From Gonocerus acuteangulatus (taxonomy: Eukaryota; Arthropoda; Insecta; Hemiptera; Coreidae), in contig OX328123.1 in NCBI GenBank assembly GCA_946811695.1, positions 10,239,698 to 10,303,697 on the forward strand: DNA of 64,000 nucleotides, written 5' to 3'. Below are positions 1 to 64,000 of this stretch, piece after piece. Positions within the stretch are counted from its first letter, which is position 1. Every line of letters begins with the position of its first letter. The notes below the pieces were generated by a model, which was given only the letters and a program-made list of their open reading frames with translations, searched no databases and was not told the DNA's origin. Both the position numbers and the translations under genes were made by a program.

Positions 1-57
1 TTCTGACAAGTGACAAGTACGCAGGTTAGTGTAAAAATGCCTGTAGTAAGGTATGTC
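1..57. repeat. Left half of a 6-kb-spaced inverted repeat
   Basis: The first 57 bases (starting with CTGACAAGTGACAAGTACGC) recur in reverse complement at 5974-6031, with a few substitutions and a 6-base indel. They could be the terminal repeats of one ~6-kb mosaic element or two copies of one MITE family in opposite orientation. The window begins at the repeat, so any target duplication on this side cannot be seen. Confidence 0.55.
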
Positions 58-149
58 CTGTAATGCAATAATAAGGATAAAAATCAATCTGCTCAATAAG
101 GTTACTTACGAACAATACAATCGAATTCTCAAATATAACGGGATTTTTC

Positions 150-262
150 CCCAAGGTCCAACATTGCCGTGGGACCGCTCCCCTGTGCGCCGGTGAAGCA
201 GGAACCCACTATTTCCCGCATGAGTATCTAAGGCTTTCGCTACTAGGCTAGTGGGAGGCCCT
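150..262 (-). mobile_element. tRNA-headed SINE fragment
   Basis: On the minus strand this begins with a tRNA-like head (GGGCCTCCCACTAGCCTAGT, an A-box-like stretch) followed by a B-box-like GTGGGTTCCTGC. It resembles the better preserved tRNA-headed SINEs at 20.98 and 53.87 kb but is diverged, and I see no poly(A) tail. It is a decayed SINE head and not a functional tRNA gene. Confidence 0.5.
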
Positions 263-269
263 TGTACCC

Positions 270-425
270 TTTAATAAATTAATTAAAGGCTGGGTTGGCC
301 TAGGGACTGTCCGATCCACGAACGAAGACACTATAAGATAAATATCTTTATTGCATGCTCGGAATTTGAACTTAGGTCCTCCAGCATATTAGCTCAACCA
401 CTGAGCTAACCGTGCTCCGGGATAT
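270..425 (-). mobile_element. SINE-B fragment, 5' (tRNA-like) half
   Basis: Minus-strand copy of the family whose complete plus copy lies at 9697-10024. It holds the tRNA-like head (A box TTAGCTCAGTGG with changes, B box like GAGTTCAAATTCC) and the start of the body, ending in the conserved stretch read on the plus strand as AATTAATTAAAGGCTGGGTT. The 3' half is missing. Confidence 0.7.
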
Positions 426-527
426 CTCTCATCGGCTCCTGCGGTTTTCGACATCTGGTCAACAAACTTAGCGGGTTTCCACACTATGGAACGATGGAGG
501 AAACGCATCTAAAAAAAAAAAAAAAAA

Positions 528-810
528 ACAATCCTGTAACGGACTAGAAGGCTTCGAGGGGTAGATACTACAGAGGTATCTTATTCATGACCATACGGCA
601 CACTAGGGAGGTAGTGTGGTCATTACTATGCTCCGGCCGCCTGATATTCCACTTTGCTGCTTCGACTGCTAGAGTCATGAGCACCAAGGTACCCACTATT
701 AAATTAATTACAGGCTGGGTTGGCCTAGGGACGGTCAGGGAGGCCGAATCCAACCCACGAACGAAGACACTAGAAGATAAAAATCTTTAGAAACGCACTT
801 AAAAGGTGTG
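528..810 (-). mobile_element. SINE-B fragment, body and 3' end
   Basis: Minus-strand copy containing the family's 3' end (plus strand CCTGTAACGG...), the conserved CATGACCATACGGCACACTA block and the body up to the junction with the tRNA-like head, which is absent. A run of A lies just before it. Together with the fragment at 270-425 it could be one broken insertion or two. Confidence 0.7.
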
Positions 811-1299
811 TTTATAATGTAAATGATGCTTTAATAAAAATTCCATAATTCCATTCCAAGAGATGCCATATAAGGGAGATGGAAGCCTTCTCCCGTCCAT
901 GTACCCGATCCTGGATAAAAGGTCAAGAACGACGGAGAATGACTGGAAGTAGAGAGAGGCAATTTAAGGCAGGTCGTGATCCGCAGAGGAGGTCTAACTA
1001 AGCTAAGGATGGCATTTGACGGTTCAACTCGTTGCATCAACACATCTACGCCGCTAGGGTTACTTGCAACATAGGCTGCGCCTTCTTCAATACTAGTCTC
1101 TCTTCGAGTAGATATTCCTCAAGAATAGGACAGGGAAATGGTGATTATAACCCTAGAATTACCCTCGGCAACTATGCAATTATATCTTGTTTCCACATAT
1201 TGTTGGTGTGATTTGGAAATATGAAGACAGAAACAAAGAATATTTTTGCTTCAATGGAACGTTGGTGGGTTGAATTGGGCTTTTGGGCAATCAATTTCT
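811..1299. other. No recognisable gene
   Basis: I see only short open frames with no family signature in either strand. The stretch 840-1060 is less AT-rich than its surroundings, but I recognise nothing in it. Confidence 0.4.
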
Positions 1300-1304
1300 T
1301 GGTG

Positions 1305-2076
1305 GCACTAACGGGGGGGGGGGGGGGCTGAGAGCACCTAGGCATTTAGGGAGTAGGGAAAATTTTAAATATTTTAGTGTAAAATTATAGGTTTTATAGT
1401 CCTCTGGACACCTAGGAGACCAAGGTAAATGTAGAAAATATTTTTGGTACTTTTATTAGCGTCAAAGCAGGTTAAAGAGTCGGGTCTCAGAGAACTGGAT
1501 CATCACCAGGCGACGGGATTATCAACGATTTGGGTTAACTAGAGTTATGATATCACCTTTAGCAAGTGAAAATGCGTAACACTTATATTAATAGCATAAT
1601 TGCTATGCGTTTCCGCTCGCTACGCTCGCTCAAGGTTATATCGAAACTCTAGTCAATGTAACTCGTTGATAATATAGATCAAGGATGGTTTTTCGTTGGA
1701 TAATGGACTGATATACAATATAGCATCGCTATATCGAAACAGACTCCTTCATTCAGCGGAAACGCATAGCAATTATGCTATTAACAACGCGTTTTTGCTT
1801 GCTAAAGGTTATATCAAAACTCTAGTTAACCCAAATCGTTGCTAATCCCGTCGCCATATTGGCCAAAACTGATTTGACTCCTTGATCCAGCTCTCTGACC
1901 CGGTGATGATCCAGTTCTCTGAGACCCGACTCTTTAACCTGCTTTGAAGCTAATACGTAAGTACCATATTTTTCATTGTTATGGGCTTTTTATACATGAA
2001 ATGTTCCCACCATAACAAAATTTCGGGGAGGGCTGCAGCCCCTCAGCCCCTCCCCCCTTTATATACGCCCATGCTT
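1305..2076. mobile_element. G/C-run MITE interrupted by a foldback
   Basis: A long G run opens the block, and it closes with CCCCTTTATATACGCCCATG. The same ends (C/G run, then TATATACGCCCA) occur at 12243-12425, 14647-15185 and 62278-62506, which defines a small repeat family. Here the interior carries the foldback element at 1447-1970. Confidence 0.5.
1447..1970. mobile_element. Foldback (long inverted repeat) element
   Basis: The left arm (GGTACTTTTATTAGCGTCAA, then AGCAGGTTAAAGAGTCGGG...) returns in reverse complement at 1895-1967. Further inner stretches also pair, including GCATAATTGCTATGCGTTTC against its complement near 1760. Without a coding frame this is a non-autonomous foldback/MITE. 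I could not assign a superfamily because the flanking duplication is unclear. Confidence 0.65.
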
Positions 2077-2086
2077 GGTGATCATG

Positions 2087-2890
2087 GCCTCCTCTTTCAG
2101 CGGAGGAATCCCGCTCGTGACGTCGACGCCATAAGGCAATCCGGAGATGCCGACTTTGCCAAAAATTTCACGCTTCCATACCCACAGACCAAGGAAATAA
2201 CTTTTTCCATATTCGTGTACATTGGTCTGTTCACCAACATTTGGTGCAAAGATATTATGTCTGGTTTAATAGGTCAAGTTTGTTTACCACCGAAATCCGT
2301 TAATTTCCGGGTACACTTTACAAGTTTCCTAGCGTTGAGAAGCAATTTTTTAAGGTGATATGTGTAACCGTTTTCGAGAGAGTGAATGAAACTAATTTTC
2401 TTAACTAGTTTCAAGTTTGGGTCCTCAGAAACGAGAGATTCAGTTGAAAGGTCTTCTAGAAACTCGATATCCATCCTGAAGATATTCAAATATTGGTTAG
2501 GATTAGGGTTTAAAAAGTATTAGCAAAAAAAAAAAAAAAAATGTGACGGACATGAGAAGTTTCAGGATTGCGTTATATTTTCCTTAATATCTCGAAAACG
2601 GTTCGGGCATTACGGTATGTGCTCAGTAATGATTAGAAAGCTTACTAAATTTCCTACCAAAAAGGTTCTAAAGAAATATTCTACTGGAGAACCACATTCG
2701 GATAAATTTGAAGTTGTCGGATCAGTTCTTTTGAAAGTTCTTTTTTGTCTTAGTAAAATTATTTATTTTTAAAATTCATTTGACTGCAATATGGCCTAGA
2801 AGCTCTCTATTCTTTGAGATTTCAGTTTAAATAATTACAATTTTCCACAAAATATCAAAGCAATACAGATAGAATAAAAATGCGCTAAAT
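2087..2890 (+). mobile_element. Helentron-like repeat fragment (family H)
   Basis: It opens with the family-H 5' pattern (CCGC...GATGCCGACT-like block, hairpin of CTCC/GGAGG) and continues with the interior seen in the fuller copy at 3536-4866: GAAACGAGAGATTCAGTTGA, then TCTCGAAAACGGTT and AAAGCTTACTAAATTTCC. No protein is encoded, and the 3' hairpin is missing. Confidence 0.55.
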
Positions 2891-2993
2891 TGCTAGTAGG
2901 CCTTTTATCGAGTTCCCTCCCTTAGACGGGGAAACCCGCTATGATGGTGACCTCATAACACAAACCGGACGTGCCGACTAGAAATTTTCACTG

Positions 2994-2997
<4 letters not shown>

Positions 2998-3057
<60 letters not shown>
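2998..3057. repeat. (TA)n microsatellite
   Basis: Pure TA dinucleotide array inside the family-H element. It generates the YIYIYI-type open frames in both strands, which are artefacts. Confidence 0.95.
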
Positions 3058-3067
<10 letters not shown>

Positions 3068-3252
3068 TTTCTGAAAATTCTGGTATTCTGAAATACCAGA
3101 ATTTTCGATCTGACCCATATACTGATACTACATACAATCTTCTCTCCGATACTCAATACCCCAGGGGGAGGCTTAGCTTGTCTTGGGTAGAAATAGCTTC
3201 ATTTAATATGTTTCTAGAATTGTGAATATATATTTGTGAATATATATATACG

Positions 3253-3370
3253 GTCATAGCCAAGTTGATGCACCGAAGTTAAGCTACGTTGGGCGTGGCC
3301 AATACCTGAATAGGCAATTCAAAAGGTTGGTGATAGTGAAGGGCTAATAGCCCGGCGTTCTTAGTCTAAT
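3253..3370 (+). mobile_element. 5S-rRNA-headed SINE fragment
   Basis: It contains 5S rRNA internal-promoter sequence (CACCGAAGTTAAGCTACGTT, then GGGCGTGGCCAATACCTGAAT) followed by the SINE body and the remains of the shared tail (AATAGCCCGGCGTT). It is diverged relative to the copy at 24.54 kb and is not an intact 5S gene. Confidence 0.65.
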
Positions 3371-3535
3371 TTTTGATATGCCGTTGAACACAAAAACATA
3401 AAATGGAATAAATAAATAATATTATATTTTTCACGATTAACCAAATCTACCAATAACTGCCTTATTCCCTTACTAATGGCACTAGGGATACGAACGAAAC
3501 CAAGCTATGATGACGCAGTTCCTGCGAGTCGGACT

Positions 3536-4866
3536 TTTAGCGCGGTTCCTCCCTCCCTTCATAGGGAGGGACCGCGCTTATAAGGTTGATCTCATGAAAC
3601 AATCCGGAAGTGCCGACTAGAAAATTTTGTGTTTCAGAACCCCTAGAGACCGAAAATAACGGTGGTTCAAATTTGTATATATATATATATTTCCATCTAA
3701 ATATATATATATATATATTTTTAGATGGAACGGCATTTTTCTCCAGCGGTGGTACTCCTCCTCACTTCTTCCCGGAATATTTCGATGGATTCATCTCCAT
3801 CTTCTTCAGCCAGGTACTTGTTTCTTCCTCGGTGGTAGCCAAGGGAATGAACAAATGCCGTTCCATCTAAAAATACTATCCCAGCGACGAAAAATAACAT
3901 CAAACATATATATATATATATATATATATATTTGTCTGTTCGCTCATTTCTGGCTTCCCTGATGGTCCGATTTTGATGAAATTTGGTATAAAAATCCGTC
4001 GTCCAATTTGAAAGGCCAAGTTCGTTAACCAGCAAAATCCACCCACTGGAAGATGGCGTTTGGGGTCATAACGCTTACGTTTTTGAGTGCATATGCTTGT
4101 AAGTACTCGTTTTATAGGCTTCTTGGCCAAGGAAAACGAATGAAACCATTTTCAAGGCGATAGCTTTAACCGTTTTTGAGAAAATGAGAAAAATAATTGT
4201 TGAATAACGATTTTGGTTTGGGTACTTAGAATCATGGGATTCAGTTGAAACATTTTCTGCATGTTCTACTTTCATCAAAACTAGTATGTTGAAATTTTGG
4301 TTACGTTTGGAGTTAAGGAAGGCTTAGAATAAAATATTTTATTAACAGACATGAAAAGTTTTGGTAACTGTGTAAATTTTCCTTAATATCACTAAAGCGG
4401 TTGAGAATCTTGGGAAGCGGAAGTTTACCATTTGAAAGCTTACTAAATTCTCTACAAAAAAGATTCCAATGAAATTTTGATTAGGAATTTTCAATCGGAG
4501 AAATAAGTGCTTAAAACTTCAAATGTGTTTGTTTTGTTCTTTTGGCCGGGTTTTCGTAGTTGCTTAGCTCACATTTTAATGGGTTGTGATATTTTTTTTT
4601 AATTGCATTTATTTATAGAATTAGTATTACTGTAGAAGAAATATTTTGATATTTGAAATAACTATTTGTAGCAGTTGGGCTGGCCAACCTGTGGTGGGTG
4701 CCATTCCAGGTATAAGGGTACGCTGCCCCTTGATAACGGTCCCTTTGTTTACGGGGGAAAGGTGGAACCAAAATAAAAACGGTTCCTATTTCAATCTTTT
4801 CAAATGACACTTGGGATAAAAACTGAACCATGCTAAGATGACACAGTTCCTGCGAGTCGGACTTTC
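3536..4866 (+). mobile_element. Family H element, near-complete Helentron-like copy
   Basis: It has a 5' hairpin (CCTCCCTCCCTTCATAGGGAGG), the GTGCCGACTAGAAAATTT block, the CCCTAGAGACCGAAAATAAC block and a (TA)n core. These are followed by the conserved interior (GGTCCGATTTTGATGAAATTTG) and a 3' end of ATGACACAGTTCCTGCGAGTCGGACTTT. There is no open frame of note. A terminal hairpin, a microsatellite core and insertion into T-rich sequence without duplication match what is known of Helentron-derived INE-1-like elements. That assignment is inference. A small MITE at 3719-3878 interrupts it. Confidence 0.6.
3719..3878. mobile_element. 160-bp MITE with perfect terminal repeats
   Basis: TTTTTAGATGGAACGGCATTT-type ends are present in both orientations around a 115-bp centre, inserted in (TA)n. 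This suggests a TA target (Tc1/mariner type). The minus strand has a short open frame across it that I do not recognise. Confidence 0.6.
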
Positions 4867-5165
4867 TTATATTTTACTGAATTACCATTCATGTACAGTC
4901 TGCTCGATTTCTTGAAGCTTGTTGTCAGTCGTGTTGTACCAGGATTCTTGCCTTAATAAATATATTTTCTTCTTAGAATTATTAATAACTTTTGTACTAC
5001 AAATAAAAGATCATTGTGAAAGTAAAGAATAAAATAATAAGCTTGCCGAGAGCAGAAAAATACTAAAACTGTAGAGAGATTTCTAGGTGCGGCGTGTATA
5101 ATGGAAGATGAAGGTAGCGTGTAAGATAGTAGACACGTTTCAAGGAAGCCTGTCTTGGGCGAGAC

Positions 5166-5290
5166 CAGAATTTTCGATCTGACCCATATACTGATACTAC
5201 ATACAATCTTCTCTCCGATACCCAATATCCCAGGGGGAGGCTTAGCTTGTCTTGGATAGAAATAGCTTCATTCAATATGTTTGTAGAATT
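5166..5290. repeat. Dispersed repeat, second copy
   Basis: The stretch from CCAGAATTTTCGATCTGACC through the CCCAGGGGGAGGCTTAGCTT block is nearly identical to 3095-3221 in the same orientation. The function is unknown, and it is probably the interior of a transposable element. Confidence 0.7.
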
Positions 5291-5388
5291 TTCTTTCAAA
5301 GAAGTAGCCATTGGTGCAATTGCTAGCCGAAATTGCTTATTTTGTAGCAACATTTTCCCTAACTTGTCAACAAACAAAGTCGCAAGCA

Positions 5389-5842
5389 TCAGGTCAGCCC
5401 ATCAGTAATGTCGGTGGACTGTAGAATGTGTCGATCCAAGTTTTTTTGTTAGCTCTTCTTAGACTGTCACAACAGGATTTTCATCTACAGTAGCCTACAG
5501 GAGTTAGTCGTCAAGACCTGTACGAGGCTCGTCTTCAAGCTTGCGGTTTTCCGCTCGAAATCGCTCAAACCACCACTGCACTTGTCGCTCACTAATGACA
5601 TTCTCGCCATTTATTTCTACAAGTTTTCAATAAGTTGGTGCCGCATTTTATCCTTTATCGGATTCCCAAAGCATGACATGACGTATGTGGTGTCTTGGGA
5701 GATCCATTTTAAATGCAAGTTCAGCACAGAATAAATAAGTTTCACTAACAAAAACATGAGAAATAGAAATTTATTTAATAGTAAAATAAAGAAAAAAAAT
5801 TACAGAGTATTAAAAACCGACATTACTTGTGGGATGACCTGA
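5389..5842 (-). mobile_element. Internally deleted mariner element
   Basis: Terminal repeats face each other (left TCAGGTCAGCCCATCAGTAA; right end the complement of TCAGGTCATCCCACAAGTAA), as in the copy at 16258-16924. It keeps only the start of the transposase and is about a third of a full mariner. The right end abuts TA, as expected for this family. Confidence 0.8.
5423..5707 (-). pseudogene. Mariner transposase N-terminus, dead copy
   Basis: Reading from an ATG at 5707 on the minus strand, the frame gives MDLPRHH, then stop-interrupted sequence including SERQVQWWFERFRAENRKLE and EPRTGLDD. This is the DNA-binding (helix-turn-helix) part of a mariner transposase. Several in-frame stops occur, and the whole catalytic DD(34)D domain is deleted. 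It closely matches the less damaged copy at 16416-16718. Confidence 0.85.
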
Positions 5843-5973
5843 TACAATAGAAATGGATTATATTTACTAAGCGACAGTAAGCTCCCCAAACACCATTCTA
5901 CTATGCAGTTTTCACTTCTCACCTCATGTAAAATGCCCAAGAAGTGTTTAGTGACAAGTTAGTTAATACACAG

Positions 5974-6031
5974 ACCTTACTACAAGCATTTTTACACCAA
6001 CCTGTGAACGCGTACTTGTCACTTGTCAGAA
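5974..6031. repeat. Right half of the 6-kb-spaced inverted repeat
   Basis: Reverse complement of the first 57 bases of the window (ends GTACTTGTCACTTGTCAGAA), with a 6-base indel. Confidence 0.55.
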
Positions 6032-6420
6032 TCATAGCTTAGTAAGAGGGTATAGAACTAACGACAAGTACAAAGTTCGTCTAAAATAGGCACATGTTAA
6101 TTATAGAATTACTAAGAAATTCTAAACTGAAGGCGTGATTTTTGTTATATTTCGACGAAACTTGGTATTCGTAGTGGTAATCTAGAGAGAAAAGTGAGAT
6201 GTAGAAATAAACTAAATCGGTTCATTAGAAGGGGGGGGGGGTTACTTCGGACCCACAATACCAATTCGCCACTACCAGCCGTGATTTTTGTTATATTTCG
6301 ACGAAACTCAGTATTCGTTTGTTTGTTTGTGGCATTTTTGGGCGAAAGAACCCCACGGTCGTCATCGCCCTACCGTGCAGATAGCTACACAAATTACTCA
6401 CCGCATGCTCACGAGTCTTA

Positions 6421-6434
6421 TTTTTTTTTCCTTT

Positions 6435-6467
<33 letters not shown>
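6421..6467. repeat. Poly(T) tract inside the LINE 3' region
   Basis: A long T run on the plus strand, which is an A-rich stretch on the LINE sense strand. It produces the polyphenylalanine open frames, which are artefacts. Confidence 0.9.
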
Positions 6468-6471
<4 letters not shown>

Positions 6472-6800
6472 CTGGTACTCTTTTATTCCCTATTTTTTCC
6501 CCTTTATTCTATTTTTTCAGCCATTTGTCTTTTCTATTTTTTTTTTTCCCTCTCCCTTCTTTTTTTTCCACCTTTCTCCCGGCACTTTTAGTCTCTTTAC
6601 CTGAACATTCATATTATTGCTTTATTAATCTTAAACTAAGTTAACAGGAAATAAATTAATCTAAAATTAAAAATATAAAAATATACACTAACTAAGTCTT
6701 AATAGCTAAAAAAAAAAGAAACCTAAGGTAACACAAAATATCACAGAAATGAGTTAAGAGGTAACAAATGTATCACAAGGAGAAAACAGTTGGTTCTCCG

Positions 6801-6860
<60 letters not shown>
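6801..6860. repeat. Poly(A) tract followed by (CAA)n
   Basis: About 58 A residues then CAACAACAACAA, inside the LINE's 3' untranslated region but in antisense relative to its transcript. A simple-repeat expansion is more likely than a tail. Confidence 0.9.
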
Positions 6861-7021
6861 AACAACAACAACTAAGGATAGATAAATAGGTAGAAAAGTA
6901 AAACAAATAAATAGAGATAAAAAGACACCTAGAATGATAAAATAAATAACTAGAACTTATATATACCTATTATTCAAGGATTTGAACTAAATAAACACAT
7001 ATACCTGAACAATCACAGTTA

Positions 7022-7782
7022 TTATATGAGACGATTAAGTCCAGTTATTTTTAAAAATTTGAGCACCTTATCAACTGCTGCTGAATTATTACCTAGTGCC
7101 TCCTCCATCTTTCTGGGTATTCCAAGCCGTCTTAGCACCATTGTATATTTGCGGCATTCTTCAAAGATATGCTGTATACTGAGTAGTGTCCGACAGGTAG
7201 CGCATCGAGGTGGGTTTGTTCTGGACATGAGATAGGAGTGCGTGAGACGAGTGTGACCAAGCCTGAGTCTCGCCAACAACACTTCTTCTCCTCGGTTTGA
7301 TCTGACCGATGACGCCCAAGGGAGGCAATCTCTCTTTACCATCTTAAGCTTGTTAAAGCCTGCTTCGTTCCACATTTCCTGCCACCGTTGCTTAATTGTC
7401 TTTACCAGCGGTGAGGCGAGTTCGCTTGCCGTGAGAGTGGTGGGTGTTATAACTGGCATGTCATGCGCAGAGGACGCTGCTCTGTCTGCCATCTCATTCC
7501 CTTTTAATCCTCTATGCCCAGGGGTCCAGACAAGGTGCAAAGTTTTGCCTAAGTCACGCAGCATGGTGGAGTATTGCAGCAGTTTGATGATCCCTGGATT
7601 GTCACTGTACATGTCGTGGATATTCATCAAAGCGCTTCTGGAGTCGGTACAGATCACTACGTTGACCTCGGGAACTGTCATCCCATGATACACAGCCGCT
7701 GATAAAGCAAACAGTTCCGCGGAGTAAATACTGCTGATTCGATGTAATCTAAATTTATACTCATTTTGTCCATCTATAAAAG
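7022..7782 (-). pseudogene. LINE ORF2 C-terminus: RNase H plus CCHC-like tail
   Basis: The frame is open from the LINE's truncated 5' edge to a TAA. The RNase H catalytic residues visible are the Glu in IYSAELFAL, the Asp in CTDSRSAL and the Asp in KGNEMADRAA. The first catalytic Asp was lost with the truncation. The tail reads LRLGHTRLTHSYL...PPRCATCRTLLSIQHIFEEC, the typical C-terminal motif of RNase H-bearing LINEs. No internal stop is present over about 250 codons, which points to a fairly young insertion. RNase H removes the RNA strand during target-primed reverse transcription. With no reverse transcriptase or endonuclease present, this copy is dead. Confidence 0.9.
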
Positions 7783-8360
7783 CAGTATTCGTAGTGGTAA
7801 TCTGTAGTGGAAAATGGGCTGTAAAAATAAACTAAATCGGTTCATTAGGAGGAGGGAGGGGTTTACGCAGGACCCAAATTACTAATATACTCATACCGGT
7901 CGTAATTTCTTCTGTATTGTAACGAAACGCAGTATACGTCGTGGGTAACTCATGGGAAAGAAGTGTTGTAAACATTAGCTAAATCGGTCAATAGGAAAGG
8001 GGGGTTTACTTTGTAATATATTTCAATAGAATAGCCCGCCAGATGTAGGTTTGCAAGGCCGCCGCATGGAGCGCTATCTCCCACTAGGGGACTGTATCCT
8101 GTTCTTGCGTCAGATCAAAAGATGAAAATATGAAGTTTTTTGTATTTATTAAGTAGTTTAGTAGGTACCATGTGCAAACCTAACTCTGGAAGCAAATTAA
8201 TAATTGAACAGTTACTCATTACAAAATTAAAAGAGAACTATTCATGTTTTTATTTTATTTGTGTAGGATATTTTATGCAAATTGTTCTGGAAACCAGTCT
8301 ACACAACCCAAATTCTGAGGAAAGTGCTTAGTTATGCAGCTCCCGCGTGAGGGACTTTTT

Positions 8361-9229
8361 TTTCTATTGCAGATTATAATTCTACGAAAAATTGTATAAA
8401 TATTTGTTTCCTCTAACGATATTTTCGACATTGACAGCGCGAAACCCATTCAAGGAGCGGGCAAAGTTGCCAAATCCGCGATGCCAACTCTAATTTTTCA
8501 TCTAAGGAAAGAATCCTTGTTCATACAGATTGGGTAAAGAGTCGTATTTAGTAGTGAGTGGTAAACAATAACAGCCAATAAAATTATGGGTCTATTTATA
8601 TACAGAAATTTTGAAATAAATGTAGGCTCTGACTTTTTTTTTCAGACAAGGATAGGACTTACTTATTATCACGGTTTGATAGTTTTTCGAAAATATCACC
8701 TCAAATTACTGTTGGCACCTAAAACCTACGAAATGTCTTCCTCGGGAGATTATTTCAAATATATGAGATTAAAGCGGTTTTTGACGATTCTTGACCATTG
8801 TGCAGCGGAAGCTCTCTGGACTTCATAATAAGCCTACAAAAGTAATACTTTCACCGTGTTGTCATCTTCAGGCAAAGCTAATTAAAGCATTACCAATTAA
8901 ATCACCATAACCAATAATTGCTAATCATTGCTAGAATATTGCCTTAAAGTCCTTAGGACCTTGGCATTTCCCCTGATGGTTGCTAAAGCATTCTGCTAAG
9001 TACTAACTGCTGTAGTAGATCCTATTTCCGGTATCTGAGGTCGTAACCCTTCCTGTCGAATCTATACAAGGTGTTCAATTAACTACAGAAGATTCTCTAG
9101 GTATTCCTGAATCAATCCTGACCTATACTACCTCTCACGGGCTTCACGCTTCATGGATATTGCTCAATATGGAATCTCATACGCCTGACTTCAGGAAAGA
9201 AATTTACATTCATTTATCCGGTTTATAAT
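8361..9229. other. No recognisable gene
   Basis: AT-rich sequence with short open frames only. I recognise no family signature. Confidence 0.4.
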
Positions 9230-9231
9230 TC

Positions 9232-9639
9232 ATAGCTGTTACCCTGCGTGCTATGCTACACCTACTTTCTGCATCTATAAAAGCAAAAATAAATTAGGAA
9301 CCAAATAATTAATATTAAAATCTAATAACGCAAATCTGTAACTATTTGAGTTCATTGTTTCGAACTCGTGATGTCCGAACTGTGAGTCAAAGACGATTTT
9401 AACCTAGCCTATGACTCTCCCTGTGTCAAGACCTACCTGTGTTCCGCGTTTGGTCAAAAGGTGTGGATTTGTATAAGGAACAACCATACATGCATAAAGC
9501 TGGTAGACATTTTTGACCTAGCCTATGACACTCCCCGACCTACCTGTATGCCAAGTTTGGTCAAAATTGGACGAAGGGTGTGAATTTTTATAAGGAACAA
9601 ACATGCAGACAGACAAAATGACAAACAGACAGACCTGTG

Positions 9640-9642
<3 letters not shown>
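9232..9642 (-). mobile_element. Helitron-like non-autonomous element, decayed
   Basis: On the minus strand its 3' end reads GTAGCATAGCACGCAGGGTAACAGCTATG, matching the Helitron copies at 20309-20977 and 42653-43062 except that the terminal CTAG has become CTAT. The interior repeats the TATACAAATCCACACC and GACCAAACTTGGCA-like blocks of that family. The 5' end merges into (TA)n. Confidence 0.65.

Positions 9643-9695
<53 letters not shown>
9643..9695. repeat. (TA)n microsatellite
   Basis: TA array separating the Helitron-like element from the SINE-B copy. It may have served as the SINE's target. Confidence 0.95.
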
Positions 9696-9696
<1 letters not shown>

Positions 9697-9698
<2 letters not shown>

Positions 9699-10024
9699 GG
9701 CGAGGTTAGCTCAGTGGTAGAGCACTGGACTAATAAGTTGGAGGACCTGAGTTCAAATCCCGGGCAAGCACTAAAGATTTTTTCTTCTAGTGTCTTTGTT
9801 CATGGGTTGAATTCGGCCTCCCTGGCCGTCCCTAGGCCGACCCAGCCTTTAATAAATTTCTTAATGGGTAACTTGGGTGCTAATGACTCTAGGGGAAAAT
9901 CAAGCGGCCGGAGCATAGTACTGACCACACTATCTCCCTAGTGTGCCGTATGGTCATGAATCAGGTACCTCTATAGTATATGCCCCTCAGGGCCCTCGTG
10001 GCCTGTTACGGGACTGATTTTTTG
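9697..10024 (+). mobile_element. SINE-B, complete tRNA-headed copy
   Basis: The tRNA-like head has a perfect A box (TTAGCTCAGTGG) and B box (GAGTTCAAATCCC), the two elements of an internal Pol III promoter. It is followed by a body unrelated to tRNA (GGTTGAATTCGGCCTCCCTG, CCATACGGCAC complement) and a 3' end CGTGGCCTGTTACGGGACTG plus a T-rich tail. Both ends lie in (TA)n. Seven copies or fragments occur in this window. It is not a functional tRNA because the head continues into the body without a terminator. Confidence 0.88.
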
Positions 10025-10026
<2 letters not shown>

Positions 10027-10077
<51 letters not shown>

Positions 10078-10080
10078 TAT
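10027..10080. repeat. (TA)n microsatellite
   Basis: TA array directly after the SINE-B 3' end. Confidence 0.95.
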
Positions 10081-11459
10081 AGATATCCTCAATTCCTAGT
10101 TGTTATTTATATTTTCATTTTTTCCTGTCGATGGAGATAATTATTGAACTCTACCTTTCGCACAAAGTACTTTTTTATTTCCTCTCGGAATGGATGTTTA
10201 GCTAAATTTTGTATTTTTAAGGGTGGCCTCATTCCACTTCGTTACGAGCAGTTTTTTTTTTACAAAAAATGAGGATTATAATATAATAATATTTTTAGTA
10301 ACTTTAATTGGTCAAATATAATATATACAATACAATATATAAAACAATATACAACTTTATTGTATATATACAATTTTATGTAAATAAAATCCAAGAATAT
10401 ACATATTTTTATTGTTTTTTTATCCCAATAGGAGATAGGAAAGGCGCTAAAAACTAAGAGGATGATTGGTTGAGCGGGATGTTAGATTTAACGACCTATG
10501 GATTGGGTCGGCCTTGAACTGCCGTATTCAAGGCATTCAGGAATTCCAAACTGTTGAAATCACACTTCTCGGTAACCTAAAATGCATTTCGGCACATTAT
10601 ATTTTACGGAAGAAAATATGGATATGTAATAAAACAACCCAATAAATTTCTATTTAGTCAATTTGCATAATATTTTCTCAATTAAGATTTTAAAAAATTC
10701 TTGCAAAATACAAACAAAATGTTTTTCACATTTTAAATATTTAAAAATAAACCCCATTTTTCACAGATTGAAAATCGTTCAATTTGCGCAGCCTGAACAT
10801 TTTTTTTTTTTAATTTATTAACAATTTTTTGGCATACACATAAACTAAATATCTCAGTGAATTCAAACAAATTTAAATCGTATGGATGGGTTTTAAGGAA
10901 GAAAAACGTCAAAGGTTATCATCGTCCTGCAAAAAAACCCAAATGAAACCGGTGAACTCCATTACAATTTGCTTAACAAGACGATTAATATTACTCATTA
11001 GATATTCAATTATGTTCAGTAGATTCTGAGATATACAATGTCAAAGCGTGTCTTCCTAACACCGCTTTCTGATTTCAATTTGGGTGTAAATTCATGGATA
11101 TATTCAATTTGTTTATAAGTTTTAAAAAATTCTGAAGCCGTCCAATATGACCGATTTTCAATCTTGTAATATTTTTTTTATGAAAGCTTGAATGCCTTAG
11201 TTTGTTTTTTTAAAAAATATTTAAACTCTGTAAAGCATGTCGTTTGGATTTCCCAACAATTTGAAAAATGTTAATGGTTTCCCTAATACCTGAATTGTAC
11301 AATTATTATGCAAAAACTATCAAACCAATTAAAACGAAATTTAATGGGTTGTTTTATTATATAACCAACATTATTTTGCTAGAATATTAAGGACCTAGAT
11401 GCTTTTTAGTTCGCCGGGAAAAAATAGATAAAAAATTTCTATTTTTTGCCTTATATTTT
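10081..11459. other. No recognisable gene
   Basis: Very AT-rich DNA with no open frame longer than chance and no motif that I recognise. Its right edge, TTTTTTGCCTTATATTTTA, resembles the base order that resumes right after the 42-bp array. Confidence 0.4.
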
Positions 11460-12090
11460 ACTAGCCGAATACCCGTGCTTCGTCACGGAAGATAAGTAGT
11501 TACTAGCCGAATACCCGTGCTTCGTCACGGAAGATAAGTAGTTACTAGCCGAATACCCGTGCTTCGTCACGGAAGATAAGTAGTTACTAGCCGAATACCC
11601 GTGCTTCGTCACGGAAGATAAGTAGTTACTAGCCGAATACCCGTGCTTCGTCACGGAAGATAAGTAGTTACTAGCCGAATACCCGTGCTTCGTCACGGAA
11701 GATAAGTAGTTACTAGCCGAATACCCGTGCTTCGTCACGGAAGATAAGTAGTTACTAGCCGAATACCCGTGCTTCGTCACGGAAGATAAGTAGTTACTAG
11801 CCGAATACCCGTGCTTCGTCACGGAAGATAAGTAGTTACTAGCCGAATACCCGTGCTTCGTCACGGAAGATAAGTAGTTACTAGCCGAATACCCGTGCTT
11901 CGTCACGGAAGATAAGTAGTTACTAGCCGAATACCCGTGCTTCGTCACGGAAGATAAGTAGTTACTAGCCGAATACCCGTGCTTCGTCACGGAAGATAAG
12001 TAGTTACTAGCCGAATACCCATGCTTCGTCACGGAAGATAAGTAGTTACTAGCCGAATACCCGTGCTTCGTCACGGAAGATAAGTAGTTA
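11460..12090 (-). repeat. 42-bp minisatellite, 15 units, each a Helitron-type 3' end
   Basis: Fifteen head-to-tail 42-bp units, identical except for one G-to-A change in unit 14. Because 42 is divisible by 3, a 207-codon minus-strand frame runs through it; this is an artefact and not a protein. On the minus strand each unit reads CCGTG-ACGAAG-CACGG (a 5-bp-stem hairpin), then GTATTCGG, then CTAG followed by T. That is the layout of a Helitron 3' terminus: a hairpin a few bases before CTRR, with T after it. The near-identity of the units implies recent amplification. Confidence 0.9.
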
Positions 12091-12242
12091 TTTTATTGCC
12101 TTAAATAATGCATCAGCAAAATTAACGCTACTGCATAATTTTTTGCAGTTTCTTATAGCATAGTCCCCGTCATACTATATGAAGAAACAGATAATCTAGA
12201 GATAACCCGTTATCTATAGGTTTCCAGCATGAGCTTATATAA

Positions 12243-12425
12243 GGCGCCCCCCCCCCGAAATTTTGATTTGATCGTAAAATGTGCTTTAAAACCCTTAAAA
12301 ATAAATTAAATTAGATCATTTCATTTTAGTTGTAGTAGCGTTTTCCAAGTTCTAAATTGTTAGTATTCCATACCCCGGAAATGCTCCCAGCCCCCCAAAT
12401 TTATTTCGTATATACGCCCAAGGTT
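12243..12425. mobile_element. C-run MITE
   Basis: It starts with CTTATATAAGGCG and a C run, then GAAATTTTGATT, and ends CAGCCCCCCAAATTTATTTCGTATATACGCCCA. The same arrangement occurs at 62278-62506 and, split by a SINE, at 14647-15185. There is no coding capacity. Confidence 0.6.
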
Positions 12426-13234
12426 ACCAGTAACAGCGGTACCAATACAGGTTAAATTTAGTTATCAATAATAAAGGTACGTTAAAATTTATGTTTCTCA
12501 CATGTCATTTGGAAAAACCCATTATATTTGCGAGCATTACCAAGAAGTGTTATGACTGGGGATGCTGATGGGTAAAGAGGCTGTGCAAGGGTTCGGGATA
12601 TTATTACCTCGGATGGACCATCACCAGGTATAGCGAAAACTCTCTAGCGAAATGAACCGCAATTAAAATGGTGATTTTGTCCCTCATAGCGTAAACTCAA
12701 TGAGGGACAGTTTATTTCTAGTTTTTAATTCAAGGTCTCCCATCATAGTTGAAATTAACCTCAATTAAAAATAATACTATGAAATAGGTAATGTACGGTA
12801 ACAGCTGTTCTTTATCGTCCTAGCAACGCATGCTGCCAGGGCTTGCCAGCTCTAACGAACTAAAACTTTGAACACCTCTAAAAATACCTAAAAATTCGAA
12901 TATCAAAAAATCCTTTCTTAGCGAGTGTCTACATGCTAAGGAGAGTGTCCATGCAAAATTTCAAAATTTTCTGTCGAGTGGTTTGGGCTGGGCGATGATA
13001 GGTCAGTGAGTGAGTGGTATTTGACAAATATATAGTAGATACGTATCATAATATTTCTGAATAATGTAACATTATTGGAAATTTTATTACGAATCCTTTG
13101 ACACATTGGGAAGGACTCTGACATGAATACCTTCGGAGTTATGAGCAAAAAACTACAAAAAAAATAAATAAATAAATACTTTTTTTACATTTAAAAAAAA
13201 TGTTCCGATTTACGGATACCTGAATTATTGTTAT
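12426..13234. other. No recognisable gene
   Basis: Short unrelated open frames only, with no family signature that I recognise. Confidence 0.4.
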
Positions 13235-13513
13235 TTAACCCTCATCTATATACGTACGGGTCGTATCCCACCACAAGGTATAAAACTGCGCATATCTCTT
13301 CAAATACGCACTCTAACGTCAAAGGGCTGCAGGTACCCTGTCAATCTGTACTGAGGGAGCAACGGACCACGTTTACGTCTGTCAGGTAAGAACAATTTTT
13401 TTCAACTCTCAATGTAAATTATACCCTAACCAGGGTCGGATACGACCCAGTGTTTATGATAATGTTCTTAACTAAAGGTTTTATTGTTCTAGGTTTTCAG
13501 TAAAAAAAAAAAC

Positions 13514-13843
13514 ATGGTTTCTGGAGAAAATAGATTACTTACTAAGATAGAAGACGTTATGGCCGAATTCAGGCGACAAGTGGAGTAATCTGATGCGGAA
13601 TTAGATGACCAAATGGATGAAATAGTTTCAGAGTCTGACGATGGTATTCTCTCAAATGATGATGAAGGAGTCTAGTAGCTATCGAATCAAGATGACCAAG
13701 AAATAGAATATCAAGATATAGAAGATGATTTTTTTCAATTCGAGCCACATCTGTCCCAGTGTGCCCCAGTGCCTGTGATTCTTTTACCAAAACAGAAATG
13801 TGATATAATGTGTTCCTCAAGTTTTGTTGAGATAATCAATTAG
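13514..13843 (+). pseudogene. piggyBac transposase acidic N-terminus, remnant
   Basis: The frame opens with MVSGENRLLTKIEDVMAEF, hits a stop, then continues LDDQMDEIVSESDDGILSND, has two stops and resumes with QDDQEIEYQDIEDDFFQFE. An acidic Asp/Glu/Ser-rich N-terminus is typical of piggyBac transposases. The catalytic DDD/RNase H-like core and the cysteine-rich C-terminus are absent. A GTAAG...TTCTAG pair upstream (13386-13492) could be a small intron. Identification relies mostly on the TTAA-flanked ends. Confidence 0.6.
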
Positions 13844-13850
13844 TTATTTA

Positions 13851-13853
<3 letters not shown>

Positions 13854-13920
<67 letters not shown>
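13854..13920. repeat. (TA)n microsatellite
   Basis: TA array inside the piggyBac-type element, where the transposase coding region would be. Confidence 0.95.
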
Positions 13921-13925
<5 letters not shown>

Positions 13926-14203
13926 ATTATTATTTTTGTAACGTCATCTAAACAATTTACTATATTTTCTTATTTTTTTTTTAGAATTAATTTTACTTTC
14001 CTGAACTCAAATGCTTGTTTTCTTTTATGAATTGTCTTTTATGTTTTAAAAGTTTATAGTATTCACCTGATATTTGAAAATAAATGAGTAAATCCCAATA
14101 ACTTCTTGCATTCCTGCCACAAGAATGGCTCTATTAAGTACAGGGTCGGATACGACCCAACGTTTATGAGTGAGTGTCAAGCTTAAACGTTTATAGAGGA
14201 GGG

Positions 14204-14646
14204 TTAAAAATTTAAGGTTTTCTTATGATATTCCCACAAAAAATAGCTTAACCCCTCTTAATATCCAGCTTAAACAGATGCGCCCTGGTCCACATAAATT
14301 ATTTCAGGAAATCCCGAGTTCTTCTTAGATCGAACGGAATTATTTACTGATTTCGTAAAACTGTGAACGTTGCAAAAGTCTAAAGCCGCTCAAGGAATAA
14401 AACTTTAAGAGAACGACTGAATATAATTTAGAGAATTTAAGATAGACTGGTATTCGTGACGAAGCGGAGAGCGTAAAGCCCCAAGGATCGGTGATAGAGT
14501 TTATAACCAGAAGGCGAGATGGATCTAAAGAGTCTTACACAATCTACACCTTAGGGGATCTTGAAGTATCCAGACATTTGGGGCTCTGATGTCATCAATG
14601 TCGTAAACCTCCTAACCTCTTGGTGGACTCTCTAGGTAGCACGGGA
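14204..14646. other. No recognisable gene
   Basis: No open frame or motif that I can support. Confidence 0.4.
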
Positions 14647-15185
14647 GCATATAGGAAATAATTTTTGGGGGCTGGGAGGATTTCGGGTATGGAATACTAA
14701 CATTCTAGAACTTGGAATAATATATCAGTCCCGTAACAGGCCACTAAGGTCCCAGAGGGGAGGATACTGTAGAGGTATCTGATTCTTGACCATACGGCAC
14801 ACTAGGGAGATAGTGTGGTCAGTACTATGCTCCGGCTGCTTGATTTTTACCTTTGCAGGTACCTATTAATTAATTAAAGGCTGGGTACCTAGGGACAATC
14901 CAGGACCCCAAATCCAACCCTCGAAGGATGAAACTAGAAGAAAAAATCATTAGCACACGCTCGGTCTTCCAGTTCATTAGTTGTGAGGTAGCCTCGCCCC
15001 CTGGAAGGGGTTTAGTAGTATATGTACTACTAAAACTCTATTACATTATTTTTTTCTGAACTTTGATCTTATCTTATTTATTTTAAAGGTTTTTATAACT
15101 CATTTTTACCGATGAAATCAAAATTTCCGGGGAGGGGGGCTACAGCACTCTCAGACCCCCTTATATAAGCGCATGCTTTGTAGAC
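14647..15185 (-). mobile_element. C-run MITE split by a SINE-B copy
   Basis: Left of the SINE it reads GCATATAGGAAATAATTTTT, GGGGGCTGGGAGG and GGTATGGAATACTAACA, which is the complement of the element at 12243-12425. Right of the SINE it ends TTTCCGGGGAGGGGGGCTAC and TTATATAAGCGCATG. The SINE therefore landed in an existing MITE. Confidence 0.55.
14724..15002 (-). mobile_element. SINE-B copy, minus strand
   Basis: The plus strand starts CAGTCCCGTAACAGGCCACT and contains the CATACGGCACACTAGGGAGA block, the TTAATTAAAGGCTGGGTACC block and a damaged tRNA-like head ending GTAGCCTCGCCCC. Its head is shorter than that of the 9.7-kb copy. Confidence 0.8.
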
Positions 15186-15360
15186 GTATCCTTGATTCGG
15201 GAAGTACCCAACGGAAATATTATTATAGAATCAGGAAAAAAAATCTTCAGATTCTGCTAACAAGGGTCTTCCCTCACAATTAGGGTGATAGTAAAAAAGA
15301 ATCAAAGAAATAATTAATGCAATCCCGTACAGTGAAAAGGAACTTTTAGTGATTGACAAA

Positions 15361-15640
15361 ACGTTATTCGTATGCCAAGAATAAACGTGGATACGTTATT
15401 CGTATGCCAAGAATAAACGTGGATACGTTATTCGTATGCCAAGAATAAACGTGGATACGTTATTCGTATGCCAAGAATAAACGTGGATACGTTATTCGTA
15501 TGCCAAGAATAAACGTGGATACGTTATTCGTATGCCAAGAATAAACGTGGATACGTTATTCGTATGCCAAGAATAAACGTGGATACGTTATTCGTATGCC
15601 AAGAATAAACGTGGATACGTTATTCGTATCCACGTTTATG
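15361..15640. repeat. 32-bp hairpin minisatellite, 8 units plus a partial
   Basis: Eight identical 32-bp units. Each unit contains ACGTTATTC and GAATAAACGT as imperfect inverted halves, so every unit can fold into a small hairpin. The last partial unit changes direction at ATCCACGTTTAT, the complement of the unit's ATAAACGTGGAT. There is no coding potential. Confidence 0.92.
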
Positions 15641-15829
15641 TGAGAAAGGTACCAAACAACAAAGGAGAATATTACGCCACAATTCACAAAAAAAAAAAAC
15701 TGAAAAAAAAATTGTGATTATTGACAAGACATTTTCTGCTTAAGGATAGCTCATGTTCACAGGGATCGACTTGCCGAAATGCGGATTTAAATACAATACA
15801 GTTCTTATGCAATTTCCTGGGTAAATCTG

Positions 15830-15830
<1 letters not shown>

Positions 15831-15902
<72 letters not shown>
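15831..15902. repeat. (TA)n microsatellite
   Basis: Pure TA array of about 70 bp. Confidence 0.95.
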
Positions 15903-15905
<3 letters not shown>

Positions 15906-16049
15906 TGAATTGTCTAAAAGCTCAATGGTTTGACGAGCATGAAGAATCTTGTTTTTCTACAAGATATTATTAGGGGATATAAGAATTAAATCTTTTAGAC
16001 AATAAGAGGTTGTACGCAAAATGAAATTGTTATCAATCACTCAGGTACC

Positions 16050-16127
16050 CCTGTAGAAGAATGGATATCGTATCCGATTTATACTCAAGGAGATGAAGGT
16101 TCGAATCCCGCTTGTAGCAGATAATGT
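16050..16127 (+). pseudogene. tRNA-like pseudogene or SINE head
   Basis: It contains a good B box in its T-arm context (AAGGTTCGAATCCCGCTT) and an A-box-like stretch (TAGAAGAATGGATATCG) at tRNA spacing. I cannot pair the acceptor stem, and there is no CCA-adjacent structure, so it is a decayed tRNA or the head of an unknown SINE. Confidence 0.35.
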
Positions 16128-16257
16128 TTTTAAAAGAGGTTGGCAACCTATAGATAGTCCGACAGTAATGACGTAGATGTTGATGCGCAGTAAAAAAACA
16201 AAATGTATCGATTTCCTGACAATTCTTTATCATTAATTCCAAATTTTTATCATTATA

Positions 16258-16924
16258 CCAGGTGATCCCATAAGTAATTGCGGTTTTTAATATTCTGTCT
16301 GTTCCTGTTCTCTCCTTTTCAATTAATTTTTATTAATTATAGCAATAAATACACTTTTATTTATCATGTTTTGATTGGTGAATCTTATTTATTGTGTGCT
16401 GAAATTTCATTCGAAATGGATCTCCCAAGACACCACTTACGCCATGTTATGCTTTGCGAATTAGATAAAGGAGAAAATGCTAATTCAACTTATCGAAAAC
16501 TTGTAGAAATATATGGGGAAAATGTCAGTAGTGAGCGACAAGTGGAGCGGTGGTTTGAAGGATTTCGAGCGGGAAACCGCAAGCTTGAAGAGGAGCCTCG
16601 TACAGGTCTAGCAACAGAGCTTGACGACCAACTCCTGCAGGCTACTGTAGAAGAAAATCCTGTTGTAACAGTCGAAGAGCTAGCTGAAAAACTTGGATCG
16701 ACACAATTCTATTGGTGACTTGGAAGATCCATTTCAAATGAAATTTGAGCAGGGAATAAATAATTTTCAACAAGCAAAACATGATAAATAGAATTGCATT
16801 TAATGATATAATACAACAAAAAATGTAAACAAAATAAATTGAAAAGGAGGGTACATAAATTGAAAAGGAGGGTACATAAAAAGACAGAATATTAAAAACC
16901 GACATTACTTATGGGATGAACTGA
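16258..16924 (+). mobile_element. Internally deleted mariner with intact ends
   Basis: It is flanked by TA on both sides. The left end is CCAGGTGATCCCATAAGTAA; the right end, complemented, is TCAGTTCATCCCATAAGTAA. Both are followed by GGTTTTTAATATTCTGTCT. At 667 bp it is roughly half a full mariner. The 3' part contains a direct 22-bp duplication (AATTGAAAAGGAGGGTACAT twice, 16837-16880). Confidence 0.9.
16416..16718 (+). pseudogene. Mariner transposase, N-terminal 100 residues
   Basis: The frame starts MDLPRHHLRHVMLCELDKG and runs without a stop through YRKLVEIYGENVSSERQVER, the GFRAGNRKLEEEPRTG linker and VTVEELAEKLGST, then ends shortly after. This is the bipartite helix-turn-helix domain that binds the terminal repeats. 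The catalytic DD(34)D domain, normally about 240 more residues, is deleted, and the frame runs straight into the 3' end of the element. The intact DNA-binding domain could in principle still bind mariner ends, but nothing here shows that it is expressed. Confidence 0.9.
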
Positions 16925-17565
16925 TACAAAAATCTTTACTCCTGACAAAATTATCGATTCTTCAAAGATCTGTAGCTATATCCGTTTATTCGTTACTAAA
17001 AACGCCTTTAGATTAATTTAATCAAATGTCAAGAAAGAAAAGATTCAATCGTAAAATTACACGAAAAAACCCAGTCATTAGGCGTTGAATTACAGCACGG
17101 ATGATTGTTCAGCAATAGCAATTCGCTAAAGGTCACAATTTTTTTTTTGTTGCTGTTGTTATCTGAAGTATGCGTTGTTAAAAAGGCAAAATACCTAGAG
17201 AGACAACGGGTCACGACTGGCGACCTTGCCCTATCGGGAGGATCCGCTGACTGACTCATGGTGAAAGTGTAGGTAGGTCTTCCATACTCCGGGAGATGGA
17301 GCTGGGATAGTGGGGTCTTAAGGTGGAAGCAGCAAGTGGTCTTTATGATGAAGCAGTTCCTTCCAAGCTGGATAATATCTCAGGGCAATTATACGTCCTA
17401 TGAAATAATTAGGTCGGTCAGGAAGTTCGTAGGGATCTTGAAAAAAAAGTACAACTCTTGAAAACTCAGAAATGCGTTTTCAGTCTTATCCATAGTGCAA
17501 TTAGAAAATTAATAGAAGCAGTTATTGGTAGGTTTTGATCTCTCCTGAAATATATATATATATAA
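16925..17565. other. No recognisable gene
   Basis: No coding frame or repeat that I can identify, apart from a short (TA)n at 17550-17564. Confidence 0.4.
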
Positions 17566-17998
17566 AAGTAAAGATGGAATGGTTGGGATTCGGCTGAATA
17601 AACCTCAATATGATTTTGTTTTAAAAAATCTATATTTCGGACGTTTCGGCTACTCATTGGTAGCCTTCGTCAGCTAAAATGACAAAAAAAAAAGAAATTA
17701 ATACAAAAACACAAAAAAATTATAATTGTGATAGGTAACAGAACTATAGATACAATTAACTTATAAAAGAACATATCGTCTTAAATTCTTAGAATGAGTA
17801 GAATGAAAAAGTAAATAGGTACAATAATTGATTTTAATAGTAATTAGTAACATTAATTGATTTTACAAAGAAATAAGAAACTACATATGTAGTTTCAGTG
17901 TCCGAAATATAGATTTTTTAAAACAAAATCATATTGAGGTTTATTTAGCCAAATCCCAACCATTCCATCTTTACTTATCACCTCGACGGCTAACTATC
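17566..17998 (-). mobile_element. Penelope-like hairpin element, copy A
   Basis: Two ~74-bp inverted arms (17568-17641 and 17901-17975) enclose about 260 bp. Just inside the left arm the minus strand reads GCTGACGAAGGCTACCAATG, then AGTAGCCGAAACGTCC. The pattern CTGANGA, a stem-loop, then GAAA is a hammerhead-ribozyme-like core as found in the terminal regions of Penelope-like retroelements. Copy B (25.99-26.53 kb) has the same architecture and the same right flank (CCAACCATxCCxTCTT...GACGGCTAACTATCT) but different arm sequence. No protein is encoded. Confidence 0.5.
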
Positions 17999-18019
17999 TA
18001 ATCATCATATATATATATA

Positions 18020-19753
18020 CAGGGTGTCCCGTAAATGTCTAGTCATATTGTGAGAGGTGATAAAGGACCTTTAGTGGAACAAAAAATTTTCTATGACGAT
18101 TTCCCGAATTCTCGCCCTTAAGGGAGAAAATGTCGTTTTATTGTTTTGTCGAGACAAACGTGGTTTTTAGAAGAATATTCGTTGTTGCTTCGTCCCAGGT
18201 GGTACTACTAGAAAGGGAGTGAAACCAATCGAAAGCTGAGTAAATTTACTATAAGACTAGTTGGGAGTAAACGTAAAAATGAATGAATGTAAGTATGTAT
18301 ATCTTACCAAAAGAAAGCAATTGTAAATTTCCTGACATTTTCTTGATATTTCTTTCCAGCGTTACTCCTCAATGGGCAGGATCTGAGATTTCCGGGTTTC
18401 AGAAAAACTTCCTCATTTAACCAGCTTTCCATTCATGTATCACAACCCTGTGTTATTGAAGCAAGTGAACGATTTAAGAACAAAAGTTTTTAAAAAAAAA
18501 ACAAGGGCCTGTGAAAAGAAAATTATATTTTTTTCTTCAGTTTATTCAAAAAGCTTAAGAGAAATATTTATTTTTATAAATGTTTACATAAATATTAAGT
18601 AAATATTTACTTAAAATAATAAAAAAAATTACTTCCACAAATATAAAAAAAATATCCTAAAACAGTAAATAAATAAAATACACATATATTTTGAATTTGT
18701 TAATTACAGTAACTAATACTGGGTCCAGGAGGCGGCCATTAATGAACCCCAACCAAAAATTTACCTCAAAAATTACTATTTTTACCTAGATCACGCATTT
18801 GAACACATTTTTACAGGTATTTATATTTAGAAAACAAATCCTTTGCCTTGAATTGATACTGATGGCTACGCTTGTGAAACTCACTGGGATTCTCGTGAGC
18901 CCATGCGGTTTTGTTGTGGTAATGGAAAATTATATTCCTCATAAATAAGATGTAAATAGTCCTGTAAAAATGTGTTCAAATGCGTGATATAGGTAAAAAT
19001 AGTAATTTTTGTGGTTAATGTATGGTTGGGGTTCATTAATGGCCGCCTCCTGGACCCAGTATTAGTTACCTGAATTAATAAATTCAAAATAAATGTGTAT
19101 TTTATTTATTTACTGTTTTAGGATTTTTTTTATGTTCGTGGAAGTAATTTTTTTTATTATTTTAAGTAAATATTTACTTAATATTTATGTAAACATTTAT
19201 AAAAATAAATATTTCTCTTAAGCTTTTTGAATAAACTGAAGAAAAAAATATAATTTTCTTTTCACAGGCCCTTGTTTTTTTTAAAAAAACTTTTGTTCTT
19301 AAATCGTTCACTTGCTTCAATAACACAGGGTTGTGATACATGAATGGAAAGCTGGTTAAATGAGGAAGTTTTTCTGAAACCCGGAAATCTCAGATCCTGC
19401 CCATTGAGGAGTAACGCTGGAAAGAAATATCAATAAAATGTCAGAAAATTTAGAATTGCCTTCTTTTGGTAAGACATACATACTTACATTCATTCATTTT
19501 TACGTTTACTCTCAACTAGTCTTATAGTAAATTTACTCAGCTTTCGATTGGTTTCACACCCTTTTAAGTAGTACCACCTGGGACGGAGCTACAACGATTA
19601 TTCTTCTAAAAAGTACGTTTGTCTCGAAAAAACAATAAAACGACGTTTTCTCCCTTATGGGCGAGAATTCGGGAAATCGTCATAGAACATTTTTTGTTCC
19701 CCTAAGGGTCCTCTATCACCCCTCACAATATGACTAGACATTTACGGGACACC

Positions 19754-19756
<3 letters not shown>
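18020..19756. mobile_element. 1.74-kb palindromic DNA transposon (CAGGGTGTCCC ends)
   Basis: The ends are CAGGGTGTCCCGTAAATGTC in both orientations, flanked by TA repeats, which fits a Tc1/mariner-type TA insertion. The two halves pair almost base for base up to a loop near 18.83-18.96 kb (for example GGGTCCAGGAGGCGGCCATT at 18721 and its complement at about 19041). There is no transposase frame. It is a long-terminal-repeat foldback that needs enzyme supplied from elsewhere. Confidence 0.85.

Positions 19757-19822
<66 letters not shown>
19757..19822. repeat. (TA)n microsatellite
   Basis: TA array immediately after the palindromic element. It is probably an expansion of the TA target. Confidence 0.95.
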
Positions 19823-19825
<3 letters not shown>

Positions 19826-20135
19826 CATATACTGTCTGTAAGTCCATCTGTTTGTTCCTTATACAAATCCACACCGTTTGACCGATTTTCACGTAACTTT
19901 GCACACTGGTAGGTCTTCTTGACATGGGGAGTGTCGTAAACTAGGCCAAAATCGTCTATCAGCGATCTGTCGGTATGTTTGTTCCTTGTACAAATCCACA
20001 CCGTTCAACCGAAACTATGGACCCGAACAGTTACAGATTTGTGTTATGAGATATTAATATTACTTAATTGGTTTCTAATTTATTTTGGCTTTTCTAGATG
20101 CATAAAGTAGGTGTCAGCAATAGAATAACAGCTAG
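19823..20135 (+). mobile_element. Helitron-type non-autonomous copy
   Basis: It contains TTCCTTATACAAATCCACACC and CGTTTGACCGATTTTCACG and ends GGTGTCAGCAATAGAATAACAGCTAG followed by T. The 5' end is fused to (TA)n. It is shorter and more diverged than the next copy. Confidence 0.6.
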
Positions 20136-20308
20136 TATAAAATAGAATCTCAAAGAAAGGTTTTTTTTTTAGGGCTACTCAATGAAACTGACAGTATCGA
20201 AAGCGGAAATTACTCCATAATCCTGTAGCATAAATAATACATTTTTTATTAAAGGGCAAACGAGGAGATATTACAAATATTCGAAAGTTAGGTGACATAA
20301 ACATCAAA

Positions 20309-20977
20309 TCTATATATATAAAAATCACGTGTCTGTCTGTTTTTCTGTTTGTTTGTTCCTTATACAAATCCACACCGTTTGACCGTTTTTGACCAAACTT
20401 GGAATAATGGTAGGTCTTGATACGAGAAATCTCCTAGACTAGGTCAAAAAAATCTACCAGCTGTCTGTCTGTATGTTTGTCCCTTATACAAATCCATACC
20501 GTTCATCCGATTTTGACTAAACTCGGTACACATGTAGATCTTAATCTGAGGAGTGTCGTAGGCTAAGTCAAAAACGTCTACCAGCTGTCTGTCTGTATGT
20601 TTGTCCCTTATACAAATCCACACCGTTCGTCCGATTTTGACTAAACTCGGTACACATGTAGATCTTAATCTGGGGAGTGTCGTAGGCTAAGTCAAAAACG
20701 TCTACCAGATGTCTGTCTGTATGTTGTTGTTTCTTTTTATAAAAATCCACACCGTTAGACCGATTTTTACCAAACTTGGCATATATGTATGTCTTGATAC
20801 GGGGGGTGTTATAGGTTGTGTCAAAGTCGTCTAGGACTCACAGTTGGGAGGCCACGGGTTCATAACAGTAACAGATTCGTGTTATTAGATTTTAATAATA
20901 CTTATTTGGTTTCTAATTTATTAAGGCTTTTCTATATGTAGAAAGTAGGTGTAGCATGGCACGCCGGGTAACAGCTA
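20309..20977 (+). mobile_element. Helitron-type non-autonomous element with clean ends
   Basis: It begins TCTATATATATAAAAATCAC with A before it and ends GGCACGCCGGGTAACAGCTAG with T after it. Helitrons start with TC, end with CTRR, insert between A and T and make no target duplication; all of these hold here. The interior repeats a ~120-bp unit (CTTATACAAATCCACACCGTT...GACTAAACTCGGTACACATGT) about four times. There is no Rep/helicase frame. A SINE sits directly against its 3' end. Confidence 0.8.
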
Positions 20978-20983
20978 GTTTTT

Positions 20984-21168
20984 TTTTTTTTTTTTTTACG
21001 GCGCATCTACATCTAGGTTATTAGCGCCGACATCCAGGGTGTAGCGAGGAATTTTACCAGCGAGCCGTGGGATGATAAAATTCCTGCCGGAGGTTGGGAA
21101 TCGAACCCACCATCTCCCGCTTATGAATCCAAGGCGCTAGCCATTAGACCACGGGAGACCCCGATCAG
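20984..21168 (-). mobile_element. tRNA-headed SINE with shared 3' tail
   Basis: On the minus strand it has a tRNA-like head with A box (GTGGTCTAATGGCTAGCG) and B box (GGTTCGATTCCC), then a hairpin-forming body (GGAATTTTATCATCCC...GGTAAAATTCC). It closes with a conserved tail, TCGGCGCTAATAACCTAGAT then GTAGATGCGCCGT, and poly(A). The direct repeat CAGCTAGTT on both sides is the target duplication, taken from the Helitron 3' end. Confidence 0.85.
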
Positions 21169-21215
21169 CTAGTTAAATATAGTTTAATGACCATTCATGA
21201 AGCACATTAAAAAGA

Positions 21216-21644
21216 TAAATGAGTGGCTTAATATCAAAGACGGACATCTGTAAAAAAATCTAAATTTATTTAGCTCTGGATTCTTATAGGTTTTTGTGTG
21301 CTCTTTTCAATGATGAAATTATTTTCTGTAAAAAACGGACGTAAACATGTAATTTCTGGCTTCAAAGTAGATGCTTTGTTTCAAAAACGGACTCCTGCTG
21401 TGGAGGTTTTTTTTTTCATAAACGAACACCTAGCAATCACCCAATGGGTTCAAAGATAATTTTCACTAATTTGTTGAGTGGTATTGATATCAGAAACAGA
21501 ACAATATAATTTCAAACAAATAAGCCTAATTATTAAATAAATATTTTCAAAAAAAAATATTCACTATAACTTGCATAACATAAAAGGTGATTTTCTCAAC
21601 ATTTAGAAAATGACAGACGTCCATGTTTGATATTAAGCCACTTT
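21216..21644. mobile_element. Inverted-repeat element (MITE-like)
   Basis: GAGTGGCTTAATATCAAAGA at the left is mirrored by the complement of AAGTGGCTTAATATCAAACA at the right, each followed by a related GACGGACAT/GACGTCTGT stretch. The interior is AT-rich and non-coding. Confidence 0.5.
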
Positions 21645-21658
21645 AATATTTATTGTAA

Positions 21659-21977
21659 AGTTAAATATCTATGTTACATACCTTTAAATCATAAATACGT
21701 ATTAACTGGTGTAATAGGGTTTAATATATCATATTAAAGCCCTTTAGATCATAAACTCGTATTGTCAAGTTAAATTGGGTTTAATGTTCATCTATGATAA
21801 TTAACCTTTAAAAAATAAAAATACGTTAAATAGAGCCAACGATAGGTCAATATTTATGCTGAAGCCCATTAGAACATTAATAGGTAGTTAAATAGGGTTT
21901 AATCACACATGTTAAAGCCCTTTAAAAACATTTAGAATAAAGTTAAGTAGTGTTAAATGTTCATCTATGTTAATGAC
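21659..21977. repeat. Degenerate tandem repeat, ~65-bp period
   Basis: Five or six diverged units of the pattern GTTAAATAGGGTTTAAT ... TTAAAGCCCTTTA ... AATACGT, each partly palindromic. Related pieces reappear at 23.55-23.65 and 25.44-25.75 kb, so the array may once have extended across 21.2-25.8 kb before being interrupted by insertions. Confidence 0.55.
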
Positions 21978-22239
21978 TAGGGCCGCTCGTCCTGCGAAGC
22001 AACGAATTCGGACGAACGGCGTTCATCCGAATTCGTGCGAATGCCTCTCGTCCATTGGATCAGTATTCGTCCGAATTCGCAGTAGAATTCGGACGAATTT
22101 GTTCGAATTCGGACGAACGATACGGCCCAATGGACGCGGTCCATGATGGAGCCTCGTGTTGGGATTGTTCGTGCGTATTCATCCGAATTCGAATTCATTT
22201 CGCAGCTTTTCGGTTCCAGTGGACGACAGGCCTAGGGAA
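21978..22239. mobile_element. GC-richer palindromic insert with TTCGGACGAA motifs
   Basis: The motif AATTCGGACGAA or its complement occurs about seven times. The outer ends TAGGGCCGCTCGTCC and (complement) TAGGCCTGTCGTCC form imperfect inverted ends, and an inner palindrome is centred near 22087 (CGTCCATTGG ... CCAATGGACG). It looks like a small MITE. The superfamily is unresolved. Confidence 0.5.
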
Positions 22240-23238
22240 CGAATGTTATTGTAATTACATATTTTTTTCTGATTCTTAAATCGTAATTGTTGATGAAATT
22301 TTACACGATTTCAGTGATTTTAAAGCATTTAAACAGGTTTTTATTTTACATATTTTGTCAAAAATACATATTTTTTCATATTCTGCCTTAAACACATATT
22401 TTTTCTACACATTTTGATATTATTTTTATTTTTTAATTGAAATAAAGGGCTAACCGAGAAAGAAAATAATATATATTTATTTATTTTTTTTTATATATAT
22501 TTATTTTCCATGGAGTCTAGATCACTGTGTCTTCTCTAATTGCAAGAAGCAAAGGTGGCTGGCAGCCATGCTTCCTCGGCTCTAATGGTCTTGGAGCAGA
22601 TGCGTTTTTAAAAAATATATAACAAATTATTATTTAACAATTGTATTATTCCTTCAATCTGCTCTCTAAAAAGAATGAATTAGTGAAGGAATCGTGTCGA
22701 TGTAGTTTTCCAAACTCCAGATATAAAATAATGAATTTTCAACATATTTTATTTTATTTCTTCGCTCCTAAGGTGCACTGGACGAAACACTCGGACACTT
22801 ATCGACTATTATTCCATGCAAAATCACCAGAAAAAAAATGGTCCAGATCGGTGACCCCACCACTGTATACTCCCCTTATGAGATCAGACCGACGTCATTT
22901 CACGTTTGACAATTTAAATATGCATGTTGTTGCAAACAATTTTCAAAAATAATTTTCATTTGTAGAAATTTTTAACTTCTTTTTTCCGTTTTAAATTGAG
23001 CTCCTAATTTTTAATTATGATTAATTTTTCAATATGGTATAGAGTTTTAGTAATTTTCTTCTATATATTTCCAACTTTTGTTCTTTCCATTTATGATAAC
23101 AGAGTTTGTACTAATTATTTATGCTTTTCTTTTTAATATTTTATAGTGTTTTTGGTATTTTTTTACTCAATTTCTTTTATTAAATATCTCATTATAAATA
23201 GTTAAATATATATGTACATATTTTGAATTTAATTTTGC
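22240..23238. other. AT-rich DNA with one dispersed repeat, no gene
   Basis: A block at about 22695-22880 (CGCTCCTAAGG, GGAC..AAC.CTCGGACAC, TCACCAGAAAAAA, CTGTATACTCCCCTT) recurs at 55528-55700. The rest shows nothing recognisable. Confidence 0.45.
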
Positions 23239-23364
23239 ATGAAACTCCCAGCCCACCCCAATCCTCTTGGCAGATCCCTTTCTTCCAATGTTATTCCTGA
23301 TAATCCTCCTCGCCGCATCCGCCGCCATTGGCCACGAGACAACTTATTGCAAGAAATTGTATAA
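23239..23364 (+). pseudogene. LINE reverse-transcriptase ORF, last 41 codons
   Basis: The frame ends in PRRIRRHWPRDNLLQEIV and a TAA. The same tail (RLKRHWPRDLLQ) closes the LINE ORFs at 50.7 and 59.7 kb, so this is the extreme C-terminus of a related Jockey/RTE-like ORF2. The frame contains no catalytic motif. A short 3' untranslated region with AATAAAGGAG and an A run follows (to about 23547). It is a severely 5'-truncated insertion. Confidence 0.75.
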
Positions 23365-23831
23365 ATATTGTACATAGTTCAACCAATTTTACACTATAAT
23401 AAGATAAGAACATAACTGTCATTGGGAGTAGCAGTAATGTCTGCCTTCTCCCCTCATCTCATCCAATGTATTACCATTGTTAGATCAAATTTACTTATTG
23501 TACATATTTGTACAGATTGTAAATATCAATAAAGGAGAAAAAAAAATTAAATGAACATCCGTTCCCTATTAATGACATTTTAAAAAAAATCGTAATCATG
23601 TTAATTAGAGTTTAACCTAGGTTAAAACTCTTTAATGATTGAGTAACTCCAAACAAACAAACAAAAAATTAAAACCACAACTAACTTGTGGATGAATGCA
23701 GAAAGAGGAAATCGAAGGGAGGAAGTGGTGACAACACGACATCGAACAGGCTATGTTCATATGACTCGTAGCCATCGCATTAAAAGATAACATCCATCAT
23801 CATGAACAAATAATATGTAAATAAAAGAGAA

Positions 23832-23836
<5 letters not shown>

Positions 23837-23893
<57 letters not shown>
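23837..23893. repeat. (TA)n microsatellite
   Basis: TA array abutting the left end of the DNA transposon at 23897. Confidence 0.95.
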
Positions 23894-23896
<3 letters not shown>

Positions 23897-23897
<1 letters not shown>

Positions 23898-25213
23898 GGG
23901 AAGGTGTTGTACCTTTGACCACTTTGCAAAGTTGATTTTTTTTTAGCTTGAATATTAAGGCATTCATTGTAATTAGCATTCTATTGTTTATCATATTTAA
24001 TTTTTTCAAGGTTCTAGCTTTACATTTAATATTTTTTATTAATTTTTTTAAAAATAATCATAGAGTGGTCAAAGGTACAACATGTAGTTGTACCTTTGAC
24101 CACGGGGTGTTGTACCTCTGACAACCTAAAAACAACTCAGCAGTGCAGAAAAAAAATTGTTAGAGTAATATTGTAATTAATTGTAAGTTTAATAAATACA
24201 GGACAAGAATGTAAGCATACTAAAAAAACTATTATTGATATTATGTTATGCTTAATATGCTGAAAAATCCAGTCCAATCGATAAACGCTTTAACTGTCAA
24301 GCAGATCCACTAGCAATAGTAGGGTATGGAAGTTTAGCCACAATGTCTTCAACATCAATATCATACAAATTTTCATCTTCTCTCGTAAACTTGTCACTTA
24401 AAGTTTTTTTTTTTTTTTTTCAAATATTGGATCTTAAAAATTGGACATTTATACCACAATCTCTGCGACTAAATATGTAATAGTATTTTTACTTTGATTT
24501 TTAAGAAGTATAAAATTTCATTTTTCCAAATCACATTTTTTTTTTTTTTTTTACGGCGCATCTACATCTTGGCCATTAACGCCGGGCTATCTATAGGTTG
24601 CCACCCTTTTATAATGCCAACAGCACGTGGTCGGTCACCCATTCAGGTACTGACCACGCCCAACGTTGCTGAACTTCGGTGATCTACGGCTACCGGTGTA
24701 TTCAACGTGGCTATGGCCGTTGGCCCCAAATCATATTTTTCAAATTGTTGCTGGTCATCGACTTAACTCACAGCATTTATCAGACCGATCAACCTCACTT
24801 TCTCCTGAAGACATTTCGGTGTCAGTATCAGAATCCGAACTCATCGTCATTATAACGACTTTTTTATTTATTTACCACTGTTTTAGGAAGAGGATAAATC
24901 AATTTCATAGGCTACACCATGTTTCTTATTGTAATAGCTACTTTGTCAAATGATTTCCATCTAAAAAGACATAATACAAAAAATATTATGGGGCAAAACG
25001 TCATCAATCAAGAACTTACTTTTTTATGATAGAAATGGATAAGTATTTTTTGCAAAAGTCCTCTTTGACTTGAATAATCCAAAGTAGGTTACACAAGCCT
25101 TCTAGTGAAGGAGCTAAACACTAATTACACCAAAATTTATAAAATGTTGCTACATTCCGCCACAGCCTAGGTGGTCAAAGGTACAATATGCTCAGAGGTA
25201 CAACACCTTCCCC
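23897..25213. mobile_element. TA-inserted DNA transposon, GGGGAAGGTGTTGTACC ends
   Basis: The left end GGGGAAGGTGTTGTACCTTT is repeated in complement at the right end, with TATA outside both. Subterminal copies of TTGTACCTTTGACCAC lie near 24066-24124 and 25168-25205. On the minus strand short frames remain, among them DENLYDIDVEDIVAKLPYPT and an acidic SDSDTDTEMSSGESE, which look like pieces of a transposase C-terminal region but are not decisive. A 5S-headed SINE interrupts it. The TA target points to the Tc1/mariner/pogo superfamily. Confidence 0.7.
24540..24726 (-). mobile_element. 5S-rRNA-headed SINE (SINE3-type), best copy
   Basis: On the minus strand it opens with 5S rRNA sequence: GCCAACGGCCATAGCCACGT, GATCACCGAAGTTCAGCAAC, GTTGGGCGTGGTCAGTACCT, GAATGGGTGACCGACCACGT and GCTGTTGGCAT. 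This covers the whole ~120-nt molecule, including the internal Pol III control region. It continues into TATAAAAGGGTGGCAACCTA and the conserved tail CCGGCGTTAATGGCCAAGAT then GTAGATGCGCCGT and poly(A). The tail is the same as in the tRNA-headed SINEs. The direct repeat CCAAATCAYATTTT flanks it. It is SINE-borne and so not a ribosomal 5S gene. Confidence 0.9.
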
Positions 25214-25985
25214 TATATATAATTATATCAATAAAATACTATGCAAATACATGCGCAAAGCGAGTTTACATTAGCACTGTCTTGGGTTAACTATGGGAAC
25301 CAAAAGAAGAATATATAAAACAACAAACATAAACACGAATATGGATCAGCCTTAAATTGAGTCGAACCTTGCAGTTACTCGCACAAATACATTTACAACC
25401 TACCTAAAACCCTTTAAAAAAAATAGATACTTCTAGAGACGAGTAAAACAGGGTGTAATGACCTGTAGTAACACCCTATGACCTACACGTAGACTTATTT
25501 TAGAAACCTTTTGAAAAACCTGAACGCTTACGAATAAGTTGGACTTTGATTGCTGAATTATGTCAGTGAACTTGGTAAATCTACTAACTCAGTGTTAAAA
25601 CTCTTTAAGAACAAAAAAAAATAATTTTTATTTAAATTAGCAAAAAGAAGCATTATAAAGTTAAATATTAGCCTTAAAAAAAAATATATAAAGACTTATT
25701 CTCAAGTTAAAGAACGTACGGCATTTAATGACTTATGTCAATAAATCGAATTAAATTTTATACACATAAAGTTGTTTATTTATGTTTTTTTTTTATTTTA
25801 TTATTTTTAATCGTCAGAATAATAATAATTCATAATTTATGATTATTTTTTTAATTAAATTACACTGTTATTGTCACTTAAAAGATGGATTTATTATTCA
25901 AGAATTAACCACAGAACGTTGTCAACTCTGAAATAAATAAATAAAGAATGTTTAACTATTTAAATATATTTAAATAACTTAATAT
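25214..25985. other. No recognisable gene
   Basis: AT-rich, with faint traces of the GTTAAA...TTAATGAC repeat seen at 21.7 kb. Confidence 0.4.
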
Positions 25986-25989
25986 GATA

Positions 25990-26527
25990 TGCGAAGACAA
26001 GAAATCGCCTAGGTAGTATAAGGCGATACTACCTATCGGATTCGGCTAGGATAAAAACGTCAGACTTTCAGGAAGAAATCTGTATTTGGACGTTTCGGCT
26101 GCACATTGGCAGCCTTCTTCAGCTAAAAAATACAACTTATAAGTAAAAAAATAAATATACAACTTGTAAGTAAAAAACAGGCAGAAATGAACGTAGTATA
26201 TACATCAAGACAATCAATTTTAACCAATCTTATTTTTAAACGATGAAAATACGGTAGTTGGAAAGTAAACAGCATGTAGAAAGTAGTAAGTAAACAGTAC
26301 AAAAAACTAATCAGTACAAAAAAGGAACAGTTTTCATATAGTGATAAAAAACAATCTATTCTATAAGTGAATACAATTCATAGTAATTGATATATAGATA
26401 CGTACCACTAGAGAATGCCCAGGGAAACGTCCAAATACAGATCTCTTCCTGAAAGTCTGACGTTTTTCTCCTAGCCGAATCCCAACCATACCTTGTCTTC
26501 GTATCTCTGACACGGCTAACTATCTCC
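25990..26527 (-). mobile_element. Penelope-like hairpin element, copy B
   Basis: Inverted arms at about 26039-26096 and 26424-26481 enclose ~330 bp. The left arm is interrupted near its outer end by a small hairpin (CGCCTAGGTAGTATAAGGCG). Inside the left arm the minus strand reads GCTGAAGAAGGCTGCCAATG, then TGCAGCCGAAACGTCC, the hammerhead-like core shared with copy A. The right flank CCCAACCATACCTTGTCTTC ... CACGGCTAACTATCT also matches copy A, but the arm sequences differ between the copies. Confidence 0.5.
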
Positions 26528-27158
26528 ATCTTCACTTTAATATGATATGATTATTATTTTTAAATTCAATAATCCGCTTCTAATTTCAGTTTGTCAGTTC
26601 TAAATCACAAATAATTGAACAAACCTGTGGTATATAAATAATGAAAGAAATTTTTACGATTGATGTACGTAGATGAATGAATGAACCCACGATATTGCTA
26701 CGAGTAGATATTTAATGAACGAATCGTTTATGAGTAAACAACACCTTTCCGTATTAAGATGGTTTCCCACGGCTCAAGATAAGAACCAGTTGATTTCTCA
26801 GGAAGATAATCATTTGAAAAGTACTCACAGAATTACTAGGGCCCGATTTCGGTGTCAAAACATAAATTTTTTGACAGTTCATCGAATAACTTGAAAATCA
26901 AAAAAAATATAACATAAATGACATTTCTAATCAATGCTCCTTATGTAGGTGTTATTTTGTTGTCGTTTGGCGTTGAAAACGTATGCAATTTTGGGGCAAA
27001 CAAATTTTATATATTGCTTAAGGAATTTTGATTTTATTATAATCAAAATTAATATTTATTTCATGCGGCCATAAAGGGATTTTTATATAAAAAGTTATAA
27101 TTAAATGACTATGATATATTGTGTTATTGTACGAAGTATTTTTGTAGTTTGTACTCAC
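26528..27158. other. No recognisable gene
   Basis: AT-rich non-coding DNA. If the next feature is a real exon this would be intron downstream of it. Confidence 0.35.
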
Positions 27159-27293
27159 TGGCTGTAGGAGCTGTGTACCCATGGCTGCTTACTGGAGCTG
27201 ACTGAAGCCCAGGTAACTCTTCCCTAGCCTTCCCATCCCCACCAGCTCAGTACCGGTCCTGCTCAGACTCCTGTAGGGCATAGCGGCTCATTG
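27159..27293 (-). other. Candidate exon of an unidentified host gene
   Basis: This is a 135-bp GC-rich island in very AT-rich DNA. On the minus strand it is preceded by CCCTCCGATTTCAG (acceptor-like) and followed by GTGAGTAC (strong donor-like). Inside, one frame gives MSRYALQESEQDRY and a stop. Near its end AGCAGCCATGGGTACACAGC offers a good start context, reading MGTQLLQP into the donor. It could be a 5' leader exon carrying a start codon. I recognise no protein family, and a GC-rich repeat of unknown type is an alternative. Confidence 0.3.
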
Positions 27294-27355
27294 CTGAAAT
27301 CGGAGGGCAAATATAGTATCAATAGATGAAGTAGTGGTGAGAAATTAATATGTTT

Positions 27356-27645
27356 TGAGATGAATTTTGGTTAAATTTGGAGTTAAGGAAGTATTCCAAA
27401 AAAAAAAATGTTATTAATAGACATACAAATTTTGGGATCTTCGTATATTTTCGAAAATATCCCGAGAACGTTTAAGACATTATGTTAACTGGAGGTGACA
27501 ATTCGAAAGCAACAAAAAATGTTATGAAGCAATTTTCGATTGGGCGTTTTCAATCGGGGAAATAAGTGCATAAAACGTCGAAAGTGTTGGTTTCGTTCTT
27601 TTCTCTGTTTACTTGACTTTTTTAGTGGCTTGTAATTTTTTTGTA
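27356..27645 (+). mobile_element. Family H interior fragment
   Basis: It matches the middle of the copy at 3536-4866 (TTTGGAGTTAAGGAAG, AATAGACAT, TTTTCAATCGGGGAAATAAG, GTTGGTTTCGTTCTTTT). Ends and hairpin are missing. Confidence 0.5.
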
Positions 27646-28129
27646 ATTGTAAAAGAAGGTAAGAAAATGAGAAACGTTGTTATAGTGTTTCCAAGAGCAA
27701 ACGTTAGATATATTTAATTGATGAAGTACCAATGGTCAAACGAAGATTGGTGGGAAGAAATCATTTCAATCCAGTTTGTTGACCAGAAAAACTCGATGAA
27801 AACTTTTTGAATTTCTTGAAATCGATATTTCTTTTGTAAGCTGGCTCAACTTTTAAATGTCCATATTTCGGTTCAAATGATTCGACTATAGACACTACCA
27901 TCTATAAGGTGAATAACAGGTCTGTATTATCATTTTAAGTAACTAATTTGTCACTTAAATGTGGCTGAGGGTCCGTAATTTAAACTGACTACTAATTAAG
28001 TTTTTTTTTTTTTTTATTGGCATTTCAACCACTTGTATCATAGTCGCCCATTAACATAAGGGTGCCCATACATGGGGAGGAAAATCTCGAGGTATTGACT
28101 GCCCAATGAAACATCCTTGAGGCCCACGT

Positions 28130-28372
28130 TGAACTGTACAGTCCATCGAAGTAGAATGTTAAAACCAATAGATTAACTGTGCAGTCCAATGAGGCCGGGA
28201 CTGTGCAGACCAGGCCTGATGTGTGTGGACAAGAGGATATTTCCTTCACATACAGTGGGTCTACTATAACTGGACTGTGCAGTCCCTGCCTTCAGGTTTA
28301 TTAACTTATCGTGTGCCTCCTACGTAGATAAAATCAGTCCAAACCTCGAGGCCAAACTGTGCACTCCCGGCC
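28130..28372. repeat. Cluster of ACTGTGCAGTCC motifs
   Basis: Five imperfect copies of (GG)ACTGTGCAGTCC, several next to GAGGCC/CGGCCT, lie within about 240 bp of sequence less AT-rich than its surroundings. The core is nearly self-complementary. Irregular spacing argues against a simple tandem array. Confidence 0.45.
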
Positions 28373-28886
28373 TGGAGATTTGCTCTGAACGCACATGTTC
28401 ACCTTAAGAGCGTTGTAAGGCCTTAATAAGTTTGTATCTCATAGATACCACGCGACCATATTTTTACTTTTAGAAAAGAGGGCACATTGGTGTCACATGT
28501 ACCACAAAATAAAAACAACAACAAAATAAACGTACTTATGATATCAAGTATGAATATGGATGCAGCGATTGATGAAGAAGCAGGGGTAAAAAAACTAGCA
28601 CTGTAGCCGAGAGCACCAAAACTAGAAAGCGATGCCAAATGTTTTGGGCAAACAAGACTACAAGGCTCACCCAGTATAAATGCAAGGGGTGTGGCCAATA
28701 TTTACGCTTCTATTATCGCACATTATATTGTCCAAATGGATGTAAAGTGGATGATGATACAGAAGACGTTTTTTGAAGTTATATATTTCTACAATATATT
28801 ATTAATATTTGCCCTAATATTTCCTACCTACTTTTTATTTGTATATTTCAACTATATGAGTTTGCATATAATAAATAAATAAGATA

Positions 28887-28997
28887 TAACACAATCCAAG
28901 GTGAGTAATAACCCTTCAAAGTTCAACATATGCATTTATTATATAATACAAGTATATGTTGAACTTTGAAGGGTTATTCCTCACCTTGGATTGTATT
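28887..28997. repeat. Long perfect hairpin
   Basis: ACAATCCAAGGTGAGTAATA and the following ACCCTTCAAAGTTCAACATA are mirrored after a ~20-base loop. The stem is about 44 bp with one mismatch. It is a tiny foldback or a recent palindromic duplication. Confidence 0.8.
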
Positions 28998-29227
28998 ATT
29001 AATTAATACCCTTCCACTTTTCATCAACATATTTAAATAAATAATTTTTACTTGGTAAATTTACTCACTTTTTATATATTAGTCTTCTGTTAAGAGTTTT
29101 TGTTCATTCTTCATACAATAGATAAAGTTATTTACTGTAAATAAGACTGAAACTCAGGCGTATCTCTCAGATACAAGGCGACCACCAATGGTGGTTTCAA
29201 TGGCGCGACCATTCGAGTGTTAACTGA

Positions 29228-29290
29228 GAATTTTAGGAAGGGTTATCTATAGGTCACCACCCTCTTCCAGTCAGGATAGGGCTGATGCCT
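29228..29290. repeat. Fragment resembling the 5S-SINE body
   Basis: GGGTTATCTATAGGTCACCACCC matches the junction between head and tail of the 5S-headed SINEs (plus-strand view). Only this piece is left. Confidence 0.35.
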
Positions 29291-29599
29291 TTTCTTGAAT
29301 GAACAATCAATGAATGAATGTAAGTTCTATTATATATCTTTACACAAATATATAACAAAGTATTAACTGAGCATTTTACATAGGCTTGGACAGTGTCCAT
29401 CAGCCTGAGTGCATGTAAACATTAATTAATTAATCATTAAAAATAAATAAAATAGAAACATATATACTCCTTTTTAACAAAAACTTACGAAAAGAAAAAA
29501 TATTCAAAAAACAGAAAAGAAAATAACAATAAAAAAAAAACAAATATATAAATAATGATTAAATAGCGAACAGAACAATAACAAAATTATAAACTTTAA

Positions 29600-29872
29600 A
29601 TTAATAATTAAACTGACTAATGAGAAATTGCCTGTATTTGACCGTAATATTTAAATATTTATACAGAGTTTCCCAGTTCCTTCCGTCTAGGATTAGCTTA
29701 ACATCTTCCGACGAGAGGAGATCCTTGTTGTAATGTAATCTTCTGAACTCCTTCATTACAGGACATCGAGCACCGAAAAGCCACCACCCCATAGTAGGAA
29801 TTGAACCCAGGACCCTAGGCAAAGAGTGTTAAGTGCTCACGCCTTAACAATCACGGCCACCGGGCCTCCAAG
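29600..29872 (-). mobile_element. Second type of tRNA-headed SINE
   Basis: On the minus strand it begins GGAGGCCCGGTGGCCGTGAT with a B box GGGTTCAATTCC at tRNA spacing, then a distinct body (GGTGGTGGCTTTTCGGTGCT, GGAAGATGTTAAGCTAATCC, TCTGTATAAATATTTAAATA). The head resembles the other tRNA-SINEs, but the body differs and the shared CGGCG tail is absent. Confidence 0.6.
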
Positions 29873-30410
29873 AGCAATTATTATAGCGGTTAATATATTG
29901 TTAAATTAAATTGTAATTAAAGTTTATAAAACAAATCTAGGAGTTTTGACTATGGTAATAATAATGACCATAAGGTAAGAAACAATACAGTGGGGTAAGA
30001 ACATTCGGACAAACTACATTTATACAGAAAAAAATAGCTTATTTATTGTATTTTTTAAACCCCTCGTCTGTCGCATTGGTGCTGGCTGATAGAGACGCTC
30101 TCCCAGACTACTCCCGCACTGGTGGGGGCTGGCGAAGACACTATGTTTTATCATAAAATTGAATTCTCGTTTTCTAGTAGTTTTCCTAGTTCACTACATG
30201 ATAGCAAATGATATATAACATGCTCCCGACTCCTCTATTTGGGCTAAACTTAATAATGAGTAAAGGAACGGAGAGAAATAAAAAATTGGCTAACTGTGAG
30301 CGTGCAACACTAGCCAAAAGAATTCCGCGTGACCCGCACAACTCCTGCGCATTGAAGGTAAAAGTCAAAAGAATAAGGAAAATATCTTCATAAATTAATA
30401 TTAACTAACT
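29873..30410. other. No recognisable gene
   Basis: It includes a 61-codon plus-strand frame ending just before the 105-bp array. The composition is not convincing as coding, and I recognise no family. Confidence 0.35.
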
Positions 30411-31845
30411 AGGGCCCGGCCAGGTAGAGAGATCGCCGCACTACAGGGTCGGTCAGCCGGCACTACCCCCTAGTAAGCTAAAGGTCGAGAGGAGGGCGAG
30501 AATAGCTTCGTAACTAGGGCTCGGCCAGGTAGAGAGATCGCCGCACTACAGGGTCGGTCAGCCGGCACTACCCCCTAGTAAGCTAAAGGTCGAGAGGAGG
30601 GCGAGAATAGCTTCGTAACTAGGGCCCGGCCAGGTAGAGAGATCGCCGCACTACAGGGTCGGTCAGCCGGCACTACCCCCTAGTAAGCTAAAGGTCGAGA
30701 GGAGGGCGAGAATAGCTTCGTAACTAGGGCCCGGCCAGGTAGAGAGATCGCCGCACTACAGGGTCGGTCAGCCGGCACTACCCCCTAGTAAGCTAAAGGT
30801 CGAGAGGAGGGCGAGAATAGCTTCGTAACTAGGGCCCGGCCAGGTAGAGAGATCGCCGCACTACAGGGTCGGTCAGCCGGCACTACCCCCTAGTAAGCTA
30901 AAGGTCGAGAGGAGGGCGAGAATAGCTTCGTAACTAGGGCCCGGCCAGGTAGAGAGATCGCCGCACTACAGGGTCGGTCAGCCGGCACTACCCCCTAGTA
31001 AGCTAAAGGTCGAGAGGAGGGCGAGAATAGCTTCGTAACTAGGGCCCGGCCAGGTAGAGAGATCGCCGCACTACAGGGTCGGTCAGCCGGCACTACCCCC
31101 TAGTAAGCTAAAGGTCGAGAGGAGGGCGAGAATAGCTTCGTAACTAGGGCCCGGCCAGGTAGAGAGATCGCCGTACTACAGGGTCGGTCAGCCCGCACTA
31201 CCCCTAGTAAGCTAAGGGTCGAGAGGAGGGCGAGAATAGCTTCGTAACTAGGGCCCGGCACGGTAGAGAGGTCCCCCGTACTACAGGGTAGATCAGCCCG
31301 CACTACCCCTATTAAGCTAAGGGTCGAGAGGAGGGCGAGAATAGCTTCGTAACTAGGGCCCGGCACGGTAGAGAGATCGCCGTACTACAGGGTCGGTCAG
31401 CCCGCACTACCCCTATTAAGCTAAGGGTCGAGAGGAGGGCGAGAATAGCTTCGTAACTAGGGCCCGGCACGGTAGAGAGGTCCCCCGTACTACAGGGTCG
31501 ACCAGCCCGCACTACCCCTATTAAGCTAAGGGTCGAGAGGAGGGCGAGAATAGCTTCGTAACTAGGGTTCGGCCAAGTAGAGAGATCACCGTATTACAGG
31601 GTAGATCAGCCCGCACTACCCCTATTAAGCTAAGGGTCGAGAGGAGGGCGAGAATAGCTTCGTAACTAGGGCCCGGCACGGTAGAGAGATCGCCGTACTA
31701 CAGGGTCGGTCAGCCCGCACTACCCCTATTAAGCTAAGGGTCGAGAGGAGGGCGAGAATAGCTTCGTAACTAGGGCTCGGCCAGGTAGAGAGATCACCGT
31801 ACTACAGGGTCGATCAGCCCGCACTACCCCTAGTAAGCTAAGGGT
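30411..31845. repeat. 105-bp GC-rich minisatellite, about 14 units
   Basis: The unit starts AGGGCCCGGCCAGGTAGAGA and ends GGCGAGAATAGCTTCGTAACT. The first seven units (to about 31145) are nearly identical at exactly 105 bp. The later ones are 104-105 bp and carry shared variants (CACGGTAGAGAGGTCCCCCG, CCCTATTAAGCTAAGGG). Since 105 is a multiple of 3, minus-strand frames with a 35-residue repeat run through it; these are artefacts. The array is a GC island in a roughly 30% GC region. Confidence 0.92.
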
Positions 31846-32490
31846 TAATGATCTCTTAATAACAAAAAGACAATTTCATATTTCATGCCCTAAATTAGGG
31901 GGAAAAAAATAAAAATATTAAAATTAATGTCAGTACTATATATATTAAATATATAACAAATTTTAATATTGACTTAAGGTGTAAAAATACATTATAACTT
32001 GTTTTTAGCATATTTATTGGCTTAAATGCTTCCTTAATTAATCAAAAAGTATTAACAAGAGTGTTTTTCTAGCGGAAAGGTATTTAAATTTGCCTTTACA
32101 CTCTCTGCCACAGGCCTTCCTTAAATACATTTCAAAATTAAAAATCGTTTTCTATGTTTATTACAAGAAATTATAAAAAAAAAAAAAATTAATAAGGAAC
32201 AATGAACTTCAAAGTCGTTTGCTCAAAACTATATTTTTCCATTCCTAGGGCCTTCAATTTTCAGCAATCAAATTCAAATTTTAACTGCCGCTTCCTAATA
32301 ATATTTGCTAAAGTATATATAAAGTACGTATGGATATTTTGATTCGTTGAATTATAACGATTTTAATGAGTTTTTTGTTCTAGATTGTCACGAACAGCGC
32401 CCGCATTTGGGTTTCGAATAATTAAAACAGATTTTTGTTGGTTACCTTAGCATCCCGTATTAAACTAATGATATAAATAATTGCAAAATT
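31846..32490. other. No recognisable gene
   Basis: AT-rich with no coding frame. Confidence 0.4.
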
Positions 32491-32849
32491 CAGCAGAACT
32501 TGGATAATTCGAACCCCTAGGGACCGATAAAAAAAGTTCTAACTATCCGAAATTCGAATTACAAACTTTTTTGAAAATAAATGGCTAAAAAATTGAACTT
32601 GATATTTTCACATTTTTTAATTTAAAAAAAAATAGATTTTATTAAAATAATAACGAAAATTTCATGAATTGATGATTACCTGCATAAGTTATAAATAATT
32701 AATCAAAAAAGTAAAAATAAAAGTCTTAAAAACAATAGTTTTTTTTAAAAAAAGTGATTTTCATGGGCAAGAATGTTTTCAGGTAAGTTGGTAAAGTGTT
32801 AAAAGAAATTCCAAAGTCCTTGGCAATTTAAGATTTTTTCTTTATTCCT

Positions 32850-32986
32850 TTTAGCGCGGTTCCTCCCTCCCCCATAGGGAGGAACCCCGCTTATAAGGTT
32901 GATACAATGAAACAATCCGAAAATGCCGACTAGAAAATTTCGCGTTTCAGAACCCCTAGAGACCGAAAATAACGGTGGTTGAAATT

Positions 32987-33057
<71 letters not shown>

Positions 33058-33496
33058 GTATATATATATATATTTGTCTGTTCGCTCATTCCCTGGCTTC
33101 CCTAATGGTCCGATTGTGATGAAATTTGGTACAAAAATCCGTCGTTCAATTTAAAAGGTCAAGTTCGTTAACCAGCAGAATCCGCCCACTGGAAGATGGC
33201 GTTTGGGGCGAAATTCGCGCAAAAAAAATCGTAACGCTTACGTTTTTGAGTTCATAAGCTTTTAAGTACTCGTTTTATAGGCTTCTTGGGCTAGGAAAAC
33301 GAATGAAACCATTTTCAAGGCGATAGCTTTAACCGTTTTCGAGAAAATTGGAAAGATAGTTTTTGAATACCGTTTTTGGTTTGGGTACTTAGAATCATGG
33401 GATTCAGTTGAAACATTTTCTGCATGTTCTACTTTCATTAAAACTAATATGTTGAACCGCGCTAAGATGATGCAGTCCTGCGAGACGGACTTTTTT
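32850..33496 (+). mobile_element. Family H element, compact copy in a known empty site
   Basis: It runs from TTAGCGCGGTTCCTCCCTCC through GTGCCGACT-type and CCCTAGAGACCGAAAATAAC blocks, a (TA)n core and the conserved interior to GATGCAGTCCTGCGAGACGGAC and a T run. The pogo-like paralogue reads CTTTATTCCTTTTTCAACTTC (complement of 56533-56553) where this element sits. Insertion was therefore within a T run, with no duplication beyond Ts. Confidence 0.75.
32988..33076. repeat. (TA)n microsatellite
   Basis: TA core of the family-H element, with two small interruptions. Confidence 0.95.
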
Positions 33497-34104
33497 TAAC
33501 TTCTTTAATTGCAGCTATTTTCTCTGACAACGTTAATGTTTTATAACTTCTAGGCTTCGACATCTTAAATCAACAACTCACTGAACTGCACAGTACACCA
33601 ATTGGAGGTAAAGACTCGTAAAAAATTCGAATTATCCAAAATTTTATTAGAATTAACCACGATTGTTTTTGCCCTAAATTCTTGGGACCTAGAGAAATAT
33701 TCGAATTAACCGCGATTTCGAATTATCGAAGTTCGAATTATCCATGTTCCACTGTATTAATTTATTTGTTGCCCATAAATTGAAGAAAATTACTTTTATT
33801 TTTATCACAAAATGTATTATTATCCCTTAACCATTGTTAAATGTACTTCAACATAAAGTAAGTAAGTTTAATTTGAGTAATTCCACTATGGAGAATGTCT
33901 TTCTCGATCCTGTATATTGCCCATGGTTCCCATATGCTACAAACCGTCCTAAACCCTTGTAGCCAGCCTATTTCGGCTATATCCATGCAACCATACCATC
34001 TCATCATACACCAGCTGCTTCTCTAACTAGAAACTTTATACGACACTTTCTTGTAGAAATATCCTCATATTTGTCGAAAATCTCTTTCTGTGCTACCTTC
34101 TGTG

Positions 34105-34516
34105 TACCTGTTACCCGCCATGCCACGCAACTCCTACATCCTGCATCTAAAAAGGCAAAAATAAATTAGAAACCAAACAAGCAATTTTCAATCTAATAAC
34201 GCAAATCTGTAACTGATCGACCTCCGAACTGTGTGATTTCTACCAGGAACAAACAGACAGGCAAACAGCTGGTAGCCGAATGTGACCTAGCCTACGACAC
34301 TTCCCAGATCAAGACCTACCAGTTTTCCACGTTTGGTCATATTAGGTCAAACGTTGTGGATTTATATAAGGAACAAACAGATAGACTGACAGCTAATTGC
34401 CGATTTTGACCTAGCCTATGATACTCCCCGTATCAAGACCTAACTGTGTGCCATGTTTGGTCAAGATAGGACAAACGGCGTGGATTTGTATAATGAAAAA
34501 ATAGACAGACAGACAA

Positions 34517-34520
<4 letters not shown>
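34105..34520 (-). mobile_element. Helitron-like non-autonomous copy, decayed
   Basis: On the minus strand the 3' end reads GCGTGGCATGGCGGGTAACAGGTA, a diverged form of the GGCACGCCGGGTAACAGCTAG end. The interior carries TACAAATCCACGCCGTTTGT and related repeats. The 5' end runs into (TA)n. Confidence 0.55.

Positions 34521-34573
<53 letters not shown>
34519..34573. repeat. (TA)n microsatellite
   Basis: TA array. Immediately after it comes ACAGGCTGTTCTCTAGTC, an unidentified sequence. Confidence 0.95.
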
Positions 34574-34576
<3 letters not shown>

Positions 34577-35122
34577 GCTGTTCTCTAGTCTTAAAAATCT
34601 TTTTTCGATAACTGGTTACGAAATTTGACTATTTGCTCCCATTTATGCGTATTTTTTAATTTAAAAATTATTGGAGCGATTGTGAATTTCTGTGTGTGTG
34701 GCTTCAGTTTAAGAATTCCTCATACTAAATCTCCATAATAGAATAATAATTTTTATATTAAAATAAACTATTAAATATTCTATTATTTATTATTATATTT
34801 TTTTCGCGTTTAATGGCATATCAATTGTTAAGCTATTAACGCCGGGTTATCTACAGGTTCATTATTATATTATTTCAATTATTTTTTTATTTAATCTTCT
34901 GTACTTTTTTTCGGTTATTCTTTTCTGTTTCTCATTAGTAACTCTTTATTTATGCTTTATTTAGTTCTTTTTTTGGGGGGTTTATGGTACTTAATGTATT
35001 TTATTACTTTATTTACATCTGTTTGATTACTTTTATTGTTTATACTTTCAAAAAGTATGTGAGAAAATCACCTTGCTGTTGTAGAGGTCCGTAAATAAAT
35101 AAAAAATACTAATTAATCGAAC
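34574..35122. other. No gene; one SINE-tail trace
   Basis: At 34801-34862 CGTTTAATGGCAT...GCTATTAACGCCGGGTTATC is a degraded minus-strand copy of the SINE tail joined to the 5S-SINE body. Nothing else is recognisable. Confidence 0.4.
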
Positions 35123-35290
35123 AGAATGTATGCATATAGTTCACAGAATGTATGCATATAGTTCACAGAATGTATGCATATAGTTCACAGAATGTATGCA
35201 TATAGTTCACAGAATGTATGCATATAGTTCACAGAATGTATGCATATAGTTCACAGAATGTATGCATATAGTTCACAGATTGTATACAAT
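35123..35290. repeat. 22-bp minisatellite, 7 units plus a partial
   Basis: Units of AGAATGTATGCATATAGTTC plus AC, identical in seven copies, then a diverged partial. The unit contains TATGCATA, a palindrome. Confidence 0.92.
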
Positions 35291-35484
35291 TTTTCTTCAC
35301 TCAGGTGACCCCCGGCATTACAACATAATTTCGAAAATAGGCCGTTCGAAAGTAGGCATAAATGCGAAAATAGGCCGTTCTACAGACCCAGGTTATATTA
35401 TGACAACACCAAGAAGGTTTTGTTGCTATGTATAGATAAAATAGAGTGCTCCACGCACTTGAGTGTTTATGACAAAGGCATTTT

Positions 35485-35616
35485 ATGACCATAGAAGGTA
35501 TTATGAGCGATATATATTCCAATGAAGATGGTTTCGAGGAGATGGCGGAAGGGGTTTCTAGTACTTTATCGTCTGATAATATTCTCAGGTTTCAATGCAT
35601 TCCAGCTGAATCGTGA
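35485..35616 (+). other. Small unrecognised open frame
   Basis: 43 codons starting MTIEGIMSDIYSNEDGFEEM and ending CIPAES. The acidic character recalls the N-termini of some DNA transposases, but there is no supporting motif. It may be chance. Confidence 0.2.
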
Positions 35617-35799
35617 CACAGTTTTAGGTCGCTTTGTAGTGAATCCATTTCGACTTAAATCGCTTTCATAGGCCTCTACTTGTTGGAAATAGTTTGAGAA
35701 AATGTTAATAATATTAGTACCCCCTAAACCTTCCTTTTGGAACTACTATGCTAATTTTTTTTTTTTTTTTTTTGCTTTTTTTTTTACGGCGCATCGACG

Positions 35800-35828
35800 C
35801 ACAGTGTAACGTCAAATGGACAAAAACC
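35800..35828 (+). promoter_or_regulatory. 12-RSS-like left terminus (13-base spacer)
   Basis: Heptamer CACAGTG at 35800-35806, spacer TAACGTCAAATGG, nonamer ACAAAAACC at 35820-35828. Both signal blocks are identical to the RAG consensus. It is presumably the transposase binding and cleavage site. Confidence 0.8.
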
Positions 35829-36697
35829 TGAATTTTTGTTTTCTTATATTTAATTTTTAATCCTCTAGCTAAGTTTAGAAACTATTCGAGGAATTAAAAT
35901 CATATAAAACTAATAAATATTAGTTTTATTTTGATCACCAAACACATTAGCAGTATTATAAACAACGCTAAGTCTTTAAAACCTGCTTTATAGCAACAAT
36001 CAGTTTGAGCCTCTCTCGTTGAAGATAGGACAGTGTTTTTATTAAGTCATCCGAAGGAAATTACGTCAAAACTATTCCTTTTATATCTGATATAATTGAT
36101 TACAAGTAATTACTCCCTTATTATTTATCCTGAATTATTCTTCATTAATTTTTTACATTTTTCTAAAGTACAAAATTTTGATAGACCATAACTATCATAA
36201 TTTTTTCTTCTAAATTTGAAAATAAATTTGGATAAATCCAAGAAAACGGTATAAATCTTCGGGCAAATGATTCAATTTGATCTGCAGGTTGTTCCCAAAA
36301 AAATATTATAAATATTGCCAGTTTAGTCTTATATTAAATGTAAAAAATGTGGGGACGTGTTCACCGCAGAGAAAAAACTCTTATATAAATACTGGTTGAA
36401 ACAATATATCAACTTAAAATAAATTGTTATTAATTTTTATCAAGAAAAAAGATATTCTCGTTCTGATGGCCCTTCTGGCTTCCTTAGAGGCAGACATAAA
36501 CAAGAGTTTATTACTACATTACATGTTACAGTTATATTATATTTTGTAATATTGTGATTAATAATATTATTTCCTGATGTATTATTTCTATTAATATTAC
36601 AATTAATATTATTATTGCCGTATAGTATTATTGTTACCTTGTTTTGAGTTGATTTCAATTAATAAAAATGCTTATTTGAAAATAACTAGTGGTTAAT

Positions 36698-36736
36698 GAT
36701 TTTTGTCCATAATCTCCACTACTTCGTTACACTGTG
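36698..36736 (-). promoter_or_regulatory. 23-RSS-like right terminus (23-base spacer)
   Basis: Read on the minus strand: heptamer CACAGTG (36736-36730), a 23-base spacer starting TAACGAAGTAGTGG and ending ATGG, then ACAAAAATC (36706-36698). The spacer is exactly 10 bases, one helical turn, longer than at the other end. TAACG and ATGG at the two edges of the spacer are common to both ends. Confidence 0.8.
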
Positions 36737-36773
36737 CGACGTCTTGGCCATTAGCGCCGACTACTATGCTAAT

Positions 36774-36961
36774 ATTCGCAATTTTGAAAATGTTAACAAT
36801 TACATAGGTCATGGGTTTCCTCGTGGTCTAATGGCAGACGCATTGGATTCTCACAAAGGAAGTATAGAGCGGTTGTGTGACCGATTTGGCCCATTTATTT
36901 CTGGTGATTCTGCATGGAAAAATAGTAGACACGTCTCCGAGCATTTCATCCTTAGGAGCTG
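36774..36961 (+). other. Possible tRNA-like remnant
   Basis: GTTTCCTCGTGGTCTAATGG resembles the A-box region of the tRNA-headed SINEs (CCGTGGTCTAATGGCTAG), but no B box follows. The 88-codon frame across it is probably chance. Confidence 0.25.
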
Positions 36962-36972
36962 AGAATTAAAAT

Positions 36973-37490
36973 AATAATAATAATAAAGCTTTATTTACAA
37001 TATTTACATAGTATCATACATAAGTGTTTATAACATGTACAATAAACATGTTCTTGCTAATTTATATCAAATTATTTGATTTTTATAGTTTTGTTATTTT
37101 TTGGGAAAAATTTCAAAAAAACCCAGAACATTTTAAATACTAAGTTGAATTACATTACATTGTGCCTGTCAAGTAAAATGTGTTTAGTTCGTCTGTGTAC
37201 GTATCTAGTTAGTGATTTTTTGTCGTAGTCACCTATGTTTGCTATGTGTAGATTAATGGAATGTGTTACTTGTCCAAAAAACTTGTCAGTAAGTTTGTAT
37301 ATGTAGTCTGTTATTGTAGCTATTTCTAGTTCTTCGTGCATGTGTGTGATCTTTGTGTATCTTGGATAATTGTTGATTATTCGGAGGCAGCAGTTTTGTA
37401 TAATTTGTAGTTTTTTGTAGTTTGTAGTTGATGTGCAGCTCCATACTGGGCAGGCATAACAAAGGACTGGGCGGATGACACTATTGTAGA
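36973..37490 (-). mobile_element. 5'-truncated LINE with 11-bp target duplication
   Basis: Flanked by AGAATTAAAAT on both sides (36962-36972, 37491-37501). On the minus strand it carries the end of a reverse-transcriptase ORF, a short 3' region and an (ATT)n-type tail. It is a small, clean insertion of 518 bp. Confidence 0.88.
37150..37488 (-). pseudogene. LINE reverse transcriptase, C-terminal (thumb) part
   Basis: The frame is open from the truncation point, through YNSVIRPVLCYACPVW (the usual start of the thumb region in Jockey-like reverse transcriptases), LQIIQNCCLRIINNYPRYTK, and MHEELEIATITDYIYKLTDK, to a TGA or TAA near VHRRTKHILLDRHNVM. The catalytic FADD-containing palm is missing. 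There is no internal stop. The family differs from the RNase H LINE at 6.3 kb: its sequence and its (ATT)n tail set it apart. Confidence 0.88.
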
Positions 37491-37569
37491 AGAATTAAAA
37501 TAAAATAGGTTGAAAATGCTTTACTTTTTATCTTGAGTCTGGAAATTGATATCGACATAATTACTTCAC

Positions 37570-38040
37570 CAATTCATTTTCTAGAGAATAGATTACAGTC
37601 GTTTAACAATAATATATTTTTTCTCGAATAAATACAAAGAAAAGCTAACCTTTTAAATTAAACTAGCATGATGCATTTTTTCACACCAAAAATAATAGCA
37701 GATATAAAATCATCGCTCCAATAAATCCTAATGGGGTTAGGTAATGTCATAAAAAAAAAAAAAAAAATAATAATAAAAAAAAAATAAACTATTGTGTTAT
37801 CTCAGAGGGTACTTTTAAGTAATGGTTCTCAATGATAAAAATCAAAATTAAACTTTTTTGCATATAACTTTGCTTTCAGAACACGTAGAAATATCCCGAT
37901 TTGACGAAAATCCGTAACTTTAGAGCCTTTATCGGCCCTCAAAATTTGGTTTATATTTCTTTGAAGTATGGTCAGATTTTTGGGTCTCTTGATTTTTCGA
38001 TCCACCGATTGTCCCAATAATGTTTTATTTCCAAGGAATT
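37570..38040. repeat. Dispersed repeat, inverted relative to 55.08-55.50 kb
   Basis: Shared blocks include TTAAACTAGCATxATxxATTTTTTCACACCAAAAATAATAG, the wording around CTATTGTGTTATCTCAGAGG, and GGAGCCTTTATCG-type sequence. The two copies are in opposite orientation and diverged. Family unknown. Confidence 0.5.
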
Positions 38041-38126
38041 AAATATTTCGTAAAATGTAGCAAAATTATGTTTTGTGTTTTTTTTCCTAAAGAGTATTTA
38101 ACTGTAACGTACTATTTCTCCATATA

Positions 38127-38180
38127 AAAAAAACTTCGACTCACGGGAACTGCGTCATCTTAGCGCGTTCTTATTCCAAG
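38127..38180 (-). mobile_element. Family H 3' end, minus strand
   Basis: Complement of the CGCTAAGATGACGCAGTTCC then GTGAGTCGAAGTTTTT end. It keeps the 3' hairpin and little else. Confidence 0.6.
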
Positions 38181-38389
38181 TGCCATATGGAAATCTTTAT
38201 GGATGGAAATGGAAACACATTTAAAATTGTAAAATTTAATCTCCAAGCGAAGCAAGACCTTTGGCACCACAAAATGAAACTCACAGTCCCCTAATCGAAA
38301 TATCTCCATTTAAGCACATATTATTTTTATTATTATTACTTTTTATATTATTTTTTCCTTTTAGCTATGATTTTTATTTTTTTACTAAT

Positions 38390-38514
38390 CTTTTTAGCAC
38401 TTTCCTCCGAAGGAAAGTAGCTATTGAGGTTGGACTCATGACGGAATTTTTGAAAAATTTCTTCAAATCTTTATCGATCCTACCTAGTAGACACCGAAAA
38501 TGACCCCCGTTAAA

Positions 38515-38596
<82 letters not shown>

Positions 38597-39645
38597 CTGT
38601 TAACACGATAGCGGCCAGAGTTTTTGTTTTTTCGTCACGAAACTTGGTATATAGCATTCAATTAGCAAACGATTGAACGAGTTCGTTAACCACCAAAGTC
38701 GGTCCACCGGAAGGGGGGGTTTACCCCGAACCCAAAACACTAATTTGACTATGTCAGCCGTAATATTTGTTATATTTCAACGAAACTTGGTATTCGTAGT
38801 GGTAATATACAGACAAAAGTGAGATATAAAAATGAACTAAATCGGTCCATTAGAAGGGGGGGTTTACTCCGGACCCACAATACCAAATCGCCACTACCAG
38901 CCGTGATTTTTGGTATATTTCGATGAAACTCGGTATTCGTAGTGGTAATCCACAGGTAAATAACTGTTGTAAAAATAAACTAAATCGGTTCATTAGGAGG
39001 GGGGGTTTACTCCGGACCCACAATACCAATTCGCCACTACCAGCCGTGATTTTTGGTATATTTCGACGAAACTCGGTATTCGTAGTGGTAATCTACAGGT
39101 AAATATGTGTTGTAAAAATAAACTAAATCGGTTTATTAGAAGGGGGGGTTTACTCTTGACCCAAGTTCTTAATATACTCATACCGGTCGTAATTTCTGCT
39201 GTATTGTAACGAAACGCGGTATACGTCGTGGGTAACTCATGAGAAAGAAGTGTTGCAAAAATGAGCTGAATCGGTCAATCGGAAAGCGGGGGTTTAATTT
39301 GTAATATATTTCAATAGAAAAGCCCGTCAGACGTAGGTTCACAAAGCCGCCGCAAGGAGCACTTTCTACCACTAGAGTGACTGTATCCTGTTCCTGCGTT
39401 AGATCAAAATACGATAATATGAGGTTTTTTGTATTTATTACGTAGTGTAATAGGTACCATGTGTAAACATAACTCTGGAAGCAAATTATTAATTGATCAG
39501 TTACTCATTACAAATTTAAAAGAGAACTATTCATGTTTTTATTTTATTTATGTAGGATATTTTAAGCAAATTGTTCTGGAAAGCAATCTACACTACCCAA
39601 ATTCTGAGGAAAGTGCTTAGTTATGCAGCTCCTGCGTGACGGACT
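38390..39645 (+). mobile_element. Family H element with four internal ~130-bp repeats
   Basis: 5' end TTTTTAGCACTTTCCTCCGAAGG, then a (TA)n core (38517-38588). Next come about four tandem ~130-bp units (ATATTTCGACGAAACTCGGT, ATTCGTAGTGGTAATCTACA, AACTAAATCGGTTCATTAGG, GGGGGTTTACTCCGGACCCA). The 3' end is TTATGCAGCTCCTGCGTGACGGAC plus a T run. The variable number of internal repeats fits the INE-1/Helentron layout. No protein is encoded. Confidence 0.7.
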
Positions 39646-39774
39646 TTTTTGTAATAATTTAAGTATGTACTACTTTTTTTTCTGTAATCTCATTATGTGA
39701 AATCATAAAAATGTCTTTATTTATCAAAATTAACCAATGTACTATATTATTTGTGCAGATGTAAATAAACGCTT

Positions 39775-39817
<43 letters not shown>
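39646..39817 (+). mobile_element. Retrotransposed 3' end with ~38-base poly(A)
   Basis: GATGTAAATAAACGCTTTATT precedes a long A run, which looks like the end of a reverse-transcribed polyadenylated RNA (LINE 3' region or a short processed copy). I find no coding part. Confidence 0.45.
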
Positions 39818-39819
<2 letters not shown>

Positions 39820-40174
39820 AAGCAACGATTTCTCTATCAAAACTCACTTAAGAACCGTATGATGCTTTAGATTTACTAATAATTTCCAATAGGTTTCGAG
39901 GTAGTTGTGAATATATCAGAAACCCCAAAGACGAATCTACCTTTGACTACGATTATGGATATAGTCTTGGGATTTGTTTCATTAGATCCCAACGACCAAT
40001 TACTCATGAGACAAGCACCTGGAATAATTTTAACGCAAACACGTATGCCTTACTCACGTAACGTACATTTAACTTTAAAAACATGTTTGTTGGCCGGATT
40101 CAGGTGGTTAACGACACTATTTTTGTTCCAAATTTCATTAAAATCGGTTTAGTTTTGAGGTAAAGAGCGAACAG

Positions 40175-40180
<6 letters not shown>
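39818..40180. other. No recognisable gene
   Basis: The 81-codon plus frame is not convincing. The ending TTTCATTAAAATCGGTTTAG and ATATATAT resemble family-H-type interior sequence. Confidence 0.35.

Positions 40181-40231
<51 letters not shown>
40181..40231. repeat. (TA)n microsatellite
   Basis: TA array. Confidence 0.95.
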
Positions 40232-40234
<3 letters not shown>

Positions 40235-40382
40235 TTTATTGAAAAAATATTAATAGTTTAAAATACATATTACATAAAATAGTGCACCTACAGATTACTA
40301 CACTATAGTATTGGTGCTATAATGAGGGAAAAACTAGAATGTTTATACGGGGGATAAAATAGTTCTGTTTGCCCATCCACTG

Positions 40383-41078
<696 letters not shown>

Positions 41079-41081
41079 ATG

Positions 41082-41140
41082 TTCTAGTCGGCACTTTTAG
41101 ATGGCGTCATATGAGGTTAACCTCATAAGCGCATAAGATG
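41082..41140 (-). mobile_element. Family H 5' end, minus strand
   Basis: TCTAGTCGGCACTTTTAGAT and GTTAACCTCATAAGCGC are the complement of the family's GTGCCGACTAGA block. Only the 5' end is present. Confidence 0.5.
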
Positions 41141-41659
41141 TTCATACTCCAAATAATGAATACATTAAGAATAAAATTAGATCTAAATGGCAATGCATTT
41201 AAATACTAACCCACAAAAAATATTTACGTCACCTGACTTTTCCACTTTAACTGAAGTGAAAACCCATGTTCGGAGCTAAATCTGTATTGAATCCTGGAAT
41301 AATTTACAAATGGAATTTCCTAACTTCATGATTTAGTCAAGTGAACCACTGGCATTTGACAATTAAATATTAATATATTTTCCTTTTAAAATTTTCCTTA
41401 TCCTGAAGGGTGAGGAGCATATAAATCATGAAAATTGCTCGAAAAAAAAAACTGTACATTTTACAGCCTTTATAGGCTCTCAGTTAAGGAGCCTGAAACT
41501 GGCAAAAATGTTGCTCAAAATTTTGACCACAAATATTGAGCTTATTTTTGTAAAAATATTGAATGGTCGTGGACCCCTCACAATGCACAAAATTATATAA
41601 AAGCAGTTACATGTATTTTTTTAAAGGCATTTTAATCACTTGGGCCCTTGTTGTTTAAG

Positions 41660-41713
<54 letters not shown>

Positions 41714-42127
41714 TTTTAAAATGTATTGACGTAAAAATGTAGAAGAATGAATGATTTGAAACAAAATATTTAATCATATTCATATATTTTTAATAGGCAG
41801 GATAAAATAAAGATGAAAAAAGGATATAAAATTCTAAAATATGTATTGTAAACACATACACGCTGAATGACACACAAACACACACACAAAAGCGTAATAT
41901 TTGTCAGCCCTTCACACTGTACTACGTATGTCATGCTACAAAATATTATCAGGTCCGCAAAAAATTTCTCAACTTTCAGAAAACTTTTGAGCACCCCACA
42001 AAATATTGAATACCCCTTTTTTGCACAATATTTCCCCTCACACTCAACAAACCGACATCTTCAAAAAAAAGATTCCAGTGTGAGGGCCCCTTTACACTTT
42101 ATTTAGTTTTTTGACGTGGGGAATCAA
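41141..42127. other. No recognisable gene
   Basis: AT-rich DNA with a (TA)n tract at 41663-41710. There is no coding signature. Confidence 0.4.
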
Positions 42128-42370
42128 ATGAAACCAATTCAAAACGTTTTCATATACATATTTGCTTAAATATCTCGAAACCCGCAGGGATATCGTGGTA
42201 AACGTGAGGGATCTGTACAAAAGCTTATTCAATTTCTTACAAATACGATTCGTATGCAGTTTTTGATACAGCAATTTCATTCCCAGAAATGGATGGTTGA
42301 AGTCCGAAAGTGTTGGTTACGTTATTTTGATCGGGGGTTTCTCTCTGTTTGGCAATTGTTTGTTGTTAAT
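42128..42370 (+). mobile_element. Family H interior fragment
   Basis: It shares TTGCTTAAATATCTCGAAAC, AAAGCTTATTCAATTTCTTAC and GAAAGTGTTGGTTACGTT with the interior of the other copies. The ends are missing. Confidence 0.45.
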
Positions 42371-42652
42371 ATATTTAAACAAGATAAGTAAAGGAAAAAC
42401 ATGTACATATATATATATATATATATTTTTTTTTATATATATAATGGTAACCTTGAATATATATATAATGGTGGTAACCTTTAAAAACGTGGGTATAGGG
42501 GAGTGTCGATTCCCACACCATATTGCGGGGTATACCATTACATATATGTAAACTTGTTTTTTTTTTAAAAAAAAACATTTTTTAATATTTTCCTCAAAAG
42601 TTTCAATTTTTTATGTTACCATTTTTTTACGACCGAGTGCATCAAAATTGAA

Positions 42653-43062
42653 TCTATATATATAAAAACCACGTGACTCTCTGTTTTTTGTTTGTTTGTT
42701 TGTTCCTTATACAAATCTACACCGTTTGACCGATTTTGACCAAACTTGGCACACAGGTAAGTCTTGATACAAGAAATCGCCTAGGCTAGGTCAAAAGGTC
42801 AAAAGTTTTGTTCAAGAAAAATTGGCTACACTGAACCATTCAGATTGTGACGGCCATTTTGAATCGACAACTACTGGCCTCTGTCGGCTGTTAGATGAAG
42901 TACTGTTGTGCTGGCCTCTGCCGGTATCATTATGAACTAAATTCACATCGTTTGACCGATTTTCGTATCTGGGTATAGACAACTAGGTATCAAGTAGATC
43001 TTGATACGGGGAGAGTCATAGACAGAAAGTAGGTGTAGCATGGCACACTGGGTAACAGCTAG
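42653..43062 (+). mobile_element. Helitron-type non-autonomous element with clean ends
   Basis: It begins TCTATATATATAAAAACCAC with A before it and ends GGCACACTGGGTAACAGCTAG with T after it. A GTGT...ACAC hairpin lies ten bases before CTAG. It is 410 bp and has no Rep/helicase. It is closely related to the 63.3-kb copy (shared ACTGAACCATTCAGATTGTG and CTGGCCTCTGCCGGTATCAT). Confidence 0.82.
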
Positions 43063-43079
43063 TTAATTATAAAATTAAT

Positions 43080-45236
43080 GTTCCCTAATGATATGGGTGT
43101 GATTACCCGACAATTAGAATGGCTAATTGAGTATTTACTTGCTCGCCGCATTTGGACAGGGAACGGTGTTCCACATTAATATTATATCCAGATGAAAGTA
43201 GCAATTTGTCGTTAAGAACATGTAAGTGAGGAATAAATAAGGTGTTGCCTGCGGACTTTGCTGCTTGATTATTGTCGTGGCCAACATGGTCGTTTTCGCT
43301 TGTAAATATTTATGTATACTAGCACGTAAGTTAGTTGTAAGTTTTCTTTAAGTGTCTTTCGGCTGGGTTCGGGTGCCCTCGGGTTCTCTCGGCCGGTCGG
43401 TTCAGACCAGAGATGGGCATAATTTTATTTATAAATAAAAATACGAATTTATTCGTACTTTATACATTTGTGAATACGAATATAAATAAATTCGTACTTC
43501 ATATATTTGTGAATACGAATATAAATAAATTCGTATTCATAAGTGTGAATACGAATTTATTTTTATTCACATATATTAAATATAAAAATACAAATACAAT
43601 TTTATTCGCAAATTTTTCTGCGAATAAAAATAAATTCACAGAAAAAATTGTAAATAATCACAAAAAATGTGAATATTTACAAAAAATCAAGTGATTACAA
43701 AAAAAATCACATTAAAATATACGAATAAAAATGTATTCACATTATAATTTGTGAATAAAAATTTATTCACAATAAAATTCGCAAATAAATTATGAATTTC
43801 CTCGTATTAAGATGATATTACAAAAGTTATTGAAGGTGATTTTTTTTTTTTTTTTTTTTTTTGATGGAGGTACAGATGACAAACTGTGTCCCTGCAGCAT
43901 GGCTGATGATCCCGCGGCGGACTCGGGGTAAACAAAAAATCTACACGCTAATAACCTAGACGTTAAATGCCTTAAAAAAAAAAATCACCTTCAATAACTT
44001 TCGTAATATCATCTTAATACGAATAAATTCATGATTTATTTGCGAATTTTATTGTGAATAAATTTTTATTCACAAATTATAATGTGAATAAATTTTTATT
44101 CGTATATTTTAATGTGATTTTTTTTGTAATCGCTTGATTTTTTGTAAATATTCACATTTTTTGTGATTATTTACCATTTTTTCTGTGAATTTATTTTTAT
44201 TCGCAGAAAAATTTGCGAATAAAATTTTATTTGTATTTTTATATTTAATATATGTGAATAAAAATAAATTCGTATTCACACTTATGAATAAGAATTTATT
44301 TATATTCGTATTCACAAATATATGAAGTACGAATTTATTTATATTCGTATTCACAAATGTATAAAGTACGAATAAATTCGTATTTTTATTTATAAATAAA
44401 ATTATGCCCATCTCTGGTTCAGACAGGCTGGCTGCTGGCGTCGAGCATGGTCTACGCGTGCTGTTCTACGGTTCACCTTTTCTTTTGTGTGTTAAGAGTC
44501 ACCTAAAATGAACATCCCACAGCCTCCGCACAGCGGCAGTAGAAGAGGCAGCAGCTGAACATAGAAGCTAGTACCTGGTACTCATCCACCCTGCGTCTGT
44601 GCTCGCTGTTCGTGAGTTAGTTTCTATTGTGACCACACTAACATTTTATTGTTATTCTGGGAAAATATATTTGTGAGGCTACTGCCCTGTCCTTTACATT
44701 TTTACGGCTGGACACGTAAAATTGGTGACGTAGCTTTCAGATTTGCAGCTCATCCGCCATCGCCTCCATGGCTCAAGGACTATGTCACGGAGCTTCGATC
44801 TAAACGGGCTCGGTTCGATCCCAGCCTGAGACACTTGTTTTTTTTTCTTTCTTCTTTTTTCCTATGTTCATAGTAAAAAATTCATTTTATTATTTGATCA
44901 ATAAAATTTTGTAAATTAACTTAAAATATAATTGTATCATTTATTGGCATTTTTTTTAAATTTAACTAATTTAATATCCTAAGGAAAGGTCTTATTATGA
45001 TTTATGTATCACTAAATAAATTAGAGGTTTTATTTAATTATTAATATGTTTTCTATGATATGTCTCATATGATTTGCGATTATTTAAGGCAAACTAATTA
45101 AACCTTATTTAGCAAACCATTCTTTTCTTTTTTTTCTTGTCTCTATTTCCTGGTTGTCAGGGATTAGTTGTAACAGCCTATGGAATCATGGTTGGAGTAG
45201 GATTGGCTTAACCTGAGCCACTACCCGCCAGAACAT
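43080..45236 (+). mobile_element. Probable Bel/Pao 5' LTR, with a hAT element inside
   Basis: The right edge is suggested by GCCAGAACA directly before TTTTGGTCCTCCGTGTGCCG, which looks like the primer-binding region that follows Bel/Pao LTRs. Support for an LTR nature upstream comes from a 150-bp match (43117-43272) to an inverted piece at 53031-53187. The left edge is not resolved. A tRNA-like B box (CGGTTCGATCCC, 44.81 kb) may mark a further SINE scrap inside. Confidence 0.4.
43408..44416. mobile_element. 1-kb hAT foldback element
   Basis: It has an 8-bp target duplication GTTCAGAC (43400-43407, 44417-44424) and terminal repeats CAGAGATGGGCATAATTTTA. An 8-bp duplication with CAGxGxTGGGCA ends defines hAT. 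The two halves pair for about 430 bp each; they are built from repeated TACGAATTTATTCGT-like and ATTCAC/GTGAAT motifs. The ~100-bp centre has a T run and a GC-rich unique stretch. The mirrored halves give near-identical ~90-100-codon frames on opposite strands, which are artefacts of the palindrome. Confidence 0.92.
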
Positions 45237-45446
45237 TTTGGTCCTCCGTGTGCCGGATAATGGTTTAATTTAATTTTGCCTATAAATAATTCATATTTCA
45301 TTATTCAAATCATTTTGGATATTTATTTTTAACTCTTTTTATACTTTGTATATATTTTCTTGCAGCATTCCGCCTACTCCGCCTTTAATTTGCCAAGTTT
45401 ATTGCTCCCTGTCCCACTTTAGGTTTGACATTATACTTATATCAAT

Positions 45447-46532
45447 ATGGAGGCAGAACAATTTAAAATAAAAAAAAAAACTAGGGAAAAACTTAATAAT
45501 TTCGCACAAGAAATTAAATCTATTTCAGAGCAAGGTCGGAGCGTTAAGACTGATGCATCTAAATTATTTTTATTCAAGGCAATGTACACGGACTTGAAAC
45601 CAATTTACACTTCCTTTTGCAGTCTGTGGGAGGAATTCCTTGAAATTTTACATCAATCCGGGGGAACCCTGGAAGGGCCAGATGCTGCCCTCAAGCAGAC
45701 TGCAAGACGACATTACTATGAAGCCTGTGCGATATATGAACAATACATGAATCCCACTCCAGTTGCAGGTGCTGTAGGAACCTCACGAGTTGCCGAAGCA
45801 TCGGTACTCAATGAGAGCCGAACTGTTGGAGCTCGCTTGCCACAAATCAGTCTTCCACATTTTGGAGGAAATCCACCGGAATGGCCCTTATTCCGCGACA
45901 CCTACCTTTCATTAATTCACAATGAAGCATCCCTTTCAGACATGGAAAAGTTCCTCTTTCTGCTATCATGTCTTAGTGGTCCTGCGCGTTCTCTAATTGC
46001 AAATATCAGTCTTACTGAGGCTAACTACCAACAAGCGTGGACGTGATTGTCAGGGCATTATAATAATAACCGCAAGTTAGGTCACACATATTTAAAGGAA
46101 GTGATCGATTTCAAACCACTTTCTGGAAAGCCCACACCTAGCTCCCTTAGTAAGATACTTACTTGTGTCATCGAGGCTATTGACTCTTTTAAACAGCTGA
46201 ATATTCCCAACCCTTGTGACTTTATCCTTTCGTATCTAGTACTATCGTGTCTGGATCCTGCTACTAAGACGCAATTCGAAAAACAACATCCAAATGTGGA
46301 ATTTCCCTCTTATAAGAATTTAGTAGACTTTATTAAAACTGAGTGGAAATCAATGGATATCCAATTTTGTGATTCTGAGTCTCCATCAAGTACTAATAAG
46401 ACTTCTAACCGATTCATCTCATCTCCCCGTTTCAACGCGAGTTCCAAGAACACTCTTTTCGCTGGAAACGGAAACCACGAGAAGACGGCTATCGATCATC
46501 AACACCGTCAAATGAACAAACCACAAAACTAG
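45447..46532 (+). pseudogene. Bel/Pao gag region, two stops
   Basis: The ATG opens MEAEQFKIKKKTREKLNNFA, typical of the Pao-type gag start. The DUF1759-like block follows: LPQISLPHFGGNPPEWPLF, then FRDTYLSLIHN and SDMEKFLFLLSCLSGPA. An in-frame TGA lies at 46044 (inside that block, right after QQAWT) and a TAG at 46530. The frame is otherwise uninterrupted, so the two stops are point mutations in one reading frame. Gag forms the virus-like particle in the cytoplasm. The next feature continues in the same frame. Confidence 0.88.
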
Positions 46533-46535
46533 ACG

Positions 46536-47525
46536 ATGTCTGCTGATCACTGTCCTGTGTGCAAGTCATTCCATACTCTATACCAATGCAAAAACTTCAA
46601 GGATGCTTCTGCCAGTTCAAAACTTGATCTTTTGAAAGATTGGCAGGGTTGTTTCAATTGCCTTTCCAGTAAACATTCTACCCATTCTTGCACTTCCCTC
46701 AGGCGATGTAGCGTCTGTAACCATAACCATCATTCATGGCTACATCAGAACCAGGTTCAAGGTGCCATAAGATCTCCAACGCAAGGCGCTCAGTCTCAGC
46801 CAGTGCAGAATAAGCAGGACAAAGGAGTGTCCCTAGGAAGCCTCTCAGTAGAAGGAGAAGTTCTTCTAGGAACTGCAGTCGTCCAGATAAGAGATTCCGA
46901 AGATGAATGTCAACGAACCAGGATGGTGACAGACAGTGGAAGCCAGTTTTCGTTCATGACGATAAATTGCGCACAACGACTTGGACTCATGGTTGAACCA
47001 TCGAATCATAGCATCTCCGGTATAGGTCAAGTACATCTCCCTCAAACCCTCGGGAAACTCAGATGCACTATTAGATCGTCTATCCCCTCGTTTATGGCAA
47101 AGGAGCTTTCTACTCAAGTAATAGTTGTCCCAAAAATTACGAGTGATCTACCTAAATCTTCTCTTTCGTCGTCAATGCAATCTCATTATAAGGGCTCTGG
47201 CTTAGCTGATCCAGAGTACTGGAAACCAGGTCCAGTTGAGTTTTTACTAGGAGGAGACCTTTTCTTAGATATTATAACTGGGTCCCTAATAATGATTACT
47301 CAGGAAATGCCTAGGCTTCTTCCAACCATTTTTGGATTCATTGTTGCAGGGCCTCTGCATATCCAGGAAAAGGCAACTGAGGGATCAAGTTTCCTAGTTC
47401 ACGGGCGTAGTTCCATAAAGGATATTATGCATAAGTTTTGGGAAGTTGAAGAAGTAGCCTCAATTCACCTTCCGAAGAAGACAAGCATTGTGAAAACCAC
47501 TTTATCGATACTCACTATCGTTTAG
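46536..47525 (+). pseudogene. Bel/Pao gag zinc knuckles and protease
   Basis: In frame with the preceding gag. Cysteine/histidine clusters occur in order: CPVCKSFHTLYQC, CFNCLSSKHSTHSC and CSVCNHNHHSWLH. The last two are nucleocapsid-type zinc knuckles. The aspartic protease follows, with its active-site motif in MVTDSGSQFSFM (DSG) and the downstream LGLMVEPSNHSISGIGQ and LLGGDLF stretches. The frame then runs into a TAG, because a frameshift at about 47490-47520 separates it from the reverse transcriptase frame. Pao-type elements normally encode all this as one polyprotein. Confidence 0.9.
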
Positions 47526-48577
47526 AATCAGGAAGGTACGTCGTGTCTCTACCATTGAAGAATACGATTCAGTCTCTAGGAAACACACGCACCCAAGCCC
47601 TCAAGAGATTGACCAGCTTAGAAACCAAACTATCTAAGGAACCGAAGCTCAAAGAGGAATACACACTTTTCATGAGAGAATATCTTGATTTGGGACATAT
47701 GAAACAAGTTCCCTTTGGTACGGCAGCTTTCATGTTACCACATCACACAGTGGCCAAACATCAACAAGATCAGATTAAACTTCGTGTAGTTTTCGACGCT
47801 TCTTGTAAATCCTCTACCGGATCCCTAAATGATAATTTATTTGTTGGTCCCAAGCTTCAGTTGGACATTCGTGACATTATTACCAATTTTAGAATCCATT
47901 GCATAGTCTTCACCGCGGACATTGCAAAAATGTATCGCCAAATATTGCTACATGGTCCGGATAGAAAGTATCAGCACATCTTATGGCGTTTCGATACCTC
48001 GGATGCAGTTCAGGAGTACAAATTATGCACCGTTACATATGGAGAAGCTTGTGCACCATACCTTGCCCAAAGGACAATCCGACAGCTGGTAAAGGATGAA
48101 GGAGAGTCATATCCTCTTGCTTCCAAGGCATTACTTAATGATATTTATGTCGATGATGTAGTAACAGGTGCATCCTCAGAAAAAGAAGCTATTGCCCTCC
48201 AAGCCGAGCTTCTAGAACTGCTTGGAAAAGGTTGCTTTGACCTGAGCAAGTGGGCTAGTAACAGCCAGAAGCTGCTACGGAATGTCAAAGAGACGCAATG
48301 CCAAATGAAGGCCGTCAGTTTGGCCTCTGAGGAAGAGCCGAGAATCAAACTTCTAGGAATGCAGTGGATTCTGATTAAAGATTGCTTTACTTATGAAATT
48401 ACCCCTCCTCCATTTATTCCTTCTAAAAGAGCAATTCTTTTTGCCATAGCTCGTATATATGATTCTCTGGGATTTCTGTCTCCCGTAGTATTTTATGCCA
48501 AAACATTATTACAAGACATGTGGGTCTCGCATTGCTCATGGGATGAAGTAGGGCCACCGCACATTTGTGAGAAATAG
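47493..48577 (+). pseudogene. Bel/Pao reverse transcriptase
   Basis: In the frame shifted relative to protease. It shows GRYVVSLPLKN, then LRVVFDASCKSSTGSLNDNL, the first catalytic Asp in VFTADIAKMYRQI, TYGEACAPYLAQRTI, and the active site YVDD (48146-48157). It continues through the connection region (DLSKWASNS, LLGMQWI) to a TAG at 48575, where the family generally has Trp, so a TGG to TAG change is likely. No other stop interrupts about 360 codons. The enzyme would copy genomic RNA into DNA. Confidence 0.93.
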
Positions 48578-49003
48578 CGTAGGTTCTTGTCTCAGCTCTG
48601 GGCACATTCTGAAATTGTGATACCGCGCCAAATTACACACGAAGACACCATTTCAACCATGCTTCTATGTTTCAGCGATGCATCTCAAAGGGGTTACTCG
48701 GCTATATTATATCTTGTCGTGCTAACAAGCACCAATTGCCATGTACATCTTCTCAGAGCAAAAACTAAATTGGCGCCTATAAAACCCAAGACCATACCAA
48801 GACTTGAACTTTCCGGAGCATTACTCCTTAGCCGCCTTTACAATTCTTGCCTTGAATTGTATTCTACCCTCAATATCTCAGCGGTTATGCTTTACACAGA
48901 TTCCGAGATCATCTTGAGTTGGTTGTCCACACCTCCCCAAAACTTAAACGCATTTGTGTCGCATCGCGTGGTGCAGATTTTGGACCTTACCACACGATCT
49001 TAG
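48578..49003 (+). pseudogene. Bel/Pao RNase H
   Basis: Same frame as the reverse transcriptase. The visible motifs are CFSDASQRGYSAILYL (first Asp), TIPRLELSGALLLSRL (Glu) and LYTDSEIILSWLSTPPQ (Asp). It ends at a TAG, after which the frame continues WHHVRSEENPADCSSRG. That motif is normally preceded by Gln-Trp, so CAG to TAG is the likely change. Confidence 0.9.
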
Positions 49004-50029
49004 TGGCACCATGTAAGGTCAGAAGAAAACCCAGCTGATTGTAGCTCAAGAGGACTTCTGCCTTCAGAACTTTCTAACCATTCGTTATGGTGGGCGGGAC
49101 CGCATTGGTCTAAATTGCCATTTGACCAATGGCCTCAAGAATTCCGTAAACTTGACACGGTCCCAGAAACGAAACAAGCAGTTCTTGTAACCGTTGCGCC
49201 TGAGATACCAAGTATCGTTCAATGGATGGAACATTTTTCACAATACTCTAGGCTGCTTCGCAGCGTAGCATATGCACTACGATTCATCAAGAGATGTAAA
49301 CGCCAGCATTCTCTTCATGGTGCTATTACTCTGCCCGAAATCAAAGCTTCGACCAAGAGCTGCATTAAGGTCACTCAATCCCACCACAAGGTAGATGAGA
49401 AAGCTCTACGTGCCTTAAATGCGTTTCTGGATGATGATGGTATTCTCAGGGTGGGCGGTAGACTCCGAAATTCCCCCTTGCTATTTGATGCCAAGCATCC
49501 AATTATACTTTCCGGGAAGAGCCATTTCGCAGCACTCCTTGTTGATCATTATCACAAATCCTATTTACATGCTGGGCCTACTGCTCTACAAGCTATGTTG
49601 CAATCCAGGTATTGGATCGTGTCAGGGAGGCAACTAATCCGCAGTCGCGTTTTTAGTTGTTTGAAATGCTATAAGGAGAAGAAGGTTCCCCAAGCTTCAC
49701 TGATGGGCAATCTTCCAGCTTTTCGGCTCGAAGAAGGTAAGGTGTTCAATCACGTTGGTGTGGATTTTGGTGGGCCGTTCTATATTAGAGAATCCACTAG
49801 GCGCAAGGCCTCACTGAGCAAAGCGTACCTTGGACTTTTCATTTATATGTCTACAAAGGACGTGCATTTGGAAGTGATCTCGAGGTGCACCACTGAAGCC
49901 TTCTTGGCTTTTGATCGGTTTGTCGCACGCCGTGGCAAAACAGAACATATGATTTCCGACTGCGGTACCAACTTTATAGGAGCAGCCAATAAACTGAAAG
50001 AACTCGCTCTTTGGCAGAACTCTCAGCTG
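49004..50029 (+). pseudogene. Bel/Pao integrase, truncated before its last catalytic residue
   Basis: Same frame. The N-terminal HHCC zinc-binding module is present (HPIIL...HYHKSYLHAG...FSCLKC). The catalytic core shows VGVDFGGPF (first Asp) and MISDCGTNFIGA (second Asp). The sequence then leaves the family at about 50029, right at the edge of the large inverted repeat, so the catalytic Glu and the C-terminus are absent here. The piece after the inverted repeat (60475 on) may hold a decayed continuation. Integrase would insert the DNA copy into the genome. Confidence 0.9.
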
Positions 50030-50169
50030 GAATTAAAACTGTTTTTTTGTTGGTTTGTTTAATATCCCATATAAAACTTATGAATTGAAAAATATTGATT
50101 TATTTGTAAGTATAAAGTAAGTCTATAATATCCTGTACTTAACTATTTAAAATGTAAACTCAACAATAA

Positions 50170-50760
50170 CTGAATCGATCCATGCAAAAAGAGCTTCAGT
50201 CCAAAATCGGTAGTTTTGATAAAAATAGACTGAAGCCGTTTCTACATGGAATAATAAAATTCGTCCCCTTACCCTCTTCTGATACAGTCGCTACCTCGGA
50301 CTACACTTGGACTCCCGACTTACCTGGAAACATCACTTAAACTTAAATGACGATTTGGACAACTCTATAGACTGTTGAACCGCAAATCACATTTAAGTAC
50401 TGAAAACAAACTGAACATTTACAAATCACTACTGCAACCCATTTGGACATACGGTTCAGAACTATGGGGAACTGCGAAAACATCGAACATCAGACGCATT
50501 CAAACATTCCAATCCACGGTCCTAAGAACAATAGTCAATGCTCCCTTCTACGTTTCCATAAAGACTTCAATATCCCACTCGTTAAAGATGTTGTATTATC
50601 CAGATTCCAACGTTTCCATCCTAAACTTTCCGATCATCAAAATCCTGAAGTCCTCTAGGCAACTCAAAAGACATTGGCCTAGAGATCTGCTGCAGCGACC
50701 AAGTGAAGTGTTAGCAATGGCTTTCTCTTTGTTCAAGTGCGACAATTTTCTGTAGCTCAC
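50170..50760 (+). pseudogene. LINE reverse-transcriptase tail, left-arm copy
   Basis: Shifted frames give QSKIGSFDKNRLKPFLHGII, then NRKSHLSTENKLNIYKSLLQ, PIWTYGSELWGTAKTSNIRR (thumb-region wording of Jockey-like reverse transcriptases), and the end RQLKRHWPRDLLQRPSEVLA. Small indels break the frame, and a ~35-bp stretch present in the right-arm copy is missing. The catalytic palm is absent. Confidence 0.85.
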
Positions 50761-50952
50761 CGATCTCTCTTCGACTCCAGCCACTGGTCGGAGCAGAAGG
50801 GAGCTTGTGTAGGAACCTCTCAACGTCATCTGAGCGTCTTTCTGGCGTGAATCGAGGAAGAAGTTGGAAGGCCTTGAGCACAGAACCTCCATATTGTATC
50901 ATTCATCATATTACCAGATGTATTTTTATACAGGATGTAATAATCAATAAAG

Positions 50953-50955
<3 letters not shown>

Positions 50956-51006
<51 letters not shown>
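50956..51006. repeat. (TA)n microsatellite, left arm
   Basis: TA array matched by the one at 59448-59489 in the other arm. Confidence 0.95.
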
Positions 51007-51010
<4 letters not shown>

Positions 51011-51492
51011 GACTATGTTTCTATGATAAATATGTATTGTACTGAAGTCCTTCTAACATAAAAATGTTTATTTACCTTTATATACAAAGAATTCATTATT
51101 CATACTAAAGAAAATATTATCGGAACTCATATTGGGAAAAAATGGACTGAAGTTCTTTTTGCATGGATCGATTCAATTATGTCAAGACCTTTGAGAGGAA
51201 TAGCAAATTCAAGCTATTTTGAACTTATGCTATCATGATTAGGGAATTCAGGCCTTTCCAGGACAGAATTCCCGATTTTTCCTTTAAGTAGAACGAATAT
51301 AGGTCAGCGTGACTAATCTGCAACTCACACCTCAGGGAATTCTTCAATCTTAGACTATTAAATAAGCGAGGCTGTGAAGCTTACGAAATACTAGGAAATC
51401 AGGTATGTATTTAAGCGAATTTTCTCCTTTTCTTCATAGGGAGGAATTCCGCAGATGATGTTGACCTTATGACGCAACCAGGATCTACAGGT

Positions 51493-51610
51493 TTCCACCC
51501 TTTTATAATACCAACGGCACGTGGTCGGTCGCCTATTCAGGTACTGGCCACGCCGGACGTTCCTTAACTTCGGTTAAGCGGGAACCGGTCCCCGGTAGAA
51601 ACCTCGTGGT
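51493..51610 (-). pseudogene. 5S rRNA-like pseudogene, left arm
   Basis: On the minus strand: CCGAAGTTAAGGAACGTCCG, GCGTGGCCAGTACCTGAATA, GGCGACCGACCACGTGCCGT, TGGTATTATAAAAGGGTGG. This keeps the 3' two-thirds of 5S rRNA and the 5S-SINE body join. The shared SINE tail is missing; GAAACCTGTAGATCCTGGTT follows instead. Confidence 0.75.
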
Positions 51611-51764
51611 TGCTAGGCTATTGAAAAATCATTACACAGACATAATAATCAACAAGTGGAAAGATGTTATTCGTTGCCATATTACAACGCTGAATTTTTA
51701 TGTGTTAAGGTACAAATAAACTTGTGATTCCAATTTAGCGTCTCGAACTCCACGAAAAACATAC

Positions 51765-52690
51765 TTATGGGTCAAACCTTTAGAAACCACCCAGACCATG
51801 TTGCTCGATGTTTATGATTTTCCTAATTTTTTTACCAGTTATTCCCCTATAGTAGGTGAGTTCAAACCTGCAGTAAAACATTTTTCTGGGTCATAGTTTT
51901 TTTTTTTTTGCCGGCCATTTTAAGTTGGCATTTTAACTACTTTTTGTCCGAAAACTAGTTTTACGTAAATGTATCTAACTCTCTTAATTTCATAGATATC
52001 TAAACAGAATAAAGACTAAAATGATCAGAGCGATATGCTCTTGATTTTTGTTCTTGTGTTGTGTTTTCTAAATAGTATAGAAATTGATGAAAAAAAAATC
52101 ACGAAAATTGATAGAAATTTAACTTAAAATGGGAGGTTTAGTGCTGCAAAAATTATTAGAAGGAAGAAAGACTCAGCTTCAAATTTTTTTTCTTGCATAG
52201 ATTTATTATAGAACTACTTCCTGCAGAGGTTTCAAGCTTGAGAAATGTTTCCTTTTTCTTTATATAATTTTTCAAAGTTTGCCATAATCGTATTTTTCGG
52301 AATATTTGAAGTACTATATCTCAAAAGGGCCTGAGTCGAAAATTATGAAAATTATACAAATAACACCTCTTTATGGCATAAAGAAATGATATCAATTTGG
52401 GGACTGAGACTCGACTGGTTTCAGAGTTATAGTCCATCAAAGTTGGGCTAAAATTATGTTATACGCACACAACATTTAATGCCAATTCATAGTTTAAATG
52501 GATTTACCTAGTATTTAAAAAAAAAAATGTTTTAGTCCAACTTCGATGCACTATAACTCTGGAACCAGTTGAGTCGACTCAGGCTCATTTGAGATATTGA
52601 ACTTCAAATATTGCGAAAAATACGAATATGGCAAACTTTGAAATTATATCAAAAAAAAGGAAACATTTCTCAAGCTTGAAATAAATAAAT
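51765..52690. mobile_element. Foldback element, truncated left-arm copy
   Basis: It starts GGGTCAAACCTTTAGAAACC and passes a centre near 52.51 kb. From there it returns in complement (ATATTGCGAAAAATACGAAT, then AAACATTTCTCAAGCTTGAA), breaking off at 52686. The right-arm copy is complete at 57345-58690. Confidence 0.75.
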
Positions 52691-53030
52691 TACGAAATAG
52701 TTGCTATTGTGCAATGTGCATTCACCAGTTTAATACTCTCACCTAAATCCTAATGAGTAGCATAACCAAAGCTAGGATTAAATTGGATGCAATTTCTCTA
52801 GTAAATAATAACGCAATTTATAATTTTTTAAAACGCCTATAAGGCGATCCAAAACACGAGAAATCAATGCAGTACTTGTAAAACGAGAAGCGTGCTTAGA
52901 GATCATAAATCGGGAAACTAAACAAATTCATGAAATATATCAAGAAGGAAACAGGTAAACTAGAATCAACATTCCTTAGAAGCAATTGGACTTATTCTTG
53001 TTATTCCTAAAGTACATTTACATTTGAATA
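52687..53030. other. No recognisable gene
   Basis: Start of the spacer between the two arms. It contains a short CGCCTATAAGGCG hairpin and nothing coding. Confidence 0.4.
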
Positions 53031-53187
53031 ATCAAGCAGCAAAGTCCGCAGGCAACACCTTATTTATTCCTCACTTACATGTTCTTAACGACAAATTGCT
53101 ACTTTCATCTGGATATAATATTAATGTGGAACGCTATTCCTGTCCAAATGCGGCGAGCAAGTAAATACTCAATTAGCCATTCTAATG
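53031..53187 (-). mobile_element. Inverted piece of the probable Bel/Pao LTR
   Basis: It is the near-perfect complement of 43117-43272 (GCCGCATTTGGACAGG, TTAATATTATATCCAGATGA, TGAGGAATAAATAAGGTGTT). It could be a solo-LTR remnant or a rearranged part of the same element. Confidence 0.75.
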
Positions 53188-53760
53188 GTCGGATTAGTAT
53201 CTGCATTTCATACTTCCGAAGTCGGACCACCAGTCGAATCGTGAATGGGTTTGTTGGAAGTCTAGTTGGACGAGTCGGAACATTTAGAGAGACGACTCGA
53301 AGGTCCAAGATCCGACTGGTGACGGAGTTGGAGCGTGAGTGAAGGAGTCGGATCAAAGTCGTGCAGGATTAGCTCAGTCAGTGCTTGACCTTCGGGTAAC
53401 GTCGGTCTGCATTCGATACATTTTTCGGCTCGTGAGCAGCGTACATAGTCCTGAAAACAGACTAGGACTAAAGTTGGATCGCTAGTCGAAGCGTGAGTGG
53501 AGTCGACTATCCAACTAGTAGTCCTACTAAGTCGTACTGCACGTCGGAACGAGAATGGCCTGCTTTGGTGAAATGAGAAGAGATGGGTGGAGAAGGCTCA
53601 GCTATTTTAATGCTGTCCTGTGGAACCAAAAGTTTGATTACGGGCTCTGCTCAACAATGGTTGTGCGAGTTACCGTCTTGTAATTCGTTTTCTCCCCCCC
53701 CCCCTTTTGTGTGCGCGAAGTAATAAAATTTATGTTTATTGATCTTGATGAATAGTAAAA
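53188..53760. repeat. GC-richer region with many AGTCGGA/AGTCGAA words
   Basis: Short words such as GAAGTCGGACC, AGTCGAATCGTGA, GACGAGTCGGAAC, GGAGTCGGATC and AGTCGAAGCGTGAGTGGAGTCG recur irregularly. It resembles a decayed tandem repeat or the interior of an unknown element. The overlapping open frames in both strands have no family signature. Confidence 0.4.
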
Positions 53761-53865
53761 GCGTCGACATGTAAAAATGAACACACCACAATATTTATTA
53801 TAATAGGTTTTTGTTTAGTTTTATGTCATGCTTAATAAAAATATTATAGTTTTTATATTCAATAT

Positions 53866-54088
53866 ATATTTTTTTATTTATTTTATTTTTATTATTTTTT
53901 TTATTTATTTATTTTTTTTTTACGTCGCATCGACAAATCTTGGCCATTAGCGCCGACATCCAGGGTGCAGCCAGGAATTTTCTCAGCGAGCCTTGAGATG
54001 AGAAAATTCCTGTCGCCGACGGGGATCGAACCCACCATCTCCCGCTTATGAATCTAGCGATCTAGCCACTAGACCACGCGAGACCCCT
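53866..54088 (-). mobile_element. tRNA-headed SINE with shared 3' tail
   Basis: On the minus strand: tRNA-like head GTCTCGCGTGGTCTAGTGGC with B box GGTTCGATCCCC, the hairpin body (GGAATTTTCTCATCTCAAGG), the tail GTCGGCGCTAATGGCCAAGA, TTTGTCGATGCGACGT and an A-rich end. The direct repeat TATATTCAATA flanks it. Same family as 20984-21168. Confidence 0.88.
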
Positions 54089-56460
54089 ATATTCAATAAT
54101 GTTGCAATTCCTGTGTGAAGTGTTGTATTCATTGATCAATGGTATTTACGAAATACAGTGGAACATGGATAATTCGAACTTCGATAATTCGAAATCGTCT
54201 TTAATTAAAATATTTCTCTCGGTCCCTAGAAATTAGGGTATGAACAATGTAAAAAAAATCGTGGTTAATACGAATAAAATTTTGGGTAATTGAAATTTTT
54301 TAGAAGTCAGTACCTCCAAAGGGAAGTGGACAGAGAGGCGGTCGATCCTAAATCTTGTGAAAATATTCTCCCCTCGGGTAAGAAGGATAGTAAGATACGG
54401 ATGTGGGACGAAACGATTAAAACCGCAGACATTCAATGTTATACCTCTTAACATCCTCGTTTCGGCCTCAAAACTCAAAACCAAATGTTTTCGAGGGTGT
54501 AGAACTCAAATCTGAAGTCATTTTATTTTTATCTTGTCGGGATTTTTGGTCAATGAGCTAAAAGCCTAAAATTTCAGGTTTTATATTTTCCGGGAGGGAG
54601 GTATAATTTCCTTTTGTTTTTCTTGCACTGAATCCCATGAAATCCCACGTCACTCTGGATAATTTCGGAGCCTTTTGAGTGACAATTGTTTCAATTTTTA
54701 TATTTTACATAATAGACATACTTAACAAAAATTTACCCCATTAAATCAAAATAGAAAAAAAAGGTCAGGGAAGCAAAACATTCCTGAACGAAAGTAATAG
54801 CAATTTTTTTTTTCTCCATCTAATAATAAAAATATATAATGGGAAACGTTTTTGCAAAAACAGTATCGTTTGATTCATTGAATCCTACTTAATGTTTACT
54901 CTACTTCAATCAGCATGTACTCTGAACTTACTTCTGGGAGTCCCTGAACACTTTATTCTAGGCCTCTTGCGATTTTTCTGAAAATGTCTCTAGGTAGGGA
55001 CTATTTAGGCATTATAACGCTTTCCTTATGATTTTCTCTCCGTAGATTAGAACTTTATGGACAGTGGCTGGCGTGTAGAGCAAAATCAAACCAAATTTGG
55101 ACGGTCGATAAAGGCTCCAAAGTTACACATTTGCTTTTAATCGGGGTATTTTAACGTGTAATGGGCTTGACATTATATGCAAGAAAATTATAATGTTATG
55201 TTTATTTTGAGAACCATTTCTTACAAGTATCATCTAAGATGATACAATAGTCATTTATATGGTTAGAAGAAGGCGTCTTTCTTCTTTAGAAATGACGTAA
55301 ATATTGCATTATCTCAAGGGGAGATATTGAATTTTAAAACGCCACGTAAAGTTTTCACTTACAAATTTGTAAACCTTGGGGTGCTGGTTTTAAATCTACT
55401 ATTATTTTTGGTGTGAAAAATTTATAATGCTAGTTTACTTAAAAACTATTGTTTAACGATAGTATTTTTTCTGTTATCTACTCTCAAAAACAAATGAATT
55501 TTTGATAAAATCATGTCGTTATGATTTTCTAAACTCGATATAAAAAATAAAGCACTTTCAACCTATTTTATTTTATTTCGCTCCTAAGGCGTATTGGACG
55601 GAACGCTCGGACACGTGTCGACTATTTTTTGATGCAGAATCACCAGAAAAAATGCTCAAATCGTTGACCCCAGCTCTGTATACTCCCCTTTTGAGCTATT
55701 CGGCGATGAAGCTGTTGCCACTCAATGCCACTACTTCTTCAAACATGAATAGGGCTCCTGAGCCCCGGCGGATAAAATGTTTACGTGTATCTCTTACTTA
55801 GGTATATATCTTAGTATATCTCTTATCAGATCCCCGACAACTCGCCACACACTCTTCTATTTTCCTTTTCTTTTGAACTACATCTATTTTTATCACAAAA
55901 GGTATAAAAAACAAAACAAAAAATTGCTGTTTAAAAATTTAGGTTATTTTTTCCAGAAGCGTACAATGACCAAAAGAAGCTCAAAAATATTTGCAGATGA
56001 AAAAAAAAAGTATGCTTCTGTGCAGCATCAATAATGAGTTACGGCGTATCCTATGAAATTCGCGGGGAAAAGATAAAAGTATAGGGTATTACGAGCATTT
56101 TTGCGCAGTCTGCTGCTTTTTCAGATACCCTGGACAGTGTGGAACAAGTCCTTGTAGTTGTCGAACAAAAAAAACAAGTTTCAAATTCGGCCAATGTCGC
56201 GGGGTTTGGGCGTTTCGTCCCACTGTGCGGCGGTCTCATAGTCTAGTTCTTGGACTCTAGGAGTTCTGCAAAGTGATGGGTCGCGCTTCCTCCCTTCCAG
56301 GGGTTGTTATAGTTACATCCTGTCGTTTTATCCTAGAATTCCCTCCCACCATCCCTCCCATCTTCATTTCTTATTCAGTTATAAGTCAGTCAGCGTCTAG
56401 ATCTGTAGTATTGTTTGTGCCTTGAATTTCTGGTGTACAAAGCAGTTCTGTGAGTTGTTA

Positions 56461-56640
56461 ATTTAAGACGTCGAAGGCTAGAAGTTATAAAACTTTAACG
56501 TTGTCAGAGAAAATAGCTGTGATTAAAGAAGTTGAAAAAGGAATAAAGAAAAAATCTTAAATTGCCAAGGAATTCCTCCTAATACTTTACCAACTTACCT
56601 GAAAAATAAAGAAAAAATTCTTGATCTAAGGGGTTAGGTC
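56461..56640 (+). pseudogene. pogo-like transposase, CENP-B-type N-terminus
   Basis: The frame gives KTLTLSEKIAVIKEVEKGIK, then KKS, a stop and IAKEF, with the following KNKEKIL-like words in shifted frames. This is the first helix-turn-helix (psq/CENP-B N) that binds the terminal repeats in pogo/Tigger transposases. A nonsense codon and indels follow. The DDE domain is gone. The minus-strand copy at 33.5 kb is the same stretch cut by a family-H insertion. Confidence 0.75.
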
Positions 56641-56740
56641 CGCCAGTAAATATACTGTTGTCATACCTGTCGGTGGAGGCCGTCGTCACTGGCATCTGTG
56701 CGAGTACTGTGGGCGAGCGCTTTCGACGTAAATACGTCAT

Positions 56741-56800
56741 TATCAAGCCACTGTTAAGTTAGTACTCCCTTACTGTACTAACTTAACAGTGGCTTGATAA
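56741..56800. repeat. Perfect hairpin, ~27-bp stem
   Basis: TATCAAGCCACTGTTAAGTT plus AGTAC is followed after a few bases by its exact complement. It lies inside the pogo-like element. Confidence 0.85.
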
Positions 56801-57344
56801 TCAGTGTTCTTGCCCAAGAAAATGACTTTTTTCAAAACAATAGACTTTTATTTTTACTTTTTTGATAAATTATTTATTACTTATGTACGTAATCATCAAT
56901 TTATGAAATATTTGTCATTGTTTAAATAAAATGTATATACGTTTTTAAATTTAAAATTGTGAAAATATGAAATTCGATTTTTTACCCCTTTATATTCAAA
57001 AACTTTTTTAATTCGAATTTTGGATAATTCGAACTTTTTTATCGGTCCCTAGGAGTTCGAATTATCCAAGTTCTACTGTATCTACACTACTTGATAACTC
57101 TGATTGCTATATACACTGCTATCTGTCGTCTACACGGGGAACTAATAGGTTCTCTAGTGTGTATTACCGTTTCTCGTACTTCTAACGCGATGAATCCGAA
57201 TTTTTCTAGTATGCTCTCAAATGTACTAGTAAATTGTGAAAAAATAAAATAAAATAAAACAACCAAAAAAACTTTAAAAGTGTATAAGAACTGCAGGAAT
57301 GGAGATGGAAAACATTTTATGGATCTTAATCAAGGGTCAATCCA

Positions 57345-58690
57345 TTAGAAATCACCCAATTTGCATAAAATTTGTTGCTCGATATTTTTAATTTTCCTAA
57401 TTTTTTTACCTATGCAGTAAAACATTTTTCTGGGTCATAGTTTTTTTTTTGCCGGCCATTTTAAGTTGGCATTTTAACTACTTTTTGTCCGAAAACTAGT
57501 TTTACGTAAATGTATCTAACTCTCTTAATTTCATAGATATCAAAACAGAATAAAGACTAAAATGATCAGAGCGATATGCTCTTGATTTTTGTTCCTGCGT
57601 TGTGTTTTCTAAATAGTATAGAAATTGGAGAAAAAAAATCACGAAAATTGATAGAAATTTAACTTAAAATGGGAGTTTTAGTGCTCCAAAAATTATTAGA
57701 AGGAAGAAAGACTCAGCTTCAATTTTTTTTCTTGCATAGATTTATTATAGAACTACTTCCTGCAGAAGTTTCAAGCTTGAGAAATTTTTACTTTTTTTTA
57801 TATAATTTTTTAAAGTTTGCCATATTCGTATTTTTCGCAATATTTGAAGTTCAATATCTCAAAAGAGCCTGAGTCGACTCAACTGGTTCCAGAGTTATAG
57901 TGCATCGAAGTTGGACTAAAATTTAATTAATTTTTTTTTTTTTTAAATACTAGGTAAATCCATTTAAACTATGAATTGTCATTAAATGTTGTGTGCGTAT
58001 AACATAATTTTAGCCCAACTTTGATGGACTATAACTCTGAAACCAGTCGAGTCTCAGTCCCCAAATTGATATAATTTCTTTATGCCATAAAGAGGTGTTA
58101 TTTGTATAATTTTCATAATTTTCGACTCAGGCCCTTTTGAGATATAGTACTTCAAATATTCCGAAAAATACGATTATGGCAAACTTTGAAAAATTATATA
58201 AAGAAAAAGGAAACATTTCTCAAGCTTGAAACCTCTGCAGGAAGTAGTTCTATAATAAATCTATGCAAGAAAAAAAATTTGAAGCTGAGTCTTTCTTCCT
58301 TCTAATAATTTTTGCAGCACTAAACCTCCCATTTTAAGTTAAATTTCTATCAATTTTCGTGATTTTTTTTCATCAATTTCTATACTATTTAGAAAACACA
58401 ACACAAGAACAAAAATCAAGAGGATATCGCTCTGATCATTTTAGTGTTTATTCTGATTTGATATCTATGAAATTAAGAGAGTTAGATACATTTACGTAAA
58501 ACTAGTTTTCGGACAAAAAGTAGTTAAAATGCCAACTTAAAATGGCCGGCAAAAAAAAACTATGACCCAGAAAAATGTTTCACTGCAGGTTTGAACTCAC
58601 CTATTATAGGGGAATAACTGGTAAAAAAATTAGGAAAATCATAAACATTGAGCAACATGGTCTGGGTGGTTTCTAATGGTTTGACCCATA
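57345..58690. mobile_element. Complete ~1.35-kb foldback element
   Basis: The first half (GGGTCAATCCATTAGAAATC, GGGTCATAGTTTTTTTTTGC, AGTTTTACGTAAATGTATCT, GAAACTTCTGCAGG-type) returns in complement from about 57.95 kb to the end TTTGACCCATAAG. There is no coding frame beyond chance. The direct orientation of its first half relative to 51.77 kb shows that the foldback already existed before the large inverted duplication formed. Confidence 0.75.
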
Positions 58691-58849
58691 AGTAAGTTTT
58701 TCGTGGAGTTCGAGACGCTAAATTAGAATCACAAGTTTATTTGTACCTTAACACATAAAAATTCAGCGTTGTAATATGTCAACGAATAACATCTTTCCAC
58801 TTGTTGATTATAATGTCTGTGTAATGATTTTTCAAAAGCCTAGCAACCA

Positions 58850-58975
58850 CGAGGTTTCTACCGGGGACCGGTTCACGCTTAACCGAAGTTAAGGAACGTC
58901 CGGCGTGCCCAGTACCTGAATGGGTGACCGACCACGTGCCGTTGGAATTATAAAAGGGTGGAAACCTGTAGATCC
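58850..58975 (+). pseudogene. 5S rRNA-like pseudogene, right arm
   Basis: ACCGAAGTTAAGGAACGTCC, GGCGTGCCCAGTACCTGAAT, GGGTGACCGACCACGTGCCG, TTGGAATTATAAAAGGGTGG. Partner of the left-arm copy, with slightly different substitutions. Confidence 0.75.
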
Positions 58976-59445
58976 TGGTTGGGTCATAAGTTCAACATCA
59001 TCAGCGGAATTCCTCCCTATGAAGAAAAGGAGAAAACTCTCTTAAATAGATACCTATATTCCAAGTGTTTCGTAAGCTCCACAGCCTCGCTTATTTAATA
59101 GTCTAAGATTGTAGAATTCCCAGAGGTGTGAGTTTCAGATTAGTCATGTCGACCTAGATTCGTTCTAATTAAAGGAAAAATCGGGAATTCTGCCCTGGAA
59201 AGGCCTGAACTCCCTAATCATGATAGGATAAGTTCAACATAGCTTGAATTTGCTATTCCTCTCAAAGACCTTGACATAATTGAATCGATCCATGCAAAAA
59301 GAACTTCAGTCCATTTTTTCCCAATATGAGTTCCGATAATATTTTCTTTAGTATGAGTAATGAATTCTTTGTATATAAAGGTAAATAAACATTTTTATGT
59401 TAGAAGGACTTCAGTACAATACATATTTATCATAGAAACATAGTC

Positions 59446-59447
<2 letters not shown>

Positions 59448-59489
<42 letters not shown>
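59448..59489. repeat. (TA)n microsatellite, right arm
   Basis: TA array, partner of 50956-51006 and slightly shorter. Confidence 0.95.
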
Positions 59490-59491
<2 letters not shown>

Positions 59492-59729
59492 CTTTATTGA
59501 TTATTACATCCTGTATATAAATACATCTGGTAATATGATGAATGATACAATATGGAGGTTCTGTGCTCAAGGCCTTCCAACTTCATCCTCGATTCACGCC
59601 AGAAAGACGCTCAGATGACGTTGAGAGGTGCCTAAACAAGCTCCCTTCTGCTCCGACCAGTGGCTGGAGTCGAAGAGAGATCGGCGAACCGCAGAAAATT
59701 GTCGCACTTGAACAAAGAGAAAGCCATTG

Positions 59730-60314
59730 CTAACACTTCACTTGGTCACTGCAGCAGATCTCTAGGCCAATGTCTTTTGAGTCGCCTCGGTGGAGAGAGT
59801 GGGTGGGTGACACTTGATAGGGAGAGGACTTCAGGATTTTGATGATCGGAAAGTTTAGGATGGAAGCGTTGGAATCTGGATAATACAATATCTTTAACGA
59901 GTGGGATATTGAGGTCTTTATGGAAACGTAGAAGGGAGCATCGACTATTGTTCTTAGGACCTTGGATTGGAATGTTTGAATGCGTCTGATGTTCGATGTT
60001 TTCGCAGTTCCCCATAGTTCTGAGCCGTATGCCCAAATGGGTTGCAGTAGTGATTTGTAAATGATCAGTTTGTTTACAGTACTTAAATGTGATTTGCGGT
60101 TCAACAGTCTATAGAGTTGTCCAAATCGTGTGTTAAGTTCTTGTCTTTTAAGTTTTAAGTGATGCTTCCAGGTAAGTCGGGAGTCCAAGTGTAGTCCGAG
60201 GCAGCGAACTGTATCAGAAGAGGGTAAGGGGACGAATTTTATTATTCCATGTAGAAAGGGCTTCAGTCTTGTTTTCTCAAGACTACCGATTTTGGACTGA
60301 AGCTCTTTTTGCAT
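59730..60314 (-). pseudogene. LINE reverse-transcriptase tail, right-arm copy
   Basis: An open frame of about 194 codons contains CLGLHLDSRLTWKHHLKLKR (the conserved LGxxLDxxLTW motif after the palm), YRLLNRKSHLSTVNKLIIYK, LLQPIWAYGSELWGTA and IRRIQTFQSKVLRTI. The related HWPRDLLQ end lies in a neighbouring frame because of a ~30-bp insertion around 59780-59830. This is the thumb and C-terminal region of a Jockey-like ORF2. The endonuclease and palm are absent. Confidence 0.88.
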
Positions 60315-60474
60315 GGATCGATTCAGTTATTGTTGAGTTTACATTTTAAATAGTTAAGTACAGGATATTATAGACTTACTTTATACTTACAAATAAATCA
60401 ATATTTTTCAATTCATAAGTTTTATATGGGATATTAAACAAACCAACAAAAAAAACAGTTTTAATTCTTCAAAA

Positions 60475-61005
60475 CAAAATGGCTTTGCTGTTTGTGGCGA
60501 ACGGAACCCATCTTTTTTCGAGGGCGATGGTCTGCAAGCGGCAATTTTTCATCTAGAAAAAAAACTAAAACTATTTGGAAAAAGAAGGTTAAATTCAGTA
60601 AAGAACGAAGGATTTATAATTTTAATTTTTTTTTCGAAAATGGCGAACAATTCTTGATTTTTTGGAAATTGGCCATAAAATCGTTATACTGCAATGAATC
60701 GAAAACATCCTTTTCATTAGGAAATATTATCAGGAATTGGCTGTTAAAATTCGTAGTTGATTGGGTGAAAATTATAATATCTACTAAAATCGTTTTTTTT
60801 TTTTTTTTTTAGAAAACCTACTATAAAGTTTAATGTACCGAAAATTACGTTTTTTTCTCTTTTTAACTTTTTTCACTTTGTCACATGGGGACATTAGTTT
60901 AAAAATCGAGTTTTTGGCACATTCAAAAACTGTTTTGGCAAGTTAACACTCATGGATATTATTTTTGGATAGTTAAGGATGTATTTAAGCCCATCAAAAA
61001 AAAAA
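60475..61005 (+). other. No sure gene; possible integrase continuation
   Basis: Directly after the right arm, a frame reads WRTEPIFFRGRWSASGNFSS, which loosely recalls the W..P....GG.WEA.VKS stretch that follows the break point in Bel/Pao integrases. The similarity is weak and soon lost in A- and T-rich sequence. If real, the 10.4-kb unit would be an insertion into the retroelement. Confidence 0.2.
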
Positions 61006-61158
61006 AAATCAGTCCCGTAACAGGCCAAGAGGGCCCTGAGATACTATAGAGGTATCTGATTCATGACCATACGGCACTCTAGGGAGATAGTATGGTCAGT
61101 ACTATGCTCCGGCCGCCTGATTTTCCCCTTGGCCGCTTCGACTGCTAGAGTCAGCAGT
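61006..61158 (-). mobile_element. SINE-B 3' fragment
   Basis: Plus strand CAGTCCCGTAACAGGCCAAG to GACTGCTAGAGTCA. It is virtually identical, rare variants included, to the start of the next copy at 61595. The body and head are missing. Confidence 0.8.
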
Positions 61159-61594
61159 CATCATTGGGAGTGTCTTATTTAACTTTACCAGTTTTATTTT
61201 ATTTTTTATAATACAAATCTGACTTTTTCAACATAATCTATGCCTTGTTGTAGTGTATAAGATTATTTTTTCTTATAAACTCTCGGCACTTTAGCTCGTG
61301 TTACTTTAGTCAGTAGATTAACGAAACATAGATTCGTTAACTCTGGTCTCCCTTCAAAACGTATAAATCTTTCGCCTTTTACTAAAGATTTCCGTGGAGG
61401 GGGACTTTTGATGAGTCTATAAATAATTTTTTGATAGCACTCCTGAATACTCCTGAAGTTAATGGGGGTCAGCGATTAAGAAGGCTTCTTTCTATTTGAT
61501 CTCTTTGTAATCGCTCACCACCCTGTCATGAGCGTATATAAAAAATAATGTCGGAGGTGGCTTAGACTATTATCCGTTGTATAGAATAATAACA
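61159..61594. other. No recognisable gene
   Basis: Nothing coding and no repeat family that I recognise. Confidence 0.4.
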
Positions 61595-61930
61595 ATGTCC
61601 CGTAACAGGCCAAGAGGGCCCTGAGATACTATAGAGGTATCTGATTCATGACCATACGGCACTCTAGGGAGATAGTATGGTCAGTACTATGCTCCGGCCG
61701 CCTGATTTTCCCCTTGGCCGCTTCGACTGCTAGAGTCATTAGCACTAACCAAGGTACACATTATTAAATTAATTAAAGGCTGGGTTGGCCTGGGGACGGT
61801 CAGGGAGGCCGAATTCAACCAGTGAACGAAGACACTAGAAGAAAAAATCTTTAGTACAATGCTCGGGATTTGAACTCAGGCCTCCAACTTATTAGTCCAG
61901 TGCTCTACCACTGAGCTAACCTCGCCCCCT
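61595..61930 (-). mobile_element. SINE-B, complete minus-strand copy
   Basis: It runs from the 3' end (GTCCCGTAACAGGCCAAGAG) through AATTAATTAAAGGCTGGGTT to the tRNA-like head (GGGATTTGAACTCAGG is the complement of the B box; CACTGAGCTAACCTCGCCCC the complement of the A box and start). Confidence 0.88.
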
Positions 61931-62277
61931 ATACACCCATGTTTATAGGTAGAGCTATTTAAGCCCATAAAAAAGAAAATGTTTAAAAAAAAAGTTACAG
62001 GGTAGTGTTATTCCTTAATTCGTTCTAGAAAATTCGACATAAGTAAAAAAAAAATGTTTAAGTCGAGTATACTTATGTCTAAACATACTGCTGATTCTAG
62101 CTCTGTTTCTTCGATAAGGTTTTCATAAGAAACTGTTCCTTGAACTCGGTTATCAATGTTTTCTTGAAGGAATAATTGATAAGGATTAAATGCTCCCTGG
62201 AATGCTGGTCTAACTTTTGCCATTTTGGTAAAGTATTCTGGTTTATGTCCAGACAAATGGGTTTACTCTACCTTTAA
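61931..62277. other. Unrecognised stretch with an 82-codon minus frame
   Basis: The minus strand has an open frame (62256 to 62008) including FTKMAKVRPAFQGAFNPYQL and VQGTVSYENLIEETELES. I do not recognise it. It could be a scrap of a transposase or host exon, or chance. Confidence 0.25.
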
Positions 62278-62506
62278 ACATGGGCGTACATAAGGGGAGG
62301 GCTGAGGCGACTGCGAGCCCCCCCCCCCCCCCCGAAATTATGATTCCTTCTGTATAAATGTGTCTTAAAAACCTTAAAAATAAATTAAATAATATCACTT
62401 AGTTCAGAAAAAAAATTTGTTGTGTGTTATAGCGTTTTAGCATACACCCCAAATGCTAACAGCCCCACCCCCCGAAATTATTTCGTATATATGCCCATCC
62501 CTGTAA
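62278..62506. mobile_element. C-run MITE, complete copy
   Basis: It begins CATGGGCGTACATAAGGGGA and ends TTTCGTATATATGCCCATCC, which are inverted ends, with two C-run/GAAATTAT blocks inside. Best preserved member of the family at 1305, 12243 and 14647. Confidence 0.65.
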
Positions 62507-62530
62507 ATATATATATATATATATATAAAA

Positions 62531-62872
62531 ATCAGTCCCGTAACAGGCCACGAGGGCCCTGAGGGGCAGATACTATAGAGGTATCTGATTCATGACCAAA
62601 CGGCACACTAGGGAGATAGTGTGGTCAGTACTATGCTCCGGCCGCCTGATTTTCCCCTTGGCTGCTTCGACTGCTTAAGTCATTAGCACCCAAGGTACCC
62701 ATTATTAAATTAATTAAAGGCTGGGTTGGCCTAGGGACGGTCAGGGAGGCCGAATTCAACCCATGAACGAAGAAACTAGAAGAAAAAATCTTTAGTGCTT
62801 GTTCGGGATTTGAACTCAGGTCCTCCAACTTATTAGTCCAGTGCTCTACCACTGAGCTAACCTCGCCCCTTA
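62531..62872 (-). mobile_element. SINE-B, complete minus-strand copy
   Basis: All parts are present, from CAGTCCCGTAACAGGCCACG (3' end) to the A-box complement CACTGAGCTAACCTCGCCCC. (TA)n lies on both sides, as with the 9.7-kb copy. Confidence 0.9.
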
Positions 62873-62873
62873 T

Positions 62874-62879
62874 ATATAT

Positions 62880-62938
<59 letters not shown>
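62874..62938. repeat. (TA)n microsatellite
   Basis: TA array directly upstream of the SINE-B head. Confidence 0.95.
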
Positions 62939-62941
<3 letters not shown>

Positions 62942-63274
62942 GGAAAAAAAATCAATTTATTTGGTCCAATACAAGAAACGTATTATACACTTTTTGTTTT
63001 TGTTTTTTTTTCCAAGTGAAATTTATAGGTTTAAAATGTCTTGATATAGTCTGTGTTTAATTCGAGCCATTTTTATTTGTCCCTGTTGATAAAAGACGCA
63101 ACTCCTGAAGGCTGGAAGTGTTTGATGATATTTGATATATACACAGGAAAAATTGTAAATATTTTTATGAATAAAGAGAACTACCTACATTAAAATCGAC
63201 GAATAAAAAAATATATACATTCATTCACAAAGAAATTTACAAAATAAATAGTGAATTCTTGGGTATTACGAAAA
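62939..63274. other. No recognisable gene
   Basis: AT-rich DNA without coding features. Confidence 0.4.
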
Positions 63275-63891
63275 CCTATATATATAAAAATCACGTGTCT
63301 GTCTGTTTTTCTGTTTGTTTGTTCCTTATACAAATCTACACCGTTTGACCGATTTTGACCACACTTCGCACACAGGTAGGTCTTGATACGTGAAATCTCC
63401 TACGCTAGGTCAAAATAGTCAAATTTCCAAATTTGGTCAAAATGCCAAAATTTCTGTTCAAGAAAAAATGGCTACACTGAACCATTCAGATTGTGACGGC
63501 CATTTTGAATCGACAGCCATTTTGAATAATGTCTCAAATTTATTTGTTGATGTTCCTGATAATTAGAATAACTCGAACTAATTGATGACTTTACATCATT
63601 ATATAATCAGGTAATCATTATATAATGTTTATTTCAATTTTCTTTCAACATTCACTGTCTAAATAAGGAGCGCTGGCTATTCTTTGAAAAGAGCTATCTA
63701 CTCGCAGGCTCTGCTACTGGCCTCTGTCGGCTGTTAGATGAAGTGCTGGCCTCTGCCGGTATCATTATGAACTAAAACAAATTCACATCGTTTGACCGAT
63801 TTTCGTAACTGGGTATAGACAACTAGATCTTGATACGGGGAGAGTCATAGGCAGAAAGTAGGTGTAGCATGGCACACTGGGTAACAGCTAG
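63275..63891 (+). mobile_element. Helitron-type non-autonomous element
   Basis: It begins CCTATATATATAAAAATCAC (first T changed to C) and ends GGCACACTGGGTAACAGCTAG followed by T. It shares most of its interior with 42653-43062, plus about 200 extra bases. Confidence 0.8.
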
Positions 63892-64000
63892 TATACAGGT
63901 AGATCTTGATACGCGGAGAGCCATAGGCAGAAAGTAGGCGTAGCATGGCACACTGAGTAACAGCTAGTATACAGGTAGATCTTGATACGGGGAGAGTCAT
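63892..64000 (+). repeat. Tandem copies of the Helitron 3' end
   Basis: The last 76 bases of the Helitron (from TATACAGGTAGATCTTGATA to AACAGCTAG) are repeated a second time with a few substitutions. A third unit starts at 63968 and runs off the window. Each complete unit ends in CTAG followed by T. Confidence 0.9.

Follow-up and report, generated by a model that had tools for sequence, protein, structure and literature searches.

The window analysed here, a stretch of 64,000 nucleotides of contig OX328123.1 of Gonocerus acuteangulatus, contains a non-autonomous Transib element of 937 bp at positions 35800..36736 (plus strand, with its 13-end on the left and its 23-end on the right), flanked by the target-site duplication CGACG at 35795..35799 and 36737..36741 (both plus strand). 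The left end, which reads CACAGTG-13-ACAAAAACC, is made up on the plus strand of the heptamer CACAGTG (35800..35806), a 13-bp spacer, TAACGTCAAATGG (35807..35819), and the nonamer-like block ACAAAAACC (35820..35828, 9/9 nonamer positions). The right end, read inward on the minus strand as CACAGTG-23-ACAAAAATC, is made up of the heptamer (36730..36736), a 23-bp spacer, TAACGAAGTAGTGGAGATTATGG (36707..36729), and the nonamer-like block ACAAAAATC (36698..36706, 8/9). The first-pass annotation of this DNA had given the coordinates and lengths of the element correctly, and its further claims, a 5-bp CGACG duplication, CACAGTG at both termini, and spacers of 13 and 23 bp in front of almost intact nonamers, agree with what was measured on both sides of 35800-36736.

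Both termini of the element start with the same 12 bp, CACAGTGTAACG, of which the heptamer forms a part, and an inner block, ATGGACAAAAAYC, is common to the two arms with 12 of 13 positions identical (ATGGACAAAAACC and ATGGACAAAAATC). This inner block is set 4 bp behind the 12-bp terminus on the left and 14 bp behind it on the right, so the arms consist of 12 bp, 4 or 14 bp, and 13 bp, and each end is bipartite. The element has a G+C content of 26% and is gene-less, its longest stop-free stretch being 72 codons; a comparison of 31 Transib transposases with the element alone as database gave nothing credible (best E 0.31). Inverted terminal heptamers of the CACWRTG type are present in the element and in the family copies described below, and together with the 5-bp CG-rich duplications they bear out its earlier assignment as a Transib-type element.

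The element interrupts the tail of a short SINE or retroposon on the minus strand (35742..36776), which has a poly-A and a 17-bp flanking near-repeat, ACTACTATGCTAATWTT (the D4 repeat). Joining the flanks of the element yields a continuous SINE 3' tail, and three related uninterrupted tails, 86-90% identical, are found in the window at 53892-53957, 24536-24584, and 20979-21031. Of 38 empty sites reconstructed for the family to which the element belongs, SINE tails account for 2, one of them in the window, compared with 19 of 3,000 random stretches, too few insertions for a preference to be claimed. The SINEs at 20979-21165, 24536-24724, and 53892-54090 have a common 3' tail ending in GATGCGCCGTAAAA or a near variant; two of the three are tRNA-like by eye, and one has a 5S rRNA match at 24615-24724.

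The window also holds a decayed Transib transposase fragment of another family on the minus strand (54943..55077), corresponding to the C-terminal catalytic region and containing stops. The likely limits of this second Transib are 54399..56227 (minus strand), with an end at 56227, in which CGCCG adjoins CACAGTGGGACGAAACG, and, at approximately 54399-54433, a degenerate inverted copy of it; the inverted-end match was reached by 0 of 2000 shuffles, and the end bears some resemblance to that on the 3' side of L143, another Transib locus. An earlier, less specific inverted-repeat test gave no support and was confounded by a pogo-like element. Inverted ATACAGTRGAACNTGGATAATTCGAACT ends at 54153-57081, which we take to be pogo/Tigger-like, enclose the decayed Transib. 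Elsewhere in the window, we observed frames of a BEL/Pao-type retrotransposon at 45447-50062 (DUF1759, DUF1758, Peptidase_A17, RVT_1, and Integrase_H2C2), a full-length U5 spliceosomal RNA match at 61338-61455 (97.6 bits), tandem repeats of about 105 bp each at 30406-31845, a near-perfect tandem array with an 84-bp shift at 11458-12090, whose open frame repeats the 14-residue unit TKHGYSASNYLSSV, and a large inverted repeat at 18007-19769 with arms of 647 nt (96%). A minus-strand heptamer at 8802 with TCAAAAACC at spacer 11 was considered as another element and rejected, having in the window no partner end flanked by a 5-bp duplication.

To learn about the distribution of the family, the assembly of 1,106,117,616 bp in 135 contigs was searched. 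The terminus CACAGTGTAACG occurs 1,440 times (726 + 714 by strand), against 26 times (12 + 14) for a reversed control; for the 13-type end with ACAAAAA, the counts are 280 + 291 and, in the control, 0 + 0. Copies were taken from the first 100 of the 1,440 end places, within the first 81.65 Mb of one contig; 88 of these places were covered, either fetched or in the window, and 12, including a facing pair at 78.37 Mb, were left out. Sixty stretches were fetched around these places, besides the loci from the initial genome search, giving a sample of the window and 66 loci. Recognition of a copy required one exact 12-bp end, with ends checked against the family consensus, and facing ends were paired by nearest within 8 kb, so a few of the long copies may be two.

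This sample contained 41 complete copies, that of the window included, and 27 ends for which no partner was recognised (18 of the 13-type, 7 of the 23-type, and 2 damaged). The spacers are exactly 13/23 in 39 of the complete copies, 13/22 in one, and 13/16 in one. A 13-end is paired by type with a 23-end in 40 of 41 copies, and no 13/13 or 23/23 pair occurs among the 41; the family as a whole thus has asymmetric ends of the 12/23 type, with spacers of 12 or 23 +/-1 and nonamer-like blocks. In the exception, L106, a 13-end faces an end that was accepted on its exact 12-bp terminus and has a spacer of 16; judged by eye, it appears to be a 23-end shortened by 7 bp. Nonamer matches at the 13-end are 9/9 for 22 copies, 8/9 for 16, and 7/9 for 3; those at the other end are 8/9 for 34, 7/9 for 6, and 6/9 for 1, so that 81 of the 82 ends carry the inner block with a score of at least 7/9. 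The consensus sequences are CACAGTG TAACGTCCAATGG ACAAAAACC for the 13-end and CACAGTG TAACGAAGTAGTGAGGATTATGG ACAAAAATC for the 23-end. Copies without the nonamer-like block or the 13/23 difference, which the first-pass annotation had named as evidence that would speak against its reading, are therefore not the pattern in the sample taken.

Perfect 5-bp duplications flank 24 of the 41 complete copies (CGGCG 8, CGCCG 8, CGACG 2, and six other sequences once each) and are of the form CGNCG in 19 of the 24. Copies shorter than 1.6 kb, 28 of 30 of which entered the alignment for the majority sequence, are 88.9-97.3% identical to that sequence, and the window's copy is 94.6% identical. With a divergence of 2.7-11.1% from the majority, the family may be extinct.

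The ends of the element are unlikely to be accidental. Among 20,000 elements simulated with a first-order Markov model, one had a nonamer match of at least 8/9 at both ends at spacers 10-26 and none had a pair of 9/9 plus at least 8/9. The arms repeat each other, so the two matches cannot be counted as independent; an inner block identical at 12 of 13 positions arose in 2 of 1,000 simulated elements. The window contains 11 pairs of facing heptamers 100-6,000 bp apart, and a 5-bp duplication accompanies a single one of them, the 937-bp element; in 200 simulated windows, such a duplication was present at 2 of 1,360 pairs, in no case together with a 12-bp identical repeat. Searches of viral contigs with the end patterns gave no match in two cases and, in a third, 60 single heptamer-13-nonamer chance matches, at none of which did the DNA examined hold a facing heptamer with an 8/9 nonamer or a 5-bp duplication. 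On the simulations, the viral-contig matches, and the count of heptamer pairs in the window, we reject coincidence as the origin of the ends.

We then asked where a transposase for this family might come from. Transib/RAG1-type transposase matches number at least 74 in the genome, many of them remnants, and this abundance makes mobilisation in trans the likely mechanism. No transposase was found inside the 41 complete copies. Transib coding in the fetched stretches was confined to two loci, both outside family sequence: L117 holds a small Transib remnant outside a truncated family copy, and L114, a candidate for a transposase-coding family copy, was rejected because its Transib remnant is situated past the limit of a truncated copy and its far end resembles that of the locus L150. 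The terminus CACAGTGTAACG was present at none of 25 loci chosen from the at least 74 matches and read either whole (5) or as 3' flanks of about 800-950 bp (20), an end being recognised at 13 of the 25; on contig C1, none of 18 Transib coding places was closer than 6 kb to any of the 13-type ends listed. The search for an autonomous partner suggested by the first-pass annotation thus had a divided outcome, Transib/RAG1 transposase sequences being abundant in the genome and none lying inside CACAGTGTAACG ends at the 25 loci.

The ends of transposase-coding Transibs of other families in the same genome offer a comparison. L129 (TSD TGGCG, 3,050 bp) has ACAAAAGTC and ACAAAAGTA each at 23, and L131, together with L154 (TSD CGGCG, 3,665 bp), has CCAAAAATC at 22 and at 25; L130, a sister of L131 that is 95.8% identical over the longest stretch, has a 3'-end spacing of 22. 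In L133, the block at 23 and 22 is ACAT, which does not resemble a nonamer, and the flanks of this element, CATTG and CAGCG, form no perfect duplication. L132 (TSD CGCCG, 3,134 bp) has AAAAAATTC at 23 on one end; since no block could be made out on the opposite end, L132 can be called neither symmetric nor asymmetric. Near-symmetric ends (22-25 bp) are therefore found in three of the four transposase-coding Transibs read from end to end, L132 being the fourth. As the second block lies 22-25 bp in on both sides where it is readable, the 13-end is the odd one out and looks derived. Twenty further Transib 3' flanks showed a CACAGTG end with a CG-rich neighbour in 8 cases and no convincing end in 12. 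The nearest end found to that of the family, CACAGTGTCACG at L150, is one base off the 12-bp terminus and has TAAAAAATC at 16, which indicates that spacer length differs among the Transib families of this genome. This locus (G000:C15:79092960-79093780) has the end CACAGTGTCACGAGTATATGGGGTAAAAAATC, in which 16 bp separate the heptamer from an A-rich block.

Frames of at least 100 aa in the four elements are transposase frames and frames antisense to them, plus an upstream frame of 196 aa in L133 that, by eye, may encode the N-terminus of the transposase; no RAG2-like frame was recognised in any of the four. A RAG1 search returned 273 matches, and those named among the 120 listed were vertebrate RAG1. 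An alignment built from 17 of the 31 Transib proteins (A1) matched 25 stretches of viral contigs and 102 stretches of prokaryote genomes, and none was confirmed in either set. The first-pass annotation had also proposed looking for a nonamer-binding-like domain. Here the N-terminal block of Transibs, compared by profile with the nonamer-binding domain (NBD) of RAG1, gave no significant match, and 3 of the 31 transposases contain a GRP motif; a weak hint came from two structural alignments (rmsd 7.9 and 8.3), which extend into what is presumably the nonamer-binding region of RAG1.

Asymmetric RSS-like ends are on record for other Transibs. According to PMC8355894, which cites Kapitonov and Jurka 2005, the ends of Transib5 of D. 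melanogaster and of Transib2, N1, N2, and N3 of Anopheles gambiae are 12/23 asymmetric, their spacers measuring 12 or 23 +/-1, and some of their heptamers and nonamers are identical to those of canonical RSSs. What the first-pass annotation had singled out, both nonamers together with an asymmetric pair, is accordingly already in print; the arrangement is known, and the family described here is a further, abundant instance of it. It resembles those Transibs in its heptamer, its nonamer, and its spacers, and, compared by published description, differs in having spacers of 13/23 and in the high copy number shown here. Heptamers and nonamers identical to those of RSSs, at various spacings, are likewise described for some Transibs, and HzTransib is reported to cleave at the heptamer by nick and hairpin (PMC6941560). 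HzTransib has an RSS-like heptamer as well, but its two ends are described as symmetric and as having hardly any likeness to the nonamer, and most Transib families are symmetric (PMC8289069); the family here has one short end and a nonamer-like block at both. Transposases related to those of HzTransib and symmetric Transibs are present in this genome. Asymmetric ends are reported for Subgroup I Transibs without exception and for part of Subgroup II, and an NBD-equivalent for both subgroups (PMC9435367).

Bipartite asymmetric ends are shared with RAGL/ProtoRAG (PMC8289069) and with AanRAGL (PMC9435367), the latter having blocks of 13 and 10 bp with 4/13 bp between them, close to the plan of 12 bp, 4/14 bp, and 13 bp found here; these elements carry RAG2-like genes and other end sequences, and in the four Transibs read here no RAG2-like frame was recognised. 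With the vertebrate 12RSS and 23RSS the element shares CACAGTG, ACAAAAACC on one end (the other at 8/9), and a spacer difference of about one turn, but its short spacer is 13 and not 12 bp, and its ends belong to a transposon and are not host recombination signals. The family was not found in the titles and abstracts of the literature searched, most papers being judged by title or abstract, and as far as could be seen it is a new, abundant instance of RSS-like asymmetric Transib ends.

We consider it very probable that the 937-bp element is a copy of a non-autonomous, MITE-like Transib family mobilised in trans by the Transib transposase of another element. Such a transposase would bind the heptamer through its RNase H-type core, its N-terminal region may touch the inner block, and it would cleave at the heptamer through a nick and a hairpin before inserting the element at CG-rich 5-bp sites. 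By parsimony, the 13-end would have arisen from a 23-type end by a loss of 10 bp in one arm, approximately one helical turn, so that the inner block still faces the same side of the helix, and the transposase would have tolerated or preferred the shortened end. Retention of the inner block at both ends, together with the shift of about one turn, argues for a putative role of this block.

That the asymmetry is a neutral relic has in our estimate an even chance: one arm of the founding copy would have lost 10 bp, and a transposase blind to spacer length would have tolerated the change and amplified it. The second block, where recognisable, lies 22-25 bp in at the four coding Transibs, so that the 13-end looks derived, L150 has its block at 16, and one copy each is 13/16 and 13/22, though these two possibly decayed after insertion; against a neutral origin stand the size of the change, near one helical turn, the retention of the inner block by the short end with the exact nonamer in 22 of 41 copies, and the recurrence of a similar 12/23-type asymmetry in Drosophila Transib5 and several Anopheles Transibs (PMC8355894). 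Chance resemblance of the block to the RSS nonamer in AT-rich DNA is most unlikely. A-rich words are common, ACAAAAACC occurring three times and words of at least 8/9 occurring 38 times among 127,984 window positions, but 8/9 at both ends was seen in just the one simulated element of 20,000, and the block is common to both arms with its spacing fixed through the copies examined. The likeness to the vertebrate nonamer specifically, as opposed to an A-rich transposase-binding block, may still be coincidental.

A true 12/23-like rule, in which the mobilising transposase, like RAG, brings a 13-end together with a 23-end and recognises the nonamer-like block through a nonamer-binding domain, seems to us rather unlikely. 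It would fit the pairing of unlike ends in 40 of 41 copies (the other being 13/16, with like-with-like in none), the conservation of the inner block at 81 of 82 ends, the structural alignments that reach the putative nonamer-binding region, and the NBD-equivalent reported in Transibs (PMC9435367). However, common descent accounts for the constant asymmetry without a rule: a single master copy as ancestor keeps its ends whatever the enzyme prefers, so a constant 13/23 is no proof of one. With three of the four coding Transibs near-symmetric, pairing of the 12/23 type is no general rule among the Transibs of this genome, and the reading of the nonamer is countered by the non-significant N-terminal profile, the rarity of the GRP motif, and the high rmsd values given above. 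It is more doubtful still that a RAG2-less invertebrate Transib transposase enforces unlike-end pairing and reads the nonamer N-terminally, so that the 12/23 rule and nonamer recognition would predate RAG2; if this were true, the genome would hold an asymmetric family and symmetric sister families for comparison.

Mobilisation in trans by another element's transposase remains our preferred reading of this family. Asymmetric ends are on record for a few Transib families, and here hundreds of ends are found in one genome, with the exact consensus nonamer on one end and near-symmetric coding Transib families alongside. If the cognate transposase were found, both a rule of unlike-end pairing and the function of the nonamer-like block would become testable in a system without RAG2.
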